IMG/VR virus record: IMGVR_UViG_3300023179_000089
Location: 1-64,000 of that record
DNA length: 64,000 nt
Direction: 5' to 3' (one strand)
Source of the DNA: a virus
Shown piece after piece: positions 1 to 64,000 of this stretch (positions are counted from its first letter, which is position 1; each line of letters opens with the position of its first letter). Under the pieces are notes generated by a model, which made no database searches, was not told the origin of the DNA, and was given only the letters and a program-made list of their open reading frames with translations. Made by a program: the position numbers and the translations under genes.

Positions 1-2
1 AG

Positions 3-275
3 ATTTTTCTGACAGTGGATCAAGCTATTGAGTTGATTATAAATTGTATGGAAAATGCCACAGACTCAACACCATACTGCCCGTCAATGAAATCTATGAG
101 TATTAAAAATTTGTTACAGGCAATGATAGAAAAGTATGGTAATGGAATTGATATACCTGTAAATATTATTGGGTTGCAGCCTGGAGAAAACATGCATGAA
201 AAAGTTTTAGAGCAAGGGCCCTATTCAAGTGAGGTAGATCAATTTACTATTGATGAAATTAAGGAGCTAATATGA
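3..275 (+). CDS. NAD-dependent nucleotide-sugar dehydratase/epimerase, C-terminal fragment (PseB-like)
   Basis: The reading frame is already open at base 3, so this is the 3' end of a gene starting before the window. The fragment matches the C-terminal part of UDP-N-acetylglucosamine 4,6-dehydratases of the PseB/WbjB group, with the signatures FLTVDQAIELI, SMSIKNLLQAM and IIGLQPGENMHEKV. Members convert UDP-sugars to 4-keto-6-deoxy intermediates. The stop overlaps the next start (ATGA), so it is the upstream part of a glycan operon. The catalytic core lies outside the window, so activity cannot be judged. Confidence 0.75.
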   Translation: MFLTVDQAIELIINCMENATDSTPYCPSMKSMSIKNLLQAMIEKYGNGIDIPVNIIGLQPGENMHEKVLEQGPYSSEVDQFTIDEIKELI

Positions 276-1180
276 AAATAGCATTTTTTACTGAAATGGG
301 ATTTCAAGGCAAAGTCCCTAGAACTCATAATAATATGAGAACGGAGTTTGCTTGGATGGTTGCTTTAGATGCTGATCATTATAATATCCATTCCAACCCT
401 ACCACTCAATATGATTTAGGAATAGTTATTATTCCTAAAAAGAACCCAGACTTTGATATTAATGTATTGAAGCAATATTGTAAAAAAGTTGCTGTAATGC
501 AAGAAGGTCCTAATTGGCTTTGGCAAGATTATGATTTAGAACGACAAGTTTGGTATTTCAATACATTAACTTCGGCAGATATAATTTTCACTCACAATGA
601 GTCAGATAGAAAATATTATCAAGGGCTAACAGCTCATTCAGATGTTAGAGTAATGCCTTCTTTAATGATTGAAGATGCTATAGGAAAATTAAACGTTGAA
701 GATCGAAGAGCCGTTATCATAGGAGGAAATTTTGTTTCTTGGTATGGCGGATTCGACTCTATGATTATAGCTAAAGAATTAGGGAAAGGCGAAAATGTAT
801 ATGCACCTTCAATGGGGCGTAAACAACCTTTAGAAGATCAGTTAGTTACTCATCTTCCTTACATGAATTGGAAACAATGGATTCATGAGCTTAATAAATT
901 TAAGTATGGAGTTCATTTAATGAGAACTCACGCAGCTGGTACGTTTGCTCTTAATTGCGCGTATTTAGGAATTCCTTGTATAGGATATAAAGGATTAGAC
1001 ACGCAGATGATTTGTCACCCCGACTTAACTGTTGAAGTCGGAGATTTAGATGCTGCTAGAAAAATTGCATCAAATCTTAGGAACGACGAAAATTTTTACT
1101 TATATTGCAGTAAAGTAAGTAAAGAAATGTATAATAAGTATTTTACAGAAACTCAATTTATAGAAAAATTTCATATATGA
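272..1180 (+). CDS. Glycosyltransferase, GT-B fold (family uncertain)
   Basis: The protein has 302 residues. Its C-terminal half looks like a GT-B nucleotide-sugar binding domain: an EDQLVTHLPYMNWKQW segment, then an HAAGTFALNCAYLGIPCIGY loop near residues 220-245. The N-terminal half has alternating hydrophobic strands such as IIFTHNESDRKYY. It overlaps its neighbours by ATGA on both sides, indicating translational coupling with the sugar dehydratase and epimerase genes. It probably transfers a sugar made by these enzymes onto a virion or host glycan; the acceptor cannot be told. Confidence 0.65.
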   Translation: MKIAFFTEMGFQGKVPRTHNNMRTEFAWMVALDADHYNIHSNPTTQYDLGIVIIPKKNPDFDINVLKQYCKKVAVMQEGPNWLWQDYDLERQVWYFNTLTSADIIFTHNESDRKYYQGLTAHSDVRVMPSLMIEDAIGKLNVEDRRAVIIGGNFVSWYGGFDSMIIAKELGKGENVYAPSMGRKQPLEDQLVTHLPYMNWKQWIHELNKFKYGVHLMRTHAAGTFALNCAYLGIPCIGYKGLDTQMICHPDLTVEVGDLDAARKIASNLRNDENFYLYCSKVSKEMYNKYFTETQFIEKFHI

Positions 1181-2040
1181 AAAAAATTTTAGTAACCGGT
1201 GGTGCTGGGTTTGTAGGCACTAATTTAATTAAACGGCTTCTTAAAGAAGGTCATAATGTAGTTTCAATTGATAACTATTCAACAGGACTTCTATCCAACC
1301 ATCAAGAAGGCGCTAATTACTATGGATATGATTGTGCAAATATTACTGATTACAGCGCGTTTGGAAATTTCGACGTGGTATATCATTTAGCTGCAATTGC
1401 TAGAATACAGCCTTCATTCAATCAGCCGTTGGAATATTTCAATTCAAATGCAGTAGCTACATTTAACGTAGCAATGTTCTGTGCGAAAAATAATATTCCA
1501 TTACAATTTGCGGGTTCAAGCTCACACCATTCAGGAAAATTTAAAAATCCATATACATTTTCCAAAGATATATCTGAAGAAATTATTAAACTTTGTCAAG
1601 AAATTTATGGTTTAAAAGCTACTATTACTAGATTTTACAATGTATACGGTCCTCATCATTTAAAAGATGGAGGATATTGCACTGTAATCGGAAAATGGGA
1701 AAAAGCTCTTGAAGATCATAATCCAATTACAATTTACGGTGACGGAACTAAAAGAAGAGACTTCACTCATATAGATGACATTGTCGAGGCTTTATTATTA
1801 ATTGAACAAAAAGAAGCTTGGGGTTATACATTTGAATTAGGTACTGGTACAAATTATTCTATTAAAGAAGTAGCAAACATGTTCGTCACTGACGATCATA
1901 TTGTATATGAGTCTAATAAACCAGGCGAAGCTGAAATTACTTTATGCACGGATAAATTAGCTTATGAAATTTTAGGGTGGAAAGCAAAATGTAGTTTATC
2001 AGAATATATCAAGTCTTGGATAGAAACATTTCATAATTAA
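1177..2040 (+). CDS. NAD-dependent NDP-sugar epimerase/dehydratase (extended SDR, GalE-like)
   Basis: This is an extended short-chain dehydrogenase of 287 residues. The NAD-binding glycine motif TGGAGFVG is at residues 7-14, a serine cluster at 114-116, and the catalytic YxxxK (YTFSK) at 126-130. RFYNVYGP and RRDFTHIDDIVEA are typical of UDP-glucose 4-epimerase-like enzymes. It lies between two glycosyltransferases in a coupled operon and probably interconverts an NDP-sugar. The exact substrate is not visible from sequence. Confidence 0.85.
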   Translation: MKKILVTGGAGFVGTNLIKRLLKEGHNVVSIDNYSTGLLSNHQEGANYYGYDCANITDYSAFGNFDVVYHLAAIARIQPSFNQPLEYFNSNAVATFNVAMFCAKNNIPLQFAGSSSHHSGKFKNPYTFSKDISEEIIKLCQEIYGLKATITRFYNVYGPHHLKDGGYCTVIGKWEKALEDHNPITIYGDGTKRRDFTHIDDIVEALLLIEQKEAWGYTFELGTGTNYSIKEVANMFVTDDHIVYESNKPGEAEITLCTDKLAYEILGWKAKCSLSEYIKSWIETFHN

Positions 2041-2045
2041 TTCTA

Positions 2046-3239
2046 ATGGAAAAAATTACGTTTGTATTACCTAGCAGAAATAATTTAGATTTTTTGCAAT
2101 TAGCATATCAATCGATAAGAAAATTACATACAGTACATGATATACTAATATTAGACGATGCTAGCTTTGATGGTACGCGCGATTGGATTGAATCGCTAAG
2201 TGACGAAAATTTAATTACATATTACAACCCAGGTCCGGATCGTATAGGCATTGTAGGAATGTTTGACAAAGGAATTGAAATGGCTCGAACTGAAATAATA
2301 TTCGCATTTCATGCTGATATGATAGCAGCCCCAAATTTAGATGAAAATATTCTTAAACATTTAAAACCAGGAACTGTCGTATGCGCTACAAGAATTGAAC
2401 CTCCATTGCATCCTCCAGGTCCTGAAAAGCTTACTGAAAATTTTGGAATTGAATCTACAGAATTCAATGAAAAGTTATTTTTAGAATATGTAAATTATAC
2501 ATGTAAAAATTTTCAAAATAAAATAACTGAAGGAATTTTCGCACCATGGTGTATGTATAAAAAAGATTATCTAGATGTAGGAGGTCATGACGAATTGTTC
2601 GCGCCTCAATCTAAGGAAGACTCGGATTTGTTTAATCGTTTCGTATTAAATGGATATAAGGTAATTCAGTCTTGGGATGGTTTAGTATACCATTTTACAT
2701 CAAGAGGAAGTAGATTTAACAAATTCTCCGGCGGTGCTGCAGGGAAAGACAGTTCAGAATGGCAGTATACTACAAGTAAAAACGCAAGAAATTTCATTCG
2801 TAAATGGGGTCATTTTGTACGTCATGACGAATATATGAAACCTATCATACCTCATAAATACAATATTCACGCCGTTATTGAAAATTGCTCGGTATCTATT
2901 TTAGAAGCTGTCGAGCCATGGTTTAGTAGTGTGATGTTAAAGACAAATTCTTTAGATTTAATTTTCAATTACATTCAAAAAGAACAACTAAATACAACCT
3001 TTGATTTGTTAAAGCGTCTGCAGATATTCAATGAAAAAACATTTAATATGGATACTATTGATATTTTAGTTGAATTTGACGCTAGAAAATTTACTCAAAA
3101 CTCATTTAATATTTTACAAAATTTATCAGATATTATCACTGAAACTAACGATATAGGAGAATTTGATATCGATTGTTTTCGAATTACTATTACCAATTTA
3201 CGCACATATGAAAATCAATTAATACAATGCAACAGTTAG
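2046..3239 (+). CDS. Glycosyltransferase family 2 with C-terminal extension
   Basis: This is a GT-A fold transferase of 397 residues. The N-terminal ITFVLPSRNNLDFL and ILILDDASFDGT are the classic GT2 nucleotide-binding start. FAFHADMIAAP near residues 85-95 sits where the metal-binding motif is expected, and WCMYKKDYLDVGGHDELF with a KEDSDLF acidic motif follows. Residues beyond about 265 form an extension without recognised features. The last 13 bases overlap the following dehydrogenase gene. It is likely part of a phage glycan-decoration or host-surface modification pathway. Confidence 0.8.
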   Translation: MEKITFVLPSRNNLDFLQLAYQSIRKLHTVHDILILDDASFDGTRDWIESLSDENLITYYNPGPDRIGIVGMFDKGIEMARTEIIFAFHADMIAAPNLDENILKHLKPGTVVCATRIEPPLHPPGPEKLTENFGIESTEFNEKLFLEYVNYTCKNFQNKITEGIFAPWCMYKKDYLDVGGHDELFAPQSKEDSDLFNRFVLNGYKVIQSWDGLVYHFTSRGSRFNKFSGGAAGKDSSEWQYTTSKNARNFIRKWGHFVRHDEYMKPIIPHKYNIHAVIENCSVSILEAVEPWFSSVMLKTNSLDLIFNYIQKEQLNTTFDLLKRLQIFNEKTFNMDTIDILVEFDARKFTQNSFNILQNLSDIITETNDIGEFDIDCFRITITNLRTYENQLIQCNS

Positions 3240-4078
3240 GAATTATTGGCCAAGGCTTCGTTGGATCGGCCATTCGAGAAGGAATGCAACATGTGTTTGA
3301 TGTTATCGCATTCGATAAAGATCCAAAAAAATATTCAAACGCAAACTCGATTTTTGAGGTAGTTGAATCGACAGATATGACATTTGTCTGTGTACCAACG
3401 CCGATGAAACATTCAGGAGAATGTGACTTGTCAATTTTAAACAATGCACTTTCTGAAATTTCAGAATGCGCAAAATCTCTAAGAAAGACCGACTACATAG
3501 TAGTCATAAAGTCTACGATCCCCCCTGGTACGACTGTAGAACTAAATAAAATCTACAAAAATTTAAGCATTGTATTCAATCCTGAATTTTTAACAGAAGC
3601 GAATGCAGTAGATGATTATCGAAATCAAAATAGAATAATTATAGGCGGAGAGCGACCCGGGACAACTCTTGTACGACAAATGTTCTCAAAAGCATTTCCA
3701 AAAGTACCAATCATAAAAACATCTTCGACTATTGCAGAAATGATTAAGTATGTAACAAATACATTTCTTGCTACAAAAGTTTCATTTGCAAATGAAATGT
3801 TTGAAATTTGTCAGAAGTTAGATATCGATTATGATAAAGTAATTGAATATGCACGATACGATGAACGATTAGGAAATTCACATTGGTCGGTACCTGGACC
3901 AGATGGGCATATGGGCTGGGGACTAAGTTGTTTTCCGAAAGATCTTAATGCATTAATGCATTTAGCAAAGCAGCATAATGTCGATGCTACTATGTTAGAA
4001 GCTACATGGAAGAAAAATTTATTAGTACGACCGGAATGTGATTGGGAACAATTGAAAGGACGGGCAGTGTCAATTTAA
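3227..4078 (+). CDS. UDP-glucose/GDP-mannose 6-dehydrogenase family protein, short form
   Basis: Residues 5-13 (GIIGQGFVG) form a Rossmann GxGxxG. Further family motifs are KSTIPPGTT at 95-103, NPEFLTEANAVDDY at 118-131, a lysine at 174 and GLSCFPKD around the catalytic Cys235. The family oxidises an NDP-hexose to an NDP-uronic acid. At 283 residues it lacks the C-terminal UDP-binding domain of the usual enzymes of 400 or more residues, so substrate binding may differ. It closes the glycan operon. An AT-rich gap with its own promoter follows. Confidence 0.8.
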   Translation: MQQLGIIGQGFVGSAIREGMQHVFDVIAFDKDPKKYSNANSIFEVVESTDMTFVCVPTPMKHSGECDLSILNNALSEISECAKSLRKTDYIVVIKSTIPPGTTVELNKIYKNLSIVFNPEFLTEANAVDDYRNQNRIIIGGERPGTTLVRQMFSKAFPKVPIIKTSSTIAEMIKYVTNTFLATKVSFANEMFEICQKLDIDYDKVIEYARYDERLGNSHWSVPGPDGHMGWGLSCFPKDLNALMHLAKQHNVDATMLEATWKKNLLVRPECDWEQLKGRAVSI

Positions 4079-4089
4079 TATTATAAAGA

Positions 4090-4121
4090 TTTGGTTTGTT
4101 AAAAAATTATTCTTATTTTTA
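4090..4121 (+). promoter_or_regulatory. Bacteroidota-type promoter
   Basis: TTTG at 4090-4093, a 20-base spacer, then TATTTTTA at 4114-4121. This matches the -33/-7 form of the Bacteroidota primary sigma factor. It precedes the gene at 4140 and separates it from the glycan operon. No upstream palindrome is present. Confidence 0.6.
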
Positions 4122-4139
4122 AGTAAAATAATTATAATC

Positions 4140-4379
4140 GTGCAGTATTTTATATTCTTACCTGGGGACACAGAAAAAGACGCTTCTCTTGATACAAATT
4201 TATTAGGAGAATCGTCTTTTTCGACGTTTTATGCTGGATTAGGACTCAAAGCTTTGATGAAAATGGTCGATCGAGCTCCGGAACATTTAAGTTCAGTTAC
4301 AATAAAAACAGATCAAAATCAAACATTAACTATAGATCAATTTCTATCTGAAATTCGACATTTAAAAGTAAAAATGTAA
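4140..4379 (+). CDS. Hypothetical protein, 79 aa
   Basis: Not recognised. It starts at GTG, the only plausible start in frame, about 18 bases after the promoter -7 box. The product begins QYFIFLPGDTEKD and is a compact soluble protein without transmembrane segments. Its TAA stop overlaps the ATG of the next gene (TAATG), so the two are probably co-translated. Confidence 0.6.
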   Translation: MQYFIFLPGDTEKDASLDTNLLGESSFSTFYAGLGLKALMKMVDRAPEHLSSVTIKTDQNQTLTIDQFLSEIRHLKVKM

Positions 4380-4810
4380 TGGAAGACGCTTCAATTATTT
4401 CGTATCGATCAAAGATCGATTCTCAATTTCAAGTTTTTGTAGTTTATAAAGAACATGAGCATTATGACTTTATCAGAGAAATGCTGTATAAATGTAATAA
4501 TTCTATAGCTGCATTGCAAGTAAATACAACAAACATTTATATAGACGGAGAGTCTATTGAAGATCTTACTGCAGATCAAATGTTAGCCATTGAGGCTCAT
4601 GAAATTGCACATTATCAACTAAAACATCCTGCAGGGGTATCTGAAGATTTAGAAATTGAAGCAGATTTATTTGCGATTAGTTTATTAGAGTTAGATGGGT
4701 ATTTCGAGGCTGCTAAATACTTAAAGCAGCGATTAAATGATTTGTATGATATAGACTTTGATGAATTTGATTCAGAATGGAATGAGTCTGAAGAAGACAC
4801 GCTTTTATAG
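4379..4810 (+). CDS. Zincin-like metalloprotease (ImmA/IrrE-like)
   Basis: HEIAH at residues 74-78 is a zincin HExxH motif, followed by EIEAD near 92-96, where a third metal ligand is expected. This arrangement is seen in ImmA/IrrE-type peptidases, which often cleave repressors. The C-terminus is very acidic (DEFDSEWNESEEDTLL). No helix-turn-helix is attached. It is translationally coupled to the preceding small gene. The substrate is unknown; cleavage of a host regulator is only a guess. Confidence 0.6.
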   Translation: MEDASIISYRSKIDSQFQVFVVYKEHEHYDFIREMLYKCNNSIAALQVNTTNIYIDGESIEDLTADQMLAIEAHEIAHYQLKHPAGVSEDLEIEADLFAISLLELDGYFEAAKYLKQRLNDLYDIDFDEFDSEWNESEEDTLL

Positions 4811-4819
4811 CGTATTTGG

Positions 4820-4830
4820 ATATTTATTAT
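4820..4830 (+). promoter_or_regulatory. Candidate late promoter motif
   Basis: ATATTTATTAT ends four bases before the ATG at 4834. The same ATATTTAT core lies upstream of many structural and leader-bearing genes here. If it is a -10 box, the transcript would be almost leaderless. Confidence 0.4.
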
Positions 4831-4833
4831 TGA

Positions 4834-5232
4834 ATGATATCCTTAAAACAACTTCTTTCTGAAAATATAACAAAAGAGCAACAAGACGTTGCCAATTCAT
4901 ACTTCGTTGAGTTTACAAAGACTTTTAAAACGAAAGTAAATTTCAAATATATAGGATTGAAAAATAAAGAATTGGTATTTTCGGCTCCATTAACAGATTT
5001 AGGTTTTTTAAATTTAATAATTTCAGATGCAGTTTTAATAGCTCGTATTACTGATTCATACGCATATTTCGGAGTTATCTATACATTGAATGGACTTGAG
5101 CAATTTGACGCGACAGTATGTAAAATGAAAAGAGCGAAAAATTCAATTGAAGTAAAATTGTTTGACGATTCAGACAGTGATTTCAGTAATCAAAATACCA
5201 ATTTCGCAAAACTATTCAAATTAATGGTGTAG
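4834..5232 (+). CDS. Hypothetical protein with short leader ending in LSE
   Basis: Function not recognised; 132 residues. The N-terminus MISLKQLLSEN resembles a shortened form of the leader found on several proteins in this window, with a possible (L/I)xE cleavage site at LSE. The rest is a mixed alpha/beta protein with no transmembrane segment and an acidic stretch DDSDSDF near residue 115. A late-type ATATTTAT motif lies directly upstream, which fits a virion-associated role. Confidence 0.6.
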   Translation: MISLKQLLSENITKEQQDVANSYFVEFTKTFKTKVNFKYIGLKNKELVFSAPLTDLGFLNLIISDAVLIARITDSYAYFGVIYTLNGLEQFDATVCKMKRAKNSIEVKLFDDSDSDFSNQNTNFAKLFKLMV

Positions 5233-5235
5233 ATA

Positions 5236-5928
5236 ATGAATACAATAGAATCGTTTAATTTTGTGTGTAACGTAACTGCACAAACAAATGAATTTATTGT
5301 TTCCAATGCACTTCCCGATCAATTAGCTGACCAATTATTATTAGATGGCCAATGTCATATAGATCATGAAGGATTTGATTTAAATGAAATTGAGTTAGCA
5401 TACTATAAAGCTAATGGAATTTCACTTTCATATGATAATACCTGGTACAAAGACGGAGGGCAAACTGCCGGAACTAATTCTGTTTTAGAGCCATGGTGCA
5501 TACAATCAAGTCCAATTGAAAATTTAATTATCGATCATAGTCATTTTGTTTTTAAATTTCCTATTACAGGAGATGCTCGAGCTCAAATATTAAAATACAT
5601 ACCTAGACGCGCCGAACTTCTACGTTTACTGTCTGTAAATTTCAAGTGTGGTTTAGATTTATGTATTGATTATTTAAATCATTCAAAACAGTCTGTAGAT
5701 CCAATAGTTCATATTGAATGGGACTTTGATAACATTCAAGAGTTAGTTTTATGTGCGCGCAAAGTACAGAATATTTTAAATGAAAAAGAATGGCTTCATT
5801 CAATTGATTCTATACTTCGATTCAACCAATTAGCTAGAAAAAATAAAATCGATGCGTTTGCACAGGCTGACACTCGATCAATGATCATTTTCGGTGAAAA
5901 ATCATATAAATTAATACCGACTTTATAA
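5236..5928 (+). CDS. Hypothetical protein, 230 aa
   Basis: Not recognised. A soluble protein with no transmembrane segment and no catalytic motif I can identify. It begins three bases after the preceding stop, so it is probably in the same transcript. The start ATG is preceded by an AT-rich leader without a Shine-Dalgarno motif, as for most genes here. Confidence 0.6.
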   Translation: MNTIESFNFVCNVTAQTNEFIVSNALPDQLADQLLLDGQCHIDHEGFDLNEIELAYYKANGISLSYDNTWYKDGGQTAGTNSVLEPWCIQSSPIENLIIDHSHFVFKFPITGDARAQILKYIPRRAELLRLLSVNFKCGLDLCIDYLNHSKQSVDPIVHIEWDFDNIQELVLCARKVQNILNEKEWLHSIDSILRFNQLARKNKIDAFAQADTRSMIIFGEKSYKLIPTL

Positions 5929-5950
5929 TTACATTTTAACCTTATTACTG

Positions 5951-5960
5951 ATATTTATTA
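5951..5960 (+). promoter_or_regulatory. Candidate late promoter motif
   Basis: ATATTTATTA lies 12 bases before the ATG at 5973, in the same form and near the same distance as upstream of the leader-bearing genes at 40595 and 40965. Confidence 0.45.
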
Positions 5961-5972
5961 ATAAATTTTACA

Positions 5973-7802
5973 ATGATACATGAAGATCTTCGAGCTTGGT
6001 TTGGTAAAGGAAAAAAAGGCGGAGTAGGAGGAGGTGGTTGGGACAGATACAACGCATCAGGAGATCGTGTTGGAAAGTGTGGAGATGCGAAAGAAGGAGA
6101 TCCTTATTCGGCGTGTTTATCCAAAGAAAAAGCAGCTAAATTAGGAAAAGCTGGCAGAGCGGCATTTGTAAAAAGAAAGCGAGCTGCACAGAAAAAAGGA
6201 GGAGATGCTAAAAAAGGTGGCGAACGTAGTAAAGGTCAAAAACCTATCAAAGTGAAAACAGAAGTTAATGAAAACTTTGCAGATGGTAAAAAGCCAGGTC
6301 GCAAAGGATTGTCTAAACGATTTGGCATTAGTCAAAAAATGTCTGTTGCACAATTAGAAAAAATAGCCAACTCATCTTCAGGAGAAAAGAAAAAAATGGC
6401 TCAATGGAATTTAAACATGAAACGAGGTCGTATGAAAAAAGAAAATTTAGACCCAGATACATTCAAAGATACCGGTAAAGCAGCTCCGTATGGATCCGGA
6501 TATCAAGAGTTAGAAGAACGTTTAAATTTGTTTCTTGAGAAAAACGTTCCGACAGATCCAGGTAAATGGTCTTATTATAAAAGTCAAGCAAAAAAGAAGT
6601 TTGACGTGTATCCATCAGCTTATGCAAATGCATGGGCAGCTAAAAAATACAAAGCAGCGGGAGGCAGATGGAGAGTAGCTGAAACGAAAATAACTGCTTT
6701 AGAATCAAATCTTTTAAAAGTTTCAAAACCATATAAAATACTTCCTGGTGATATGGTGCGTAATATCAATCCAGATTGCACACACTATCGATCAACCGGT
6801 AAAGTAGTTTTTGTGCATGATGACGGAGACATTACTTATCAAGTAAATAATCAAGGAGCTACATATACACCAGGAGATGAATTGACTAAATCTGCAGATC
6901 AGCTTATTAAAATTTTTACGCATACTCCGAGACCAGGCTATGCATCATTTTCCAATGAGTCGAAATTAAATGAATGTGTAGTTGCTAAAGTATCATTTCC
7001 TGAAACAACAGTATTAGCCAAAAACCGAGATCGTGGATATAAAGCAGAAATTGAAGTTATTCATGAAATTATCAATGGAGTAGAAGTTGTATATTTACAT
7101 GATCGGTTAACTGATTGGTCTGAAGGAATGAATGAATTCGGAATTGGAATTATCAATGCATCTCTTACTGTCGATTTTGATGAAAAAGAAGGAGACATAG
7201 CGAAACAAAACATTGAAAAAGGAAAAGCTCCGAATACATCGTATGATGGTTTGAAAATACGAACTGCATTAGCAACTAAAAGACTTTCTGAAGCAGTAAG
7301 ATCTGTAGTTTCATTTAAAGGAGAAGATTCTAAAGATGTAGGAGTGAAAGGAATGACAATTATTGCAAACCCAAATCATTCATTCTTAATTGAAATGACT
7401 TCTAAACACGCTCCGATAATTAAAAAAATAGATTCAGATAAAGTTGTAGTGCGAACCAATCACGGTATTGCACATCCCGAAACTGGATACACTTCTGGAA
7501 TTAAGCGTAAATCTTCTGAATCTAGAATGAAAATTGCTCAAGAAAAACTTAATGATGTTTCTTCTCCACACGAGGTTTTAAATGTTCTTTCGAAACAATA
7601 TACTAAAGATAATTTTTTAAACCCATATCGAAGAACAAATAAATACGATATGGAAACAACATCTCAAATAATGTATAATCTAAATGATTTAGAATTTACG
7701 TTACGTTGGGATATCGATCATTCAGAATTTAAAGGAATTGTATCACATTTACCAACCGGTTATAACCCAAAAATAAAAGTTATTGTAACTGAAATAGATT
7801 AA
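5973..7802 (+). CDS. DUF5872-like basic phage protein, probable virion protein
   Basis: A 609-residue protein whose N-terminal third is strongly basic. Residues 1-75 carry EDLRAWFGKGKKGG, GGGGWDRYNASGDRVGKCG and an SACLSKEKAAKLGKAGR segment. A related motif, KWSYYKSQAKKKFDVYPSAY then ANAWAAKKYKAAGGRW, is at about 198-235. Both resemble the DUF5872 motifs of marine T4-like phages. Between them is a KKPGRKGLSKRFGISQKMS segment. Residues 240-609 are not recognised. The basic repeats suggest nucleic-acid binding, and the upstream late-type motif fits a packaged protein. Function is not established. Confidence 0.6.
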   Translation: MIHEDLRAWFGKGKKGGVGGGGWDRYNASGDRVGKCGDAKEGDPYSACLSKEKAAKLGKAGRAAFVKRKRAAQKKGGDAKKGGERSKGQKPIKVKTEVNENFADGKKPGRKGLSKRFGISQKMSVAQLEKIANSSSGEKKKMAQWNLNMKRGRMKKENLDPDTFKDTGKAAPYGSGYQELEERLNLFLEKNVPTDPGKWSYYKSQAKKKFDVYPSAYANAWAAKKYKAAGGRWRVAETKITALESNLLKVSKPYKILPGDMVRNINPDCTHYRSTGKVVFVHDDGDITYQVNNQGATYTPGDELTKSADQLIKIFTHTPRPGYASFSNESKLNECVVAKVSFPETTVLAKNRDRGYKAEIEVIHEIINGVEVVYLHDRLTDWSEGMNEFGIGIINASLTVDFDEKEGDIAKQNIEKGKAPNTSYDGLKIRTALATKRLSEAVRSVVSFKGEDSKDVGVKGMTIIANPNHSFLIEMTSKHAPIIKKIDSDKVVVRTNHGIAHPETGYTSGIKRKSSESRMKIAQEKLNDVSSPHEVLNVLSKQYTKDNFLNPYRRTNKYDMETTSQIMYNLNDLEFTLRWDIDHSEFKGIVSHLPTGYNPKIKVIVTEID

Positions 7803-7804
7803 TC

Positions 7805-8020
7805 ATGAAAAATTATTTAAATCAAATAATGAACGATGCCTTCGAGATTCTTGAAGCAAAAAAAGTTGAGTGGCCTGTAGAATTAGATAAACAACAAAAA
7901 ATAATGTTGATGAATAAATGTTTAGAATATTTCGAGCTTAATGAAGACTACAATAAATGTAAAGTAATACAACATAAAATACAAGTAATGTCTCGCAAAA
8001 GAATACGGCGAAAATCATAG
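7805..8020 (+). CDS. Hypothetical small protein with leader-like N-terminus
   Basis: 71 residues, three bases after the preceding gene. It begins MKNYLNQIMNDAFEILEAKK, an amphipathic start with a possible (L/I)xE site at ILE, and ends in a basic tail (SRKRIRRKS). No known family was recognised. Confidence 0.55.
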   Translation: MKNYLNQIMNDAFEILEAKKVEWPVELDKQQKIMLMNKCLEYFELNEDYNKCKVIQHKIQVMSRKRIRRKS

Positions 8021-8026
8021 AATTGG

Positions 8027-8034
8027 ATATTTAT
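8027..8034 (+). promoter_or_regulatory. Candidate late promoter motif
   Basis: ATATTTAT in the gap before the histone-like gene at 8087. A small GACC/GGTC hairpin follows at 8039-8052. Confidence 0.35.
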
Positions 8035-8086
8035 ATATGACCGAAAAAGGTCGTAACAAATTATTAATCATTTAAAATAAAAATTT

Positions 8087-8281
8087 ATGGAAAAGACAGT
8101 TTTTGAAATTAAAGCAGATATTGATACTCTTATTGCCGAGTTCAATACCAATCACGCTACTTTCGAATCAAAAGGAAACAAGGCAGCTGCGACACGAGCT
8201 CGTAAAGCAATTAACGAAATTAAAAAACTCGTTACTGCGTATAAAAAAGCAAGCGTTGAGCACGTTAAAGCAGCGAAGTAA
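8087..8281 (+). CDS. Histone H1-like protein (Hc1 family)
   Basis: 64 residues, basic and alpha-helical. GNKAAATRARKAINEIKKLV and AYKKASVEHVKAAK match the small Hc1/H1-like DNA-binding proteins widespread in Bacteroidota. Such proteins bind and condense DNA. In a phage it could coat packaged DNA or compete with host chromatin proteins. It stands alone with its own upstream ATATTTAT motif. An overlapping frame starting at 8103 gives a low-complexity product and is a shadow. Confidence 0.75.
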   Translation: MEKTVFEIKADIDTLIAEFNTNHATFESKGNKAAATRARKAINEIKKLVTAYKKASVEHVKAAK

Positions 8282-8325
8282 CTAAAATTTATCAACGTCG
8301 CTTATGAATTGTCAAATTTAATATA

Positions 8326-8613
8326 ATGAAAAAAGAAGAATTAATAAAAATTATTCGAGAAGAAATTCAAAACGAATTGGCAAATAATAATTTGCAAATA
8401 AACGAAATATATGACTTAGATCAAGTTAACTATAGCTCGGCAATTCGTAAGCACGTTGACAATTTAGTTGATTCAATTGAAAAAACAACTCTGTCTAAAA
8501 CAGCTATCGCTTCTATTTTAAATGACATTATCATGGGTCTAGGTTTGAATAGAACTCAAATGACCATGTATATGACAATGATAAAGCAGCATAGACAAAA
8601 ATATGGCTTCTAA
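8326..8613 (+). CDS. Protein with capsid-targeting-like leader
   Basis: 95 residues. The N-terminus MKKEELIKIIREEIQNEL belongs to the shared leader family in this window, and an (L/I)xE site follows at INE (residues 25-27). The mature part is short and helical, with DLDQVNYSSAIRKHVDNLVD, and has no recognised domain. By analogy with T4 internal proteins the leader may target the protein into the prohead and then be removed by the prohead protease. Confidence 0.6.
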   Translation: MKKEELIKIIREEIQNELANNNLQINEIYDLDQVNYSSAIRKHVDNLVDSIEKTTLSKTAIASILNDIIMGLGLNRTQMTMYMTMIKQHRQKYGF

Positions 8614-8656
8614 TCAATTAGAAGTTTTTGTAAACCAATAAATAGAAACATGAGTG

Positions 8657-8905
8657 ATGGCAGTAAGCAAAATCGTGCAAAATTTAAAGAAACGATTGTG
8701 GTTAGAGAGAATATCTCTTTGTTGCATGATGCTAGCAGTTTTTTTCAACCCAATGGGGTTCGACCTGGTCCAATATTGGTTGATAAAGAATACTGGAAGT
8801 ATTTGGCAAGCGAATTTGGTTTTGTATGCGTTGTCGGGTCTATGCTTTGGATTATCTATTTTATTTCGCAAATTATATAAACAATCTACCTCGAAATTTA
8901 TATGA
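8657..8905 (+). CDS. Small membrane protein, two helices
   Basis: I chose the ATG at 8657 (82 residues); a GTG one codon upstream is in frame. Two hydrophobic segments are visible, around ISLCCMMLAVFFNPMGF and ANLVLYALSGLCFGLSILF, with a GFDLVQYWLIKNTGS loop. The FNPxGFD form recurs in small phage membrane proteins of unknown role. The stop overlaps the next ATG by ATGA, which supports this frame over the competing frame from 8650. Confidence 0.6.
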   Translation: MAVSKIVQNLKKRLWLERISLCCMMLAVFFNPMGFDLVQYWLIKNTGSIWQANLVLYALSGLCFGLSILFRKLYKQSTSKFI

Positions 8906-9195
8906 AAAAATCTACATTAATTCAAATAATTCGAGAAGAAATTCAAAAAGAGTTACGTGAAGCATATGGAATGGAGTCTTTATACTACTCTGCTCCAAGC
9001 GGTTATGAACAGTTACCTAAAGGACGAGATGTTCGCATACAACATTTTACCAATTACGAAAAATGGAAAGTTATTGCAATGCAATTAGGGGCTGTTATTC
9101 AAGACCGCGGCGATGATTGGATTGCAGTAATGCCAAATCAAGATAAGCTCGGTACATTTTCCAAGCTTAATCGAATGGGCACACTTTCTATTTAA
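8902..9195 (+). CDS. Protein with capsid-targeting-like leader
   Basis: 97 residues. The N-terminus MKKSTLIQIIREEIQKELRE is followed by AYG, so LRE is a fitting (L/I)xE cleavage site at residues 18-20. The rest includes RDVRIQHFTNYEKWKVIAMQ and is not recognised. It is translationally coupled to the membrane protein upstream. Confidence 0.65.
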   Translation: MKKSTLIQIIREEIQKELREAYGMESLYYSAPSGYEQLPKGRDVRIQHFTNYEKWKVIAMQLGAVIQDRGDDWIAVMPNQDKLGTFSKLNRMGTLSI

Positions 9196-9200
9196 TCATA

Positions 9201-9359
9201 ATGGCAACAAAAAAGAAATTATCAGTAAAAGACACGCGCACTCAAAAAATAACTTTCGGAACGAAAAAGTCTCGTAAAGGCGTACATTCAAAATCAAAAA
9301 ATTCCAAATTAAAACAAAGTAAAAATTATCGAAAAAAATATCGCGGTCAAGGTAGATAA
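9201..9359 (+). CDS. Small basic protein, 52 aa
   Basis: ATG at 9201, TAA at 9357-9359. The product is extremely basic (MATKKKLSVKDTRTQK, then FGTKKSRKGVHSKSKNSK and ending KKYRGQGR). Short lysine/arginine proteins ending in YRGQGR recur in many phages and may bind nucleic acid, but no function is established. It follows the preceding gene by five bases. Confidence 0.65.
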   Translation: MATKKKLSVKDTRTQKITFGTKKSRKGVHSKSKNSKLKQSKNYRKKYRGQGR

Positions 9360-9360
9360 A

Positions 9361-9392
9361 TTTGGTACTTTCAATTTTAATTCTTATATTTA
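9361..9392 (+). promoter_or_regulatory. Bacteroidota-type promoter
   Basis: TTTG at 9361-9364, a 20-base spacer, TATATTTA at 9385-9392. It drives the membrane-protein genes from 9409. No palindromic operator is present. Confidence 0.6.
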
Positions 9393-9408
9393 AGAAAGAT
9401 TGAATCCA

Positions 9409-9681
9409 ATGTTATTAATTGCAGTGATACTTTTATCAATAATTACTGTTTTAACTTCGACTATGATAGTCGTTGCTTTCACACAAATTAAAAATTTACG
9501 TCAATCTCTGGATCGATTGCAAGAAACGCAGTCACTACATTCTAGAGAAATTTCAGGATTGATTCAACATGGTCAAAATGTCGCTGTTGGATTAAATGAT
9601 GTCATTTTATCTTTACAAAATAGAGATCGATTCATATTATCAAAAACTATGCTTAATCCAACTGTTATGGGCGAAGCTTAA
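9409..9681 (+). CDS. Small membrane protein, 90 aa
   Basis: Starts at ATG 9409; a TTG at 9400 is an alternative. One N-terminal transmembrane helix (LLIAVILLSIITVLTSTMIV) is followed by a helical, probably coiled-coil tail from residue 25. No family was recognised. It lies just ahead of another membrane coiled-coil protein. Confidence 0.6.
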   Translation: MLLIAVILLSIITVLTSTMIVVAFTQIKNLRQSLDRLQETQSLHSREISGLIQHGQNVAVGLNDVILSLQNRDRFILSKTMLNPTVMGEA

Positions 9682-9691
9682 TTTAACGACA

Positions 9692-10402
9692 ATGAAATTT
9701 AATACACTAAGCTCTTCATTTTTTATTTTTGCTGTAATATTAGTAGCAGCTGTAATAATACTTAAATTTTGGTCTGGACCAGTATCATACGTAAAAGATG
9801 CTGAATTTTACAATGCAATACGAAAGCAACAATTAGTTATCGACAGCTCAAAACGAAAAGTTGATAGTTTAAACAAAGTAGAATCAAATTTGCGAATTCA
9901 GTTAAACCAAATAAACACTAAACTACAAAAAGACAGCATAAAAATTTTAAACTTAAAACTTAAATTAAATGAAACACATTCTAACATCGACACTTTTAGT
10001 TCTCGCGACGTTGTTGACTATTTCATAAACGTTACGGCGCAAACTAAAGAAGACTCTATAACTTGCGTTCCTACATATCAACTCAAATCGGCAATTAAAG
10101 ATTTAGAATCATTCGACGTATGTAAAACTGAAAACGATTACTTAACTGAGCGAGTAACTACATTACAACATCAGGTTACACTCGCAACTTCAATAATAGA
10201 AGTAAAAGATTCAAAAGAGTCTGAGTTGAATTTGCAAATTCGATCATATGAAATTTCTCAGGATTTATTCACAAAGCGAGTAGACGAGTTAAACAAGCAA
10301 ATTCGTAAACTTCAATTAAAAAATAAAGCTCTAATTTTAGGATCTTCGACATTTGCGATTGCAGCTATTACATTATTTACCACGTCATTTTTAATAAAAT
10401 AG
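9692..10402 (+). CDS. Membrane-anchored coiled-coil protein
   Basis: 236 residues from the ATG at 9692. An N-terminal transmembrane helix (SSFFIFAVILVAAVIILKFW) is followed by about 180 residues of predicted coiled coil (KRKVDSLNKVESNLRIQLNQ), and a second hydrophobic segment lies at the extreme C-terminus (ILGSSTFAIAAITLF). The layout recalls spanin-like or other envelope-spanning phage proteins, but no lysis neighbour confirms this. In-frame starts upstream fall inside the preceding gene. Confidence 0.6.
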   Translation: MKFNTLSSSFFIFAVILVAAVIILKFWSGPVSYVKDAEFYNAIRKQQLVIDSSKRKVDSLNKVESNLRIQLNQINTKLQKDSIKILNLKLKLNETHSNIDTFSSRDVVDYFINVTAQTKEDSITCVPTYQLKSAIKDLESFDVCKTENDYLTERVTTLQHQVTLATSIIEVKDSKESELNLQIRSYEISQDLFTKRVDELNKQIRKLQLKNKALILGSSTFAIAAITLFTTSFLIK

Positions 10403-10415
10403 TAAATTAACTGAA

Positions 10416-11015
10416 ATGAATTTAACTTTTACAGAAACATTCGCAAAGTCCTTGAAAAAAGTATATTGGCAAAATACTTGGTTATATAAGGTATATTCTT
10501 TTTTGAGATATGACTTACCTAGATTTTTTAAAAACATTTGGAAATTCAGAAAAGCTCTTTACAACCACTATTGGTTTGATCATCACGGAACTCTTATGTT
10601 TATAGAGATAGGTCTTACGGATATTGCCGACAACGTCGAAAAATATGGTATTGAAGTGGATAGTTCTAGATTGAAAAAAGTTGAAAAAATGCGTAGAGCA
10701 GCACAACTCATCAAGAATTACAATGAAGATTTATACATTGAAATGGCCGAAGCTGAGTTAGGAGAAATTATACTTCGTGGGTTTAAATTTGTTCCATTTG
10801 AAGACAAAAAAGATTTGTTTGAATGGGTTGATGATTTATCGAGTGAAGAAAAAGAACATAACAATAAAGTATATGCTCGAGCTAGAGAAGTTGGAGAGCA
10901 AGAGTGGAAAGAATTGTTTTCTATTTTAGAAGGTCAAGACTATACTAAATTTGATAAAGACAAAGACTTTGATGAACAGTTTGATGGTTCAGGTCTTCGT
11001 GGATGGTGGGATTAA
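10416..11015 (+). CDS. Conserved phage hypothetical protein
   Basis: 199 residues. The N-terminal YDLPRFFKNIWKFRKALYNH, then YWFDHHGTLMFIEIGLTD and RLKKVEKMRRAAQLI, resembles a hypothetical protein seen in many phages; I know no function for it. Acidic C-terminus (KDKDFDEQFDGSG). No membrane segments. Confidence 0.6.
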   Translation: MNLTFTETFAKSLKKVYWQNTWLYKVYSFLRYDLPRFFKNIWKFRKALYNHYWFDHHGTLMFIEIGLTDIADNVEKYGIEVDSSRLKKVEKMRRAAQLIKNYNEDLYIEMAEAELGEIILRGFKFVPFEDKKDLFEWVDDLSSEEKEHNNKVYARAREVGEQEWKELFSILEGQDYTKFDKDKDFDEQFDGSGLRGWWD

Positions 11016-11026
11016 ATATTAACAAA

Positions 11027-11314
11027 ATGATAAAATGGATATATAAACCTTCAGGAGCATGTCCAGTGCAAGCCGAAGGTTATTTTTTAGGACATTACTT
11101 TTACTTTAGAAGTAGATGGTCGGTAGCAAGAATAGAATTTGCTAAAACTGAAGAATGTTGGAAGAAAGACAATTTAACAGCTAGTTTTGACTTATATCAT
11201 ACCAAAGATACATTTGCTGCTGGTTGGTTAAGTGAAAGATTTTGTACTAAATTAATTTATAAAGGCTGTTTAAAGTTTTCTTGGTTTATTTTAAAAAGAT
11301 TGGTGATTAAATAG
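11027..11314 (+). CDS. Conserved hypothetical protein, 95 aa
   Basis: The likely start is the ATG at 11027, because the ATG at 11003 lies inside the preceding gene. The product (MIKWIYKPSGACPVQAEG, then GHYFYFRSRWSVARIEFAK) has four cysteines and no membrane segment. Function unknown. A terminator follows. Confidence 0.6.
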   Translation: MIKWIYKPSGACPVQAEGYFLGHYFYFRSRWSVARIEFAKTEECWKKDNLTASFDLYHTKDTFAAGWLSERFCTKLIYKGCLKFSWFILKRLVIK

Positions 11315-11332
11315 TCATCTAGTATTACTCGT

Positions 11333-11358
11333 AAAAAGCCTCATTCAGAGGCTTTTCT
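11333..11358 (+). terminator. Rho-independent terminator
   Basis: Perfect stem AAAAGCCTC (11334-11342) with GAGGCTTTT (11348-11356) around a five-base loop. It ends the operon before the histidine kinase. Confidence 0.75.
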
Positions 11359-11367
11359 ACTGTTAAA

Positions 11368-11375
11368 ATATTTAT
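11368..11375 (+). promoter_or_regulatory. Candidate late promoter motif
   Basis: ATATTTAT 42 bases upstream of the histidine kinase start, between it and the terminator. Confidence 0.3.
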
Positions 11376-11416
11376 ATCAAAGGTTTCGTACCATTTAACG
11401 TATAATTGTTGTATGT

Positions 11417-13084
11417 ATGAATTCCTTCGATCCAAAAATTTCAGATCTTAACCAAAAAATTTCAGATCTTAACCAAAATATGTTAATACAACATGATTTA
11501 GATCATATACAAGACCTCAAATACATTCAATCGCTAAATCAAGTTTTAGTAGAGCAATCGCGCAATAATTTATTTTTTCAAGGAAAAGTTTCAGAAGGAG
11601 CAAAAGTTTTAACCAAACAAGTTGCTAATATTGTCAATACCGACAGATGTTCTTTTTGGTTATTTAACTTAGATAGAACGTCGATAAAATGCGAACAATT
11701 GTATATTAAAGCTGACAACGAATGGTATCAAGGCTTTGAGTTGTACAAAAAAGATTATGAACCGTATTTTAATGCATTAAATGAAAATCCAATCATAGTA
11801 GCTGATATTGTAGAAACGCATTACGCCACGTCTTGTTTTACAGAATCATATCTTAATTTGTATGGAATTAAATCAATGCTTGACGTTCCAATTTTCTATC
11901 AAGCAAATTTAATTGGCGTTATTTGTGTAGAAAGTTTGACATATAGAAAGTGGAGCAGCTTTGAAATTGACTTTTTACAAATTTTATCTTCGTTTTTTTC
12001 ATTTGCATATTCAGTTAAAGAACAAACTAAAGAATGGAAATATGGATTTTTTGATCAGGTTAAAAAAATAAATGAATTTGAAAAATTTGCAGATGAGTCG
12101 ACAATTATTACCAAAGCAGATGCCAATGGTAAAATTACTTACGTTAACCGAAAGTTTACGGAAGTTTCAGAATATGAACTAGACGAAGTAGTTGGAAAAG
12201 ATCATAACATTGTTAATTCCGGAATACATCCAAAAGAGCTATGGACTGATATGTATAAAACAGTTATAAAAGAAAGAAAAATTTGGAATTCAATCATTAC
12301 TAATAAAACAAAAAGTGGTAAGTTGTATTATGTAGATACGTTTATCAAAGCTGAATTTGAAAATGAACAATTAACTGGGTTTATTTCCATGCGCCAAGAC
12401 GTAACTAAAATTTACGAAACGTTAAATGCTATTGATGAAAAGAATGTATATTTAGAACACGCAGCTAAAATACTTCGTCATGATATGCATTCCGGAATAA
12501 ATACATACATTCCTAGAGGGTTTTCTTCTTTAGAGCGAAGACTGACTCCTGAGGTAATAGAACAACTCAAAATAGAGTCTCCGTTAAAAATGATTCGAGA
12601 AGGATTGAAGCATACACAAAAAGTTTATAAAGGTGTGTATGAGTTTACTAATTTAGTGAAACCAGATTCTAAATTAACTAAAATAAATGTTGATTTAAAA
12701 GAAATTTTAACAAGTTATTTACGCTCTACTTCATACTCAAGCCAAGTAATAATAGATACACTCGGCCGTGCGGATGTAAATGAATCATTATTTTGTACTG
12801 CCGTTGATAATTTAATTCGAAATGGTTTGAAATATAATGATTCTGAAACTAAATTTGTTCGTATATTTATAGATGAAGATGTACTCTGTATACAAGACAA
12901 CGGTCGAGGTATGACACAAATGGAATTTGAGAAGTTATCTCAGCCGTATGTAAGAAAAGAAAATCAAAAAGAAACGGGATCAGGATTAGGATTAAATATT
13001 TGCATCGCAATTTTAAAAGAGCATGGATTTTCTATATCCTGTGAACGTCTTAATAATGGAACTAAAATAAAAATAAAAATTTAA
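11417..13084 (+). CDS. Sensor histidine kinase with GAF and PAS domains
   Basis: 555 residues with no transmembrane segment, so cytosolic. An N-terminal helix begins with a duplicated KISDLNQ heptad from a 21-base tandem repeat. A GAF domain spans about 55-200 and a PAS domain about 225-335 (ADANGKITYVNRKFTEVSEY). The phospho-acceptor His355 is in ILRHDMHSG. The ATPase has an N-box DNLIRNGLKYND at 464-475, DNGRGM at 494-499 and GSGLGL at 521-526. All kinase boxes are intact, so it should autophosphorylate. A receiver protein lies 12 bases downstream. The signal sensed is unknown. Confidence 0.9.
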   Translation: MNSFDPKISDLNQKISDLNQNMLIQHDLDHIQDLKYIQSLNQVLVEQSRNNLFFQGKVSEGAKVLTKQVANIVNTDRCSFWLFNLDRTSIKCEQLYIKADNEWYQGFELYKKDYEPYFNALNENPIIVADIVETHYATSCFTESYLNLYGIKSMLDVPIFYQANLIGVICVESLTYRKWSSFEIDFLQILSSFFSFAYSVKEQTKEWKYGFFDQVKKINEFEKFADESTIITKADANGKITYVNRKFTEVSEYELDEVVGKDHNIVNSGIHPKELWTDMYKTVIKERKIWNSIITNKTKSGKLYYVDTFIKAEFENEQLTGFISMRQDVTKIYETLNAIDEKNVYLEHAAKILRHDMHSGINTYIPRGFSSLERRLTPEVIEQLKIESPLKMIREGLKHTQKVYKGVYEFTNLVKPDSKLTKINVDLKEILTSYLRSTSYSSQVIIDTLGRADVNESLFCTAVDNLIRNGLKYNDSETKFVRIFIDEDVLCIQDNGRGMTQMEFEKLSQPYVRKENQKETGSGLGLNICIAILKEHGFSISCERLNNGTKIKIKI

Positions 13085-13096
13085 AAAAAAACAAAA

Positions 13097-13534
13097 ATGA
13101 TAAACTCGCTTATGTTAGTAGACGATGAAGATTTATTTCATCTAGTGTTTGAAGATGCATGCTCACTTTTAGATATCAGCTTATCGCTGAAATCGCTAAA
13201 TAGTGCAGACGAAGCTGAAAAGTTATTTAAAAAATGGTTTCATGAAGGGGATACTAAGCATAGACCAGAATGCGTGTTTGTCGACTTAAATATCATTGGG
13301 TCATCTTTTGATGGTATTGAATTGATAAGAAAAATTAATTTTGAGTATGGCAATCATGTAATTATCGGAATAATTTCTTCATCGAATGAACCGGCAGAAC
13401 AAACTAAAGCTTTACAAGCCGGGGCGCAGTTTTGGATTATAAAATCAGATGACATTGAACCAAGACTTGAAGATTTCAAAAAAGACTATGAAAATTACAA
13501 AAATAGAACAGCGCCATTTAAAGTTTATAAATAA
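13097..13534 (+). CDS. Stand-alone response regulator receiver domain
   Basis: 145 residues, a single REC domain without an output domain. Acidic pocket D9/D10, phospho-acceptor Asp63 in VFVDLN, Ser94 in IISSS and Lys116 in WIIKSDD are all in place. It is almost certainly the partner of the kinase upstream. Without an output domain it should act through protein contact, perhaps on the coiled-coil membrane protein whose ATG overlaps its stop. Confidence 0.85.
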   Translation: MINSLMLVDDEDLFHLVFEDACSLLDISLSLKSLNSADEAEKLFKKWFHEGDTKHRPECVFVDLNIIGSSFDGIELIRKINFEYGNHVIIGIISSSNEPAEQTKALQAGAQFWIIKSDDIEPRLEDFKKDYENYKNRTAPFKVYK

Positions 13535-14214
13535 TGTTACGAATACATGATAAATTAAAAAAAGAGTTAATCGCTTTACTCGATGAAAAAAATATTGCTT
13601 TAGAAGGTAATATTGTAAAAATGATCGATGCAGAGGATGACAAAGACTTTCAAGATTATATTGCAATTTGTTTAGAAAAGGATCGAGAATCTAGAAAAAA
13701 GCGTCTTGATATAACAAGACAGGTGCAAATTCAAAATAAAGAGCTAACAGCTCTTAACGAGCAAAACACCAAAATAATGCAGGAGTTGCAGCAAACTCTT
13801 GAAGATATGGAAACTTCAAAAACTCATATCGAATTACAAAACAGAGAGCTTATTGCGTGGAAGCAAGACAACGAGCGAATGTCAATAGAATTGAGAGATG
13901 AAATGATAAAGTCTGAAACTGCGAGAATAGAGGCTGAAAATGCTAAAAAAGCAGCAGAATCTGACTTAGATCTACTTCAAAAGAAAACTCAAACTGAATT
14001 AATTGGTAAAATAGTTACGATTGCTCTTTATGTAATAATCGGGGTTGGAATTTCTACGACCTTAATGTATGTATTTTCCATGATAACAAATAAAGATACT
14101 CAAATGATAGGATCTACATGGTCTAATATGTTTGGAATACTATTAACAAACGCATTTAGTATTATAGGAACAATAATGGGTGTTAAATATGCATCTGAAA
14201 AAAAGGAAGAGTAG
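13534..14214 (+). CDS. Coiled-coil protein with C-terminal membrane hairpin
   Basis: 226 residues. The start overlaps the receiver stop by one base (TAATG). Residues 60-155 are a long charged coiled coil, followed by two transmembrane helices (IVTIALYVIIGVGISTTLMY and an SNMFGILLTNAFSIIGTIMG segment). No known domain. Coupling to the two-component genes suggests it is the effector or membrane anchor of the signalling unit; this is inference. Confidence 0.65.
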   Translation: MLRIHDKLKKELIALLDEKNIALEGNIVKMIDAEDDKDFQDYIAICLEKDRESRKKRLDITRQVQIQNKELTALNEQNTKIMQELQQTLEDMETSKTHIELQNRELIAWKQDNERMSIELRDEMIKSETARIEAENAKKAAESDLDLLQKKTQTELIGKIVTIALYVIIGVGISTTLMYVFSMITNKDTQMIGSTWSNMFGILLTNAFSIIGTIMGVKYASEKKEE

Positions 14215-14215
14215 A

Positions 14216-14225
14216 ATATTTATAT
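14216..14225 (+). promoter_or_regulatory. Candidate late promoter motif
   Basis: ATATTTATAT spans the gap after the coiled-coil gene and ends about 11 bases before the ATG at 14236. Confidence 0.4.
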
Positions 14226-14235
14226 TAAATAAATT

Positions 14236-14520
14236 ATGAGTCAAAAGTACTTTTTCGGGTGGTCAAACTTAAAATGGGGCATAAAAGAACTTATTAATAT
14301 TTACAGCAATAAAGACTCGTACTTTTCAAAAAAGCGAATTGAATCAGGTGCTGCATTTGCAATAGCTCAGTTTGGAATGATTGCATATTTTATAACTCAC
14401 TTACATACACTAAACGTTTCCGATGTATTGCTTTGGTCAGCTGCTGAATTTGCAATTGCCGGATATGTAGTATCACAAATTCAAAAAGAAAAACAACAAA
14501 ATGAAACTTCAGGAACTTAA
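14236..14520 (+). CDS. Small membrane protein (phage-conserved, holin-like topology)
   Basis: 94 residues. YFFGWSNLKWGIKELINIYS and FSKKRIESGAAFAIAQFGMI are typical of a membrane protein seen in T4-like marine phages. Two transmembrane helices (about 38-58 and 65-82) and a charged C-terminus give a holin-like layout, but lysis function is not shown. Its end overlaps the next gene by 20 bases. Confidence 0.6.
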   Translation: MSQKYFFGWSNLKWGIKELINIYSNKDSYFSKKRIESGAAFAIAQFGMIAYFITHLHTLNVSDVLLWSAAEFAIAGYVVSQIQKEKQQNETSGT

Positions 14521-14842
14521 ACAAATCATACGAAAAGAGATATTAAGTGTAATAAACGAAGCTCCTCAAGAATTCGGAGCGTTTCGTCGATTAGTAATTA
14601 CTACTTCCCAACCTGATGCAGTAAAAAAAGAAATCGATCGTTTTATGAAACAGCCTAACATCAAAGCTGATTATAAAATGAATAAATTTACTGTAAAAGA
14701 TGGTGCAAAAGCTGGAGTAATCGTAGTAGATATGGAAGGACAATCTGCTACAGGATTAAGTTTAAAGATGCAAGATGCTATTAAACGTGTCGACCGTAAT
14801 GCAGATGTCAAGGAGCGTAAAGAAATTAAATTAACTAAATAA
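14501..14842 (+). CDS. Protein with capsid-targeting-like leader
   Basis: 113 residues. The leader MKLQELKQIIRKEILSVINE is followed by AP, so INE is a good (L/I)xE cleavage site at residues 18-20. The remainder (FRRLVITTSQPDAVKKEIDR, then KAGVIVVDMEG) is a small alpha/beta protein that is not recognised. A terminator follows 20 bases after its stop. Confidence 0.65.
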   Translation: MKLQELKQIIRKEILSVINEAPQEFGAFRRLVITTSQPDAVKKEIDRFMKQPNIKADYKMNKFTVKDGAKAGVIVVDMEGQSATGLSLKMQDAIKRVDRNADVKERKEIKLTK

Positions 14843-14863
14843 TTCTTACATAATCTATAAAAA

Positions 14864-14887
14864 GAAGCCCGTAGTACGGGCTTTTTT
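14864..14887 (+). terminator. Rho-independent terminator
   Basis: AGCCCGT (14866-14872) pairs with ACGGGCT (14876-14882), followed by a T run. It ends the two-component operon. Confidence 0.75.
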
Positions 14888-14920
14888 CATGTGCAAATAA
14901 TTATTTAAAATAGGTTTATA

Positions 14921-15646
14921 ATGAAAGGAAATAAATCTGGAAAAGGCGTATTCGGTCAATATAAAGGATACCAACTAATGGAAAGCCAGATTCGTTATGC
15001 GATGAGCAATACTACTTCAAATGCAGAAGCGGCAAAATGGCTACATGTATCATTTTCTACATGGAAGAAATATGCAAAACGATATATCGACTCGGAAACG
15101 GGTAAAACGCTATTTCAGCTACACAAAGAGACTGGGTTTGCACAAAGATTAGTGCTACCAAAAACAAAATACAGAAGAAAAGCTTCTTCGCCATGGGCAT
15201 TTCAGCCTCTTCCAATGGCCGACATCTTTGCAAACAAACATTTAAGATACTGTATTAGTCGATTCAAAGATCGTTTAGTAAAAGAAGGGTGGAAGGAAGA
15301 GCGATGCGAAATATGCGGATATCAAGATCGAAGAGTTTCAGATTATGAAGTACCGCTGCGAATTAATTGGCTCGACGATAATAAACGTAATTATTCTTTG
15401 GAAAATATTCAGTTAATCTGCCACAACTGTTATTTCATACATGTAGGAAACTTAAACGGCGGTAAATCAAAACAATTTAAAATTGACGAAGTTACCGGTG
15501 AAGTAGTACCTGCAGTTCCAGATCGAAAAACAATACGAGACCAAACTGTACCTCTCGGTCCTTATTTCAAACCTAGAACTTATGGTCAGCCTCTGCCGGA
15601 GTCTCTGGTGAAGAATCTAAAGTCAGATCCGAACCAAGATCATTAA
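14921..15646 (+). CDS. HNH-like zinc-finger protein with N-terminal HTH-like region
   Basis: 241 residues. Residues 20-60 (MESQIRYAMSNTTSNAEAAK, then WLHVSFSTWKKYAKRY) look like a helix-turn-helix. CEICGYQ and LICHNCYF form a CxxC/CxxC zinc site around WLDDNKRNYSLENIQ, which is laid out like an HNH core, but the catalytic histidines are missing or replaced. It may be a DNA-binding relic of a homing nuclease adapted to a phage regulatory role. Its 3' end overlaps a minus-strand gene. Confidence 0.6.
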   Translation: MKGNKSGKGVFGQYKGYQLMESQIRYAMSNTTSNAEAAKWLHVSFSTWKKYAKRYIDSETGKTLFQLHKETGFAQRLVLPKTKYRRKASSPWAFQPLPMADIFANKHLRYCISRFKDRLVKEGWKEERCEICGYQDRRVSDYEVPLRINWLDDNKRNYSLENIQLICHNCYFIHVGNLNGGKSKQFKIDEVTGEVVPAVPDRKTIRDQTVPLGPYFKPRTYGQPLPESLVKNLKSDPNQDH

Positions 15647-15749
15647 TCTTTGTCATCAGCCATTGTTGGTATTCATAATCAGAATCAATATACGATTCTA
15701 CATACACTTCTTCATCAGAAGCCGCTAATTGTCTTTTAATTAAACTCAT
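15573..15749 (-). CDS. Small acidic protein on the minus strand, convergent with the HNH-like gene
   Basis: Reading on the minus strand from ATG at 15749 to TAG at 15573-15575 gives 58 residues (MSLIKRQLAASDEEVYVESY, then IDSDYEYQQWLMTKIND). It is acidic and compact, with no known family. Support comes from a perfect TTTG-N20-TACATTTA promoter immediately upstream on the same strand. Its last 74 bases lie opposite the 3' end of the HNH-like gene. It is the only convincing minus-strand gene in the window. Confidence 0.55.
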   Translation of the reverse strand: MSLIKRQLAASDEEVYVESYIDSDYEYQQWLMTKINDLGSDLTLDSSPETPAEADHKF

Positions 15750-15752
15750 ACT

Positions 15753-15784
15753 TAAATGTAAGTAATTCTTTTGTAATTTACAAA
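15753..15784 (-). promoter_or_regulatory. Minus-strand Bacteroidota-type promoter
   Basis: On the minus strand TTTG (15784-15781), a 20-base spacer, TACATTTA (15760-15753), four bases before the ATG. It is divergent from the operator-promoter that starts at 15821. Confidence 0.55.
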
Positions 15785-15820
15785 TTTATTTTGAATATTT
15801 TAATCAATTGATTATTAATC

Positions 15821-15898
15821 GATTACGCAACTAATTGATAATTAATGTATTAAAATTGCCAAAAAATTTGGTGCGTGTAGATGAATTACTTATTTTTA
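15821..15898 (+). promoter_or_regulatory. Operator-promoter element 1
   Basis: A degenerate upstream element GATTACGCAACT (15821-15832), TTTG at 15867-15870, N20, TATTTTTA at 15891-15898, then TGTATAGTAATTAATTA. The upstream element keeps the same spacing to TTTG as in the perfect copies. It drives the small-gene operon from 15920. Confidence 0.7.
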
Positions 15899-15919
15899 TG
15901 TATAGTAATTAATTAATCA

Positions 15920-16210
15920 ATGAAAGAAAGTACCCAAAACCAGGCAATGACAAATTTAGTTTACAATGCAGTTGAATGTTTTATTTCAAGTGCGTATTTA
16001 TATGAACGTCGTGACACGGAATTTGAGATAGATCAAAGATGGCATAATGCATACGCTGCTGAATGTGAATTGTATGCGCATTTACGTGCGATGTCTGAAT
16101 CGGAAAAAGAAACTTATACTAAGTTTGTTAATTGGCTTGAATACAGTCAATTGTATAAATCGGATTTGACAGTAAACAAACTTTATTCCGTATTTAAATC
16201 TATTAAATAA
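15920..16210 (+). CDS. Hypothetical protein, 96 aa
   Basis: First gene after operator-promoter 1. A helical soluble protein (LVYNAVECFISSAYLYERRD) with no recognised domain. It is probably an early accessory or takeover-type gene because of its promoter class; no function can be assigned. Confidence 0.6.
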   Translation: MKESTQNQAMTNLVYNAVECFISSAYLYERRDTEFEIDQRWHNAYAAECELYAHLRAMSESEKETYTKFVNWLEYSQLYKSDLTVNKLYSVFKSIK

Positions 16211-16225
16211 TAAAACCGATTCGAA

Positions 16226-16438
16226 ATGACAACAGTAGATAAAAAATCCAACAAAATACCTCAAGGAGCATTTTCAGAAATGATGTCTGCTTTTGTTTAT
16301 TTTGACAAAGTAGATGAAGGATGCGGGTACGATAGATTAAATGCTAAAATGCGAATAATACAAATGAATTATGACCTAACCGATAATGAGTTAGGTATAG
16401 TCGAAAAATGGGCTTATGAAAAGTATTACAAAAACTAG
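16226..16438 (+). CDS. Hypothetical protein, 70 aa
   Basis: Second gene of the same operon, 15 bases downstream. Contains GAFSEMMSAFVYFDKVDEGC and ends WAYEKYYKN. Soluble; not recognised. Confidence 0.55.
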   Translation: MTTVDKKSNKIPQGAFSEMMSAFVYFDKVDEGCGYDRLNAKMRIIQMNYDLTDNELGIVEKWAYEKYYKN

Positions 16439-16511
16439 AGCTGGAAACGCAAAAGAGCAAATTATCAATTTAAAGGCAAAAGTAAATAATAAAACCGAGA
16501 TAAAATCATGA
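16416..16511 (+). CDS. Very small lysine-rich ORF, 31 aa
   Basis: ATG at 16416 inside the end of the preceding gene, TGA at 16509-16511 overlapping the next ATG (ATGA). The product begins MKSITKTRAGNAKEQI. The overlaps on both sides and the filled gap suggest a coupled small gene, but it could be chance. Confidence 0.4.
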   Translation: MKSITKTRAGNAKEQIINLKAKVNNKTEIKS

Positions 16512-16897
16512 AAATTTTCTTAGACGATGTAAGAATACCAAGCGATTGTATTGGATATATGTATACTAGAATTGGATCATTGAATCCGATTTATTTAGAA
16601 AATTGGACTATTGTAAGAAATTACAATGAATTCGTAGATGTTGTAACAAATAACATTACGGAAATCACGCATATTTCTTTCGACCACGATTTAGCAGATG
16701 AGCATTACGATCCTGCAATGTATCATGGCACGGAAAAGTATATGGAGTTAGCTGGAAAGTTTAAAGAAAAAACTGGGCTAGATTGCGCGATATGGTTAAA
16801 CGAATTTTATTTATCAGCTGGTAAATCTTTGCCGATCATGTTTGTTCATTCAATGAATCCTGTCGGAACTAAAAATATAATAGACGTTTTTAAATAA
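16508..16897 (+). CDS. Cyclic-phosphate-processing receiver-like domain protein
   Basis: 129 residues. KIFLDDVRIPSD at the start, ISFDHDLADEH near residue 58, GLDCAIWLNEF near 95 and MFVHSMNPVGTKNI near 115 match the receiver-like domain proposed by comparative genomics to process cyclic-phosphate RNA ends (the cREC/cPR family), often found in phages. It lacks two-component phosphotransfer context. A role in RNA-end repair or processing is inferred from the family. Confidence 0.65.
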   Translation: MKIFLDDVRIPSDCIGYMYTRIGSLNPIYLENWTIVRNYNEFVDVVTNNITEITHISFDHDLADEHYDPAMYHGTEKYMELAGKFKEKTGLDCAIWLNEFYLSAGKSLPIMFVHSMNPVGTKNIIDVFK

Positions 16898-16898
16898 A

Positions 16899-17081
16899 AT
16901 GAAAATAGTAGTAAAAAGAAACGAACAACAACCTGAAGTTACAATTGACTTAAAAGATGTGCATTATCCTTATGCTATTAGAGATGCAATTCAATTAGCA
17001 TTAGAAATTGATGGTTTTACAAAAGAAACTATTGCAGAGGTGTTTAATCAAATGCCCGATGCTAAATGTGAGGCATCATAG
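16899..17081 (+). CDS. Hypothetical protein, 60 aa
   Basis: Begins one base after the preceding stop. MKIVVKRNEQQPEVTIDLKD and YPYAIRDAIQLALEIDGFTK suggest a small alpha/beta fold. Not recognised. Confidence 0.55.
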   Translation: MKIVVKRNEQQPEVTIDLKDVHYPYAIRDAIQLALEIDGFTKETIAEVFNQMPDAKCEAS

Positions 17082-17099
17082 CATTGCACCTAACGATTG

Positions 17100-17172
17100 G
17101 GTATATATGCAGTACCCAATGCAGAAACTTTAAAATTAAATATAAACCTTAATAGGGTATTGCATATATACC
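17100..17172 (+). promoter_or_regulatory. Long leader hairpin
   Basis: GGTATATATGCA (17100-17111) pairs perfectly with TGCATATATACC (17161-17172). The stem continues through a G-T pair and TACCC/GGGTA, giving 18 stacked positions around a 37-base AT-rich loop. It ends 20 bases before the ATG at 17193, so it would sit in the leader and could control translation or transcript stability. Confidence 0.5.
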
Positions 17173-17192
17173 TTGTTATACCACGTAAACTT

Positions 17193-17513
17193 ATGAAAAG
17201 AAATATAAGCGAAACCCCCGAAAGATGGGTGATATTAAAACTACCAAACAATTACTATAAAGTTTTTGGAACTTGGGCTGGTGGATATTTAGATGGTGAT
17301 AGATGGAAGTTGAACTCTGGAATAGAAAAAATTGAACAGGATGACGATTACTATTATTTTATTGGATTTAGTGGGAGTTGTTATAAATGTCACAAAAAGG
17401 GATATGGAATATCAACATCCTACGGGCTATTGGTACTGAATAAAATAATAGAACAAGGGAATAGTCAGATTGAACTAATGGAAGATTGTGATGATTGGTC
17501 AACAGTGGTATAA
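17193..17513 (+). CDS. Conserved hypothetical protein with two CxxC-like pairs
   Basis: 106 residues from the ATG at 17193. The frame is open further upstream to a TTG, but that part spans the leader hairpin. SETPERWVILKLPNNYYKVF, GTWAGGYLDGDRWKLNSGI and GFSGSCYKCHKKGYG resemble a protein common in Bacteroidota and their phages. The cysteine/histidine cluster may bind metal. Function unknown. Confidence 0.6.
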   Translation: MKRNISETPERWVILKLPNNYYKVFGTWAGGYLDGDRWKLNSGIEKIEQDDDYYYFIGFSGSCYKCHKKGYGISTSYGLLVLNKIIEQGNSQIELMEDCDDWSTVV

Positions 17514-17829
17514 CTATTATATATACGCAACCCGATTGGTTAACTAACCGAATCAATACTTCAAATTGAAAACGTATAAAGTGTTGTAAACGCGCGTTTA
17601 TCGTCTATTTTACTAGTAACTAGCAGAAGTGTCGACGCGTAAATGGATGAATATATACTATTACTCTTATTACTTTGGCAGAATAGTATCGGTGTAGTAC
17701 GGTAGGTGTACGTAGGTGTAGAACGGGTAGGATGGATAGGCTAGAAAAGACCCGTTCATACACCGCCTCGAGAAAGTTTTTTGCATATAGACCAGACGCC
17801 GCGAAAGATTTATCAATTGCTACTCAATA
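17514..17829 (+). other. Intergenic region with hairpins
   Basis: No gene was seen. It contains a GGTTA-AC-TAACC hairpin near 17537-17548 and a larger one: GGTGTAGAACGGGT (17715-17728) pairs with ACCCGTTCATACACC (17750-17764) with one bulged base. GGTGTA/GTACG motifs repeat around 17695-17720. The sequence is richer in GC than the genes around it. AGTTTTTTGCATATAGACC at 17772-17790 recurs in nearly the same form near 21950. Confidence 0.4.
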
Positions 17830-17907
17830 GGTTACGTAACCAATTAATTGTCAATGCATTAGATCGATCGATCGATTTGGTTCTTCAACGCAAATCACTT
17901 ATCTTTA
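17830..17907 (+). promoter_or_regulatory. Operator-promoter element 2
   Basis: A perfect GGTTACGTAACC (17830-17841), TTTG 17876-17879, N20, TATCTTTA 17900-17907. The left half of the second palindrome is replaced by a GATC tandem repeat. It drives the small gene at 17929. Confidence 0.7.
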
Positions 17908-17928
17908 TGTATAGTAATTAATTAAAAA

Positions 17929-18087
17929 ATGACTCGTAAATTGAATTCAGTAGAGCAAGTGTTATTTAAAGCCACTTACAACTTTCATCGCGAATTAGGT
18001 GACTCGGATCAAATAGCTCTGGAAAAAGCTCATCTTAAAATTGCTTCAAAGCGTCGGTTAAGCGCAAGTTGTTCTTTTAAATATTAA
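17929..18087 (+). CDS. Hypothetical protein, 52 aa
   Basis: ATG at 17929 directly after operator-promoter 2; TAA at 18085-18087. Product MTRKLNSVEQVLFKATYNFH with GDSDQIALEKAHLKIASKRR, basic and helical. Its 3' end carries AGCGCAAG (18061-18068), which pairs with CTTGCGCT (18102-18109) downstream. Not recognised. Confidence 0.6.
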   Translation: MTRKLNSVEQVLFKATYNFHRELGDSDQIALEKAHLKIASKRRLSASCSFKY

Positions 18088-18276
18088 AAAACAATCGCAA
18101 GCTTGCGCTCTTGTACGTACAGAACTGAATGATTTTGTTGAGTGTAGTGTACGGCGGTGTACGGGGAATGTACATCAATAGTATTGTCATTCAGGTCGTT
18201 CACGTACGTACAGAACTGAATGATTTTGTGTATAGCTAGGTTGTTTCAGTAAAAACAAGCTCCTTGAGTATTAATA
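18088..18276 (+). repeat. Intergenic region with a 25-base direct repeat
   Basis: No gene was seen. The 25-base unit starting GTACGTACAGAACTGAATGA occurs at 18113-18137 and identically at 18204-18228. TCATTCAG (18187-18194) pairs with CTGAATGA (18216-18223) of the second copy. A perfect palindrome CGCAAGCTTGCG lies at 18096-18107 and could end transcription of the preceding gene, although no T run follows. Confidence 0.55.
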
Positions 18277-18354
18277 GGTTACGTAACCAATTAATTTTCA
18301 ATGAAATAAATTCACCAAATTATTTGGTACATGTAGATGAATTACTTATTTTTA
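18277..18354 (+). promoter_or_regulatory. Operator-promoter element 3, upstream of the tRNA-like array
   Basis: GGTTACGTAACC (18277-18288), a 25-base gap, ACCAAATTATTTGGT (18314-18328) containing the -33 TTTG, N20, TATTTTTA (18347-18354), then TGTATAGTAATTAATTA. The first transcribed element is the tRNA-like module at 18400. Confidence 0.75.
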
Positions 18355-18399
18355 TGTATAGTAATTAATTAATTACTAAAAGTTCATTGAAAGAAATTT

Positions 18400-18472
18400 A
18401 GTCAGGTGGCAGATTGGGATGCAGGTTGCCCGAAACGGTCGCTCTATACAGGTTCGAATCCTGTCCTGACTA
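18400..18472 (+). tRNA. tRNA-like module 1, anticodon uncertain
   Basis: Acceptor AGTCAGG/CCTGACT pairs fully. D-stem GCA/TGC and T-arm ACAGG-TTCGAAT-CCTGT are standard, and total length is 73. The anticodon arm is weak: GGTTG/CGGTC with three wobble pairs and loop CCCGAAA, which would read CGA (Ser) but lacks U33. CCA is not encoded. It may be a divergent tRNA or a tRNA mimic. Confidence 0.55.
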
Positions 18473-18489
18473 CTAAAATAAATAAAGTT

Positions 18490-18591
18490 ATGAAAAATGA
18501 AAAATGGTGGAATGGTTTCCTATTAGGACTTTTTATCGGGGGTATACTTGGTATAGTTATACTTGATTTAGTTCAAAGAGGAATACTATAA
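18490..18591 (+). CDS. Single-pass membrane micropeptide between tRNA-like modules
   Basis: 33 residues (MKNEKWWNGFLLGLFIGGIL, ending LVQRGIL). One glycine-rich transmembrane helix follows a short charged N-terminus. It lies in the 120-base space between modules 1 and 2 and would be on the same transcript. Function unknown; size and topology resemble small phage membrane effectors. Confidence 0.5.
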   Translation: MKNEKWWNGFLLGLFIGGILGIVILDLVQRGIL

Positions 18592-18595
18592 ATTT

Positions 18596-18701
18596 AGTCA
18601 GGTGGCGGAATGGTAGACGCTCATAGTCGGATTGAATGAATTGGGGGACGATCCTCCAACCACGGAGTGCCCAAATACAGGTTCGAATCCTGTCCTGACT
18701 A
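18596..18701 (+). tRNA. tRNA-like module 2 (Leu-like D-arm, enlarged central part)
   Basis: The same acceptor and T-arm as module 1. D-arm GCG-GAATGGTAGA-CGC is typical of tRNA-Leu. Between D- and T-arms there are 56 bases rather than about 23-35. They include a strong hairpin TTGGGGG/CCTCCAA, but no standard anticodon arm could be resolved. Length 106. Confidence 0.5.
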
Positions 18702-18702
18702 C

Positions 18703-18997
18703 AATGAGTAAGAGATACTCAGCAGACTTGCCAATGTCTCATTTAAACTTGGTAGGGTATTGGACTGGACATCCTTAAACGCCAGTCTCAGTGGGAATAA
18801 AGGCAGGTAGCAGAGCCTCCCAGTAGCTTGACTAATTTTATGAGGGATGCCTCGCAGGTTTATTGAAAGCAAGAAAACCGAAATAACTACTCACCAGTAA
18901 TCTCAAGGTGGGGTCTGTAATGATAAAAAACAAAGGGCAGGGCGCAAAGACACTGAACAACGGGAGAGGCTGAGGAACTTCCATTATCATTACAAAT
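18703..18997 (+). ncRNA. Structured RNA candidate between tRNA-like modules
   Basis: No gene in 295 bases. Several stems are visible: GAGTA/TACTC near 18706-18720, GACTGG (18763-18768)/CCAGTC (18782-18787), GAGG/CCTC near 18842-18853, and an 11-base perfect stem TGTAATGATAA (18916-18926)/TTATCATTACA (18984-18994) enclosing a purine-rich loop. GC content is above that of neighbouring genes. It does not match an RNA family I can name. Large ornate RNAs such as GOLLD and ROOL are known beside phage tRNAs, but no specific match is claimed. Confidence 0.4.
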
Positions 18998-19114
18998 AGT
19001 CAGGTGGCGGAATTTGGTTAGACGTACAGTACTTAACCTTGCAACACAGGTAACTCTGTTTAGTTGATTTGCTCACGGTACTGGGATATACAGGTTCGAA
19101 TCCTGTCCTGACTA
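18998..19114 (+). tRNA. tRNA-like module 3, possible insertion in anticodon loop
   Basis: The same acceptor and T-arm as modules 1 and 2, with D-arm GCG/CGT. CAGTAC just after the D-arm pairs with GTACTG just before the variable region, so the anticodon stem appears split by about 40 extra bases, which contain their own ACAG/CTGT hairpin. Without the extra bases the molecule would be 76 long. Identity is unclear; the TAA in CTTAACC would be Leu. Confidence 0.5.
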
Positions 19115-19151
19115 CAAATAACAAAATAATAGAAATAAAACTAAATTAAGC

Positions 19152-19355
19152 ATGACTAACAAAGTAGAAATAAAATCAATTATTCAAGACCTTAACCTTA
19201 TGAATGAAGGAGTAGGTGTTGACGGTGAAACAATGCAGTATATTTTACAGCAAGTGGGAATGGAATGGCAAATGCTTCGACAGTTAATGTTAACAATGCC
19301 ACCGCAGCAAGTACAGTATTTACTGCAAGAGCGTGAAGAGTTACAAATATTATAA
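19152..19355 (+). CDS. Hypothetical protein, 67 aa
   Basis: MTNKVEIKSIIQDLNLMNEG with glutamine-rich VGMEWQMLRQLMLTMPPQQ. Helical and soluble. Follows the tRNA-like array by 37 bases and overlaps the next gene by 23 bases. Not recognised. Confidence 0.55.
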   Translation: MTNKVEIKSIIQDLNLMNEGVGVDGETMQYILQQVGMEWQMLRQLMLTMPPQQVQYLLQEREELQIL

Positions 19356-19647
19356 TCTAAAATTACAAAAACACATAATCCTGACTGCTAAATTAAATAA
19401 CATACACGTGCGTATTCAAGATTTAAAATCTAAGCTTAGATTATCCAGACTGTTACTAAAAACCGTTTCTTACAGAATACTCGCTACTGCTACGACTGTG
19501 GCAATTGCTTATTACTTAGGAATGTCTCTTCAAATTTCTTCTTTACTAGGCCTCAGTGAGCTAATTGTAAAACCAATTCTTTATTTTCTACATGAATTGT
19601 GTTGGCTACCTTACTTGTCAAGCTTGAAGATTCAATCGAACAGTTAG
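19333..19647 (+). CDS. DUF2061-like membrane protein
   Basis: GTG start inside the preceding gene; 104 residues. RLLLKTVSYRILATATTVAI and SELIVKPILYFLHELCW match the two-helix DUF2061 membrane family (in which an HER/HEx-W ending is typical). The first 35 residues are basic. Function of the family is unknown. Confidence 0.6.
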   Translation: MKSYKYYNLKLQKHIILTAKLNNIHVRIQDLKSKLRLSRLLLKTVSYRILATATTVAIAYYLGMSLQISSLLGLSELIVKPILYFLHELCWLPYLSSLKIQSNS

Positions 19648-19733
19648 TGTACACGTACGTACTGCATTGATACTCAATCAGAAATAATTTTACTGTACGT
19701 GCGTACTGTATTCATTTAATTCTTATCTTTATA
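19648..19733 (+). repeat. GTACGTAC-rich spacer
   Basis: Contains GTACGTACTGCATTGATACT and a second similar GTGCGTACTGTATTCAT about 47 bases on. Both resemble the repeat at 18113/18204. A TATCTTTA box at 19724-19731 has no clear TTTG partner at the normal distance. Confidence 0.35.
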
Positions 19734-19808
19734 CTGTTCGATAATTGGGACTATCCCGGAGCCAACAAAAAAGAGCCCGGTAGGAGTAAGGCGCCAACAG
19801 ATTTTTTT
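19734..19808 (+). ncRNA. Candidate small RNA ending in a T run
   Basis: Starts just after a TATCTTTA box. CTGTT (19734-19738) pairs with AACAG (19796-19800), which is followed by ATTTTTTT. Inside are GGGA-CTA-TCCC and GC-rich GAGCC/CCCGG segments. No ORF. The closing stem and T run resemble an intrinsic terminator at the end of a short structured RNA. Confidence 0.35.
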
Positions 19809-19836
19809 AAAAAAAATAATCTATTGATACTCAATA

Positions 19837-19913
19837 GGTTACGTAACGCATTGATAGACATGGTAATAAATTTACCAAATGATTTGGTTCGATTGTATTT
19901 TTACTTATCTTTA
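19837..19913 (+). promoter_or_regulatory. Operator-promoter element 4
   Basis: GGTTACGTAACG (19837-19848), a 25-base gap, ACCAAATGATTTGGT (19874-19888), TTTG 19883-19886, N19, TATCTTTA 19906-19913. Drives the RecA-fold ATPase gene. Confidence 0.75.
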
Positions 19914-19934
19914 TGTATAGTAATTAATTAAAAA

Positions 19935-20762
19935 ATGAAAGCAGAAACCAAAACCCTAAAAGTTCGTAAAACTCGTAAAGCTCGTAAAACTCGTAAACCG
20001 CGTACTCCGAGAGCAATGCAAGTTGCATTTAATCCTGATATTGTAAAATTAATTAGAGGTCAGGAATTAGACTTTTCAGACGCCGCTTTAGACCCTATGC
20101 CTACCGGAAAAGAGATTGACATTTTATTGTCGACTGAAGGAGGATTAATGCCTGGAACCAACTTAATGCTTTGTGGTGGACCTGGATCGGGTAAGACAAC
20201 TATCGCGTTAGACATATTATCTAACTTAACTAAATCAGGTTATAAGTGTTTATTCGTGTCAGCTGAAATGGATGAAATACAGCATTATAAGTATTGTAAA
20301 CGTATGCCACATATAGGTTGTGTGCAGACATTGTTTTTGAAAAATTATGCAGAAAACCCGCAACCGGTATTAGAATATGTATTCAATCAAGGTTATGATG
20401 TTGTATGTATAGACTCCTTTGCAGAAGTAATAGAATTGCTCCGCGACGCTTATAAATACTCTGAAGCGACAGCTGAAACTTGGTTATTGCATATTCAGGA
20501 TAGAATGAAAAAAGGTGATAATCCTAACAAGTATTTTACGACATTTATTAATATTCAGCAAGTAACTAAAGGAGGTGACTTTGTGGGATCAAATCGTATT
20601 AAGCATATGACAGACGCTATGGGACATGTAGAAAGAAGTAAAGATGGAATGGAAAGAAGTATATACTTTTCCAAGCATAGAGATTGTGATAAAGATTATA
20701 AATTGCTTTTCGCAATAGGATCTGAAGGAGTTCATTATAGTTATGAGCCTGTTAAAGACTAA
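19935..20762 (+). CDS. RecA-fold ATPase (RadA-like)
   Basis: 275 residues. Walker A GGPGSGKTT at 81-89, a CLFVSAEMD segment and Walker B-like VVCIDSF near 150. A glutamine-containing FINIQQVTKGG near 210 recalls the L2-type region of RadA/DnaB relatives. The first 27 residues are a basic low-complexity tail of KTRK repeats, probably DNA-binding. Likely a recombination or replication accessory ATPase. It has its own operator-promoter and is followed by the DUF932 gene with another. Confidence 0.75.
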   Translation: MKAETKTLKVRKTRKARKTRKPRTPRAMQVAFNPDIVKLIRGQELDFSDAALDPMPTGKEIDILLSTEGGLMPGTNLMLCGGPGSGKTTIALDILSNLTKSGYKCLFVSAEMDEIQHYKYCKRMPHIGCVQTLFLKNYAENPQPVLEYVFNQGYDVVCIDSFAEVIELLRDAYKYSEATAETWLLHIQDRMKKGDNPNKYFTTFINIQQVTKGGDFVGSNRIKHMTDAMGHVERSKDGMERSIYFSKHRDCDKDYKLLFAIGSEGVHYSYEPVKD

Positions 20763-20789
20763 TGCATTGAGTATCAATGTAATTAATTT

Positions 20790-20830
20790 ACCTAAATATT
20801 TGGTAGTTTAAAACGATATACTTATCTTTA
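20790..20830 (+). promoter_or_regulatory. Operator-promoter element 5
   Basis: ACCTAAATATTTGGT (20790-20804), TTTG 20799-20802, N20, TATCTTTA 20823-20830. The distal palindrome position falls in the end of the preceding gene and is not conserved. A CATTGAGTATCAATG inverted repeat lies at 20765-20779. Drives the DUF932 gene. Confidence 0.65.
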
Positions 20831-20855
20831 TGTATAGTAATTAATTAATCAATAA

Positions 20856-21587
20856 ATGAAAAACCACTTAAAACTTTATCAGATCCCTGACAGTTTAGAC
20901 GCTGCGCAAGCTTTTGCAAAAACAATCTCTGGAAAATACATTCATCCATCTTTACGCAATGCAAATTACATTCCTAGTATTCAACCTGTCGAAGAATTTC
21001 GCAAATTAGGATGGCAAATTACCGGTGTAAGAGATTGGAATACAAATGGAAAACCTTTAGAGAATTCAGTTCAAATGACGCATCCTGACTTCGCAGATTC
21101 AGAATCTAAATTAAATTTATTAATTAATAATTCTGCGAATGGAAATTGGCCAATGACAATGTCGCTAGGACTTTATCGAAAAGTATGCAGTAATGGATTA
21201 GTTGCATTTCGCGAAAATGCGACAGCTGTGATTCAACATAAAGCAGGTGTAGATCTTCAATCTTATATTGATGTACTTAATTCGCAAGCCGCGGAAATAC
21301 ATAAAGACTTTGCGCGAATGAAAGACGTCGTGTTGTCGACAGCTCAAATTGAAGAATTTGCGAAAGCAGCTATTGCAAAACGTTATCAACTTTCTTTAGA
21401 AGAAGAATCGAAAATAGATGTCACTCCATTTTTAACGATTAGAAGAGAAGAAGACGCGGGGCAGGATTTATGGAAAGTATTCAATAGACTGCAAGAAAAT
21501 CTTTCTTTAGATTTTACAGATGCAAAACAATATGTAGCATTTAATCGAGAAATTTCTTCTATGGCTTCGACTTTAGTAACTGCATAA
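20856..21587 (+). CDS. DUF932 family protein
   Basis: 243 residues. PVEEFRKLGWQITGVRDWN, NWPMTMSLGLYRKVCSNGLV and a late DLWKVFNRLQENL segment fit the phage/plasmid DUF932 family. The family is widespread on mobile elements; its biochemical role is unknown. Under its own operator-promoter. Confidence 0.7.
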   Translation: MKNHLKLYQIPDSLDAAQAFAKTISGKYIHPSLRNANYIPSIQPVEEFRKLGWQITGVRDWNTNGKPLENSVQMTHPDFADSESKLNLLINNSANGNWPMTMSLGLYRKVCSNGLVAFRENATAVIQHKAGVDLQSYIDVLNSQAAEIHKDFARMKDVVLSTAQIEEFAKAAIAKRYQLSLEEESKIDVTPFLTIRREEDAGQDLWKVFNRLQENLSLDFTDAKQYVAFNREISSMASTLVTA

Positions 21588-21600
21588 TCAATATATATAC

Positions 21601-21735
21601 ATGAACTCAAAACCTACCCTGACCTGGAATCAATTCACTCAACGTGTTGAAGAGATAGCGCGACAGTATGAATCGAAATCAATAGCTATTCGATTAGCAG
21701 TAGATAAAATGGCAGAGTGTCGAAAATGGTCGTAA
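21601..21735 (+). CDS. Hypothetical protein, 44 aa
   Basis: ATG at 21601, 13 bases after the DUF932 stop; TAA at 21733-21735. Product MNSKPTLTWNQFTQRVEEIA and ending CRKWS. A small helical protein, not recognised. The repeat region begins directly after it. Confidence 0.5.
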   Translation: MNSKPTLTWNQFTQRVEEIARQYESKSIAIRLAVDKMAECRKWS

Positions 21736-21738
21736 TTT

Positions 21739-21845
21739 CTAGGGTTTATTATTAAGTAAATCTAGGGTGATACGAGAGTACACCTAGGGTTTTTTCCGTA
21801 TAGATCTAGGGTTTACATGCTAATACACTAGCAGAAACCCTAGAT
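21739..21845 (+). repeat. CTAGGGT iterons, 22-23 base period
   Basis: CTAGGGT starts at 21739, 21762, 21784 and 21806, spaced 23, 22 and 22 bases, and an inverted AAACCCTAG lies at 21835-21843. Spacers differ, so the repeated part is the short core, as in binding-site arrays. Confidence 0.65.
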
Positions 21846-21855
21846 ATTGGCCGGA

Positions 21856-21880
21856 AATCAAGGGTGAAAATCAAGGGTGA
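21856..21880 (+). repeat. Tandem AATCAAGGGTGA pair
   Basis: AATCAAGGGTGA at 21856-21867 and again at 21869-21880, a 13-base period. Next to the CTAGGGT iterons and sharing the GGGT core. Confidence 0.55.
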
Positions 21881-21993
21881 ATTTCCATGAAAACCAAGCG
21901 AACAAATCGGCGAGCGGGCGTGCATAATTGATTTTTATTGAGACAATAAGTTTTTTCATATAGACCTTGGTCGCAATGGTTAAGGTACCCTTA
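21881..21993 (+). other. Gap between repeat clusters
   Basis: No gene seen. Contains AGTTTTTTCATATAGACC near 21950, nearly identical to the motif at 17772, and TAAGGTACCCTTA, an imperfect palindrome, near 21980. Confidence 0.35.
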
Positions 21994-22080
21994 CCACCCT
22001 CAACCGATACTATCAATACATTAACCGATACTATCCACCCTCAACCGATAATTTATCGATACTATCCACCCTCAACCGAT
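21994..22080 (+). repeat. CCACCCTCAACCGAT and ACCGATACTATC repeats
   Basis: CCACCCTCAACCGAT occurs at 21994-22008, 22035-22049 and 22066-22080. CCGATACTATC or TCGATACTATC occurs three times in between. A GATCCGGGCCCGAT segment follows. With the iterons upstream this makes about 340 bases of dense repeats without a gene, a candidate replication origin or partition site. Confidence 0.6.
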
Positions 22081-22146
22081 CCGTATCCGATCCGGGCCCG
22101 ATAAAAACCAATACCTTTAAACACGTAATCATCAGACTCTATTAAA

Positions 22147-22389
22147 TTGAAACCAATACACGCAATCCATCAAATCTATCGTCAATTTACAAGCGCAACA
22201 CGCATTGCACTATTCAGTTGTGTATTCCATTGCTCGTGTATGCCAGTACGCACTACACACTGCATTTCCGTGCAGCACGTAGATTCCAATTGGCAATCTG
22301 TATGGGTTGAAGAGCGTGATACCATTGTACGCATCGATTCCATACCACTCTTCACCGTCGGAGATTCCGTGCAATACACGCGCTTTTAA
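22147..22389 (+). CDS. Possible small exported or lipoprotein-like protein
   Basis: 80 residues from a TTG; no upstream ATG is available. A short hydrophobic stretch (RIALFSCVFHCSCM) is followed by VDSNWQSVWVEERDTIVRID, which resembles short envelope proteins of Bacteroidota phages with a VEERDTI motif. Base composition is higher in GC and codon use differs from neighbours, so it may be a recent arrival, or not a gene at all. Confidence 0.4.
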   Translation: MKPIHAIHQIYRQFTSATRIALFSCVFHCSCMPVRTTHCISVQHVDSNWQSVWVEERDTIVRIDSIPLFTVGDSVQYTRF

Positions 22390-22407
22390 TTTCATTGAAT
22401 TTCAATC

Positions 22408-22485
22408 GGTTACGTAACCTATTGAGTATCAATGGAATTAATTCACCAAATGATTTGGTAAATTGCTCTTAATTTCATATTTTTA
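22408..22485 (+). promoter_or_regulatory. Operator-promoter element 6
   Basis: GGTTACGTAACC (22408-22419), a 25-base gap, ACCAAATGATTTGGT (22445-22459), TTTG 22454-22457, N20, TATTTTTA 22478-22485. Drives three small genes from 22510. Confidence 0.75.
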
Positions 22486-22509
22486 TGTATAATAATTAAA
22501 TAATTGAAA

Positions 22510-22722
22510 ATGAGAAAATTTGAATCCCACTCCAAACCTATTCGCAGTAAATGCAGCGAGCAAGAATTTGCGACCGTAGCCGCGCGCGATACCAATGCAT
22601 ATCGATCCGTTTACAAGCGTCAGCCATTGGCGACCATTTCGAAATACCAGATGATTCAAGGTGTGCCGCATAAATTGGTTGCGGGTCAATTTCAACCGTT
22701 AACTAGTAAATTGGTAAAATAA
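22510..22722 (+). CDS. Hypothetical protein, 70 aa
   Basis: ATG at 22510. MRKFESHSKPIRSKCSEQEF and YQMIQGVPHKLVAGQFQPL; basic and soluble. Not recognised. First gene after operator-promoter 6. Confidence 0.55.
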   Translation: MRKFESHSKPIRSKCSEQEFATVAARDTNAYRSVYKRQPLATISKYQMIQGVPHKLVAGQFQPLTSKLVK

Positions 22723-22724
22723 TC

Positions 22725-22955
22725 ATGAGTAGCGTAACAAATTCACAAGATCCGATCAATCCAAATTCTAAAGGGTGGAATGTATTTACTGTATTGTTTT
22801 TGATTTTTCTAACTCTTAAGTTAGGAGAGTTCGGAGTAGTGCGAGAATGGAGCTGGTGGATGGTTACTAGTCCTCTATGGGGGCCGGTGGTTGTAATAGG
22901 GATGATTTTGCTACTTGCTTTAATTGCGAAATGTATTGATGATTTATTAAAATAA
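22725..22955 (+). CDS. Small membrane protein, two helices
   Basis: 76 residues. WNVFTVLFLIFLTLKLGEFG, then WSWWMVTSPLWGPVVVIGMI followed by LLLALIAKCI. This SWWxVTxPLWGP pattern is common in small phage and bacterial membrane proteins of unknown function. Confidence 0.65.
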   Translation: MSSVTNSQDPINPNSKGWNVFTVLFLIFLTLKLGEFGVVREWSWWMVTSPLWGPVVVIGMILLLALIAKCIDDLLK

Positions 22956-22970
22956 TAATTGTAATTGAAA

Positions 22971-23225
22971 ATGAAAAAAATTAAAACGTTTTCTGTAGAT
23001 CATTTGTTAGGAATGCGTATGAGCTCGGATCGGCCGATGACAGTTAACTTTCGGCAAGGAAAGAAAAATCAAATAACGTGTAGCGAAGTGCAAGTGCTTG
23101 AAGCGAATTGCACAGGACGAAGACTTACGTTGCAGTTCGCAAATGCAAATCGAGAAGTACTTCGACGTCGAGTGTATTTCGAGCATTTCGAGAAAATAGC
23201 TGAAACGTTCGGAGTAGATATTTAA
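22971..23225 (+). CDS. Hypothetical protein, 84 aa
   Basis: ATG at 22971 (a TTG six bases earlier is in frame). MKKIKTFSVDHLLGMRMSSD and RRRVYFEHFEKIAETFGVDI; a basic, probably beta-rich protein. Not recognised. Confidence 0.55.
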   Translation: MKKIKTFSVDHLLGMRMSSDRPMTVNFRQGKKNQITCSEVQVLEANCTGRRLTLQFANANREVLRRRVYFEHFEKIAETFGVDI

Positions 23226-23267
23226 TTTTTAAGATTTGCGATTTATTTACTTAAATATACTCAACTC

Positions 23268-23651
23268 ATGATAAGAATAAACAACATAGAATTTAAAAAA
23301 TACAATTCTAATAAAACAAAAAAACCTTTGTATGAAATAATTAAATGGGAACCTAATCCTTATTACGGTAAAAAACTAGAATATTTTAAAGAAGGTTATA
23401 AAGTAAATCATGAAGGATGGGGTTTAACAAAAAATGGTCATACTATTGATATGGAATTTTTTAATACTCGCGAAACTTGTTTTGTTATAGCTTTTATAGA
23501 AAAAGAAAGTGAAAGTTGGGAACTTAGAAGTGTTGGAGAAAGACTATTAGATTTAACACCTGAAGAATGGAATGATTTTTATCAAGTTTATAGATTAGGA
23601 CAAGCTAAATTAAATAAAAATGCAAAAATTGTCATTTCTAAAAGCATTTAA
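23268..23651 (+). CDS. Hypothetical protein, 127 aa
   Basis: First gene of a block with different codon use (AGA arginine, few TCG or GAC codons). MIRINNIEFKKYNSNKTKKP; ends in a lysine/asparagine-rich stretch. Overlaps the next gene by 32 bases. Not recognised. Confidence 0.55.
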   Translation: MIRINNIEFKKYNSNKTKKPLYEIIKWEPNPYYGKKLEYFKEGYKVNHEGWGLTKNGHTIDMEFFNTRETCFVIAFIEKESESWELRSVGERLLDLTPEEWNDFYQVYRLGQAKLNKNAKIVISKSI

Positions 23652-24204
23652 TTCACCATTCAAGCGACCTAAACTTAAATGGTATTGTGGTAAAACAGCC
23701 ATAGGTACTCCTTATTTCTATCCTAGAAAATGGGTAAAAGGTACACCAAAATTAATTCATGAAGCTGTATTAAAACATATACAAAAAGAAGAAAACTATA
23801 ATAAACTTAACCCAAATTATGCTCGTAAAATAAAATCTTATGATGAACTTTATGAAGAAAAGAAAAATTATCTTTATGCAGTTCCTAAAAAGATAGGATT
23901 TGATTTTGTTGGCTTAGGTTGGAAAACAAAATGGTCAGAAACTGATTATAGATTTGAATGGTCTCCAATGTTTTCATTTGTATTTTTTGGTTATCAAATA
24001 GCTGTAATGTTTATTGTACCTGATCAATCTCATTATTGGGAAGCTTGGTTATATTATGAACTTAATACAGATAAAACTAAGTCTAAAAAAGAAAGAATTG
24101 AACAATGTAAAAAAGAATTTTCTTTAAATTGTACAGTTTATTCTCAAAAAGTAGAAACTAAAGTAAATTATTATGACACAGTACTAAAAGCTAAGTATAT
24201 ATGA
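23620..24204 (+). CDS. Conserved hypothetical protein, paralogue of 26324-26920
   Basis: 194 residues. WYCGKTAIGTPYFYPRKWVK, YARKIKSYDELYEEKKN and GFDFVGLGWKTKWSETDYRF are shared almost word for word with the protein at 26324. A hydrophobic FSFVFFGYQIAVMFIV segment may be membrane-associated. It is seen in flavobacteria and their phages; function unknown. Confidence 0.65.
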   Translation: MQKLSFLKAFNSPFKRPKLKWYCGKTAIGTPYFYPRKWVKGTPKLIHEAVLKHIQKEENYNKLNPNYARKIKSYDELYEEKKNYLYAVPKKIGFDFVGLGWKTKWSETDYRFEWSPMFSFVFFGYQIAVMFIVPDQSHYWEAWLYYELNTDKTKSKKERIEQCKKEFSLNCTVYSQKVETKVNYYDTVLKAKYI

Positions 24205-24518
24205 AACTAATTAAAATTAACACAGACCACTATGTAGTAGTAGATGATTCAGAGATTAAAAAAGGGGATTGGACTTATCATCATGTTAAAGGTATATACA
24301 AAGCGGTTACAGATGATGCATATACCAATCAAAAGAAAATCACCCACTCAACACAACCACTTGAATATACAAATGAAGACCATTTACATTGGGATAAAAT
24401 TAAACATATATCTCTCCAAGAAGTAAAAGAACTAATTGGTGAGAAAAGTTGGAAAGGTTATATTGATGGTACAGAGTGGGAAGTAGAAATAGTAGATGGT
24501 AAACTTAAATTAAAATAA
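24201..24518 (+). CDS. Conserved hypothetical protein, 105 aa
   Basis: Coupled to the preceding gene by ATGA. MKLIKINTDHYVVVDDSEIK, ITHSTQPLEYT and ISLQEVKELIGEKSW resemble a hypothetical protein common in Bacteroidota phages. Function unknown. Confidence 0.6.
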   Translation: MKLIKINTDHYVVVDDSEIKKGDWTYHHVKGIYKAVTDDAYTNQKKITHSTQPLEYTNEDHLHWDKIKHISLQEVKELIGEKSWKGYIDGTEWEVEIVDGKLKLK

Positions 24519-24519
24519 C

Positions 24520-24762
24520 ATGGAAGACGAATTTATAATTATCAACAAGACAGCTATTCAACAAAAAATAGAAGAGTTACATAAACTTTGTGTTGAAGGT
24601 GAATATCCTTTATCAGCTTTTAATGTAGATTTAGAACACCTTCTATCCCAATCAGTTCCTTTAATTCCTGAAATTGAAAAGGCTTTTGGTGCTGGATGCA
24701 GATGTAAAGATTGGATAGATGGTAGGCAAAACTACATCTCAAACTTAAAACTTGATATATGA
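24520..24762 (+). CDS. Hypothetical protein, 80 aa
   Basis: MEDEFIIINKTAIQQKIEEL with GAGCRCKDWIDGRQNYI. Helical; two close cysteines. Coupled to the next gene by ATGA. Not recognised. Confidence 0.55.
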   Translation: MEDEFIIINKTAIQQKIEELHKLCVEGEYPLSAFNVDLEHLLSQSVPLIPEIEKAFGAGCRCKDWIDGRQNYISNLKLDI

Positions 24763-25148
24763 ACACACTAGTAAAATTTGAATTAGCTAAGTTGCTAAAA
24801 GAAAAAAGGTTTGATAAACCAATTAATTCATTTTATACTGATACAGGTAAATTATGGAAACAAAGAAAACAAATACCCACTGCTAATTACAATGCTTATC
24901 CTAAAAATCCTAATTCAAAGTTATTTTACAAGTATGGCTACTCTGCACCAACTATTGCAAAGGTTGTTATGTGGTTATATGAGAAACATGGGATTTGGAT
25001 TGCAGTTACTCAAGAATTAGGTTATACTACTACATTTTGTTACCAAATAATGGGAGAACATATATCAGCTACTTATAAACCATATTTTAAAACACCAACA
25101 AAAGCTTATGAAGCTGCTATTGAATTCACACTTGAAAATTTAATTTAA
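24759..25148 (+). CDS. Hypothetical protein, 129 aa, related to 25148-25516
   Basis: LAKLLKEKRFDKPIN at the start, then YSAPTIAKVVMWLYEKHGIW and TKAYEAAIEFTLENLI. The same order of motifs (leucine-rich start, AP-loop, WxREKHG-like helix, C-terminal EEAENA helix) is seen in the next gene, so the two are diverged duplicates. Function unknown. Confidence 0.6.
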   Translation: MNTLVKFELAKLLKEKRFDKPINSFYTDTGKLWKQRKQIPTANYNAYPKNPNSKLFYKYGYSAPTIAKVVMWLYEKHGIWIAVTQELGYTTTFCYQIMGEHISATYKPYFKTPTKAYEAAIEFTLENLI

Positions 25149-25516
25149 TGGAAAAAGAATTTATCCCTTACGAACAAGCATTAGCTTTGAAAGAACTTGG
25201 ATTTGATGAACCTTGTTTTGGGTATCACAATATAGACCCCTATTTAAAAATTCCTGCATTTAACTTGGTTAAACCTTTTGAGCATGAATGGTGTTTACCA
25301 GCACCACTCAAACAACAAGTGTTTAGATGGTTTAGAGAGAAACATGGGTATTATATCTCTGTTTTTAGAACTCATGATAATAATTGGGGAGTTGATTTAT
25401 GGTTATTAGGGGTACATAAACCAAAAGCTACAATTTTTGGAGAAACCTACGAAGAAGCAGAAAATGCTTGTCTAAATAAATTAATTGAATTGACTACTAA
25501 TAGGTTACGTAACTAA
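25148..25516 (+). CDS. Hypothetical protein, 122 aa, related to 24759-25148
   Basis: ALALKELGFDEPCFGYHNID, LPAPLKQQVFRWFREKHGYY and TYEEAENACLNKLIEL are typical of a hypothetical protein found many times in flavobacterial phages. Starts on the last base of its paralogue (TAATG). Its end runs into operator-promoter 7. Confidence 0.65.
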   Translation: MEKEFIPYEQALALKELGFDEPCFGYHNIDPYLKIPAFNLVKPFEHEWCLPAPLKQQVFRWFREKHGYYISVFRTHDNNWGVDLWLLGVHKPKATIFGETYEEAENACLNKLIELTTNRLRN

Positions 25517-25580
25517 TTGATTTTTAATAGAAATAACTTACCAAATTATTTGTTTCATTGAAATTGATTACTTATTTTTA
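25503..25580 (+). promoter_or_regulatory. Operator-promoter element 7
   Basis: GGTTACGTAACT (25503-25514) overlaps the end of the preceding gene. After 25 bases comes ACCAAATTATTTGTT (25540-25554), TTTG 25549-25552, N20, TATTTTTA 25573-25580. Confidence 0.75.
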
Positions 25581-25603
25581 TGTATAGTAATTAAATAATA
25601 AAA

Positions 25604-25828
25604 ATGAAAAATAAACAGACAGCAGTAGAATGGTTAGTTGATTGGATGGATAAAAATCAATACTTTATTGGTAATGATTTAATTCAAGCAGTTGAACAAG
25701 CTAAACAGATGGAAAAAAACCAGATGTTTGATTATATCAAAGAAAACTATGTTAATGGGGAAAATTCATTAAAGTTCCATCAAGAACAATTTGAACAATA
25801 TTACACTGAAACTTTTAAATCAGAATAA
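25604..25828 (+). CDS. Conserved hypothetical protein, 74 aa
   Basis: MKNKQTAVEWLVDWMDKNQY and EQAKQMEKNQMFDYIKE. The TAVEWL start with an EQAKxMEK helix is common in flavobacterial phages; unknown function. First gene after operator-promoter 7. Confidence 0.6.
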   Translation: MKNKQTAVEWLVDWMDKNQYFIGNDLIQAVEQAKQMEKNQMFDYIKENYVNGENSLKFHQEQFEQYYTETFKSE

Positions 25829-25829
25829 A

Positions 25830-26069
25830 ATGGAAAATAAAATAACATATGAAGAAGCATACAATAAAGCAATAAAAGTAAAATGGAAAGTAGAACCATG
25901 TTTTTCAGGTGAAGATTGTTGGTGCAGGATTATTGTACCTGATGAACCTATAAAATATGGTCCTAATGATGTTGAAGAAGTACAAATTGTTAGTTCAGCA
26001 TCTATAAATAAAAAAATGGCAGAACATATTGTAAACATTCACAATCAATGTATAAATAATGGAAACTAA
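25830..26069 (+). CDS. Hypothetical protein, 79 aa
   Basis: ATG at 25830 chosen, as the in-frame ATG at 25791 lies within the preceding gene. MENKITYEEAYNKAIKVKWK with CFSGEDCWCRIIVPDEPIK and a C-terminal SASINKKMAEHIVNIHN helix. Not recognised. Overlaps the next gene by 11 bases. Confidence 0.55.
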   Translation: MENKITYEEAYNKAIKVKWKVEPCFSGEDCWCRIIVPDEPIKYGPNDVEEVQIVSSASINKKMAEHIVNIHNQCINNGN

Positions 26070-26334
26070 ACAATATCAACCTAGATGGGAAGTAGATTTT
26101 AGTAATCCTAATGCTAATAATATAATTACAGGAACTACTACAGGAAAACCTATAGAAAATAAACAATACACAAGAAATGAAGTACATGAGTTAATGTGTA
26201 AAGCATTTTTAGCTGGTTATAAAAAAGCTGATGTAGTTGAAGCTGGTTTAGAGCCTTTAGAAGAAAAAACTGAATGTGCTTGGATATTAACTAAATATGA
26301 CAGTACACCTAATAAAAATAACAATGAGAAATAA
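26059..26334 (+). CDS. Hypothetical protein, 91 aa
   Basis: METKQYQPRWEVDFSNPNAN, YTRNEVHELMCKAFLAGYKK. The NEVHELMCKAF helix resembles short phage proteins of unknown function. Overlaps the next gene by 11 bases. Confidence 0.55.
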   Translation: METKQYQPRWEVDFSNPNANNIITGTTTGKPIENKQYTRNEVHELMCKAFLAGYKKADVVEAGLEPLEEKTECAWILTKYDSTPNKNNNEK

Positions 26335-26920
26335 CTTTACATTTCTAAAAGCATTTTTCAGTCCATTTGTAAGACCTAAAATTCGTTTATACATTGGTAA
26401 AACAGCCATAGGTACACCTTACTTTTTTCCTAGAAGATGGGTTAAAGCAACTCCAGAATTAGCCCATAAAGCTGTTGAGGATTACATTAAGCGTGAAGAA
26501 AATTACAACAAAGCGAATCCTAATTATGCTCGTAAAATAAAACCATATAATGAAGTTTATCAAGAAAAATTAAGGTATGAATATGCAATACCTAAAAAAA
26601 TAGGTTTTGATTTTGTTGATTTAGGTTGGAAAACTAAATGGAAAGAAACAGATTATAGATTTGAATGGAATCCAGTATGGTCATTTGTATTTTTTGGTTA
26701 TCAAATAGCTCTTACATTTACACCTGTAGAATCAAGTCATTATTGGGAAGCATGGTTATATTATACTAGAAATACAGACAAGTCTAAATCTACAAAAGAA
26801 AGATTAATAGATTGTATGAGCAATTTTTCATTAACATACACATCTTACCCAAGCGAAAAAGAAATAGATTATTATAAACATATACTTAAAAACAAATGGA
26901 AAAATTCAATGACAGAATAG
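26324..26920 (+). CDS. Conserved hypothetical protein, paralogue of 23620-24204
   Basis: ATG at 26324 chosen (198 residues); the earlier in-frame ATG is inside the preceding gene. FLKAFFSPFVRPKIRLYIGK, YARKIKPYNEVYQEKL and FDFVDLGWKTKWKETDYRFE align throughout with the paralogue 2.7 kb upstream. A diverged duplicate kept in both copies, which suggests selection. Overlaps the next gene by 25 bases. Confidence 0.65.
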   Translation: MRNNFTFLKAFFSPFVRPKIRLYIGKTAIGTPYFFPRRWVKATPELAHKAVEDYIKREENYNKANPNYARKIKPYNEVYQEKLRYEYAIPKKIGFDFVDLGWKTKWKETDYRFEWNPVWSFVFFGYQIALTFTPVESSHYWEAWLYYTRNTDKSKSTKERLIDCMSNFSLTYTSYPSEKEIDYYKHILKNKWKNSMTE

Positions 26921-27300
26921 TATACAATGCTATTCAAACACCTGATGGTACTGTAATTCAATCTAAATACAGACATGATTATGTAGAATATACAGATAAA
27001 AATGGTCAATATTATATGGTTGATGGTGGTTTAGATTATCCTAGAAGAGGTTTTGATAAAAATGACTATATTGATTTGTGCAAATTATTTAAAGACTGTA
27101 CTTTAGATGAATGTACTCAATATTTAATGTGGGGTCAGAACTATGATAAAGACATGAATAAACTACCTGAAACAATATTTAAACCTATATGTGAATTAAC
27201 TACTGATCATATAGAAGCTATTATAAATGGTAATTACTGTAGTAATGAAATGTATTTGTATGTATTTAATTATGAATTAAATAAAAGACTTTGTAAATAA
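26896..27300 (+). CDS. Conserved hypothetical protein, 134 aa
   Basis: IQTPDGTVIQSKYRHDYVEY, TDKNGQYYMVDGGLDYPRRG and TDHIEAIINGNYCSNEMY resemble a protein recurring in flavobacterial phages. Soluble; unknown function. Last gene before operator-promoter 8. Confidence 0.6.
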   Translation: MEKFNDRIVYNAIQTPDGTVIQSKYRHDYVEYTDKNGQYYMVDGGLDYPRRGFDKNDYIDLCKLFKDCTLDECTQYLMWGQNYDKDMNKLPETIFKPICELTTDHIEAIINGNYCSNEMYLYVFNYELNKRLCK

Positions 27301-27377
27301 ATTATATAACTAATTGATAATTAATTCAATTAATTTACCAAAGAATTTGTTTCGTGTAGATGAATTACTTATCTTTA
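27300..27377 (+). promoter_or_regulatory. Operator-promoter element 8
   Basis: The distal element is degenerate (AATTATATAACT, 27300-27311) but correctly placed. ACCAAAGAATTTGTT lies at 27337-27351, TTTG 27346-27349, N20, TATCTTTA 27370-27377. Confidence 0.65.
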
Positions 27378-27399
27378 TGTATAGTAATTAATAAAAAAA

Positions 27400-27681
27400 A
27401 TGATTAGATCAACAAGCAACAAAGGGTTCTCCCTTACTTTTGAAAATGGTTGGACAATTTCAGTTCAATTTGGTTATGGTAACTATTGCGATAACAAACA
27501 TCATCCCGATGGATGGGACTTTAGCAAAAAACAAGAAGTAACTCAATCTTCTGATGCTGAAATTGCAATTTGGGATGCTAATGGAGAGTGGTATAATTTT
27601 GATTCAGATACCGTTAAAGGATATTGTTCTGCCAATGAAGTAGCTGAATGGATTACAAAAGTATCTAAATTTAAACCTTAG
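27400..27681 (+). CDS. Conserved hypothetical protein, 93 aa
   Basis: GFSLTFENGWTISVQFGYGN, then SDAEIAIWDANGEWYNF and VKGYCSANEVAEWI. This layout is common to a small phage protein of unknown function. It sits 30 bases ahead of the MoxR-like gene and may share its transcript. Confidence 0.65.
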   Translation: MIRSTSNKGFSLTFENGWTISVQFGYGNYCDNKHHPDGWDFSKKQEVTQSSDAEIAIWDANGEWYNFDSDTVKGYCSANEVAEWITKVSKFKP

Positions 27682-27711
27682 TCTATTATAACAGTAATTA
27701 AAAAATAAAAA

Positions 27712-28866
27712 ATGACCAAACAAAAAATTTACGCAACCGTAATATCAGAAGGACGATTTATCAAAGCAATAACCCAGGAAGGCCTGGACGTATCTAATCA
27801 AATCGATCGTTCTTTACGTAGAAAAGCATTGGAATCTAATTTAGATTTAGAATTTGATTCTGTAGCTAATTGTTGGAATTTTGCAACTAGAAATACTTCT
27901 ATAGCCCCGGCTCTCGAAGAAGAGTTAGCAGAACCAAATTCAGATCACGAAACTATTAAAAACTTTATTCATAGTTCAGCAAGGCTGAAGCCGGCACAAT
28001 TAATGATCAGCGACTTGAAATGGAAATATCTAGTTCGCTCAGCGATGCGTGGAAAGAACATTATGATGACGGGTCCTGCAGGTACCGGCAAAACTTTGGC
28101 AGCGAAATATTTAGTGCAAGCCTTAGATCGCCCTGACTTCTATTTTAATTTAGGGGCTACGCAGGACCCGCGTTCCACGCTTATTGGTAACACTCATTTC
28201 TCTAAAGAGACAGGAACATACTTTTCAGAGTCGCTTTTCGTAAAAGCTATTCAAACAGAAAATGCCGTAATTTTATTAGATGAGTTATCACGCGCACATC
28301 CTGAAGCTTGGAATATTTTAATGACCGTGCTTGATGTAAACCAGCGTTATTTACGTTTAGATGAAAAGGACGGCTCGCCAACTATTAAAGTCGCTTCTGG
28401 TGTCTGTTTTATCGCAACGGCAAATATTGGAAATGACTATACTTCAACTAGAAAATTAGATAGAGCATTAGAAGACCGATTTACAACCATTGAAATGGAT
28501 CAGTTAAATGCCGAAGCTGAATTTGAACTTTTACAAATGAAATTTCCATTAGCGGTAAAATCGTCACTAAAAGATTTAGCTACAATAGCTGACACTACAA
28601 GAAAAGAATGTAAAGGATCTAATCCAAAATTGACTAACTCTTTATCTACAAGATCTTCAGTGGAAGCAGCCTCGTTGATATACGACGGCTTTTCGTTAGC
28701 AGAAGTAGCTGAAATTGCAATTTACCCATTCTTTAATGATGATGGAGGCGTTGACTCTGAACGTACTTTTGTTAAGCAAGTAGTGCAAAAATATTGCACT
28801 AACCCAATAGAAGAGTCTAAGAAGCCGCTATTCGGATCAGACGATATTGAAGATACTCCTTTTTAA
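27712..28866 (+). CDS. MoxR/CobS-like AAA+ ATPase
   Basis: 384 residues. Walker A GPAGTGKT at 121-128, Walker B ILLDE at 187-191, a sensor-like CFIATANIG and arginine-rich RALEDRFTTIEM. The family works as chaperone-like ATPases with VWA-domain partners; the partner gene follows about 100 bases later. In phages this pair is often named cobaltochelatase CobS/CobT, but no other cobalamin gene is here, so remodelling of a protein complex is more likely. The first 100 residues are family-unknown. Confidence 0.85.
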   Translation: MTKQKIYATVISEGRFIKAITQEGLDVSNQIDRSLRRKALESNLDLEFDSVANCWNFATRNTSIAPALEEELAEPNSDHETIKNFIHSSARLKPAQLMISDLKWKYLVRSAMRGKNIMMTGPAGTGKTLAAKYLVQALDRPDFYFNLGATQDPRSTLIGNTHFSKETGTYFSESLFVKAIQTENAVILLDELSRAHPEAWNILMTVLDVNQRYLRLDEKDGSPTIKVASGVCFIATANIGNDYTSTRKLDRALEDRFTTIEMDQLNAEAEFELLQMKFPLAVKSSLKDLATIADTTRKECKGSNPKLTNSLSTRSSVEAASLIYDGFSLAEVAEIAIYPFFNDDGGVDSERTFVKQVVQKYCTNPIEESKKPLFGSDDIEDTPF

Positions 28867-28888
28867 TTATTAATTACTATATGGTGTT

Positions 28889-28912
28889 TAGGCTACTACT
28901 ATTAGTAGCCTA
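28889..28912 (+). terminator. Hairpin, possible weak terminator
   Basis: TAGGCTACT (28889-28897) pairs with AGTAGCCTA (28904-28912) around a six-base loop. Only a short T-rich tract follows, so it may attenuate rather than stop transcription into the VWA gene. Confidence 0.45.
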
Positions 28913-28930
28913 TCTCCATTTTGGAATTAA

Positions 28931-28938
28931 ATATTTAT
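28931..28938 (+). promoter_or_regulatory. Candidate late promoter motif
   Basis: ATATTTAT 25 bases before the VWA gene at 28964. Confidence 0.35.
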
Positions 28939-28963
28939 CTTTTTATATTAAATTATTTATCGA

Positions 28964-31042
28964 ATGTCTAAACAGTATTCAAAATACGATTCATACAAAT
29001 ATCAACCCGTAAACAAGAAATATCAAAATTCTTCTTTTTGGCTTGGAAATGACTTTCTTGAAGGCCAAACTCAAATTAAACATGATATTATAAAATTAGC
29101 AGCGTATAAACGAGCAATATCTAACTTTGTACGAATAGTAACCAATCGCAGTGACATCAAAGTTTCATACTCGTCAGGACAACAATCTTACACTGACGGT
29201 AAAGCCGTTGTAATTTCATCGAAAATTTCCGACGGCGAATTTGATTGTACTGTCGGCTTAGCTTTACATGAAGGCAGTCATATTGCGTTAACTGATTTTC
29301 AATTTTTGAAAACTGCATTTAAGTTTACACAGTATGATAGACAAACCGAATTCGGTGCATTTATGTTAGATAATTTACATTATATAAAAGAATTAACTAA
29401 TATTATTGAAGACCGAAGAATAGACTATTACGTATACACGCAATCTCCAGGATATCGAGGTTATTACAATTCGCTTTACGATACATACTTTAATAGTAAA
29501 GAAATTGACATAGCATTAAAAACTAATTTAAAAACTTCAGGATCAATTGACGATTATATATTTCATATCTGCAACTTTGCAAATTCTAATCGACAACTCG
29601 ATTCAATGCCCGGGCTTCGCGAAATATGGGAATGTATAAATTTACCAAACATAAAACGTTTAAATTCTACATCAGAAGTATTTTCAATAGCTTGCGATGT
29701 AATGAAATTAATTTTAAAACATCAAAACACCGAATCTTCAAATCAAGAAACAACTCAATCTGAAAGCTTAGAGAAAGTTAAACTAAATCAAAATTATAAC
29801 GAGCATGAAGATCCAAATTTAGATACGTCAAATTATAATAACACTGAAATTAGTAGTAATGATGATTCAAATCCAATAGATTCGCAATCAAATTCATTGA
29901 ATTCGAATCTTTCAGATAAAGAGCAAAAGAAGCATGACAAACTATTAAATAGTCTAGAAAAAGCAATTAATCGACAAAAAGAATTTCTCAACGGAAATGT
30001 TAAAAAGAGTAAACTTTCAGCTGCTGAAAATGCAAAAGTTAACGCTGCAGCTGAATCTTCTATTTCTATAGAAAATGTCGGAGGATCGGTCATTAATGAA
30101 CAAAAAGACGGATCTAAGAAAGAAATAAACAAAGGTACCGCACAATGCATTGTAATTCGTGGTATTACGCAATCAGGAATAGATAGTAATTTATATGGAT
30201 GCAATTACAGGCCAGAAGAAAAGAATTACAATCCAATTTCTGAAGGTATTGCTTTAGGAACTATGTTAGGAAAGAGATTGAAAACGCGAGATGAAAATCG
30301 AACTTTAACTAGTACTCGAGCAGAACATGGTCGTATTGATCGACGTCTGTTAGCCGAACTAGGTTTTGGGAATGACCGCGTTTTTCAAAATACCACTCAT
30401 TATCAAGTAACGCCTGGTTTAGTACATATTTCTATTGACGGGTCTGGATCAATGTCAGGTAGCAAATGGGACGCTGCAATTAAATCAACTATCGCAATTT
30501 GTAAAGCGGCTACGATGATTTCTTCAATTAACGTAATTGTATCTGTAAGATCAACTATACATTACGGTTCACAATTTCAGCCGCTGATGTGGATAGTTTA
30601 TGACTCTAGAAAAGATAAATTGGTTACGTTTTGTAAACACGCAGCGAATTTAATTCCGGCCGGGTCTACGCCTGAAGGATTATGCTTTCAATCAATTACA
30701 TCTGAAATTATAAAAGATTCTAATGGGAAAGCTGCATTTTTTATTAATCTATCTGACGGAGAACCGTCATTTGTAAATAACCGAATAAATTATAACGGAA
30801 CCTATGCACTATTACATACAAAAAATCAAGTTGATAGTTTAAGAAAACATAACATTCACGTTCAATCTTATTTTATATATAACAAGTATCGAGATGATTG
30901 GTCAATATCCGATTTCGCGCAAACTTCTTCAGCTAACAATTTTCGTACAATGTATGGGTCTGACTCAAAATTTATTGACGTAACTAATCTATCGCATTTA
31001 GCAAATTCATTAAATGATTTGTTTGTGCGCGGAATTGAATAA
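28964..31042 (+). CDS. VWA-domain protein (CobT-like), partner of the MoxR ATPase
   Basis: 692 residues. An HEGSH motif lies at about 102-106 within a zincin-like N-terminal region (VGLALHEGSHIALTDF). The central part (about 255-400) is an acidic, asparagine/serine-rich linker. The VWA domain carries the metal-site motif DGSGSMSGS near 492 and a later NLSDGEPSF. It probably forms an ATPase-VWA remodelling machine with the upstream gene. The substrate is unknown. Confidence 0.8.
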   Translation: MSKQYSKYDSYKYQPVNKKYQNSSFWLGNDFLEGQTQIKHDIIKLAAYKRAISNFVRIVTNRSDIKVSYSSGQQSYTDGKAVVISSKISDGEFDCTVGLALHEGSHIALTDFQFLKTAFKFTQYDRQTEFGAFMLDNLHYIKELTNIIEDRRIDYYVYTQSPGYRGYYNSLYDTYFNSKEIDIALKTNLKTSGSIDDYIFHICNFANSNRQLDSMPGLREIWECINLPNIKRLNSTSEVFSIACDVMKLILKHQNTESSNQETTQSESLEKVKLNQNYNEHEDPNLDTSNYNNTEISSNDDSNPIDSQSNSLNSNLSDKEQKKHDKLLNSLEKAINRQKEFLNGNVKKSKLSAAENAKVNAAAESSISIENVGGSVINEQKDGSKKEINKGTAQCIVIRGITQSGIDSNLYGCNYRPEEKNYNPISEGIALGTMLGKRLKTRDENRTLTSTRAEHGRIDRRLLAELGFGNDRVFQNTTHYQVTPGLVHISIDGSGSMSGSKWDAAIKSTIAICKAATMISSINVIVSVRSTIHYGSQFQPLMWIVYDSRKDKLVTFCKHAANLIPAGSTPEGLCFQSITSEIIKDSNGKAAFFINLSDGEPSFVNNRINYNGTYALLHTKNQVDSLRKHNIHVQSYFIYNKYRDDWSISDFAQTSSANNFRTMYGSDSKFIDVTNLSHLANSLNDLFVRGIE

Positions 31043-31050
31043 TTCAAATA

Positions 31051-31527
31051 ATGAAACGAACTACATCAGATGAAGAGCGACGCCAATTGCTCGCGACGCA
31101 ACAGTATTTGCTAGAATATATTTATTCAATGAATTTTGAAGTTAATTTACGGTCGTCATGGTTTGCAATCTTTCCGGAAGAGCAATTAATAACTTGCAAC
31201 GTACGTTGTCGAAACGAATGGTTAAAAACTATTTCTATTGCACATGAAGCGGGGCATATTACTGCAACTCGTCCTCGATACATGAAGTCATGGAGAAAAT
31301 GTAAAACTGCAGTGCATACTGCTATTCTTCATGAAGAATGGGCTGCTTGGGAACATGGTTGGACGTTGATTGACGAATGGCAAAAACAATCCAATATATT
31401 TACGCACAATTTTTATAACACTCTTCAAACTGAATATTGGAAATGTGCACGAATTTCATGGAACAAATACATACAATACATTGCATCTGCGCCGACAACG
31501 GACGCGCTTGTAAATGCTTATTGGTAA
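31051..31527 (+). CDS. Zincin-like protein
   Basis: 158 residues. HEAGH at 65-69 and HEEWAAWEHG at 94-103 form a zincin layout like that of IrrE-type peptidases. It lies eight bases after the VWA gene and is probably cotranscribed, making a three-gene unit ATPase, VWA, peptidase. Function inferred only from motif and position. Confidence 0.6.
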   Translation: MKRTTSDEERRQLLATQQYLLEYIYSMNFEVNLRSSWFAIFPEEQLITCNVRCRNEWLKTISIAHEAGHITATRPRYMKSWRKCKTAVHTAILHEEWAAWEHGWTLIDEWQKQSNIFTHNFYNTLQTEYWKCARISWNKYIQYIASAPTTDALVNAYW

Positions 31528-31605
31528 ATTTATATAACTAATTGATATTCAATGTAATTAATTTACCAAAAAATTTGGTTCGTGTAGAACAATTACTTAT
31601 TTTTA
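31528..31605 (+). promoter_or_regulatory. Operator-promoter element 9
   Basis: A degenerate distal element ATTTATATAACT (31528-31539), ACCAAAAAATTTGGT (31565-31579), TTTG 31574-31577, N20, TATTTTTA 31598-31605. Drives the genes from 31629. Confidence 0.65.
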
Positions 31606-31628
31606 TGTATAGTAATTAAATAATAAAA

Positions 31629-31883
31629 ATGACATCAGTAATTTCAAAATCTCAAGTAGTTGAGTTTCTAAATGCAAAATGCAAAACAACTGCCGCTCAT
31701 GTAATTGACGGAATAAAAAATGTTGTTTTTCTAAAAGAAATAGAAGGAGAATTTATTTTCATACATGATATGTGTAATCTGTTGACCAAGTCACTTACCG
31801 ACGATATAGAATGTAATATCATTCAATTTATGGTCGACGAAGATCAACTAATTTCTGAAATTAATCTTTACATTAACAAATAA
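31629..31883 (+). CDS. Hypothetical protein, 84 aa
   Basis: MTSVISKSQVVEFLNAKCKT, FLKEIEGEFIFIHDMCN. A small soluble alpha/beta protein; not recognised. First gene after operator-promoter 9. Confidence 0.55.
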   Translation: MTSVISKSQVVEFLNAKCKTTAAHVIDGIKNVVFLKEIEGEFIFIHDMCNLLTKSLTDDIECNIIQFMVDEDQLISEINLYINK

Positions 31884-31894
31884 TAAATAATAGT

Positions 31895-32023
31895 ATGACT
31901 CACGCAATTCAAACCTTAAAAGATGCTTTTCGTAACGACCCTGTAGAGTTTTCAAAAGCAATAGTATTTTTACTAGTAATGAGTGTATTTACATATTTAT
32001 CTTTAGTTATTGCTGCTATATAA
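31895..32023 (+). CDS. Single-pass membrane micropeptide, 42 aa
   Basis: ATG at 31895, TAA at 32021-32023. MTHAIQTLKDAFRNDPVEFS then a transmembrane helix (AIVFLLVMSVFTYLSLVIAA). It fills the gap between its neighbours. Not recognised. Confidence 0.5.
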   Translation: MTHAIQTLKDAFRNDPVEFSKAIVFLLVMSVFTYLSLVIAAI

Positions 32024-32024
32024 T

Positions 32025-32516
32025 ATGCGTTATTGTAATAATTGTAATCAACCTATTCCGGTGCAACGACTTAAAGTAGTACCGACAACAGAAACTTGTG
32101 TATCTTGCTCTAATGTCAATCGACTATCAGCAATTCCAGTTATTCATCATAAAACAGGAAATGAAATACAAATCGTAAAAGACCCAGAAGTAGCAAAAGA
32201 ATTTTACCGACTGTCGTCGCGTGTTGGGTTTGGTTGTCTCCGAGGTCTGAAATCAGGAAAATCAAGCTCGAGTCAAGTAAAAAAATATTCGACAGCTCCG
32301 ACAACAAAACTTTCTTTAGGAATGGCATCAAGAAATATGTTTGAAGAGTTAGGCACTAAAATAATGAATACTTTTGACTATGCAGGGGCGTCAGCAGCAA
32401 AATCTCAAGCTCAGGAATATTTAGACACTAGACTAATAGATAGAAACCAATTTAATAAATTAATTACTATAATCGACGCGTGTATTGTGTCAAAAGCTCC
32501 AATGGAGCAGCGCTAA
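32025..32516 (+). CDS. DksA/TraR-type zinc-finger protein
   Basis: 163 residues from ATG 32025; earlier in-frame codons lie inside the preceding gene. RYCNNCNQPIPVQRLKVVP and ETCVSCSN give the C4 finger typical of DksA/TraR. The long coiled-coil arm of DksA is absent; instead the finger is N-terminal, followed by a serine/lysine-rich stretch (GLKSGKSSSSQVKKY) and a helical end. It may bind RNA polymerase or nucleic acid; this is inference. Confidence 0.6.
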   Translation: MRYCNNCNQPIPVQRLKVVPTTETCVSCSNVNRLSAIPVIHHKTGNEIQIVKDPEVAKEFYRLSSRVGFGCLRGLKSGKSSSSQVKKYSTAPTTKLSLGMASRNMFEELGTKIMNTFDYAGASAAKSQAQEYLDTRLIDRNQFNKLITIIDACIVSKAPMEQR

Positions 32517-32550
32517 AACTTAAGGTTTAAGGGGTTAGGCCTAAGTTTAT

Positions 32551-32583
32551 AAGGGAGGTTGAAATAATACCTCCCTTTTTTTT
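32551..32583 (+). terminator. Rho-independent terminator
   Basis: AAGGGAGGT (32551-32559) pairs perfectly with ACCTCCCTT (32569-32577), followed by a long T run. A TTAGGCCTAA palindrome lies just before, around 32535-32544. Confidence 0.8.
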
Positions 32584-32597
32584 TAAACATTAATGTA

Positions 32598-32915
32598 ATG
32601 AATATTATCAATCATTCGCCTTTAATAAAAATTTTCGGAAATGGATTTCAAATAACATTTCCAAATCGGTATTCAATCGTCGTAAAAAACGGGCCAGGTG
32701 CAAAATGTACTCAACCTGATAAATTAAATGACGACCCCGCTTCAATGATTATGGCAGCAAGATTTGGAGGAACTCAATCTCCAGATTGTGAAGTTGAAAT
32801 TTACAATGCAAAAAAAGAAAATGTATCTTTAAATTTCGGAGAAGAAATAAGCTTATCAAATATTTCTCCGTTTCAATTAGCAAATTTATTTTACATTATT
32901 TCAGGACTTAAATAA
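32598..32915 (+). CDS. Hypothetical protein, 105 aa
   Basis: NIINHSPLIKIFGNGFQITF, PNRYSIVVKNGPGAKC and GGTQSPDCEVEIYNAKKENV; a beta-rich protein. Similar short proteins with an NGPGAxCTQ segment occur in phages. Unknown function. Confidence 0.6.
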   Translation: MNIINHSPLIKIFGNGFQITFPNRYSIVVKNGPGAKCTQPDKLNDDPASMIMAARFGGTQSPDCEVEIYNAKKENVSLNFGEEISLSNISPFQLANLFYIISGLK

Positions 32916-32918
32916 ACA

Positions 32919-33365
32919 ATGAACCGTTTTGTCGACAATCAAATCTTTAAAAATTTTCTCGAATGTTCTGAACAAGAACAAACATTGGTATTAAAAACAA
33001 TTTCAGAAAACGTATGGAGTTTTAATGATGAGTTGCGTGGTATAGATTTTAATATAGAAAGTTATTATGAACGCAGAATAGCGGATCGCGACCCGAATAT
33101 AACATGGCCAAAGAATCTTTCAAAAAAAGAACGAGTTTTATGTAAAATTACTTTACTAACAAAACTATTGCGTAACTGTAGCTCATCTAATACTGATAAT
33201 GACTACATTTACCATTGGTGTAGTAACTTTGTTTATTCTATAAAAAATAACATTTTCAAACCTAAAGATAGCACCTGGAAAGGATTATCGAAAATAGAAG
33301 CTTTAATATTAAACAGTATTTATGAATCTTTAACTCGTTGTTACCGACAACAAATTGTTTTTTAA
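32919..33365 (+). CDS. Hypothetical protein, 148 aa
   Basis: Helical and soluble, with ECSEQEQTLVLKTISENVW and YYERRIADRDPNITWPKNLS. Three bases after the preceding gene. Not recognised. Confidence 0.55.
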   Translation: MNRFVDNQIFKNFLECSEQEQTLVLKTISENVWSFNDELRGIDFNIESYYERRIADRDPNITWPKNLSKKERVLCKITLLTKLLRNCSSSNTDNDYIYHWCSNFVYSIKNNIFKPKDSTWKGLSKIEALILNSIYESLTRCYRQQIVF

Positions 33366-33372
33366 AAATTAT

Positions 33373-33403
33373 TTTGTACATTCAAAAGAATTTCTTATAT
33401 TTA
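33373..33403 (+). promoter_or_regulatory. Bacteroidota-type promoter
   Basis: TTTG 33373-33376, a 19-base spacer, TATATTTA 33396-33403. Drives the DUF4494-like gene at 33421. Confidence 0.6.
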
Positions 33404-33420
33404 ATAAATCAATAAATAAT

Positions 33421-33621
33421 ATGTATTACATCGCAAAAGTAAAACTCGAATTCGAGACTGACAAAGGTCAGCTAAAGAAAAAAACAGAAACTTATTTAGT
33501 TCAGGCAGAGTCCGTCACAGACGCGGAAGCTATCGTACACACAAAATTTTCCGATTGGAAGTATGAATTTGAAGTTAAATCAGTATCTCAATCAAATATT
33601 TTAGACGTTTATTCAGTATAA
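33421..33621 (+). CDS. DUF4494-like protein
   Basis: 66 residues from ATG 33421; the longer upstream frame crosses the promoter. MYYIAKVKLEFETDKGQLKK and TYLVQAESVTDAEAIVHTKF match the start and middle of the Bacteroidota DUF4494 family; usual members are about twice as long, so this is a short form. Function unknown. Confidence 0.6.
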   Translation: MYYIAKVKLEFETDKGQLKKKTETYLVQAESVTDAEAIVHTKFSDWKYEFEVKSVSQSNILDVYSV

Positions 33622-33622
33622 T

Positions 33623-33997
33623 ATGGCTCGTATCAAAAAAAGATTTTCGACTAATCAAGTCGTAGTATTTCGGTTCAGTGACCGTAAAATGGTAGGTCGC
33701 GTTGTAATGGTAAGACCTATAGGTAAAATTTTCAATTACGATGTACTGGCAGAAGACGGTAAAATTTATGAAGAATTAGCCGTTGATTCAAATATGAATC
33801 ATAGTATAGATACTTATTTAACAAGACTGTTTTATAGAAAGTATAACATTAGCGAATCAGAAATTCCGGTTACGGCAGTAAATGTACCAGAAATTGATCC
33901 TTCTCAATATTTACAAGAGAGTAGTATCATATCAGATGACTACCGGCCGGATATGTCGAAATTTGCGGATCAATCTTTTAATGAATTAGAAGATTGA
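33623..33997 (+). CDS. Hypothetical protein, 124 aa
   Basis: MARIKKRFSTNQVVVFRFSD, RVVMVRPIGKIFNYDVLAED: a beta-barrel-like start (SH3-like) followed by an acidic tail. Not recognised. Ends seven bases before the tmRNA. Confidence 0.55.
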   Translation: MARIKKRFSTNQVVVFRFSDRKMVGRVVMVRPIGKIFNYDVLAEDGKIYEELAVDSNMNHSIDTYLTRLFYRKYNISESEIPVTAVNVPEIDPSQYLQESSIISDDYRPDMSKFADQSFNELED

Positions 33998-34003
33998 TTC
34001 ATT

Positions 34004-34390
34004 GGGGGCGAATGGTATAGATTGACAGAATAGTTCTTTGAGATGATGCACGCAGTGCTAGTATTGGAAGCACTTAAATATCCTATATAACGAATAACTG
34101 GAAACGAAATCTCTGATTTCACTTACGAAGACGCTATGGCGTTCGTAAGCGGCGAATATGCTTTAGCAGCTTAATTGCCAACGGGTCGGCGCACATATAA
34201 CCTAGGAACAGAAGTGAATGGATTGGTGAAAAAACAATTGAACCTTAAATCGAATTGTCCATTGGTTGTTAGTTTACGATGGCTGAAGAACAAACTAAAT
34301 ATTTTGAGTCGTTAGAAAATGACATCTAAGCGTGTGAATGAGTCCTTAAATTGTCTGGGCAAGACGAGGGTTCGACTCCCTCCGCCTCCA
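34004..34390 (+). ncRNA. ssrA: tmRNA (transfer-messenger RNA)
   Basis: The 5' end GGGGGCG pairs with CGCCTCC at 34383-34389 to form the acceptor stem, with discriminator A at 34390. The T-arm is GAGGG-TTCGACT-CCCTC. The tag frame starts at GGA 34100-34102, about 97 bases from the 5' end as in known tmRNAs. It begins GNEISDF, ends GEYALAA and stops at TAA 34172-34174. The ALAA end is the usual protease signal. The 24-residue predicted tag is long. CCA is not encoded. It rescues stalled ribosomes with SmpB. Confidence 0.9.
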
Positions 34391-34428
34391 CTAATTCACG
34401 GAGTATTAACCTTTAAATTGAATCGAAT

Positions 34429-34596
34429 ATGAAAAAGATCTTTTTCTTGTTTGTAACAATTTCATTGCTAACGAGCTGTACAACCAGCAGTACAGAGCAA
34501 CTTTCAACCGCAGATTCTTGCGTAGTTGAAACCGTTGCAGCTGATACAACTGTATCAGACTCGATAGCAGTAGTTGCTACTGACACTGTAAAGTAA
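34429..34596 (+). CDS. Small lipoprotein, 55 aa
   Basis: ATG at 34429. A signal peptide KKIFFLFVTISLLTSC with the lipobox LTSC at residues 14-17. The mature part is short, acidic and rich in Thr/Val/Ser (TVSDSIAVVATDTVK). It is likely lipidated and membrane-anchored. Roles such as superinfection exclusion or lysis are possible but unsupported. Such small lipoproteins also occur in flavobacterial genomes. Confidence 0.65.
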   Translation: MKKIFFLFVTISLLTSCTTSSTEQLSTADSCVVETVAADTTVSDSIAVVATDTVK

Positions 34597-34610
34597 AATG
34601 TAAAATTTCG

Positions 34611-34700
34611 AACGGTGCACAAGAAGTGCAAGCCTAACGTGAGGTTGTGAAAGGAAACGTAAACTTCCTTAACTTCGGTAAAAGTCCGACCCGCATCGAT
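34611..34700 (+). ncRNA. Structured leader RNA upstream of the HNH gene
   Basis: Four successive hairpins are visible: TGCAC/GTGCA (34616-34630), CCT/AGG near 34633-34644, AAGGAA/TTCCTT (34651-34670) and TCGG/CCGA (34675-34689). GC content exceeds the surroundings and no ORF fits. It could be a leader or a small intron-like/mobile RNA linked to the HNH gene; it matches no family I can name. Confidence 0.4.
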
Positions 34701-34714
34701 TTAATTGTTATTAA

Positions 34715-35122
34715 ATGAAATTTACTCATGGTTATCAAGGATATGAACTATATCCTGAATTAGATGAGCATCAGCGTTGTTGTAATAACGGTTGCTCGTT
34801 TCCTAGAAGAAAAACTGGTGCTAATAAAACTGCTTACGTTTTAGCCCCTGTATGTATACATTGTTTTCATGCAGCTATTGAACCTCCGAGGCATGGTTAT
34901 CGAGACGGAGTTACTGCTATCAAAAAAGACTTTTGTGAAAATAGAGATGGTCGTTTAGGATTTAATTGCACTGCAACGATCATACATCGTCGTCAGTTAG
35001 ATTTAGATCATATCGACGGAAATCACGATAATAACATTCCAGAAAATTTGCAGACTATATGCAAAAACTGCCATGCACAAAAAACTTGGGCAGATCGAAA
35101 TCATATTAAATCTATAAAATGA
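34715..35122 (+). CDS. HNH endonuclease
   Basis: 135 residues. The C-terminal LDLDHIDGNHDNNIPENLQ followed by TICKNCHAQKTW is an intact HNH core. CCNNGCSFPRRK near residue 20 and a CIHCFHA pair form an N-terminal zinc site. Probably a homing-type nuclease. It follows the structured RNA and is coupled to the next gene (ATGA). Confidence 0.8.
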   Translation: MKFTHGYQGYELYPELDEHQRCCNNGCSFPRRKTGANKTAYVLAPVCIHCFHAAIEPPRHGYRDGVTAIKKDFCENRDGRLGFNCTATIIHRRQLDLDHIDGNHDNNIPENLQTICKNCHAQKTWADRNHIKSIK

Positions 35123-35403
35123 GCTTATTACAAAATCTTAAAGAAAATCAATTTCCTTGTTTGGAATTACTAAATTTTGAAGGTCCGGTGCTAACAGCGA
35201 TTAAGGTAGAAAATAATTTTGTTATTATCGATCAATGGAACAAACTTTGTAGTATACTTACGTTTGATCAGATGCTTCATTTTATTTACGAGTATAATTC
35301 AATTACTGACTCAAGCGGAAAGAAATGGATTTATCCTAAAGAATCTAAAGAAGCAAAACCAAAAGAAGAAATACTATTAGACTTTTTATCATTTAAAAAT
35401 TAA
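35119..35403 (+). CDS. Hypothetical protein, 94 aa
   Basis: MSLLQNLKENQFPCLELLNF; a small soluble protein with a lysine-rich C-terminus. Coupled to neighbours at both ends by overlapping codons. Not recognised. Confidence 0.55.
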   Translation: MSLLQNLKENQFPCLELLNFEGPVLTAIKVENNFVIIDQWNKLCSILTFDQMLHFIYEYNSITDSSGKKWIYPKESKEAKPKEEILLDFLSFKN

Positions 35404-35795
35404 TGGCAACACTGCAAACACAATACCAAAACTATCTTAAAAAAAATCCACACTGTAGTTATGATGAGTGGCTTGATATTCTCAGCGATAAATTTTTAAC
35501 AATAATCAGACACGATGAACCAAGAGTGTCTGACGATTTTCAAATCGGACCTGATGGGGCGTATGAGCACACTGATATCTATCTAATAGATAGAGAAATT
35601 AATTTCAAAGACACTATAAATTCTTTAATCACCAGATTAGGCTCAGTTGAATACGATAACGGAGACTTGTCAGATTTGGGTAATGAAATTGGAATTGGAT
35701 TAGGCAATGTATTGTCTGACTTGTCCACAGATGAAATAAGTATGTTCATATCAGGTTTTAGACACGGAGTTAGTTTAACAAACGGAACACATTGA
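35403..35795 (+). CDS. Hypothetical protein, 130 aa
   Basis: QTQYQNYLKKNPHCSYDEWL near the start is a short motif common to phage proteins of unknown function. The rest is acidic, ending in MFISGFRHGVSLTNGTH. Soluble. Confidence 0.6.
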   Translation: MATLQTQYQNYLKKNPHCSYDEWLDILSDKFLTIIRHDEPRVSDDFQIGPDGAYEHTDIYLIDREINFKDTINSLITRLGSVEYDNGDLSDLGNEIGIGLGNVLSDLSTDEISMFISGFRHGVSLTNGTH

Positions 35796-35821
35796 TTTAA
35801 TAGTAATCATACTTAAATGTT

Positions 35822-36034
35822 ATGAGTAATAAACCAATAACAAGAGAACATTTCTCACAACAATCACAAATAAATTCAAACGCTAATAAGTTTTTTGCGT
35901 TAGTGAAAACAGACGATTATTTAGACAATTTTAAATTAACTGAATTGCCAGAATATTTGTTTGATGATTATGAATTCATTACAAATAGAGGGATATTTCC
36001 AGTTGTCAAACAAATTACGAAATTAAATAAGTAA
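35822..36034 (+). CDS. Hypothetical protein, 70 aa
   Basis: MSNKPITREHFSQQSQINSN with FFALVKTDDYLDNFKL; soluble. Not recognised. Precedes the duplicated promoter block. Confidence 0.55.
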   Translation: MSNKPITREHFSQQSQINSNANKFFALVKTDDYLDNFKLTELPEYLFDDYEFITNRGIFPVVKQITKLNK

Positions 36035-36040
36035 AAAAGA

Positions 36041-36072
36041 TTTGTAGAATTGAAAAATTATTCTTATCTTTA
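36041..36072 (+). promoter_or_regulatory. Promoter 10, first copy of the duplicated block
   Basis: TTTG 36041-36044, N20, TATCTTTA 36065-36072 then TGTATAATAA. The core and downstream block match the operator-promoters, but no palindromes are present. Confidence 0.65.
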
Positions 36073-36093
36073 TGTATAATAAAAATTTAAACT

Positions 36094-36339
36094 ATGGCAA
36101 AAGTAACATTAGAATTTGACTCTTACGAAGAGGCAGTAGAATTAGAAAATGCGCTAAATGGAAGTAAATGGAGTTCTGCATTTTGGGAATTAGATCAAGC
36201 TTTACGAAATACTACTAAGTATGGAGTTCCTTTAAGAGGATTTACCGAAGGAGCGACTTCTGAAGAAATAGAAGCTGCAGACCGCTGCCGAGAATTAATT
36301 CGAGAAGTATTATCTGAATATAGTCTTAAATTAGGCTAA
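36094..36339 (+). CDS. Hypothetical protein, duplicated (copy A1)
   Basis: 81 residues: VTLEFDSYEEAVELENALNG, AFWELDQALRNTTKYG, EIEAADRCRELIREVLSEY. Paralogue of 36604-36855. A small alpha/beta protein resembling phage proteins with an AFWELDQxLR motif. Unknown function. Confidence 0.65.
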   Translation: MAKVTLEFDSYEEAVELENALNGSKWSSAFWELDQALRNTTKYGVPLRGFTEGATSEEIEAADRCRELIREVLSEYSLKLG

Positions 36340-36343
36340 CAAT

Positions 36344-36502
36344 ATGGGACTAGTTGAACACGCAAAAACAGAATTACAAATAGCCGGACTATTTGATGAA
36401 GACTCCGACTACAATGGAACGCTTGGGTGTGGTTATGAATTACTACCAAATGAAACTCCTCTTGAATGTTTAATGAGAATGGAAAAAGAAAGAGAATTTT
36501 AA
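36344..36502 (+). CDS. Truncated paralogue of 36861-37433 (copy B1)
   Basis: 52 residues, ATG 36344 to TAA 36500-36502. MGLVEHAKTELQIAGLFDED matches the start of the gene at 36861, then the sequence diverges (YNGTLGCGYELLPNETPLEC). The second half carries a different end, so this may be a remnant after recombination or a distinct short gene. Confidence 0.5.
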   Translation: MGLVEHAKTELQIAGLFDEDSDYNGTLGCGYELLPNETPLECLMRMEKEREF

Positions 36503-36551
36503 TAATATAAAACAAATGATTAATACACATACAAAGAAACAATAATAAAAG

Positions 36552-36583
36552 TTTGGTAAATTGTAAAATTCTACTTATTTTTA
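36552..36583 (+). promoter_or_regulatory. Promoter 11, second copy of the duplicated block
   Basis: TTTG 36552-36555, N20, TATTTTTA 36576-36583 then TGTATAATAA; followed by gene copy A2. Same form as promoter 10. Confidence 0.65.
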
Positions 36584-36603
36584 TGTATAATAAAATATAA
36601 TCT

Positions 36604-36855
36604 ATGGCAAAAATAACATTAACATTTGAATTCGACTCTTATGAAGAAGCTGAAGAAATAGAAACCACTTTAAATGCAAGTAAATGGAAAGCTGCATTTT
36701 GGTCTTTAGATCAAGCGTTACGTGACACTACTAAATACGGTGCTTCTTTAGAACGCGGCGGCGGTGAAGCTACGCCTGCAGAAATAGAAGCTGCAGAACG
36801 TTGTAGAGATTTAATTCGTGAAAAATTAAATGAATATAATCTTTTTTTAAATTAA
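36604..36855 (+). CDS. Hypothetical protein, duplicated (copy A2)
   Basis: 83 residues; aligns along its length with 36094-36339 (FDSYEEAEEIETTLNASKWK, AFWSLDQALRDTTKYG). A slightly longer middle loop with RGGGEA. Function unknown. Confidence 0.65.
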   Translation: MAKITLTFEFDSYEEAEEIETTLNASKWKAAFWSLDQALRDTTKYGASLERGGGEATPAEIEAAERCRDLIREKLNEYNLFLN

Positions 36856-36860
36856 ACAGT

Positions 36861-37433
36861 ATGGGACTAATAGATCACGCAAAATTAGAATTACAAATAG
36901 CAGGACTATTTGATAGCGACTCTGATTATGGAGGAATGGTAGCGCAAGATGTATTAGAATTAATAGAAGTATTTTCTAAACAAGGCCATTCAGGTATGTC
37001 AGCTCCTTATGTTGCAAGTATATTTAATAAGTTAGCCAACTATGAACCACTAATACCGATTACAGGTAAAGATGAAGAGTGGGGCGATGTAAGAAATTTA
37101 GGTGATGGAAAACCTTGGTATCAAAATAAAAGATGTTCAGCACTCTTTAAAGATGGAAAAGACGGTAAGCCATACTATATTGACGCTATTGTAAAACGAG
37201 ACCAAAATAGAACTTGCTGGAGTGGATTTGCTTGGTTAAGTGAAGAAGATTATAAAACAGGAGACAGAAGTAAAATGGTTGGTAAAAAAGGTTACATTAA
37301 GTCATTTCCATTTACACCTAAAACATTTTACATTGACGTAAAGGATGTAGAAGTAGCAAAGGATGATTGGGAGTCATTTATAGTCGATCCTTCTCAATTA
37401 GACGAAATTCGTAAATATTACGATCTAGATTAA
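36861..37433 (+). CDS. Conserved phage hypothetical protein (copy B2)
   Basis: 190 residues. The N-terminus MGLIDHAKLELQIAGLF then MVAQDVLELIEVFSKQGHSG and APYVASIFNKLANYEPL is a motif set found in many phages. The C-terminal part (WGDVRNLGDGKPWYQNKRCS) is beta-rich. I know of no established function. Confidence 0.65.
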   Translation: MGLIDHAKLELQIAGLFDSDSDYGGMVAQDVLELIEVFSKQGHSGMSAPYVASIFNKLANYEPLIPITGKDEEWGDVRNLGDGKPWYQNKRCSALFKDGKDGKPYYIDAIVKRDQNRTCWSGFAWLSEEDYKTGDRSKMVGKKGYIKSFPFTPKTFYIDVKDVEVAKDDWESFIVDPSQLDEIRKYYDLD

Positions 37434-37443
37434 ATAGAATAAA

Positions 37444-38058
37444 ATGATTGATAATTTATCATTAATAAAACCGATTTTAAGCTTTCATGAAGAAGGTGAT
37501 TTTTATATGCTTTATGTTTTCAAACGTAAGAAAGATCAACCGGAAGATGAAAGAGATAATCACCAATCAGTTAGAACTATTAAAACTTACTGTATCGAAA
37601 GCATAGAACATTTAGATCGTCGTTACGAAGAAATTAAACAGCTTTGTGAAATGTTTAAAGCTAGAGCATATATACATGTTCAAAAACAAAATCATAAAGA
37701 TGTTTCTCTTAATATGATGGTTGATCTTGCTCAAAGAATTCAAAATGGGCAACATGATCAGAAAGGTCTATTTGATTCGGTAGTCGGTCAAATAAAAACA
37801 AAAGAAAAGAGATGGATAGTTGATATCGATACAAAAGATCAAACAGAAATTGATGCAGTTAAATTTGCAATCAACAAATTCTGTCGTCCTGAAGGTGATA
37901 AAATTGAAGCTATCATTCCTACCAAGAACGGGTTTCATCTAATCACCGAAAGATTTGATGTTCAAGAATTTACCAAACATTTTCCTAACATCGATATTCA
38001 AAAGAAAAATCCTACTCTTCTTTATCTACCAAATACATTATCTAACGACTTATCATGA
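37444..38058 (+). CDS. Phage hypothetical protein with faint primase-like motifs
   Basis: 204 residues. RWIVDIDTKDQTE near 120-135 and TKNGFHLITERFD near 160-172 recall the DxD and GxH motifs of archaeo-eukaryotic primase-like domains, but other required motifs are not evident. Related hypothetical proteins occur in many phages. Treat any replication role as speculative. Confidence 0.55.
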   Translation: MIDNLSLIKPILSFHEEGDFYMLYVFKRKKDQPEDERDNHQSVRTIKTYCIESIEHLDRRYEEIKQLCEMFKARAYIHVQKQNHKDVSLNMMVDLAQRIQNGQHDQKGLFDSVVGQIKTKEKRWIVDIDTKDQTEIDAVKFAINKFCRPEGDKIEAIIPTKNGFHLITERFDVQEFTKHFPNIDIQKKNPTLLYLPNTLSNDLS

Positions 38059-38228
38059 GAAGTAAAACAATACAACGAATTATAGATGAGATGGATAAAG
38101 ATACATGGTATATTAAACTTAAACGTTGGATTAGACTTCAAACGTGGGTTTATATATGTTTAACTAGAAAATATTGGGACAAAAAATATGAACATTACAT
38201 TTTTAAAAAATTCATTAAATCAAATTAA
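38055..38228 (+). CDS. Hypothetical protein, 57 aa
   Basis: ATG overlaps the preceding stop (ATGA); TAA at 38226-38228. Rich in Trp, Tyr, Lys and Arg (WYIKLKRWIRLQTWVYIC). Probably membrane-surface associated. Not recognised. Confidence 0.5.
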   Translation: MRSKTIQRIIDEMDKDTWYIKLKRWIRLQTWVYICLTRKYWDKKYEHYIFKKFIKSN

Positions 38229-38494
38229 TGGAAAATAATCTAATAGACAAAATTACTTATTCGCATTACTGCCATGTTTGCTCAGGTTGTGGAGAAGAAG
38301 GATGTTGTTCTCCATTAATGTGTAAACAAAGTCCTGAAGGGAACTATTGCGAATCTTATTTGAAAGATTTAAAATTTGGGTATAAAATGTATGAACATTT
38401 GATGGAACTGGTTGGTGACGATGAGAAATATAAAGAACAAATTGACGAGTTATGGGATAAAACTTACGATAGAATTTACACTTCAATAGAATAA
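38228..38494 (+). CDS. Cysteine-rich conserved phage protein, 88 aa
   Basis: HVCSGCGEEGCCSPLMCKQS followed by NYCESYLKDLKFGYKMY gives about seven cysteines in the first 45 residues, likely a metal site. Similar short proteins are seen in Bacteroidota phages. Unknown function. Confidence 0.6.
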   Translation: MENNLIDKITYSHYCHVCSGCGEEGCCSPLMCKQSPEGNYCESYLKDLKFGYKMYEHLMELVGDDEKYKEQIDELWDKTYDRIYTSIE

Positions 38495-38498
38495 AAAT

Positions 38499-38666
38499 AT
38501 GAATAAACTAAATTTAACCAATCTTCTAGTAGGAATTATGGTAATTCTCTTAGCCTTAGTTACAGAAAACACATTTATGACACCTATCTTACTTATTTTA
38601 GGTTCAATAAATTTAGTTATCGGTCTTAATGGTATTGAGTTTATTAGAAAAAAACTAAATAAATAG
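38499..38666 (+). CDS. Small membrane protein, 55 aa
   Basis: ATG 38499 to TAG 38664-38666. Two hydrophobic helices (LLVGIMVILLALVTEN and ILLILGSINLVIGLNG). Not recognised. Confidence 0.55.
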   Translation: MNKLNLTNLLVGIMVILLALVTENTFMTPILLILGSINLVIGLNGIEFIRKKLNK

Positions 38667-38682
38667 TAGACGAAATAAAAAG

Positions 38683-38772
38683 ATGAACAAACTAGACCAA
38701 GACTATTTAGCACTCCTTCAAGATATACTTGATAATGGAGTTGAAAAGAAAGACAGAACGACAAACCAATAG
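38683..38772 (+). pseudogene. Remnant of thyA 5' end
   Basis: 29 codons. MNKLDQDYLALLQDILDNG matches the first 19 residues of the thymidylate synthase at 39290 (MNKLDKDYLALCQDILDNG) and then runs into unrelated sequence and a stop. It has lost everything after the start, so it is a partial duplicate or recombination scar about 600 bases ahead of the intact gene. Confidence 0.7.
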
Positions 38773-38778
38773 AAAGTT

Positions 38779-38934
38779 ATGAATAAAGAAAGAAGAATAA
38801 TTAAAGTACCTGTCCCAAAAGAAATTTGGGATGCTGATATGTCAATATGGAATGTACTCTTTGGGAGAAGAGATATTATGGGAGCTTGGATGAATAGTAT
38901 AAAAGATGTAATTAAACAAATGAATTATGAATAA
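38779..38934 (+). CDS. Hypothetical protein, 51 aa
   Basis: ATG 38779 to TAA 38932-38934. MNKERRIIKVPVPKEIWDAD and GAWMNSIKDVIKQMNYE. Soluble. The leader AATAGAAAGTTATGA recurs before the gene at 39169. Not recognised. Confidence 0.5.
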   Translation: MNKERRIIKVPVPKEIWDADMSIWNVLFGRRDIMGAWMNSIKDVIKQMNYE

Positions 38935-39145
38935 TAACATAGACAAATTAATAGAGCAAGGCGCTGAATTGGCACGTAAACACGAAGAGCTACGTGATGA
39001 AATTTTAAACAATCCTGATATGCCGCAGGAGTTGAAAGACATTATCATTAAAAACAGAATACCTGATGATAAGATAGTTGATTTGACAGGGGGTAAGAAA
39101 ATTAAGTATATTAATCCTGATACATTTGAAATTGAATATGAATAA
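38927..39145 (+). CDS. Hypothetical protein, 72 aa
   Basis: Overlaps the previous gene by eight bases. NIDKLIEQGAELARKHEELR then ILNNPDMPQELKDIIIK; helical and charged. Not recognised. Confidence 0.55.
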   Translation: MNNNIDKLIEQGAELARKHEELRDEILNNPDMPQELKDIIIKNRIPDDKIVDLTGGKKIKYINPDTFEIEYE

Positions 39146-39168
39146 CATAGATAAAACAATAGAAAGTT

Positions 39169-39306
39169 ATGAGTAACGAAATAAAAAACCAAAATATAAT
39201 TCAAATAGATTTGAGTGGTTGTAAAAATTGGAATGAATGTATGAAGGTAATAGAATTAATTACATTAGGTAGAGTTAAAATTAAAGTAAATGAACAAACT
39301 AGATAA
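39169..39306 (+). CDS. Hypothetical protein, 45 aa
   Basis: ATG 39169 to TAA 39304-39306, overlapping the thyA start by 17 bases. MSNEIKNQNIIQIDLSGCKN. Preceded by the repeated AATAGAAAGTTATGA leader. Not recognised. Confidence 0.5.
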   Translation: MSNEIKNQNIIQIDLSGCKNWNECMKVIELITLGRVKIKVNEQTR

Positions 39307-40567
39307 AGATTATTTAGCACTATGTCAAGACATTCTTGATAATGGTACTAAAAAAGAAACAAGAAATGGTGACACCATATCTGTATTCGGTAGACAGATA
39401 AGACATTCTATGAAAGATGGCTTTCCATTGCTTACAACCAAGAAAATTCATTTCAAATCAGTAGTAACTGAGTTGCTTTGGTTTTTACAAGGTAGAACTG
39501 ATTTAAAATGGTTGTTAGAACAAGGTAATACTATTTGGGTGGGTGACGCATATAAGAATTGGTGTAAACAATTTGAAGTTGACCCAAACAATTTTGATGG
39601 AGAGGAGATTGCTAAAGGTCATAATGACCAATGCTGGGGATATCCTATACTGGACCATGTTAAACCTACATCAAAGGAATATAAGAGAGGACAGATAAAT
39701 GCTTATTTAGAAGGTAAAGCAGAAAAACCATTTTTTTACTTAACACAAGAAGAATTCATCAACAAAATCAAACTAGATGATGAGTTTGCTAAGAAGTGGG
39801 GGTCACTCGGAAAAATTTATGGGGCGCAGTGGAGAAGTTGGACAAACTATACTGGTAATGAAATTGCTGAAGGTACTTATGAAATGACTAATGAACCGAT
39901 AGACCAAATCCAAAACCTAATCAACGACCTTAAAACAAATCCTGATTCTCGCAGACTTATCGTGAATAGCTGGAATGTAGGTGAGCTCGACCAAATGGTT
40001 CTTCCACCTTGTCATTATGGATTTCAAGTTTATACAAGAGAGTTGAGTTTTGAAGAAAGGTATAATAAATGGTTCACCTATAATTACGAAACAGGTATGG
40101 AAAGATTTTTTGACCCAAACAACTTACCTGACTTTGACAACGAATATTATGTTCGAACTCCAACCAGAGCAATCTCTCTAATGTGGAATCAACGTTCAGT
40201 AGATACATTTTTAGGTTTACCGTTTAACATAGCATCTTATGGTTTACTACTTGAAATCATTGCTAAAGCTGTAAATATGGTTCCTGATGAATTGATTGGT
40301 AACTTAGGTGATGTGCATTTATATTCAAATCATATTGAACAAGCAAAGGAACAGATTGGTAGAACACCTTATGAACTACCTAAACTAAACATCAATACAG
40401 AGTTTTGGCCATATGAAGGTGGTGAGTGCGGTGTAGGTCCTTTAGATGCAGTTGCAGTATTTGAATCATTTAAAGATGAAAACTTTTGTAAGTGTTTGTT
40501 GGAAGAAGATATTCAGTTAAGTAATTATGAATCACACCCAACAATTAAAGCCATTTTATCAAATTAA
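39290..40567 (+). CDS. thyA: Thymidylate synthase, long form
   Basis: Converts dUMP to dTMP with methylenetetrahydrofolate. 425 residues against about 264 in Escherichia coli. N-terminal FGRQIRHSMKDGFPLLTTKK; catalytic Cys241 in LPPCHYGFQ; SRRLIVNSWNVGEL with the phosphate-binding arginines at 221-222; RSVDTFLGLPFNIASY and GDVHLYSNH conserved. The extra length is mainly an insertion at about 92-175 and another after the active site (253-285). All key residues are present, so it should be active. Partial copies of both its ends flank it. Confidence 0.95.
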   Translation: MNKLDKDYLALCQDILDNGTKKETRNGDTISVFGRQIRHSMKDGFPLLTTKKIHFKSVVTELLWFLQGRTDLKWLLEQGNTIWVGDAYKNWCKQFEVDPNNFDGEEIAKGHNDQCWGYPILDHVKPTSKEYKRGQINAYLEGKAEKPFFYLTQEEFINKIKLDDEFAKKWGSLGKIYGAQWRSWTNYTGNEIAEGTYEMTNEPIDQIQNLINDLKTNPDSRRLIVNSWNVGELDQMVLPPCHYGFQVYTRELSFEERYNKWFTYNYETGMERFFDPNNLPDFDNEYYVRTPTRAISLMWNQRSVDTFLGLPFNIASYGLLLEIIAKAVNMVPDELIGNLGDVHLYSNHIEQAKEQIGRTPYELPKLNINTEFWPYEGGECGVGPLDAVAVFESFKDENFCKCLLEEDIQLSNYESHPTIKAILSN

Positions 40568-40570
40568 TCG

Positions 40571-40580
40571 ATATTTATTA
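40571..40580 (+). promoter_or_regulatory. Candidate late promoter motif
   Basis: ATATTTATTA 14 bases before the leader-bearing gene at 40595, right after the thyA stop. Confidence 0.45.
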
Positions 40581-40594
40581 ATAAAAGCATAAAC

Positions 40595-40903
40595 ATGAAA
40601 AAATCAGAATTACAACAAATTATTAGAGAAGAAATTCGTAAAGTATTAAACGAAGCAAGTAATTTGCCTGTGACTATAACATCAGTAAATGGAAAGTCAT
40701 TTTATTTTACTAAAGATTCCTTTAACTCACCTAAAATAGATGGAGCTGGATTTATCCAACAATTAAGAGACTTAGAAGCAACAGCTCCTGACGGATATAC
40801 TTCAGCTGAAATGTGGGTACATGATAAAGAAACAAGACGTACTCCAGGTGCAAGTGCTAATATTAAAGTGAATCCATCTAAGTTTTCTGCCTATTTCAAA
40901 TAG
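40595..40903 (+). CDS. Protein with capsid-targeting-like leader
   Basis: 102 residues. The leader MKKSELQQIIREEIRKVLNE is followed by AS, with (L/I)xE site LNE at 18-20. Mature part LPVTITSVNGKSFYFTKDSF and GYTSAEMWVHDKETRRTPG is a small beta-rich protein of unknown function. The leader is nearly identical at DNA level to that of 40965. Confidence 0.7.
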   Translation: MKKSELQQIIREEIRKVLNEASNLPVTITSVNGKSFYFTKDSFNSPKIDGAGFIQQLRDLEATAPDGYTSAEMWVHDKETRRTPGASANIKVNPSKFSAYFK

Positions 40904-40913
40904 GGAAAATAAT

Positions 40914-40947
40914 AATTAAAGCACCTTTATCAAATTAATGATATTTA
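40914..40947 (+). pseudogene. Repeat of thyA 3' end, copy 1
   Basis: ATTAAAGCACCTTTATCAAA then TTAATGATATTTA repeats the last codons and stop of thyA plus the following motif (thyA ends with IKAILSN and then TAATCGATATTTA). The homology continues through the leader of the next gene, so the whole junction is duplicated. Confidence 0.65.
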
Positions 40948-40950
40948 TAT
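40941..40950 (+). promoter_or_regulatory. Candidate late promoter motif
   Basis: ATATTTATAT 14 bases before the leader-bearing gene at 40965, duplicated with it. Confidence 0.45.
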
Positions 40951-40964
40951 TAAAAGTATAAACC

Positions 40965-41234
40965 ATGAAAAAATCAGAATTACAACAAATTATTAGAGAA
41001 GAGATTCAAAAGGTATTAAGTGAAAATAAAGAACTTATTAAGTTTAAACAACTAATTGATAAAGGGGAGATAAAAAAAGCAGCTAGACTGTATTACGGTA
41101 CTGGGGCTATAACAGGTAATGATGCTAGAGAAGCACTTAAATATGTTAAATCAAAGGGATTAGAAAAACAATTTGATGATTTAGATCCGGATGTTGATCC
41201 TGCTGGAGGTAGTGGACTATATTCACATATATAG
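40965..41234 (+). CDS. Protein with capsid-targeting-like leader
   Basis: 89 residues. The leader MKKSELQQIIREEIQKVLSE then NK, with (L/I)xE site LSE at 18-20. Mature part (LIKFKQLIDKGEIKKAARLY, then ITGNDAREALKYVKSKG) is helical and unrelated to that of 40595, so the leader has been joined to a different body. Confidence 0.7.
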   Translation: MKKSELQQIIREEIQKVLSENKELIKFKQLIDKGEIKKAARLYYGTGAITGNDAREALKYVKSKGLEKQFDDLDPDVDPAGGSGLYSHI

Positions 41235-41241
41235 ACTATAA

Positions 41242-41278
41242 TCACACCCAACAATTAAAGCACTTTTAACCAATTTAA
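41242..41278 (+). pseudogene. Repeat of thyA 3' end, copy 2
   Basis: TCACACCCAACAATTAAAGC then ACTTTTAACCAATTTAA encodes SHPTIKALLTNL in one frame, matching the thyA C-terminus SHPTIKAILSN. It is a second partial copy about 700 bases after the intact gene's end. Confidence 0.7.
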
Positions 41279-41284
41279 AAAGTT

Positions 41285-41422
41285 ATGAATTTACAATTTA
41301 ATAGCATTGATTCGCAATGTTATATACTCCCTTACATAAAAATTACCTACAGTAAATGGTTAACAGGTAATTATGAAATTATCATAGGTTGGCTTACTAA
41401 AGAAATATGCATTTCATTTTAA
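41285..41422 (+). CDS. Hypothetical protein, 45 aa
   Basis: ATG 41285 to TAA 41420-41422. MNLQFNSIDSQCYILPYIKI and WLTGNYEIIIGWLTKEICIS. Similar short proteins with an LTGxYEIIIGW segment occur in phages. Function unknown. Confidence 0.5.
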   Translation: MNLQFNSIDSQCYILPYIKITYSKWLTGNYEIIIGWLTKEICISF

Positions 41423-41425
41423 ATT

Positions 41426-42121
41426 ATGAAAATAGAAGCGTTATTTATTTCAGACGTACATTTAGGATCTAAAGGCAGCTGTTCAGCACAGCTGCTTGAA
41501 GTTTTAAAAAGTTACGAACCTAAACATCTTTTCATTGTCGGAGATTTTATTGATGGATGGATTTTAAAGAAACGACATTATTGGTGTAATGATTTTAATT
41601 CAGTAATCAAAAAAATTATACAGTTATCACAACGAGGTACGCGTGTAATTTACATTACCGGAAATCATGATGATTTTTTACGTGGGTATTCTCCTATGTC
41701 GTTAGGAGACTCGATTCAAATTGTTGATGAATATATTTGGAACGGATATTACATTTGTCATGGAGATAAATTTGATGGTATAGTTAAACTTAAATGGTTA
41801 GGAGTTTTAGGATCGGTAGGATATGAGATAGCTATATCATTTGATCGTTTAATCAAGCGATTCGGATATAAATTTTCTTTAAGTTCGTTTCTGAAAAAGA
41901 ATGTAAAAAATGCAATAAAATTTATTACTAATTTTGAAACGCAACTTGCATATCAAGCAAAACATCATAGATGTCATGGTGTAATTGCCGGTCATATTCA
42001 TACCCCGGACAATAAAATAGTCGACGACATTCATTATTTAAACTGCGGTGATTGGGTAGAAAATTGCAGTTATATTATATACGACAAACACGAATTTTCA
42101 GTTAAATTTTACAATCAATAA
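41426..42121 (+). CDS. Metallophosphoesterase, LpxH-like (UDP-2,3-diacylglucosamine diphosphatase family)
   Basis: 231 residues with all calcineurin-type metal motifs: DVHLG at 10-14, GDFID at 39-43, GNHDD at 79-83 and GHIHTP at 189-194. Among these enzymes the GDFIDGW and CHGDKFDG motifs favour the LpxH-like group, which cleaves UDP-diacylglucosamine in lipid A synthesis. A phage copy could alter host lipopolysaccharide or act on another nucleotide diphosphate. A lipid-linked neighbour (thioesterase) follows five bases later. Confidence 0.8.
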   Translation: MKIEALFISDVHLGSKGSCSAQLLEVLKSYEPKHLFIVGDFIDGWILKKRHYWCNDFNSVIKKIIQLSQRGTRVIYITGNHDDFLRGYSPMSLGDSIQIVDEYIWNGYYICHGDKFDGIVKLKWLGVLGSVGYEIAISFDRLIKRFGYKFSLSSFLKKNVKNAIKFITNFETQLAYQAKHHRCHGVIAGHIHTPDNKIVDDIHYLNCGDWVENCSYIIYDKHEFSVKFYNQ

Positions 42122-42125
42122 AGTT

Positions 42126-42575
42126 TTGGAACTTATTACTACATACATATGTAAGCAAGGAGATATTGGCGTACATAACAATATGTTCGGTGGAACGATA
42201 TTATCTATTATCGACGACGCTTCAGCTTCATACGCTGCGCAAATTTGTGATACGCAACGTATCGTAACTGTAAAAATAGATGAACTAGTTTTTACTAAAC
42301 CTGTTAAAGTCGGAAACATTTTAAAAGTATACGGGCAAGTCGTTGAATTTGGGACTACGTCAATTTCAATTTATATTGAAGTGCGAAAGCATAATGTATA
42401 CACCGGCGCGCAAGAAACTGTCACTCATACAAAAATTAAATTTGTGCGAATTGATGATGACGGAAAACCGTTACCAATTCATGAGTTTGTAAAAGTTCGA
42501 TATTTTGACCGAGTATCAAAATACGGAAAAGGTTTATTAAGTCAAGAAGAAAAGATGCATAATTTGGCACTTTGA
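42126..42575 (+). CDS. Acyl-CoA thioesterase, hotdog fold
   Basis: 149 residues from TTG at 42126, which is directly after the preceding stop; no ATG is suitably placed. GVHNNMFGGTILSIIDDASA followed by SYAAQICD is the hotdog central helix with the usual Asn/Asp positions of acyl-CoA thioesterases. VDEL-like KIDELVFTKPVKVGN and VTHTKIKFVRID complete the sheet. It should hydrolyse acyl-CoA. It is the last gene before a new promoter. Thioesterases are rare in phages. Confidence 0.75.
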   Translation: MELITTYICKQGDIGVHNNMFGGTILSIIDDASASYAAQICDTQRIVTVKIDELVFTKPVKVGNILKVYGQVVEFGTTSISIYIEVRKHNVYTGAQETVTHTKIKFVRIDDDGKPLPIHEFVKVRYFDRVSKYGKGLLSQEEKMHNLAL

Positions 42576-42594
42576 TAATTTTGTCTTATATTTA
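42563..42594 (+). promoter_or_regulatory. Bacteroidota-type promoter
   Basis: TTTG 42563-42566 in the end of the thioesterase gene, N20, TATATTTA 42587-42594; five bases before the ATG at 42599, so the transcript would be nearly leaderless. Confidence 0.55.
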
Positions 42595-42598
42595 AGTA

Positions 42599-42757
42599 AT
42601 GACAGAATTATTACATATACTAGGTGGTTGCCCAGACCACATATCACATCTAAATTTTCTAGATTTAATAGCTGCTGATTACAACAGCATTTCCGGTTTG
42701 TTACAAAACTTTAATTTTTTTAAACTTAAATGTATACAGCTTCTCAAAAGTATTTAG
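42599..42757 (+). CDS. Conserved phage hypothetical protein, 52 aa
   Basis: ATG 42599 to TAG 42755-42757. TELLHILGGCPDHISHLNFL and LIAADYNSISGLLQNFNFF follow a motif seen in short phage proteins. Overlaps the next gene by 28 bases. Function unknown. Confidence 0.55.
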   Translation: MTELLHILGGCPDHISHLNFLDLIAADYNSISGLLQNFNFFKLKCIQLLKSI

Positions 42758-42954
42758 ACATTCAATCTAGAATTGTCGATATTATTTACAGCTGCACTAC
42801 TGTTATTCAGTTAGAAGCATGCGAAAAATTAATTGAAAATTTTACAATAATTACAAATCCATCTAACATTTACGATCGGTTTTTAGTTGAAGAATGTGCT
42901 ATACATTTACAGGCTCGCGTTAATTTACGTAGAAAACTTTTAACCTGTAAGTAG
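42730..42954 (+). CDS. Hypothetical protein, 74 aa
   Basis: MYTASQKYLDIQSRIVDIIY then CTTVIQLEACEKLIENFTII; helical, soluble. Not recognised. Ends inside the distal part of operator-promoter 12. Confidence 0.55.
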   Translation: MYTASQKYLDIQSRIVDIIYSCTTVIQLEACEKLIENFTIITNPSNIYDRFLVEECAIHLQARVNLRRKLLTCK

Positions 42955-43026
42955 ATAACTAATTGACTTTCAATTGAAAAAGTTTACCAAATAATTTGGT
43001 ACTTTGGCAAATAAATACTATTTTTA
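42949..43026 (+). promoter_or_regulatory. Operator-promoter element 12
   Basis: A degenerate distal element AAGTAGATAACT (42949-42960), ACCAAATAATTTGGT (42986-43000), TTTG 42995-42998, N20, TATTTTTA 43019-43026. Drives DNA ligase. Confidence 0.7.
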
Positions 43027-43045
43027 TGTATAGTAATTAAAAAAT

Positions 43046-44353
43046 ATGACAGATTTTTCTTTAGTGCAAAAAGTAGTTGATGAGCTAAATTCAACCAATT
43101 CAATCAATGACAAAAAAGAGATTCTTGCAAAATATGCAAATAACGAATTTCTGAAAAAAGTATTGTATTATACATATAATCCATTTTATCAATATTATCT
43201 AACGCCTGATAACTTGGATAAGTATTATGATGAAGATCTTGGATCATTGTATGAATTTACAGATTTGTTTGAAATGCTTGATATTTTACGTAAACGTGAA
43301 GTTACGGGTCATAAAGCAATCAATTCTGTAAATTACTTTTGTCTTCGTAACGAAAAATATAAAGATCTTATTTATAAAATTATTGGTAAGGATTTAGAAA
43401 TCAGAATGGGTGTCAGTTTAATTAACAAAGTCATTCCTGAGTTAATTCCTTCATTTGATGTTGCATTAGCTACGCCGTTTGAAGATGTAGCAGTTGATTT
43501 TACAAAAGACTCTTGGTATGCGTCTCGTAAATTAGATGGAGTAAGATGTTTGGCCGTTATAGATGAAAATGGTCAGATATCTCTTTGGTCTCGTCAAGGT
43601 AATGAGTTTGAGACTTTACAAAAAGTTAAAGATGAAATTGCTAAACTTAATTTAAAAGATAAAGTGTTAGACGGAGAAATTTGTTTAGTAGATGGTAACG
43701 AAAATGAAGATTTTCAAGGGATAATGAAAGAGATACGTAGAAAAAACCATACAATTACTAATCCGAAATATTTAATATTTGACGTCATTGACGGTAGCGA
43801 TTTTCGAACCAAGTCGGGAAATACGTCATATTCTAGCAGATACGAAGAATTGAATGATTATCTGTACAATTACAAAGAAAAAGAATTAAATCATTTGCAG
43901 ATAGTAACCCAGTCTAAAATCATTAATGAAAAGCATTATGTTGAATATATGGAAAATGCTGATAGTATCGGTTGGGAAGGACTTATTTTACGTAAAGCTG
44001 ATTCAGTATATGAAGGCAAACGAAGTAAAAACATGCTCAAATGTAAATCATTCCACGACGCTGAATATACAGTTATTGATTTAGAATTTGGTCCTTTTAG
44101 AATGATTGAAAATGGATTGGAAGTAACTAAAGAAGTTCTTTCCAATGTAGTTATCGAGCATAAAGGAAATAGAGTTTCAGTAGGATCTGGATTTAGTATT
44201 GAAGAAAGAGAATACTTTAAAACTAACCCAAATGAGATTCTTAATAAAGTCATAACTGTTAAGTATTTTGAAGAATCAAAAAATCAATCCGGTAATTATA
44301 GTCTCAGATTTCCGACCGTAAAATGTATACATGGTAATAAAAGATTAGTATAA
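43046..44353 (+). CDS. ATP-dependent DNA ligase
   Basis: 435 residues, T4 ligase-like. Adenylated Lys162 in the KLDGVR motif (162-167), then LDGEICLV, motif IV IGWEGLILRK, and the C-terminal OB part with LKCKSFHDAEYTVID. The N-terminal 140 residues are helical as in phage ligases. It seals nicks during replication and repair. Its TAA overlaps the ATG of the next gene. Confidence 0.9.
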   Translation: MTDFSLVQKVVDELNSTNSINDKKEILAKYANNEFLKKVLYYTYNPFYQYYLTPDNLDKYYDEDLGSLYEFTDLFEMLDILRKREVTGHKAINSVNYFCLRNEKYKDLIYKIIGKDLEIRMGVSLINKVIPELIPSFDVALATPFEDVAVDFTKDSWYASRKLDGVRCLAVIDENGQISLWSRQGNEFETLQKVKDEIAKLNLKDKVLDGEICLVDGNENEDFQGIMKEIRRKNHTITNPKYLIFDVIDGSDFRTKSGNTSYSSRYEELNDYLYNYKEKELNHLQIVTQSKIINEKHYVEYMENADSIGWEGLILRKADSVYEGKRSKNMLKCKSFHDAEYTVIDLEFGPFRMIENGLEVTKEVLSNVVIEHKGNRVSVGSGFSIEEREYFKTNPNEILNKVITVKYFEESKNQSGNYSLRFPTVKCIHGNKRLV

Positions 44354-44619
44354 TGGCAAGACCAAAAAAAGAACAAACTCCGATCGAACAAATGAAAAAA
44401 CCAAAATGGAAAATTGGAGAGATCGTCGACATTACCTTTTTAGGAGCATCTAAAAAAGTTAGATTAACTGAATTACGTACTCATCCGCAACATTCCGAGC
44501 GTTGGATTTATACAGGAGTATCTATTAATGACAGTATCATTATCCCGTTTATTGGAATCGATGGATCTGAACGATTTGCTAATATTTGGTCGAAAAAGAA
44601 ACTTATTACGAAAGATTAA
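44353..44619 (+). CDS. Hypothetical protein, 88 aa
   Basis: MARPKKEQTPIEQMKKPKWK, GEIVDITFLGASKKVRLTEL. A basic start then an SH3-like beta-rich domain. Coupled to the ligase gene. Not recognised. Confidence 0.55.
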   Translation: MARPKKEQTPIEQMKKPKWKIGEIVDITFLGASKKVRLTELRTHPQHSERWIYTGVSINDSIIIPFIGIDGSERFANIWSKKKLITKD

Positions 44620-44650
44620 TTTAATTATATAAACTTTAAATCAAATAATC

Positions 44651-44962
44651 ATGAAACAAGTTTGGATTAAAATTCAAAGCTACGTTAAACCTACATTAAA
44701 TGTAGCTTTATTTGCCGGAGCGGTAACCGGAGCTTTTTTCGGAGGATATTATTATACTTCCATGAAAAAAGTCGTTAACAGTTCTGAAATTGAATCTGTA
44801 AAAGTTATATCGTCAACAAGCTGCTCAATAGCAGTAACCGAACGAGGAGAATTGTTAGTTTTAAACCGAATTGATGGCACGTATAAATTATATGACGAAA
44901 CTATCGGATTATCAGTTTTCAAAGCTTACGGTAACAGAATAACTTCTAATCAACCTAAATAA
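44651..44962 (+). CDS. Single-pass membrane protein, 103 aa
   Basis: One glycine/alanine-rich transmembrane helix (VALFAGAVTGAFFGGYYYTS) near residues 18-37, then a beta-rich C-terminal part (SIAVTERGELLVLNRIDGTY). Sits one base before the transglycosylase gene; possibly an envelope partner in lysis. Confidence 0.55.
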   Translation: MKQVWIKIQSYVKPTLNVALFAGAVTGAFFGGYYYTSMKKVVNSSEIESVKVISSTSCSIAVTERGELLVLNRIDGTYKLYDETIGLSVFKAYGNRITSNQPK

Positions 44963-44963
44963 C

Positions 44964-45497
44964 ATGAAACGTAAATTAGTTACAATAGCAGTGCTAGCAG
45001 CTTGTATGATTGCAAGTTTATCAATGACTTCAGGTACTTCAAAAAAAGATCCGTATGTATACGGTAAAGATAGCATAGGTATCGTTAATTCTTCTCCGTC
45101 AATACAAATGTATTTCTATATTAAAAAATACGCAAAATTGTATGACATTCCAGAAGCATATGCATTTTCATTAGCATATCAAGAAACCAATTATCGCGGG
45201 CCATTACATTTTTCATATAATCCAGAGCAAGTATCAACTGCCGGTGCACTCGGCCCAATGCAAATTATGCCAAACACATTTAAAATGGTTAATAAAAAAT
45301 CTATTTCTAATCGTAGATTGAAATCAGATATTCAGTTAAATGTAATGACTTCAATGAAACTTCTTCGTATGTTACATAATCAATACCAAGATTGGGGACT
45401 AGCTTTTGGCGCGTATAATACTGGTAAGCCTTGCATCAATGAATATTCACAGAACATTCTAAACAAAGAATTTTTTTGGATTTCTGGTAAAATTTAA
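44964..45497 (+). CDS. Lytic transglycosylase (SLT-type) with signal peptide
   Basis: 177 residues. The signal peptide MKRKLVTIAVLAACMIASLS would export it to the periplasm. The SLT domain shows the catalytic glutamate in YQETNYRG, AGALGPMQIMPNT and GLAFGAYNTG. Cleaves peptidoglycan glycan strands; probably part of lysis, given the exported form. Follows a membrane protein by one base. Confidence 0.8.
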   Translation: MKRKLVTIAVLAACMIASLSMTSGTSKKDPYVYGKDSIGIVNSSPSIQMYFYIKKYAKLYDIPEAYAFSLAYQETNYRGPLHFSYNPEQVSTAGALGPMQIMPNTFKMVNKKSISNRRLKSDIQLNVMTSMKLLRMLHNQYQDWGLAFGAYNTGKPCINEYSQNILNKEFFWISGKI

Positions 45498-45503
45498 AAT
45501 TAA

Positions 45504-45535
45504 CTTGTTTTTTTGAAATTTAATTCTTATATTTA
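45504..45535 (+). promoter_or_regulatory. Bacteroidota-type promoter, weak -33
   Basis: CTTG 45504-45507, N20, TATATTTA 45528-45535, before the gene at 45550. Confidence 0.45.
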
Positions 45536-45549
45536 AAAAATAATCAATC

Positions 45550-45756
45550 ATGAATACAATATCTTTAAACATTAAAAAAAATATTTTGACAATAGCTGAA
45601 AAAGTTTATGTTAATCGTTTCGCTTTGCAATACATTTCGTCATTAATTTTTGCAATAACTTGCCTTTTTTTAAATCAATTGAATTTTTCATTTTTATTTC
45701 TTCTAATGGCATCTTTAATGGATGGAATGAATTCTATATATAGAAAAAACAATTAA
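45550..45756 (+). CDS. Small membrane protein, 68 aa
   Basis: Two hydrophobic stretches (LQYISSLIFAITCLFLNQL and FSFLFLLMASLMDG) with a charged N-terminus. Not recognised. Probably shares a transcript with the tRNA that follows. Confidence 0.5.
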   Translation: MNTISLNIKKNILTIAEKVYVNRFALQYISSLIFAITCLFLNQLNFSFLFLLMASLMDGMNSIYRKNN

Positions 45757-45768
45757 GATAATTACTAT

Positions 45769-45843
45769 CGCGGGATGGACTGGAGATGGTACCAGCTCGG
45801 TCTCATAAGCCGAACGACGTAGGTTCGAATCCTACTCCCGCTA
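45769..45843 (+). tRNA. tRNA-Met (CAT), initiator-like
   Basis: Acceptor GCGGGA pairs with TCCCGC, while C1 faces T at position 72, a mismatch typical of initiator tRNAs. The start CGCGGGATGGA resembles bacterial tRNA-fMet. Anticodon loop CTCATAA, anticodon CAT, stem TCGGT/GCCGA, T-arm GTAGG-TTCGAAT-CCTAC. The anticodon stem lacks the three G-C pairs of true initiators. A tRNA-Ile with modified CAT is the alternative. CCA is not encoded. Confidence 0.8.
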
Positions 45844-45868
45844 CTAAATGCGATCGTTTTTCTTAAAT

Positions 45869-45900
45869 CAAGCCGGTTCTTAAAGACCGGCCTTTCTTTT
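45869..45900 (+). terminator. Rho-independent terminator
   Basis: GCCGGT (45872-45877) pairs with ACCGGC (45886-45891), followed by TTTCTTTT. It ends the transcript with the tRNA. Confidence 0.75.
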
Positions 45901-45921
45901 GTAACTTGTTATTATTTTTAA

Positions 45922-46365
45922 ATGAAAAAACATATAAAACTATGGTTGCGATATCGATTCGCACGAACTCGAGTTGTATTTCGAAGATTTAGTCGATACT
46001 TTGAAACTGTATTAGACTCAAAACTTGAAGAGAGCGAAACAAAAGATTTAGCTATTGCAATAGTGCGAAGAGCGATTGCTAATCCAACATCGACTATGCT
46101 AATTGCGCCCATATCCGGGACTCGATACATTCATTTTGATGAAATTTTCATAAAACTAAATGAAAATTTAATTACCATTGTTAACGGTACATATACATAT
46201 CAAATTTCTATTTCAGATAAAGAAACTGAAGTTCTGCTTGACAAATTTAATTTTCGATTAGAATTTATTAGGAAACAATGGGAAAATTCTATAATGACAA
46301 AAACTAAAAAAAGCTTAGGAAATATTCTTGAAGAATTGAATAGCAAATTCATAAAATCAATTTAA
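45922..46365 (+). CDS. Hypothetical protein, 147 aa
   Basis: A strongly basic N-terminus (KLWLRYRFARTRVVFRRFSR) followed by an alpha/beta body with ISGTRYIHFDEIFIKLNENL. Nucleic-acid binding is possible. Not recognised. Confidence 0.55.
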   Translation: MKKHIKLWLRYRFARTRVVFRRFSRYFETVLDSKLEESETKDLAIAIVRRAIANPTSTMLIAPISGTRYIHFDEIFIKLNENLITIVNGTYTYQISISDKETEVLLDKFNFRLEFIRKQWENSIMTKTKKSLGNILEELNSKFIKSI

Positions 46366-46397
46366 TTTTAGATAATTTTTCTAATTGATATACAAAT

Positions 46398-46475
46398 AGT
46401 TACGTAACCTGTTGGTAGTCAATAGATAAAACTAACCAAATAATTTGGTTAGTATTAACTAATCTCTTATTTTTA
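46398..46475 (+). promoter_or_regulatory. Operator-promoter element 13
   Basis: AGTTACGTAACC (46398-46409), a 25-base gap, ACCAAATAATTTGGT (46435-46449, extended to a 17-base perfect palindrome with flanking A and T), TTTG 46444-46447, N20, TATTTTTA 46468-46475. Confidence 0.75.
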
Positions 46476-46500
46476 TGTATAGTAATTAAATAATTAAAAA

Positions 46501-46743
46501 ATGAGATTAGAAACCGAAGCCCCAGTTAGTGATTTAGAAAAATCAATTGAAGCCATTTTAATGTTAAATGGCTATGAGCAATCAGAAATTCAATTTAGAC
46601 AAGAAGAGCGTTATTTACGTATAGGATATTGGAAAGCCTTATCTGAAAAAGCATTGGCTCAACTTGAATCATTTATTGATTATAAAGTAGATTGGGATGA
46701 CGATGATTGTGGATACCTTTGTTTTTATAGATTGAAAAAATAA
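46501..46743 (+). CDS. Hypothetical protein, 80 aa
   Basis: IEAILMLNGYEQSEIQFRQE then RYLRIGYWKALSEKALAQL and an acidic DYKVDWDDDDCGYLCFYRL end. Soluble. First gene after operator-promoter 13. Not recognised. Confidence 0.55.
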   Translation: MRLETEAPVSDLEKSIEAILMLNGYEQSEIQFRQEERYLRIGYWKALSEKALAQLESFIDYKVDWDDDDCGYLCFYRLKK

Positions 46744-46753
46744 TTTAAAAAGA

Positions 46754-46785
46754 TTTGGTACTTAACTAATTAATTCTTAACTTAA
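46754..46785 (+). promoter_or_regulatory. Bacteroidota-type promoter, imperfect -7
   Basis: TTTG 46754-46757, N20, TAACTTAA from 46778; before the gene at 46801. Confidence 0.45.
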
Positions 46786-46800
46786 AGCTCAATAAATCAA

Positions 46801-47040
46801 ATGACAAAAAAACCAATACCAGCAACGACTAACGCAGTTAAATTTGACAGATTTGCAATTGTACTTGAAAAAGAACAACTTTCGTATTATAATAAAGGAG
46901 AGTTGACTCGAGTTGCAGATGTAGGAGTTGATTTTTCAAATAAAGACCTTTTCGATTTAGCAACGAGAATTTCTGAAAAAAATTCATATGGTCCTGTAGA
47001 ATATACTTCAAAAGATTTAGTAATTAAAACCCGTAAATAA
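46801..47040 (+). CDS. Hypothetical protein, 79 aa
   Basis: TNAVKFDRFAIVLEKEQLSY, GVDFSNKDLFDLATRISEKN. Small, soluble. Not recognised. Starts a run of closely spaced small genes. Confidence 0.55.
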   Translation: MTKKPIPATTNAVKFDRFAIVLEKEQLSYYNKGELTRVADVGVDFSNKDLFDLATRISEKNSYGPVEYTSKDLVIKTRK

Positions 47041-47042
47041 TC

Positions 47043-47252
47043 ATGAGACAGAAAAAATCAAAATTTCGAATCGTTCCAGCAACGCATCCTAAATTTGGAT
47101 CATGTTGGTCTTTAAAAGAAGGTGAATTTGTAATCGGTACTTTTGTTAATAAACAAGCTGCCGAGTCTCGTAAATTGCAATTAGAAAAATCTAATTTAGA
47201 AAATTTCCTTTTAGTAAAAACCGCAAACCAAGAACTTAAAATCGAAGAATAA
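47043..47252 (+). CDS. Hypothetical protein, 69 aa
   Basis: A basic start (MRQKKSKFRIVPATHPKFGS) and KEGEFVIGTFVNKQAAESRK. Its stop overlaps the next start (TAATG). Not recognised. Confidence 0.55.
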   Translation: MRQKKSKFRIVPATHPKFGSCWSLKEGEFVIGTFVNKQAAESRKLQLEKSNLENFLLVKTANQELKIEE

Positions 47253-47506
47253 TGCCAACCTTTTATCAAGAAACCGAAATAGATATTTCCATAGAAGAAT
47301 TTGTCGATCAATTATCAGATTGGGAATTAGAAGAATTGAAAGATCGAATTAATGATGCGCTCGATGTAAATGTAACAAAAAACATCGGAGACAGAATTGC
47401 AAATGACGAAACTAACATTGCTTTAGACAAGCTAGCTCGTAATTTAAGTCTCTTGACTGTTGAAGAAGAAGACTATATTAAGAAACTTGCAGAAAGATTC
47501 TTATAA
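47252..47506 (+). CDS. Hypothetical protein, 84 aa
   Basis: Acidic and helical: SIEEFVDQLSDWELEELKDR, LLTVEEEDYIKKLAERFL. Not recognised; the ELEELKDRINDAL helix could be an interaction surface. Confidence 0.55.
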   Translation: MPTFYQETEIDISIEEFVDQLSDWELEELKDRINDALDVNVTKNIGDRIANDETNIALDKLARNLSLLTVEEEDYIKKLAERFL

Positions 47507-47592
47507 GGAACTAGACTTTATTTTTTACCGATTATATAGCGTATTTCATCGTATACATTCGTTCTTAATCACTCAGTATATTGATAATCAAA

Positions 47593-47949
47593 ATGACAAA
47601 ACTTTTAGATACCGATAAAAAACTCATAGAAAAATATAAGAAAAAAGTACATAAACAGTTTCCCGGGGCGTATTTATTAGCTACTGCAAATGGATATACA
47701 ATTGTACAAGAGCAGGAAAATTTGCAATTAAAAGATATTTTATCTGAATTTTTCATTGCTCCGACTACAACGCCTGTCAAAGCTTGGGAGTATGCACAAA
47801 GTAATGCTAGAATTTTTCAAAATTTAAATCGCACTCATCCGCTTCGAATCGAAGGAATGGAAATGGAAGATAAATTAGCACGTATTGAAGCTAGAAAAAA
47901 TCGTCGCGATGAAAGACCGATTAAATCATCGAAATTTGATATTTATTAA
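47593..47949 (+). CDS. Hypothetical protein, 118 aa
   Basis: ATG 47593 (a TTG 12 bases upstream is in frame). KKVHKQFPGAYLLATANGYT, ILSEFFIAPTTTPVKAWEYA, then a basic LARIEARKNRRDERPIKSS tail. Phage proteins with a TTTPVKAWEYA-like segment occur; function unknown. Confidence 0.6.
   Translation: MTKLLDTDKKLIEKYKKKVHKQFPGAYLLATANGYTIVQEQENLQLKDILSEFFIAPTTTPVKAWEYAQSNARIFQNLNRTHPLRIEGMEMEDKLARIEARKNRRDERPIKSSKFDIY
47939..47948 (+). promoter_or_regulatory. Candidate late promoter motif
   Basis: ATATTTATTA at the very end of the preceding gene, 16 bases before the methyltransferase start. Confidence 0.4.
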
Positions 47950-47964
47950 TAAATTAGTTTAGTT

Positions 47965-48693
47965 ATGTGGAATTCAATAAAAACACTTTTTGATAAAAAC
48001 AGCGAGCGAGTCGCAATGCAAGATCCGGAAATTATAGAAGAAGTTTCTGAAGAAATTGTTAATGAATCAGCTTCTATAGAAGTCGACAACTTACCAGAAA
48101 CTGAGTTAAATGAACCTGTGTTCGATGCTGATTATTTATTAACGAATCCTTTAGTTGTTGGATGGCTATCTACTGTCGAGCAAGAATTATTATTTTCGGC
48201 ATTATGTTATTTTTCGCAACAAAATAATTCATTTCTTGATGTAGGCTGTGGTCGTGCAGATTTATATGGTTATTTACAGACAGTATTTCAAACCGATCAA
48301 ATTCAATATAAAGGCATTGACCTTAATCCTAATTTAGTAGAAATTGCAAAACGTAAATTTGTTAACGCAAATGTCGAATCTGCAGATATTCTAAAGTTTA
48401 AAACGGAAAATTATGATTGGGTAGTAGGGTCAGGTCTTTTCAATTTAAACGATCATCCTGATATGGTTGAATATGCAAAAAAAGTAATAGATCAAATGTT
48501 TTCTGTATGTAATATCGGAGTCGCTGTTAATTTTTTAACAGGAGTGCCTGAAGATTTAGCAGATGAAGATTTAAAGGCTTTAATCGTTCATGATCCCGGC
48601 ATATGGCTAAACTATTTAGTAGAAAAATACAATAAAGTTATTACACGTGCTGACTATTTAACTGGAGACATTACATTTTACATTTTAAAATAA
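47965..48693 (+). CDS. SAM-dependent methyltransferase, class I
   Basis: 242 residues. Motif I FLDVGCGRADL at 90-100, motif II YKGIDLNPNLVEIAKRK, then SADILKFKTENYDWVVGSGL with a following FNLNDH: a complete Rossmann methyltransferase core. The N-terminal 60 residues are acidic (EEVSEEIVNESASIEV). The substrate is unknown; no DNA-methyltransferase motif such as DPPY was seen. Confidence 0.75.
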   Translation: MWNSIKTLFDKNSERVAMQDPEIIEEVSEEIVNESASIEVDNLPETELNEPVFDADYLLTNPLVVGWLSTVEQELLFSALCYFSQQNNSFLDVGCGRADLYGYLQTVFQTDQIQYKGIDLNPNLVEIAKRKFVNANVESADILKFKTENYDWVVGSGLFNLNDHPDMVEYAKKVIDQMFSVCNIGVAVNFLTGVPEDLADEDLKALIVHDPGIWLNYLVEKYNKVITRADYLTGDITFYILK

Positions 48694-48694
48694 C

Positions 48695-48934
48695 ATGACC
48701 GCAAGCTTAATACTATCTATTTCTGGATTTGTAATATTCATTTCTATTGCATTTTACAATTATCATTTACGACAACTTATTCAAGTTCATGAATTAACAA
48801 TTGAATCAAAATACCATATTATATCAGCATTACAAGATTATGTTTCCAAATTGGAAGAAAAAAATGCTGACTTGGTAGACGAAAATAATTCTTTAAAAAC
48901 TAAAAAGTCTGCAACTCGAAAAAAATCAAATTAA
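48695..48934 (+). CDS. Single-pass membrane coiled-coil protein, 79 aa
   Basis: One N-terminal helix (LILSISGFVIFISIAFYNYH) then a coiled coil and a basic tail (KTKKSATRKKSN). Overlaps no neighbour but is spaced one base from each. Not recognised. Confidence 0.55.
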   Translation: MTASLILSISGFVIFISIAFYNYHLRQLIQVHELTIESKYHIISALQDYVSKLEEKNADLVDENNSLKTKKSATRKKSN

Positions 48935-49345
48935 ATGTCTAAGCCGCTTTCATTAGAAGAATTTTTTCGAAATTTTGAAACTCACGTTTCACAAATCGCA
49001 TCGAATTCTGGAAGTATGCATACAGACATAATTTGGGATTTACCTGCAAATTCTATAGCCTCTTCTTCTAAATTAGAAAGCGCAAAGTTACTTCTCGAAG
49101 CATGTATTGACAGACAGAAACAATATTCAGATTTAACTAAACAAGAATCAGTAATTAAAAAATTAAATACATTAAGAAATCTTATATCTGCAAATTACAA
49201 CGCCGAGTCGACAAACATAGTTACAGAACAAGTCGAGGTTGATTTATATTTACTTGACAATTGTATACGAGCCGTTAAAAATAAAATAACGCTTTCTCAT
49301 TATGGATTAATCATTTTAAATAAACTTCATGAAAAATATACATAA
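48935..49345 (+). CDS. Hypothetical protein, 136 aa
   Basis: Mostly helical (KLESAKLLLEACIDRQKQYS). Overlaps the next gene by 17 bases. Not recognised. Confidence 0.55.
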   Translation: MSKPLSLEEFFRNFETHVSQIASNSGSMHTDIIWDLPANSIASSSKLESAKLLLEACIDRQKQYSDLTKQESVIKKLNTLRNLISANYNAESTNIVTEQVEVDLYLLDNCIRAVKNKITLSHYGLIILNKLHEKYT

Positions 49346-49547
49346 TTCTTCAAAAACTATTCAATTCTCAAAGTCTCAATGGATTGAGTTAGAAAAGTTA
49401 GCTGCGATTGAAGATATTGATCAGCGTCGTATAGCATTTCGTAATTATTTTCATAATCAAGAAATGTTTGATTATATAAAAGACAAAGTCGACCCTTCTT
49501 GGCTTGCTCATGATATGTCCGTAAATTCTGAGTCATATGGATTATAA
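49329..49547 (+). CDS. Hypothetical protein, 72 aa
   Basis: Helical: SKSQWIELEKLAAIEDIDQR then AFRNYFHNQEMFDYIKD. Overlaps both neighbours. Not recognised. Confidence 0.55.
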   Translation: MKNIHNSSKTIQFSKSQWIELEKLAAIEDIDQRRIAFRNYFHNQEMFDYIKDKVDPSWLAHDMSVNSESYGL

Positions 49548-49974
49548 TGATATTGAATTTGACGAGTCGGATTATGAATTTTTCGTTTCGTTACCGACAG
49601 ACGAAAAAATATTATTTTTGTTTGACTTGTTATGCACTAATCTTTTTGAAGATTATTCAAATGACAAAATTTCAGAAATAATTCCAGCTTCATATGAAGA
49701 TTTGACAGGCCCTTTGAAATCGACAGTAGTCGAAGCTATTGACTTTGCTTTTTCAAAAGAAGCTGACGTAAATATTGTTTTTGTAAATGATTTTATTGTA
49801 ATTAATAGCGATAACGAAAAAATTTTAAAAACATCTGTACGAGAAATATTCATGCGCGGATATGTACTTTCAGAAATGAAAGTGTCGTCCCGCGAAATGA
49901 AATTATTTCAACGAAGTACTTTTTGTAAAATCTATTCTATAATCGGTCACAACGACCCTATACTTAAAAATTAA
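49537..49974 (+). CDS. Hypothetical protein, 145 aa
   Basis: Acidic start (MDYNDIEFDESDYEFFVSLP) and a soluble alpha/beta body. Not recognised. Coupled to its neighbours by overlap or one-base spacing. Confidence 0.55.
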   Translation: MDYNDIEFDESDYEFFVSLPTDEKILFLFDLLCTNLFEDYSNDKISEIIPASYEDLTGPLKSTVVEAIDFAFSKEADVNIVFVNDFIVINSDNEKILKTSVREIFMRGYVLSEMKVSSREMKLFQRSTFCKIYSIIGHNDPILKN

Positions 49975-49975
49975 C

Positions 49976-50179
49976 ATGTTTTCAATTAATAGAACGTTTG
50001 TTAACTTTCAAAATAATTTATATGAAGTAGTAAGAGTATTCAGCGAGTCGCAAGTAAAAAATATAGAATTAATAAAGGAATATTTGGATACATCATTGGC
50101 ATTGCGTAAAAATGGCAAAATATACTTTTGTCGATTAATTGAAGAAGCTGCCATTCTTGAAGAAAAATTTGGTAATTAG
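49976..50179 (+). CDS. Hypothetical protein, 67 aa
   Basis: INRTFVNFQNNLYEVVRVFS, small and soluble. Its end carries the -33 box of the uvsE promoter. Not recognised. Confidence 0.5.
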   Translation: MFSINRTFVNFQNNLYEVVRVFSESQVKNIELIKEYLDTSLALRKNGKIYFCRLIEEAAILEEKFGN

Positions 50180-50199
50180 AAAATTTTAACTTATATTTA
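50168..50199 (+). promoter_or_regulatory. Bacteroidota-type promoter for uvsE
   Basis: TTTG 50168-50171, N20, TATATTTA 50192-50199, 31 bases before the uvsE start. Confidence 0.6.
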
Positions 50200-50229
50200 A
50201 TAAATAAAAATTAATAAATAAAAATTGTT

Positions 50230-51165
50230 ATGAGTAACATTGGTTATGCATGTATCAACATGACTTTAGGTAAGAAACATATTCTAACCGGCCGCGCGAT
50301 GCGTAAAGCAACGCTTGAAGCTAAAGGATTGCAACATGCTTCTGAATTGGCATTGTTAAATGCACGAGACTTAGAAACAATTCTCAAATGGAATTTAGAA
50401 AATGACATTTATTTTTTCCGATTAGGAAGTGACTTATTTCCATGGGGTAATAAAGTTGATGTACGAAAATTTCCTGACTTTGACGAAATTTGCGCAACTC
50501 TTAAACGTTGCGGTGATTTTGCTAGTAAACATGGAATTCGCATTACAACCCACCCTGGTCCTTTTAACTTACTTGCTTCGTCAAATGAAGAGGTAGTGCA
50601 AAATACTATTAAGGATTTGGAAATGCATGCACTGTTATTTGATTTAATGGGATTATCGCGAACCCCATACAATAAAATTAACATTCATATCGGAGCTACA
50701 TATGGTAATAAATTCAGCGCGGCTGAAACTTGGTGCGAAAACTTTCTCAGGCTATCGGAGGGTGTTAGATCCCGTTTAACTGTTGAAAATGACGATAAAG
50801 CTACTATGTTTTCAGTGTTGGATTTATATGAATTAGTGTATCGAAAAGTCGGTGTACCAATAGTATTTGACTTTCATCATCACACATTTAACACAGGTGA
50901 TTTAACAGCCGAGCAAGCGCTTCGATTAGCAGCTACGACTTGGAATGACATAAAACCTGTAGTGCATTATTCTGAGTCGAAGTCGATTCATGAAAATGAC
51001 AGTTCAATTAATCCGCGCGCACATTCAGATTTTGTGTCTGAATATATAGATACGTTCGGTGTAGATGTTGATGTTATGATCGAAGCTAAAAGTAAAGAAC
51101 TGGCTTTGTTAGAATATCGTAAAAAATATTCAAAAATTTTAAAAGAAAATTTACAAATTCAATAA
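50230..51165 (+). CDS. uvsE: UV damage endonuclease
   Basis: 311 residues, the usual size. IGYACINMTL at the start, ENDIYFFRLGSDLFPWGNKV, ITTHPGPFNLLAS, INIHIGATYGNK, LTVENDDKATMFS, PIVFDFHHHTFN and VHYSESK: the metal-binding histidines, glutamates and aspartates of the TIM-barrel UvsE/UVDE family are all visible. It nicks DNA 5' to UV photoproducts. In a phage it would protect incoming or replicating DNA, useful in sunlit water. Confidence 0.9.
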   Translation: MSNIGYACINMTLGKKHILTGRAMRKATLEAKGLQHASELALLNARDLETILKWNLENDIYFFRLGSDLFPWGNKVDVRKFPDFDEICATLKRCGDFASKHGIRITTHPGPFNLLASSNEEVVQNTIKDLEMHALLFDLMGLSRTPYNKINIHIGATYGNKFSAAETWCENFLRLSEGVRSRLTVENDDKATMFSVLDLYELVYRKVGVPIVFDFHHHTFNTGDLTAEQALRLAATTWNDIKPVVHYSESKSIHENDSSINPRAHSDFVSEYIDTFGVDVDVMIEAKSKELALLEYRKKYSKILKENLQIQ

Positions 51166-51182
51166 TTATTGTTAAAATATTA

Positions 51183-51190
51183 ATATTTAT
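51183..51190 (+). promoter_or_regulatory. Candidate late promoter motif
   Basis: ATATTTAT in an extremely AT-rich gap between uvsE and the gene at 51225. Confidence 0.3.
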
Positions 51191-51224
51191 TTATTATATT
51201 TTATTAATATTAATTTAATAAATT

Positions 51225-51404
51225 ATGCGTTATAAAGAACATACAATTAGAAAAATTGAAGCACAGACTTTTAAATTACAGTCTCTTCAACGTGCTATCG
51301 AAATGAAATCAATGTCAGGAAACGAAGCAATCAATTTCATTGAATCCATTGTTAAAGATTTAAAAGTAATAGTCGATCGACTCGAGCTTGAACCTAATGA
51401 ATAA
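51225..51404 (+). CDS. Hypothetical protein, 59 aa
   Basis: ATG 51225 to TAA 51402-51404. MRYKEHTIRKIEAQTFKLQS and INFIESIVKDLKVIVDRLEL; helical. Similar short proteins occur in T4-like phages. Overlaps the next gene by eight bases. Confidence 0.6.
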   Translation: MRYKEHTIRKIEAQTFKLQSLQRAIEMKSMSGNEAINFIESIVKDLKVIVDRLELEPNE

Positions 51405-52410
51405 ACTTCTATTAAAAATTCTTGTCGGCGTTATCGCTCTATCATTAGCAATTTGCGCGGCATTTTTTTCAATAGTAGGTCTATCAAAACTTTTCGCCGG
51501 AGCCTCAGTTGCTGTCATAATTATGGCTTCAACACTCGAAGCTTCGAAATTAGTAATAGCATCGTTTTTACATAAACATTGGAATACAGCAGCTGCTGCG
51601 CTTAAATTTTATTTAATAACATCAATGCTTATTATTATGAGCATTACATCGATCGGTATTTATGGATTTTTGTCAGCAGCGTATCAGCAAACTAAGTCAA
51701 AATACGATTTAACAAAAACGTCAGTTGATAGTTTAACAGCTAAACAATTATATTATGAGTCGACAATTAAAATGAATATGACTCAGCTAGATGCGAAAAA
51801 TAAGCAATTAGCAAATTATTTAAACTTGCAAAATTTGCAAGAGCAACGTGCAAGTCAATTAGTATCACAAAACAAGGCGTCTAGAACAGCAGATAGAAGT
51901 TCTGCTAAATCTGAACTTTCAATTAATCGATTAAATGAAGAAATTGAAGTTTTAAACCAAAAATTAGTTGCATATACCGATTCAGTGTCAAAAATAAAAG
52001 TGGCAATAACGCAATCGTCTATTCAAAATGATATAGGTTCAGAGTTAGGATCGTTAACGTATATTTCTAAATTATTAAACGTGCCCATGGATAAAATAGT
52101 TAATATACTTATTATCTTGTTTATTATAGTTTTCGATCCATTAGCAATTTGCATGGTTTTAGTTTTTAATTTTCTTTCACTCAGCGAATTTCCGAGTATT
52201 AAAATCGAGACTGAAATTCATGATGCTGCATCAACTATTCAGGATCAAATATTGACGATTGACAATACTGAGCCAATTATTGATCGGCCACCGGTTGAAG
52301 AAAAAATTGAAGATAAAATTGAAGATATCACGGCAATAGAAAAAAGGTACCCGGAGCCTCCTAAAAAAAATAAAGCAGCTGCGCAATATACAGGCGGAAT
52401 TAAAGTTTAA
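51397..52410 (+). CDS. Multi-pass membrane protein with coiled coil
   Basis: 337 residues from ATG 51397. Three helices lie in the first 105 residues (LVGVIALSLAICAAFFSIVG; FAGASVAVIIMASTLEASKL; ITSMLIIMSITSIGIYGF), then a long coiled coil, a fourth helix (IVNILIILFIIVFDPLAICM) and an acidic/proline-rich cytosolic tail. The FDPLA motif in the last helix is common to phage membrane proteins of this layout. Function unknown. Confidence 0.65.
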   Translation: MNKLLLKILVGVIALSLAICAAFFSIVGLSKLFAGASVAVIIMASTLEASKLVIASFLHKHWNTAAAALKFYLITSMLIIMSITSIGIYGFLSAAYQQTKSKYDLTKTSVDSLTAKQLYYESTIKMNMTQLDAKNKQLANYLNLQNLQEQRASQLVSQNKASRTADRSSAKSELSINRLNEEIEVLNQKLVAYTDSVSKIKVAITQSSIQNDIGSELGSLTYISKLLNVPMDKIVNILIILFIIVFDPLAICMVLVFNFLSLSEFPSIKIETEIHDAASTIQDQILTIDNTEPIIDRPPVEEKIEDKIEDITAIEKRYPEPPKKNKAAAQYTGGIKV

Positions 52411-52428
52411 TTTTAAAAGTTATAAATT

Positions 52429-52968
52429 ATGAGTGTAAATTCAAATTCTCAAACAGGAAGAAACTATCCTAAAACAGAATATAAAGTAAAATTTGATGAA
52501 CGAAATCGAAGAATGATGATTTGCAGTAATTCCATTCCAGATGGAAAGTATTGGAAAGGAAAAGAATGCAAAAATTATTCTTTAGTAGGCGATAAAGCAA
52601 TTGCCGTGTTATGCTGGAAATGCGCACAAAGTTATTGCGAACCTCCGGTAATACGATCTGCGCAAAATAATTCAGGAAAACCTAAAGGATGGAAATTCAT
52701 GAAAGAGTATGTAGATTCTGAAGGAAATGTATTTTTTAAAGGCGTCGAGCAGCCTTCATTGAAAGGAACGATAAAACCTTCAGTAATCGAACCAAAGCAA
52801 GAAAAACAAAAGTTAACAAAGCAAGAAAAAGAAACGCTAACTCATGAACTAGCTAAACGTATTCAGACATTGAAGGTTGAGTTATTTCATGAAAAACGTA
52901 AAGGCAAAAAAGCTGAAATGTTACGTGAATTGAAAAAAGCTAATAAAGAATTGTCAAAACTAATTTAG
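52429..52968 (+). CDS. Conserved hypothetical protein with zinc-site-like cysteines
   Basis: 179 residues. ICSNSIPDGKYWKGKECKNY and VLCWKCAQSYCEPP carry about five cysteines, a probable zinc site. KPKGWKFMKEYVDSEGNVFF recurs in phage proteins. The C-terminal 60 residues are a charged helix (LTKQEKETLTHELAKRIQTL). Function unknown. Confidence 0.6.
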   Translation: MSVNSNSQTGRNYPKTEYKVKFDERNRRMMICSNSIPDGKYWKGKECKNYSLVGDKAIAVLCWKCAQSYCEPPVIRSAQNNSGKPKGWKFMKEYVDSEGNVFFKGVEQPSLKGTIKPSVIEPKQEKQKLTKQEKETLTHELAKRIQTLKVELFHEKRKGKKAEMLRELKKANKELSKLI

Positions 52969-53006
52969 ATACAAAAGAAATTCATATATTTCTTAAAATA
53001 ATTAAT

Positions 53007-53624
53007 ATGCGAAAAAATATATATGGCGACGAGCCTATTAAAAAGAAACAAGTAGCATCGACAGAATCGTCCGACGTCGATTATACATTTAATGAAGTTG
53101 AATATGGATTAAACATTGACGATTCAATTGTATATTTACATGGAGATATTGTAATTGGATGTTTATTTGATTTCATTTCAAAAGTAAGAATTATATTAAA
53201 TAACAGACCCGAAGATAAAAAATCAGATCCTGTTACATTAATGATAAATTCCAATGGCGGCGATGTATATGAAGCTTTAGGAATTATTGATTACATATCA
53301 ACATTATCTGTTCCAGTTAATGTTATTGTACGAGGTCGTGCAATGTCAGCAGCTGCAATGATTCTTTGTTGTGGTACAGGAGTTCGAGCAGCATCAAAAT
53401 CATCCACTATTATGTTGCATGAAGTGTCAGCTGAAATTTTCGGAAAATCGGCTGATATAAAAGCAAATGCAGAGCATATCGATTATATCGAAGATGAGTT
53501 TTTTAAATTAATGTCAGTTAAGACTAACCAAAATGACGAATTTTGGAGAAAATCTTGCAGAAAAGATTTTTATATGAACGCTGAAAAAGCATTGGAATTT
53601 GGAATTATTGATAAAATTATATAA
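53007..53624 (+). CDS. ClpP-like serine protease
   Basis: 205 residues. Strand motif INSNGGDVYEALGIIDYI,  catalytic Ser114 in RAMSAAAMI, His138 in MLHEVS and a likely Asp187 in RKDFYMNAEKALEFGIID. The triad is complete. In phages this fold serves either as a Clp-type peptidase or as a head-maturation protease. Position outside a capsid cluster favours neither. If it is the maturation protease it could cleave the (L/I)xE leaders; this is speculative. Confidence 0.8.
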   Translation: MRKNIYGDEPIKKKQVASTESSDVDYTFNEVEYGLNIDDSIVYLHGDIVIGCLFDFISKVRIILNNRPEDKKSDPVTLMINSNGGDVYEALGIIDYISTLSVPVNVIVRGRAMSAAAMILCCGTGVRAASKSSTIMLHEVSAEIFGKSADIKANAEHIDYIEDEFFKLMSVKTNQNDEFWRKSCRKDFYMNAEKALEFGIIDKII

Positions 53625-53627
53625 ATC

Positions 53628-54359
53628 ATGGGAAAACAAGACACGCATGCACAATGGGAGACGTTAATGTCGTATATCGACAAGTATATTTCTTCTCCGA
53701 GAAAAGAAGCGATGATAAAAATGTATGAAGAATTAGCTGATCGCATTTTAACAGCTCCGGCTTCATCACACTCAACAAGACATAATTGCTTTCCAGGAGG
53801 ATATATTGATCACGTTAACCGTGTAGTTAAAGTTTCTATTTCGCTATATGAAACTTGGAGTAAATTAGGAGCCGACGTAAATAAATTCACTCTTGAAGAA
53901 GTGGTATTCGCAGCAATCAATCATGATTTAGGTAAAATTGGATCGAAGACAGAAGACTATTATGTGCCAAACGATTCAAAATGGCACGTAGAGCGTGGTC
54001 AAATTTATAAAATTAATCCTGCTTTAAATTTTATGAAAGTACCTGATCGAAGCGTGTTTACATTGCAACAATTTGGAGTATCCTATTCTGAAAATGAATA
54101 TCTAGCTATTAAGTTGCATGACGGCTTGTATAGTAAAGGAAATGAGTCGTACTTAATGGCAGGTCAGCCTGAATTTTCTTTGAAAACGGATTTACCTATT
54201 TTACTTCATCATTCTGATCATTTAGCTACGTTAATTGAGTCTAATCAAAAGCACGTGACAGAACCGGCAATTACAAAACCAAAAACAAAAATGAATTCAG
54301 TAAATGATCCAGTAGCTGATGAAAGTCTTAAATCTGCATTTGATAAAATTTTCGGATAA
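53628..54359 (+). CDS. HD-domain phosphohydrolase
   Basis: 243 residues. GGYIDHVNRVVKV supplies the first histidine, INHDLGKIG the HD pair, and LHDGLYS plus LLHHSDHLATL later metal ligands. Such phage proteins may hydrolyse nucleotides or cyclic dinucleotides; the substrate is unknown. A basic low-complexity tail follows residue 205. Located three bases after the protease gene. Confidence 0.75.
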   Translation: MGKQDTHAQWETLMSYIDKYISSPRKEAMIKMYEELADRILTAPASSHSTRHNCFPGGYIDHVNRVVKVSISLYETWSKLGADVNKFTLEEVVFAAINHDLGKIGSKTEDYYVPNDSKWHVERGQIYKINPALNFMKVPDRSVFTLQQFGVSYSENEYLAIKLHDGLYSKGNESYLMAGQPEFSLKTDLPILLHHSDHLATLIESNQKHVTEPAITKPKTKMNSVNDPVADESLKSAFDKIFG

Positions 54360-54658
54360 TGTTTACATTTATTATACTAATAATTGCAATTGGAATAATT
54401 GCTGCACTTTCAATTGGCTGTTATAATTTAACAGTTCAATCAGAACTTCTTGAAGACGAACTTTTATTTTATTATAATAAGTTAGAAGAAATTCGAAAAG
54501 TCGTTTTAGAAACTGAAATACAGCTTAAAGAAATTGATCTTCGCGGTTCATTTGAAGCCGATGATGAAGTAGGATTTACATTTAAAAATATTAAATCTTT
54601 ATCTGAAGATTTAACAAAAACTATCGAATCAATATATGAGTACAGAGACACTGAATAA
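54359..54658 (+). CDS. Single-pass membrane protein, 99 aa
   Basis: One N-terminal helix (FTFIILIIAIGIIAALSIGC) and an acidic helical tail (ELLEDELLFYYNKLEEIRKV). Overlaps the sigma factor gene by 23 bases. Not recognised. Confidence 0.6.
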   Translation: MFTFIILIIAIGIIAALSIGCYNLTVQSELLEDELLFYYNKLEEIRKVVLETEIQLKEIDLRGSFEADDEVGFTFKNIKSLSEDLTKTIESIYEYRDTE

Positions 54659-55406
54659 TCAAACGCAGCCGAAAACGCGTGGTAGAAAATCAAAAAACAA
54701 GCAGTATTTTACTAAAGATACTGAAAACGCAATATTGCGCTACAATCAATTAACAAATGATATTGATCGTAATAGACTTTATGAATCGCATATTAAATAT
54801 CCGTTTGATAAGCTAGTCGAAAACATAATTCATACGTTTAAATTTTATCAATTTGACGTTCCATATGAAGATGTTAAACATGAAGTCGTAGCATTTTTAA
54901 ATGAAAAAATTCATAAGTATACCGATCCTAGTAAAGGAAAAGCATTTTCATACTTTTCAATTATCGCTAAAAACTATTTGATTATTCATAATAACAACAA
55001 CTATCATAAGTTTAGGAATTCTGAAGATTTACAAGTAGTCGACGATTCTAGAAGCGTAATCAATGAAATTGTTCGTGAGCAAGATTTGCAAGAGAAAACA
55101 GAATTCATGGATTTATATATAAAATTCATGGATGATAATTTAACGAACTTTTTTCATAAAAATTCTGATTTAGCAGTAGCCGATTCAATTTTAGAACTTT
55201 TTCGGCATAGAGAAAATATTGAAAATTTCAATAAAAAGGCATTGTATATATTAATTCGAGAGCGAACCGGAGTTAAGACTCAATACATAACTCGAGTAGT
55301 TAATATAATGAAAGGCGCGTATTTAGAAATGTATATGAATTTCAAACGCACAGGTATTGCGACTTTAAATAAAGATTATTTTACAAAATCAGAATTCCTC
55401 GAATAA
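54636..55406 (+). CDS. Late-transcription sigma factor, T4 gp55-like
   Basis: 256 residues. A basic start (KTRGRKSKNKQYFTKDTENA) precedes a sigma region 2-like segment: DVKHEVVAFLNEKIHKYTDP, SKGKAFSYFSIIAKNYLI, IHNNNNYHKF. The KAFSYFSIIAKNYLI helix is the -10 recognition helix of phage late sigma factors. No region 4, as in gp55. It lies directly ahead of the tail cluster, whose genes carry the ATATTTAT motif, and likely directs host RNA polymerase to it. Confidence 0.75.
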   Translation: MSTETLNNQTQPKTRGRKSKNKQYFTKDTENAILRYNQLTNDIDRNRLYESHIKYPFDKLVENIIHTFKFYQFDVPYEDVKHEVVAFLNEKIHKYTDPSKGKAFSYFSIIAKNYLIIHNNNNYHKFRNSEDLQVVDDSRSVINEIVREQDLQEKTEFMDLYIKFMDDNLTNFFHKNSDLAVADSILELFRHRENIENFNKKALYILIRERTGVKTQYITRVVNIMKGAYLEMYMNFKRTGIATLNKDYFTKSEFLE

Positions 55407-55407
55407 A

Positions 55408-55415
55408 ATATTTAT
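55408..55415 (+). promoter_or_regulatory. Candidate late promoter motif
   Basis: ATATTTAT right after the sigma factor stop, 11 bases before the first gene of the tail cluster. Confidence 0.45.
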
Positions 55416-55426
55416 TTAAAAAGTCT

Positions 55427-55858
55427 ATGGATTTTGATGTTGAAATATTTAAAGGAAAAAGCTTTTCTGAATTAATGAAAGACATTTATCAGAATAGCTC
55501 TAAAAAGGACAGACAAATTAATTTGTTAATTGCAGAACTCAAACCGCTGATAAAAAATATCGGCGATGCGACAGTAATAGTCCCTTTAATTAAAGAATAT
55601 TTAGAAATTAGCGTTAAAAATGACGAAGCGCTAGTAAAATTAGCTGCTGTCGTTCAGCGATTAATTTCTACAAATAGTCGAGTTCAAGCCGAAACCGGAA
55701 ACTCTTGGATGTTATCTGAAGAAGAGAAAAAACAGTTGTTAGGAGAATTAGACCAGATTACTGGCACTGAGACAAATATAAATCAAAAAGTTATTGATTT
55801 ATCTGCTAAGCAATCGCAGTTAGAGTCAGAGATTGATAATTTACAAGACGGATTATAA
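55427..55858 (+). CDS. Conserved T4-like phage protein, 143 aa
   Basis: DVEIFKGKSFSELMKDIYQN, IVPLIKEYLEISVKNDEALV and KLAAVVQRLIS are typical of a protein always found next to the hub gene in marine T4-like phages. Helical, soluble, coiled-coil C-terminus. Probably structural or assembly-related; role unproved. Confidence 0.65.
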   Translation: MDFDVEIFKGKSFSELMKDIYQNSSKKDRQINLLIAELKPLIKNIGDATVIVPLIKEYLEISVKNDEALVKLAAVVQRLISTNSRVQAETGNSWMLSEEEKKQLLGELDQITGTETNINQKVIDLSAKQSQLESEIDNLQDGL

Positions 55859-56986
55859 ATGTATTTCGCTGAAGTTAAAGAAGTAATTTATGTAGATGAC
55901 AACCCTAATTTAATTTACGGGGTAAAGGTCGCTCCGTTAGGATTATATCCAAAAACAGAAAAAAATTCTGCATCTATTGTTACTGTAAGACCTTTTAATA
56001 TTTCAGTAGTTCGAATTCCAATTGTCGGTGAAGTAGTCGCAATTATTCAAGCTCCTGGATCATTCGCATCAGGTTTGGATAGTGCACTTGAACATTACTA
56101 CGTAGATGTTGTAAGTTTGCAAGGTAATATTCATCATAATGCTATCCCGACAGTTCAGTCTAAAGAAGTAAGTGGAGCCACTTCTGGAAATTCAAATTCA
56201 TATCAAGAAGCGTCTGCAGGAAATACTAATGATTCAAAATCTGCAGAAATTGACTCTGACTTTACTGAAAATGAAAATATTGGAATCCTTCAACCGTATA
56301 TCGGAGATGTAATTTTTTCCGGTAGATATGGTCAATCAATACGATTTAGCACAACGCCTAAATCAGGAAAATTTTCATTAACTCAAAATTGGTCGGCAGG
56401 ATCTGAAGCTGCTCCGATTACAATAATTCGTAATTCAGAACAAAAAGAATCGCCGGGCAAGGTAAACGGGTTTATAACTGAAAATTTTACTGATGACGAC
56501 AATTCTATTATTATGGCATCTGGTCAGGAACTTGTATTTGAGCAAGCTTCGCAAGTACTTACTTCAATCAATACAAATGAAATTACGTCCTGGCGCAGCG
56601 AAAAATGGGGCAAAACTCCGCAAACGTTAATCAATTCTGGGAGAATTGTACTTAACAGTCAACAGCAAGAAATTATCGCGTTTGCTAAAAATGGAATTGG
56701 TCTTTCATCTGAAACAAATATAGCTATTGACGCGAATGACGTTATAGCACTTAATTCAGAAAAAATTGAATTAGGCGACAAGGCTGATCAGTCTCTTATT
56801 TTAGGAAATGATTGGGAAGAGTGGATGAAAGATTTAGTAAATGCAATCGGCAATCTAACTGCTATTACTCCTCAAGGTCCTACATTGCCTTTTCGCTTAG
56901 CTCCGCAATGGCCGCAAGTAGAACAAATTATGTCTAAAATTAATGAATTGCTCAGTAAGTTGTCATACACTAAAAAGAGCAGTTAA
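55859..56986 (+). CDS. Baseplate hub / central spike protein, gp5-like without lysozyme
   Basis: 375 residues. The N-terminal 90 residues (AEVKEVIYVDDNPNLIYGVK, VTVRPFNISVVRIPIVGEVV) form an OB-fold-like domain as in T4 gp5. GILQPYIGDVIFSGRYGQSI is the typical second motif. The C-terminal part (NSGRIVLNSQQQEIIAFAKN, GIGLSSETNIAIDANDVIAL) is a repetitive beta-prism as in spike needles. The lysozyme domain is absent. Followed by gp25- and gp6-like genes. Confidence 0.75.
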   Translation: MYFAEVKEVIYVDDNPNLIYGVKVAPLGLYPKTEKNSASIVTVRPFNISVVRIPIVGEVVAIIQAPGSFASGLDSALEHYYVDVVSLQGNIHHNAIPTVQSKEVSGATSGNSNSYQEASAGNTNDSKSAEIDSDFTENENIGILQPYIGDVIFSGRYGQSIRFSTTPKSGKFSLTQNWSAGSEAAPITIIRNSEQKESPGKVNGFITENFTDDDNSIIMASGQELVFEQASQVLTSINTNEITSWRSEKWGKTPQTLINSGRIVLNSQQQEIIAFAKNGIGLSSETNIAIDANDVIALNSEKIELGDKADQSLILGNDWEEWMKDLVNAIGNLTAITPQGPTLPFRLAPQWPQVEQIMSKINELLSKLSYTKKSS

Positions 56987-57018
56987 TTTTCAAACTAAAT
57001 AATTATTAAAAAAAGAAT

Positions 57019-57480
57019 ATGAATTCCAAAGAATTTATACAGTCTCTTAGAAAACTAATTCGTGAAGAAGTGCAAACAGCTGTTCGTACAGAAGTAGCTA
57101 AATTAGTAAATGTAATTACAGAATCTAAAACGCAAGAGATTGGCACGTTTAAACCGACAGCACCTAAGCCGAAAAAACGAACATTTTCGGAAAATCCTTC
57201 ATTGAATGATTTATTAAATGAAACTGCTGGATTTTCTTCTTCAGGACCGCAAGTAAGTTACGAGTCAGAAATTAATTATAATGATTTTTCTGAATGGCCA
57301 ACGATGCGCGGAAACTCAATGATTGCGTCTAAAGCTCCGATGGTCATGACAGATGTTAATGGCTCGGCTGTTGATATGAAACAGTTAGCTAAGACTGAAG
57401 CTGGTGCGGCAGTTGTTGACGCATTAACAAAAGACTACTCTGCGTTAATGAAACGTATTAATGATAAAAAAGGAATGTAA
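57019..57480 (+). CDS. Virion-associated protein with capsid-targeting-like leader
   Basis: 153 residues. The leader MNSKEFIQSLRKLIREEVQT runs to VITE (residues 32-35) and then SK, an (L/I)xE site. The rest is serine/proline-rich and ends in DALTKDYSALMKRINDKKGM. Position between the hub and gp25 genes supports a structural role. The last base of the stop overlaps the gp25 start. Confidence 0.65.
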   Translation: MNSKEFIQSLRKLIREEVQTAVRTEVAKLVNVITESKTQEIGTFKPTAPKPKKRTFSENPSLNDLLNETAGFSSSGPQVSYESEINYNDFSEWPTMRGNSMIASKAPMVMTDVNGSAVDMKQLAKTEAGAAVVDALTKDYSALMKRINDKKGM

Positions 57481-57929
57481 TGTCGATTGAACAAAGATAT
57501 TTTCCGATTGATCTTCAACCCGACGTTGCTGTCGGAATAAAAATTCCATGGACAAGATTAGATGGAGTTTTATTTAATCAATCGTATTCTACTATCGATC
57601 AATTACTTTCCAATGTAAAAAATTTAATTTTAACGAGACAAGGCGAACGAGTTATGCAACCTTTGTTCGGAACGAATTTGCAAGATTCTTTATTTGAACA
57701 AAATACAGAAAGTTTGCGAAGTTCAATTCGAAACTCAATATCAAGAGCAATTGAATTTTGGCTTCCATACGTGTCAATTGATCGTTTAGATGTTGAGCCT
57801 GTAATTGCTGTGTTAGGGCCTGACGAAGAGCATGGCGCGAAAGTGGTATTGTACATTTCTTTAAATGGGCAGCAAGCAGAACAACCTATAACATTTTTAG
57901 TAACACCGTCTGGAGTAGAATTAATATAA
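57480..57929 (+). CDS. gp25: Baseplate wedge subunit gp25-like
   Basis: 149 residues. PIDLQPDVAVGIKIPWTRLD near the start, LLSNVKNLILTRQGERVMQP then LFGTNLQDSLFEQNTE, and DVEPVIAVLGPDEEHGAKVV: the standard gp25 family signature (GERVMxPxFG). It forms part of the sheath-initiating wedge. Immediately upstream of gp6, as in T4-like phages. Confidence 0.9.
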   Translation: MSIEQRYFPIDLQPDVAVGIKIPWTRLDGVLFNQSYSTIDQLLSNVKNLILTRQGERVMQPLFGTNLQDSLFEQNTESLRSSIRNSISRAIEFWLPYVSIDRLDVEPVIAVLGPDEEHGAKVVLYISLNGQQAEQPITFLVTPSGVELI

Positions 57930-57930
57930 A

Positions 57931-59808
57931 ATGGCACAACTTAGCAAAAAAGACATACGTTATCTAAATAAAGATTTCAGTCAGTATAGAGCAAATTTAA
58001 TTGAATTTGCTAAAAATTATTTTCCATATACTTACAATGATTTCAACGAAACGTCTCCTGGAATGATGTTTATTGAAATGGCTGCGTATGTCGGAGACGT
58101 TCTATCATACTATACAGACAGTCAATTAAAAGAGTCTTTTTTAGAATTTGCCGGCAGTCGGCCAAATGTTTTAGCGCTCGCAGCTAACGTTGGATATAAA
58201 ATAAAAAATACAATTCCAGCTACTGTTGATCTAGATGTATTTCAGTTATTACCTGCGAAAACAGTATCCGGTTCTAAAGTGCCAGATTTTTCGTACGCAT
58301 TGACAATTAAAGAAAATATGTTGGTTGGAGCTGAAGGCACTACTGTTGAATTTCGCACATTAAATTTAGTTAATTTTGCAATATCTAGTAGTATAGATCC
58401 TTTAGAAGTATCAGTATATCAAACCAATTCAGTTACCAATGAGCCTGAATATTATCTTCTTAAAAAGAAAGTAAAAGCAATTTCTGGCACGGTGAAAACT
58501 AATACATATGCTTTTGGTGCTGCAAAACGGTTTGATAAAATTTTAATTTCTGACACTGATATTATAGACGTCGTTTCTATTACAGACTCAGACAATAATG
58601 AGTGGACTGAAGTACCATATCTTGCTCAGGATACTGTATTTCAAGCCATTGCAAATACACCTCAAAATGATCCAGATTTGTATGGATATACAAATGTACC
58701 ATATCTTTTAAAATTAAAGAAAACTTCTAGAAGATTTGTAACAAAATTTCGTTCAGATAAAAATTTAGAAATTCAATTTGGCCCTGGAATTACAGACACA
58801 GATGATCAAGAGTTAATTCCAAATCCAGATAATGTAGGATCTAGTTTAACTGGATTGCAAATTCAATTTGACCATCCAATCGATCCTTCAAATTTTATGT
58901 ATACAAAGTCATATGGCGTGGCTCCATCAAATACTACATTAACTGTTAAATATACAACAGGCGGTGGAATTGCTTCAAACGTGGCTTCGTTTACATTAAA
59001 AAATATCAATGACATTCAATTTCTAATTGACAGTCAAAATTTAAGTAAAGCTTTATTAGATAGAATAAAAGCCTCTGTAGCATGCACAAATCCACTTCCG
59101 GCCACCGGAGGTAAAAGTGAAGAGTCTTTAGACGAGATTCGTCAAAATGCTATGGCAACATTTGCGAGTCAGCAGCGATCAGTAACTGCTCAAGATTATG
59201 TAATACGAACATATTCTATGCCATCAAAATTTGGGTCAGTTGCAAAAGCATATGTAATTCAAGATCAACAAATTAGTCCTAGAAATAAAGATTTAATGAT
59301 ACCAAATCCGTTAGCAATAAATCTTTACACACTTGGATATGACGGAAATGGAAATTTAATTCCGTTAAATTTAGCAGTTTTAGAAAATTTAAGAAATTAT
59401 CTAGGAATGTATCGAATGTTAACGGATGCAATTAATATTAAAACGGCGTATATTATAAACATAGGAATACGATTTGAAATTATCACGTTTCCAGAATATA
59501 ATTCAAATGAAGTTTTATTAAAATGTATTGATAAATTAAAATCAATATTTAATAACAAACTTTGGCAAATTAATCAACCAATCGTTTTATCTAAAATTTA
59601 CACTGAATTAGATAAAATTGAAGGTGTGCAAACAGTATCGAATTTAGAGATTGTAAACTTATACGGAACATCTGGCGGATATTCAAGTAATTTTTACGAT
59701 ATAAAAGCCGCTACAAAAGCTGGTGTAATATATCCTTCATTAGATCCGAGTATTTTTGAAATAAAATATCCAAATTCAGATATTATTGGAAGAGTAGTGT
59801 CATTATAA
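57931..59808 (+). CDS. gp6: Baseplate wedge subunit gp6-like
   Basis: 625 residues. KKDIRYLNKDFSQYRANLIE then FNETSPGMMFIEMAAYVGDV and LSYYTDSQLKESFL are hallmarks of gp6. The J-protein-like core has SLDEIRQNAMATFASQQRSV and TAQDYVIRTYSMPSKFG. It forms the inner baseplate ring. One base after the gp25 gene. Confidence 0.9.
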   Translation: MAQLSKKDIRYLNKDFSQYRANLIEFAKNYFPYTYNDFNETSPGMMFIEMAAYVGDVLSYYTDSQLKESFLEFAGSRPNVLALAANVGYKIKNTIPATVDLDVFQLLPAKTVSGSKVPDFSYALTIKENMLVGAEGTTVEFRTLNLVNFAISSSIDPLEVSVYQTNSVTNEPEYYLLKKKVKAISGTVKTNTYAFGAAKRFDKILISDTDIIDVVSITDSDNNEWTEVPYLAQDTVFQAIANTPQNDPDLYGYTNVPYLLKLKKTSRRFVTKFRSDKNLEIQFGPGITDTDDQELIPNPDNVGSSLTGLQIQFDHPIDPSNFMYTKSYGVAPSNTTLTVKYTTGGGIASNVASFTLKNINDIQFLIDSQNLSKALLDRIKASVACTNPLPATGGKSEESLDEIRQNAMATFASQQRSVTAQDYVIRTYSMPSKFGSVAKAYVIQDQQISPRNKDLMIPNPLAINLYTLGYDGNGNLIPLNLAVLENLRNYLGMYRMLTDAINIKTAYIINIGIRFEIITFPEYNSNEVLLKCIDKLKSIFNNKLWQINQPIVLSKIYTELDKIEGVQTVSNLEIVNLYGTSGGYSSNFYDIKAATKAGVIYPSLDPSIFEIKYPNSDIIGRVVSL

Positions 59809-59819
59809 ATTAACATAAC

Positions 59820-60938
59820 ATGATTTGGTCTATACCAGCAACATTAGATACGACAATTTATGAATCAGACCCATATAGAAATACTGGGTTAGATCCTGTC
59901 ATTGAGCTTTCAAAGCTAGGCGATACTTCTACAAACGATTTAACAGAGTCTAGAATTTTAATTAAATTTGATATAACTGACTTAAATTCTATTTTATCGA
60001 CAAATGGAATTTCAATAACTGACATCACTGCTAGTATACAATTATATGCAGTTCAGTCATATGCATTGCCGAAAACGTATACTATCGAAGCAAGACCAAT
60101 TTCAGTTCCATGGGACAATGGTTCGGGATATTTTGTATATCCTGAAGCAGCGCAAACTAATGCTTCTATTACAGACGGAGCTACATGGATAACTACTGCC
60201 GGTACCGGGTCTATTTCATGGACAGGATCTTTATCAACCGGCGCTGCTATGTTATTTAATTCGTCAAGCACTATAGGCGGCGGAACATGGTATACATCGT
60301 CAGTTGCAAGTCAATCATTTTCATTTAAATCTTCTGATTCAGTTTCCATAAATGTTACTGATATTGTGCGAAGTTGGTATACAGGCTCGTTATCAAATAA
60401 CGGATTTATTTTAGCATTTAATCATAACAGTATTACGGCCAGTAATTATCCAGAGACAAGAATTGAATTTTACAGTAGCGATACGACATCAGTACTTGAA
60501 CCTCAATTATACATTAGTTGGTCACCTGGAGTTTCATACTCTACAGGTTCATTAACGGTGGCCACTACTAACGACAATCCAATAGTATACGTAAACAATT
60601 TCAATGCCGTTTTCAAAAAAGATCAAAAAGTTCGTATACGAATTGCAGCAAGAAAAAAGTTTCCTAGACCGGCATTTGCTCAGAATTCAGTTTTTTCAGA
60701 CGTTCTAGCTCTTCCTGCGAATTCATATTACAGAATAAAAGACGCGCATACTAATTTAATTTTAATTGATTACAGCGAGAATACAAAAATCAGCGCAGAC
60801 TCAAATGGAAATTATTTTGATTTTTACGCTACAATGATGTATCCGGAAAGATTTTATATGTTTGAAATAAAATCTGAGTATCTTGATGCAACACGATATT
60901 ACGACGCAAAAGAATTTACATTTAAAATAGTAAACTAA
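59820..60938 (+). CDS. Structural protein with DNRLRE-like domain
   Basis: 372 residues. IPATLDTTIYESDPYRNTGL, VIELSKLGDTS and SRILIKFDITDLN followed by SFKSSDSVSINVTDIVRSWY match the DNRLRE/carbohydrate-binding type beta-sandwich (about residues 1-235). The rest (VYVNNFNAVFKKDQKVRIRI) is another beta domain. Likely a tail or baseplate decoration protein that may contact host glycans. Position after gp6 supports a tail role. Confidence 0.65.
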   Translation: MIWSIPATLDTTIYESDPYRNTGLDPVIELSKLGDTSTNDLTESRILIKFDITDLNSILSTNGISITDITASIQLYAVQSYALPKTYTIEARPISVPWDNGSGYFVYPEAAQTNASITDGATWITTAGTGSISWTGSLSTGAAMLFNSSSTIGGGTWYTSSVASQSFSFKSSDSVSINVTDIVRSWYTGSLSNNGFILAFNHNSITASNYPETRIEFYSSDTTSVLEPQLYISWSPGVSYSTGSLTVATTNDNPIVYVNNFNAVFKKDQKVRIRIAARKKFPRPAFAQNSVFSDVLALPANSYYRIKDAHTNLILIDYSENTKISADSNGNYFDFYATMMYPERFYMFEIKSEYLDATRYYDAKEFTFKIVN

Positions 60939-60939
60939 T

Positions 60940-61890
60940 ATGTCTATTTACGAATTACATGAATTTCAGCCAGACCGTTTATTGTCTGGGCAAATAGTTC
61001 CTACTCGAGTCATTCCTACAAAGTATATATCGTATGCTACGGCTTCAAATGGAATTACGGTAATAAATGAAAATACTAATATAAGCAACAATAGATCGTT
61101 TATTAGTTTATATACTACAAAAATTTCTGACGTAAAATTTAATCAAATAATAGATTTAGAATTTAAAGAATTTCCTCCGATCATTATTGACACGACTATT
61201 AGAGACTTGCAGACTAGAATTTCAGAACTTGAAGCCTCGTCATCAGTGCTGTTAGCTACAGACGCCGCAAATAAAAATCTGATAAATACATTAAACGATC
61301 AGATAGATTCATTGAATAAAATTAATTTGATTGTCGATCAAAGCGTTCAATCATCGAATAATAATCCTAACTTAATTCCAAGTGAGTTCAAAGTCGGAAC
61401 AAAACTTCTGTCAAATTCTTCAAGTCAAAACAAACTTCAGTCTCCGAATGGAAAATATATATTCCAGTTAAATTACGACGGGTCTATAAGTCTTTATGAA
61501 AATCGAAGTACTGACAGTAATACAGTACAGTTAATATTAGTACAAGAAATAGCGTCGATAGCACCGGATGGTGCTTTGGACGAGCGTCAAGAATTGCGAG
61601 CTACCAAACCAGGATTGTATTATGCGGCTGAAATTTCTCCGAGTCCAAACAACGGAAATTTTAGTAGATCAAAATTCAGAGTTAGAGCGTATTATAAACT
61701 TGATGGTAATGACGAGCCTTCAGTAATTATTCATGAATCGCAACAAATCGATTCTATAGAAAGTACCGTTGTACGATTATTAGATGATGGTCGTTTAGTA
61801 CTAACTCTTGAAAATGAATACGATTTTAATGTATTGAATCCAGGATTGACAACTTCAACGACTATTATATCTCCTACATATCCTTTTTAA
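60940..61890 (+). CDS. Structural protein with coiled coil and B-lectin-like repeat
   Basis: 316 residues. SIYELHEFQPDRLLSGQIVP start; a coiled coil at about 85-130 (IRDLQTRISELEASSSVLLA); then KLQSPNGKYIFQLNYDGSIS followed by LYENRS, close to the bulb-type mannose-lectin motif LxSPNGxYxLxxQxDGxLxLY, though only one repeat is plain. Probably a trimeric tail protein with a sugar-binding part. Confidence 0.6.
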   Translation: MSIYELHEFQPDRLLSGQIVPTRVIPTKYISYATASNGITVINENTNISNNRSFISLYTTKISDVKFNQIIDLEFKEFPPIIIDTTIRDLQTRISELEASSSVLLATDAANKNLINTLNDQIDSLNKINLIVDQSVQSSNNNPNLIPSEFKVGTKLLSNSSSQNKLQSPNGKYIFQLNYDGSISLYENRSTDSNTVQLILVQEIASIAPDGALDERQELRATKPGLYYAAEISPSPNNGNFSRSKFRVRAYYKLDGNDEPSVIIHESQQIDSIESTVVRLLDDGRLVLTLENEYDFNVLNPGLTTSTTIISPTYPF

Positions 61891-61892
61891 GT

Positions 61893-61937
61893 ATTAGCCT
61901 AGAATATCTTATTAAGATATTTATTTAAAAGGCTAAT
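61893..61937 (+). promoter_or_regulatory. Intergenic hairpin with embedded late motif
   Basis: ATTAGCC (61893-61899) pairs with GGCTAAT (61931-61937). Inside, AATATCTT pairs with AAGATATT (61903-61921). ATATTTAT at 61917-61924 overlaps the inner stem, just 15 bases before the next ATG. Hairpin and promoter are thus mutually exclusive in single-stranded form. Confidence 0.5.
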
Positions 61938-61939
61938 TA

Positions 61940-64000
61940 ATGTTATCCGTATATACTAATCAACAAGACCTTTTAAGGACATCAGTACCTATACCGACAA
62001 CGCGGTATCAAACTGTTGATAAAGAACTATTCGATAAAAGACAATTTTCCGTAACGCTTAAAGACACGCCAGTTAAACCAAAGTTGGAATTTCATGTATA
62101 TTCCAATGACGGCGTTTATTTAACAGGCGATCACGGTGCGTTATTTTCCATAGAAAAAAACAATACATCGACTAATACCGAAGCGTATGAATATTTAGCG
62201 GTAAATTCTCGAGATGTATTTGCTAGATTAGGAATAAGTAGAGGTCAATATCGAGTTGTATATAACTTTTTTGATAATTTAATTGGCTCGTTTGAAGGCG
62301 AAAAATTATTTATAAAAGAAATATCTCCTTCTCGCCGAGAATTGCGTTTACAGCTTTCAAACAATGACGGCATTACTTTACGTAACCAATATCAAAGTTT
62401 TAAAGATCGGTGGGATGAAACTCGTAAAAATGATTTATTTGATTCGTTTGTATTAAACTTTGGGTTTAATGAAACATTTCAAATTGTAAATCTTCGATTT
62501 GAAGAGCAGGAATATTTAGAAATTATAGTAAAGCTGTATCAACCTTTGCCGGCCCGGTTCGGAGAAAGAGTAAAGCTATGGATTTCTGAAGAAATAATTT
62601 CTCCGATTGTCGAAGTTATATCAATCGTACCAAAAGAAGTTTCCGAGGCTTATAATCGTTTATCCGGTCCAAATTTTGATTTAGATGAGTTCGAAGGATT
62701 TTCAACTGCTACTAGTTATAAGTCTTGGAATGATTTACTCGCTGCAAATATTCAGACATCACAGCAAATTATAGACAGTCAATTTTCAGGCTCACTTTCA
62801 GGGTTGAAATTAAATATAAGTTATCGTATATTTGATAATTTTGTGCATTACAGTTCAGCAGTTGAGCGAGTAAAGAATTTCAAATACAAACTTGAAGTAA
62901 TTGAAAATTACACAAACCAAATTAATAATGTAGCTGTTATTCCAGGCGGAGCGATAATTCAAACAAATTTAGCTGATTTATACAATAAACGAAATAATAT
63001 AGTAAGTAGTTTTGATGATTTTGAAAAATATTTATTTTTCGAATCGACAGGAAGTCAGTTATACACTCACGTCGACGAAACTGCAAATTCTATAATTACC
63101 GGTTCTGGAATTATCAATCCATGGCCAAAGACAACTCCGGTTTCTGCTACATGGCAAACAGCATTTTCGTTATGGAGTACAATGACATCGCAATGGTCCA
63201 TTGCTAGTAATCCTGACCCATACGGATATTTTTCTATTCAAGAACTTACTACGTCGGCTACTGCAGAAGCATATTATGCTGATTTACTTGAAAAAGCAGA
63301 GTTATACGATACGCTGAATATACATAAATTACAAAATACAGTTCCAATGCACTTGCAGGGCTTGAGTGACTCTGACGAGTTTTTACTGTTCGTGCATATG
63401 CTTGGTCAACATTTTGATATTTTATGGACTTACATAAAAGCGCTTTCTACCATACATACTCGAGAAGAGCATCCAAAAGATGGTATGCCTAGCGATTTGC
63501 TGTACAACGTAGCTAAATCTTTAGGATTTCAGTTATTAAATGGCAAATCTACTTCAGATTTATGGAGGTATGCTTTAGGAGTAGACGCTAATGGAACTGC
63601 ATTGCAAACCAATGTCAATGGAATTTCGTCAATTTCTGATTCAGATGCTACAAAAGAAGTTTGGAGAAGAATAGTAAACAACCTTCCATACATTTTAAAA
63701 TCAAAAGGAACGTCTAGAGCTATTAAAGCATTGGTTACATGTTTTGGAATTCCAACTTCTATTTTAACTATAAAAGAGTATGGAGGACCTTCGACATTTA
63801 CCGACAATGACCACTATCCAGAATACGTGCATGACACGTATCGTTATGCGTGGTTATCAACAACAGGAAGCATTCAAATACCAATTACTAGGTATCGTAA
63901 CTCACTGAATACTTTAGTATTTCCTGATTCTTTAGAGTTTCGGTTTAAAACTGACGCTAACTTTACTTACAGCACTGGTACGCAATATAATATTTTATCA
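61940..64000 (+). CDS. Large tail/baseplate structural protein, N-terminal part
   Basis: ATG at 61940; open for 687 codons to the window end, so incomplete. MLSVYTNQQDLLRTSVPIPT start; the middle has SYRIFDNFVHYSSAVERVKN; IVNNLPYILKSKGTSRAIKA then LVTCFGIPTSILTIKEYGG is a motif seen in large tail proteins of marine T4-like phages, usually followed by LamG-like lectin domains; the last residues (SLEFRFKTDAN) look like such a domain. Follows the gp6 cluster, so baseplate or fibre-associated. Confidence 0.65.
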   Translation, partial: MLSVYTNQQDLLRTSVPIPTTRYQTVDKELFDKRQFSVTLKDTPVKPKLEFHVYSNDGVYLTGDHGALFSIEKNNTSTNTEAYEYLAVNSRDVFARLGISRGQYRVVYNFFDNLIGSFEGEKLFIKEISPSRRELRLQLSNNDGITLRNQYQSFKDRWDETRKNDLFDSFVLNFGFNETFQIVNLRFEEQEYLEIIVKLYQPLPARFGERVKLWISEEIISPIVEVISIVPKEVSEAYNRLSGPNFDLDEFEGFSTATSYKSWNDLLAANIQTSQQIIDSQFSGSLSGLKLNISYRIFDNFVHYSSAVERVKNFKYKLEVIENYTNQINNVAVIPGGAIIQTNLADLYNKRNNIVSSFDDFEKYLFFESTGSQLYTHVDETANSIITGSGIINPWPKTTPVSATWQTAFSLWSTMTSQWSIASNPDPYGYFSIQELTTSATAEAYYADLLEKAELYDTLNIHKLQNTVPMHLQGLSDSDEFLLFVHMLGQHFDILWTYIKALSTIHTREEHPKDGMPSDLLYNVAKSLGFQLLNGKSTSDLWRYALGVDANGTALQTNVNGISSISDSDATKEVWRRIVNNLPYILKSKGTSRAIKALVTCFGIPTSILTIKEYGGPSTFTDNDHYPEYVHDTYRYAWLSTTGSIQIPITRYRNSLNTLVFPDSLEFRFKTDANFTYSTGTQYNILS

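Follow-up and report, generated by a model that had tools for sequence, protein, structure and literature searches.

A helically phased AGGGT box array around a conserved T-rich core: a candidate iteron-type replication origin in T4-like phages

At a lambda-type origin the O-protein iterons lie within the O gene and are accompanied by an AT-rich region. The element described here is likewise built of short repeated sites beside a candidate AT-rich unwinding region, but the lambda iterons sit in the O gene and no O-like protein was found here. The origins of phage T4 lack a common sequence motif, and one of them, oriE, carries 12-nt 'iterons', evenly spaced direct repeats that are also present in the syntenic regions of relatives and whose role is unsettled (PMC3016281). 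Like T4 oriE, our element comes from the myoviruses and has evenly spaced short direct repeats. In the annotated oriE, however, the sole repeat array we found has a 24-nt period and is part of the gene 5 coding sequence, whereas the element is gene-free, has boxes of mixed orientation with an AGGGT core word, surrounds a conserved T-run core, and does not consist of 12- or 24-nt direct repeats in or at gene 5. The PLE ori with RepA_N is a case of proven initiator binding that is needed for replication (PMC7145576). The element resembles it in being non-coding, with repeated, partly palindromic sites beside a distinctive tract. Unlike plasmid and satellite iteron origins, it has an unrelated box sequence and mixed box orientation, and no RepA_N or other known initiator was found beside it.

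The element and its setting

The window, the whole stretch of 64,000 nucleotides analyzed, is part of a viral record of 72,562 bp (IMG/VR IMGVR_UViG_3300023179_000089; 32.4% GC). Judged by sequence the virus is a T4-like phage, because its baseplate protein matches those of Microcystis phage Mel-JY01 (53% identity) and Flavobacterium phage immuto (45%). The host phylum of the phage clade is probably Bacteroidota. The features of the locus are as follows.

14921-15646, + strand: HNH-nuclease gene, encoding a candidate partner protein
19935-20762: KaiC/RecA-fold ATPase gene, upstream of the array
20856-21587, + strand: DUF932 gene, upstream of the array (DUF932 likewise neighbors the array in immuto)
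21601-21735: 44-codon ORF between the DUF932 gene and the array
21736-22085, + strand: whole element (left box array, conserved core, right box array), an architecture repeated in relatives L009-L014
21739, 21762, 21784 and 21806 (span 21739-21812), + strand: four direct CTAGGGT boxes with spacings of 23, 22 and 22
21837-21843, - strand: inverted CTAGGGT box
21855 and 21868 (span 21855-21880), + strand: tandem AAATCAAGGGTGA boxes, with AGGGT at 21861 and 21874
21871-21996, + strand: conserved core of ~125 bp
21932-21964, + strand: most conserved stretch of the core, TTTTTATTGAGACAATAAGTTTTTTCATATAGA
21981-21993: closing inverted repeat TAAGG-TAC-CCTTA, which ends the core and holds an inverted AGGGT box at 21987
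21994-22080, - strand: right array, three CCACCCTCAACCGAT interleaved with three CGATACTATC
21994, 22035 and 22066: the CCACCCTCAACCGAT copies, with inverted AGGGT boxes at 21996, 22037 and 22068
22005, 22026 and 22057: the CGATACTATC copies
27712-28866: MoxR-like ATPase gene, ~5.7 kb downstream of the element

The initial annotation had named the CTAGGGT, tandem and interleaved repeat families, had placed them behind a RecA-fold ATPase gene and a DUF932 gene and had called the region richer in GC than the genome. All of the named repeats were located in the sequence, both genes are where it put them, and the element (21736-22085) has 39-41% GC versus 32.4% for the record. What it missed was that a single core word, AGGGT/ACCCT, is common to all three families in two orientations. 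The word stands on the + strand at 21741, 21764, 21786, 21808, 21861 and 21874, and on the - strand at 21837, 21987, 21996, 22037 and 22068. An 11-bp inverted repeat (arms 21804-21814 and 21835-21845) is also present, and the tandem AAATCAAGGGTGA boxes contain the variant TCAAGGGT, which is the usual box of L009, L013 and L014.

Eleven of the 34 AGGGT copies in the 72.5-kb record fall within 21741-22072, and the second-densest 340-bp window holds two. Such a density (11 per 340 bp) has a Poisson probability of ~5e-18, and the maximum in any 340 bp across 200 random order-1 genomes was five. Outside the array 23 copies were found versus 27 expected, and hence the rest of the record is not depleted. 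The locus therefore has multiple regularly spaced short repeats in a small region, as expected of an iteron origin. The 15-mer CCACCCTCAACCGAT gave 43 single matches in IMG/VR, about chance level.

Several other features of the record were observed. A recurring intergenic cassette of ~100 bp (18261-18332, 19823-19888, 20766-20805, 22386-22480, 25481-25560 and 46399-46449; also in L009-L012) consists of an inverted repeat around TTGAGTATCAAT/TTACGTAAC followed by ATTTGGTA-N-CTTATCTTTATGTATAG; its sequence resembles that of a Bacteroidota-type promoter (TTTG, ~20 bp, TAnnTTTG-like) accompanied by an operator or terminator. Directly behind the element are two overlapping ORFs on opposite strands, 22147-22389 (+) and 22210-22395 (-), both protein-like; the + strand ORF had no family match. 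Positions 22965-23225 encode a conserved protein of 84-86 residues that five of these phages have close to the element; its confident structural model (four strands and a helix) gave no informative fold match. The phage encodes a tmRNA (34004-34391, tag GNEISDFTYEDAMAFVSGEYALAA). Near the tRNA-Ser at 18400-18473, a 106-nt tRNA-like Rfam match (18596-18701) that is absent from the ARAGORN output is possibly a tRNA with an insertion.

Recurrence in relatives and the conserved core

Relatives were found through homologues of the MoxR-like ATPase, and the six that have the element share 60-74% MoxR identity. No close relatives were found through the DUF932 protein or the RecA-like ATPase in IMG/VR or among 27 related records. 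In a scan for clustered k-mers, to which no motif was supplied, AGGGT/ACCCT ranked first among clustered 5-mers in this record, L013 and L014 and first or second in L011 and L012, and overlapping words of the same array led the 6- and 7-mer clusters in L010 (CCCTAG) and L009 (CCCTTGA). A three-box pattern matched seven of 28 records, this record and its nearest relatives only. The repeats are thus conserved in relatives, which the initial annotation had set as a check. The shared design is TCAAGGGT/CTAGGGT boxes in both orientations, a core of ~125 bp and then short tandem repeats. These right-hand repeats differ in nearly every phage: other repeats occupy the position in L010, L011, L013 and L014, and none were found in L009 or L012. 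The contig of L014 (also G006; 11,582 bp) has a 77-bp direct repeat at its ends, indicating either a circle or an assembly k-mer artefact. Repeats of the (G)CTCTATATATAG type fill gene-free stretches upstream of MoxR in L009 (4590-5400), L010 (1092-1657) and L011 (955-1533); no such cluster is present in the window.

The core at 21871-21996, between the box families, is the best-conserved part of the element and was likewise missed by the initial annotation. A core profile found seven phages at 110-133 bits, with a single strong site in each record, the 181.6-kb G001 and the 132.3-kb G004 among them. A match is built in for the seed sequences, and the informative matches are the distant and weak ones, those of L054 (24.9 bits) and L266 (21.6 bits), which retain TTTTTAT.G....TTTTTT..TATAGA with different arrays. 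Looser core patterns re-found L054, L266 and the known clade, added only L298 (similar to L054) and gave many false matches in coding DNA. No significant DNA-level match was found in named phages (there was one insignificant match), and none of 15 matches in a scan of cellular genomes was convincing.

Alignment of ten cores placed the greatest conservation at 21932-21964, which contains a short inverted repeat, a T-run and TATAGA; the T-run and TATA are invariant. This stretch is a candidate unwinding element on sequence grounds, being 33 bp long, conserved and T-rich, yet the region as a whole is richer in GC than the genome. In all ten cores the best repeat with a 3-nt loop after TATAGA lay 13-18 nt downstream. 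The stems of this closing repeat vary widely among phages (TTAAGG/CCTTAA, GAGGC/GCCTC, ATACGA/TCGTAT) with pairing maintained. In a hand-picked alignment five of six pairs were changed on both sides; those sequences were selected by eye, and the 3-nt-loop scan of the ten cores is the objective check. Other helix pairings within the core (AAACCAAG with CTTGGTTT, among others) were good in some phages and broken in others, and we make no claim for them.

The element lies behind a VWA gene in L009-L014, either directly or a few genes later. On its downstream side the genes are not conserved among phages and the element persists. Because the neighboring genes differ, the element is not dedicated to any single gene.

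Flavobacterium phage immuto is a complete 160-kb isolate, and the strongest k-mer cluster of its genome is ACCCGT, with 13 of 28 copies at 66,273-66,850 (2e-23). The cluster sits in a nearly gene-free, unannotated stretch (66.23-66.87 kb) behind an HNH gene and DUF932, and homologues of window genes 19152 and 22725 are found further downstream. Both sites thus have GGGT-type arrays on the two sides of a center, which in immuto holds TAGTTTTTTTCTATA, and both have DUF932 and HNH genes upstream. They differ in that the immuto boxes (ACCCGT/ACGGGT) have a 12-bp period and the immuto core was not recognized by profile R2, and for these two reasons homology is unproven. We regard the immuto array as an analogous, perhaps homologous, site. 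Two features of Mel-JY01 looked suggestive by eye, GGGGTA-type clusters behind MoxR and, behind VWA, a region free of genes; they were not counted because neither profile supports them. Two gene-free regions of L318 (13826-14832 and 24614-25178, corresponding to Mel-JY01 123.8-124.8 and 134.6-135.2 kb) are rich in short palindromes of the CCCCCGGGGGG type, and in Mel-JY01 such palindromes are spread across several intergenic regions.

Helical phasing and the origin reading

Across seven phages the spacings between boxes on the same strand cluster at 21-23, 32-33, 43 and 53-55 bp, with a period of 10.7-10.8 bp (R=0.77), the helical repeat of B-DNA. None of 2000 random placements reached R=0.77 at any period, and the phasing holds without L013 and L014. 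Spacings between strands are also fixed: that from a - to a + box is exactly 14 in ten cases versus 0.58 expected and that from a + to a - box is 17-19 in eleven cases versus 1.6 expected, several of these cases being supplied by L013 and L014, which are related to each other. The initial annotation had read the regular spacing as a sign of cooperative protein binding, and the helical phasing together with the recurrence in relatives lends this proposal good support.

Because related phages each carry this design once in the genome, we think it very likely that proteins assemble on the element. Its best reading is an iteron-type replication origin, to which we give somewhat better than even chances. 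A phage or host protein would bind the AGGGT boxes on one face of the helix, the half-sites being CWAGGGT, some paired as ACCCTAG-N5-CAAGGGT. The bound protein may then assemble a nucleoprotein complex beside the T-rich core that would open the core and load the replisome, although strand opening and replication start are less certain than binding. A site serving the whole genome would have different downstream genes while the element itself persists, as we found. An origin is further consistent with the single copy, the independence from neighboring genes, the boxes beside a T-rich core and the parallels with the PLE ori and T4 oriE. Also in favor are the placement of immuto's strongest k-mer cluster behind DUF932, in a matching gene neighborhood, and the DnaB helicase, DnaG primase and family A polymerase that immuto itself encodes. 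The evidence favors an origin over other roles for the DNA only indirectly.

The initial annotation had proposed a candidate replication origin or partition site. The array, its recurrence and its phasing speak for the first proposal. The change in GC skew suggested as a check did not appear: no switch occurs at the element in this record, in the long relatives G001 and G004 or at the array of immuto, and nearly all genes are on one strand. T4 oriA and oriC likewise lie away from skew shifts (PMC3016281). The partition proposal found no backing, there being no partition-type ATPase or ParB-like neighbor among the genes scanned, and the phages are T4-like. Nor did the neighboring genes scanned encode a Rep, DnaA or O-type initiator domain. 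The HNH gene has homologues in the long records G001, G004 and G007 (63-64%) and in Mel-JY01 and immuto (31-36%), and it lies ~1-16 kb from the element wherever both are seen. Because the gene is also present in phages in which the element was not seen, its product is only a candidate partner.

Alternative readings

We think it unlikely that the same protein array marks another genome-wide DNA site, for packaging initiation, segregation or nucleoid anchoring. The single copy, phasing and independence from neighboring genes would suit any nucleoprotein assembly site, but in immuto the terminase (118.97 kb) is far from the array (66.3 kb), and no partition-type gene was seen among the neighboring genes scanned. 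A Terminase_6C search of the clade records gave no match. T4-type headful packaging is not known to require a fixed pac array, which counts against a packaging site.

Next in rank, and also improbable, is an operator or enhancer array controlling transcription of a neighboring promoter or operon. A promoter-like cassette does lie 300 bp downstream in the window (22386-22480) and one also follows the element in L010, but the next genes differ between phages and the remaining copies of the cassette in the record have no adjoining AGGGT array.

After these we place a structured non-coding RNA forming the 3' part of an upstream transcript, which we doubt. In the cases read the element has the orientation of the genes around it, full elements from the window, L010, L012, L013 and L014 fold better than their shuffles (z of -3.6 to -5.5), the core of L010 alone folds at z -4.1 and the closing hairpin covaries. 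However, the two strands fold to a similar degree, a necessary outcome with inverted repeats, and the covariation is not decisive because a dimeric protein that binds a palindromic site would leave the same signature. There was no Rfam match, and RNAalifold found no pair shared across the ten aligned cores; the closing hairpin alone covaries. A recurrent A-A mismatch arises where CAAGGGT opposes CTAGGGT in a potential hairpin. Phasing of the boxes at the B-DNA helical repeat has no explanation in RNA, and hence we favor an array of protein bound to double-stranded DNA.

Repeats that arose by chance, or a transient mobile or degenerate repeat lacking function, would fit the complete turnover of the right-hand tandem repeats among close relatives but are most improbable, given the 11 boxes versus a random maximum of five, the fixed spacings and a core kept over deep divergence, a conservation that already contradicts them.

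We found no description of the element in the searchable open-access literature, including that on iterons of Bacteroidetes phages. Starting from the origin reading, we put forward, tentatively and with more doubt than conviction, that these sites represent an undescribed origin class of T4-like Bacteroidota phages, in which each genome would have one helically phased GGGT-box origin around a T-run core and a phage-specific initiator, perhaps the HNH protein, with box and initiator co-evolving. With the element and its probable counterpart in immuto, an isolate with a laboratory host, origin choice in T4-like phages would become directly testable. The box and core variants provide a natural series for finding the initiator, and in uncultured phages the element may mark where the origin lies.
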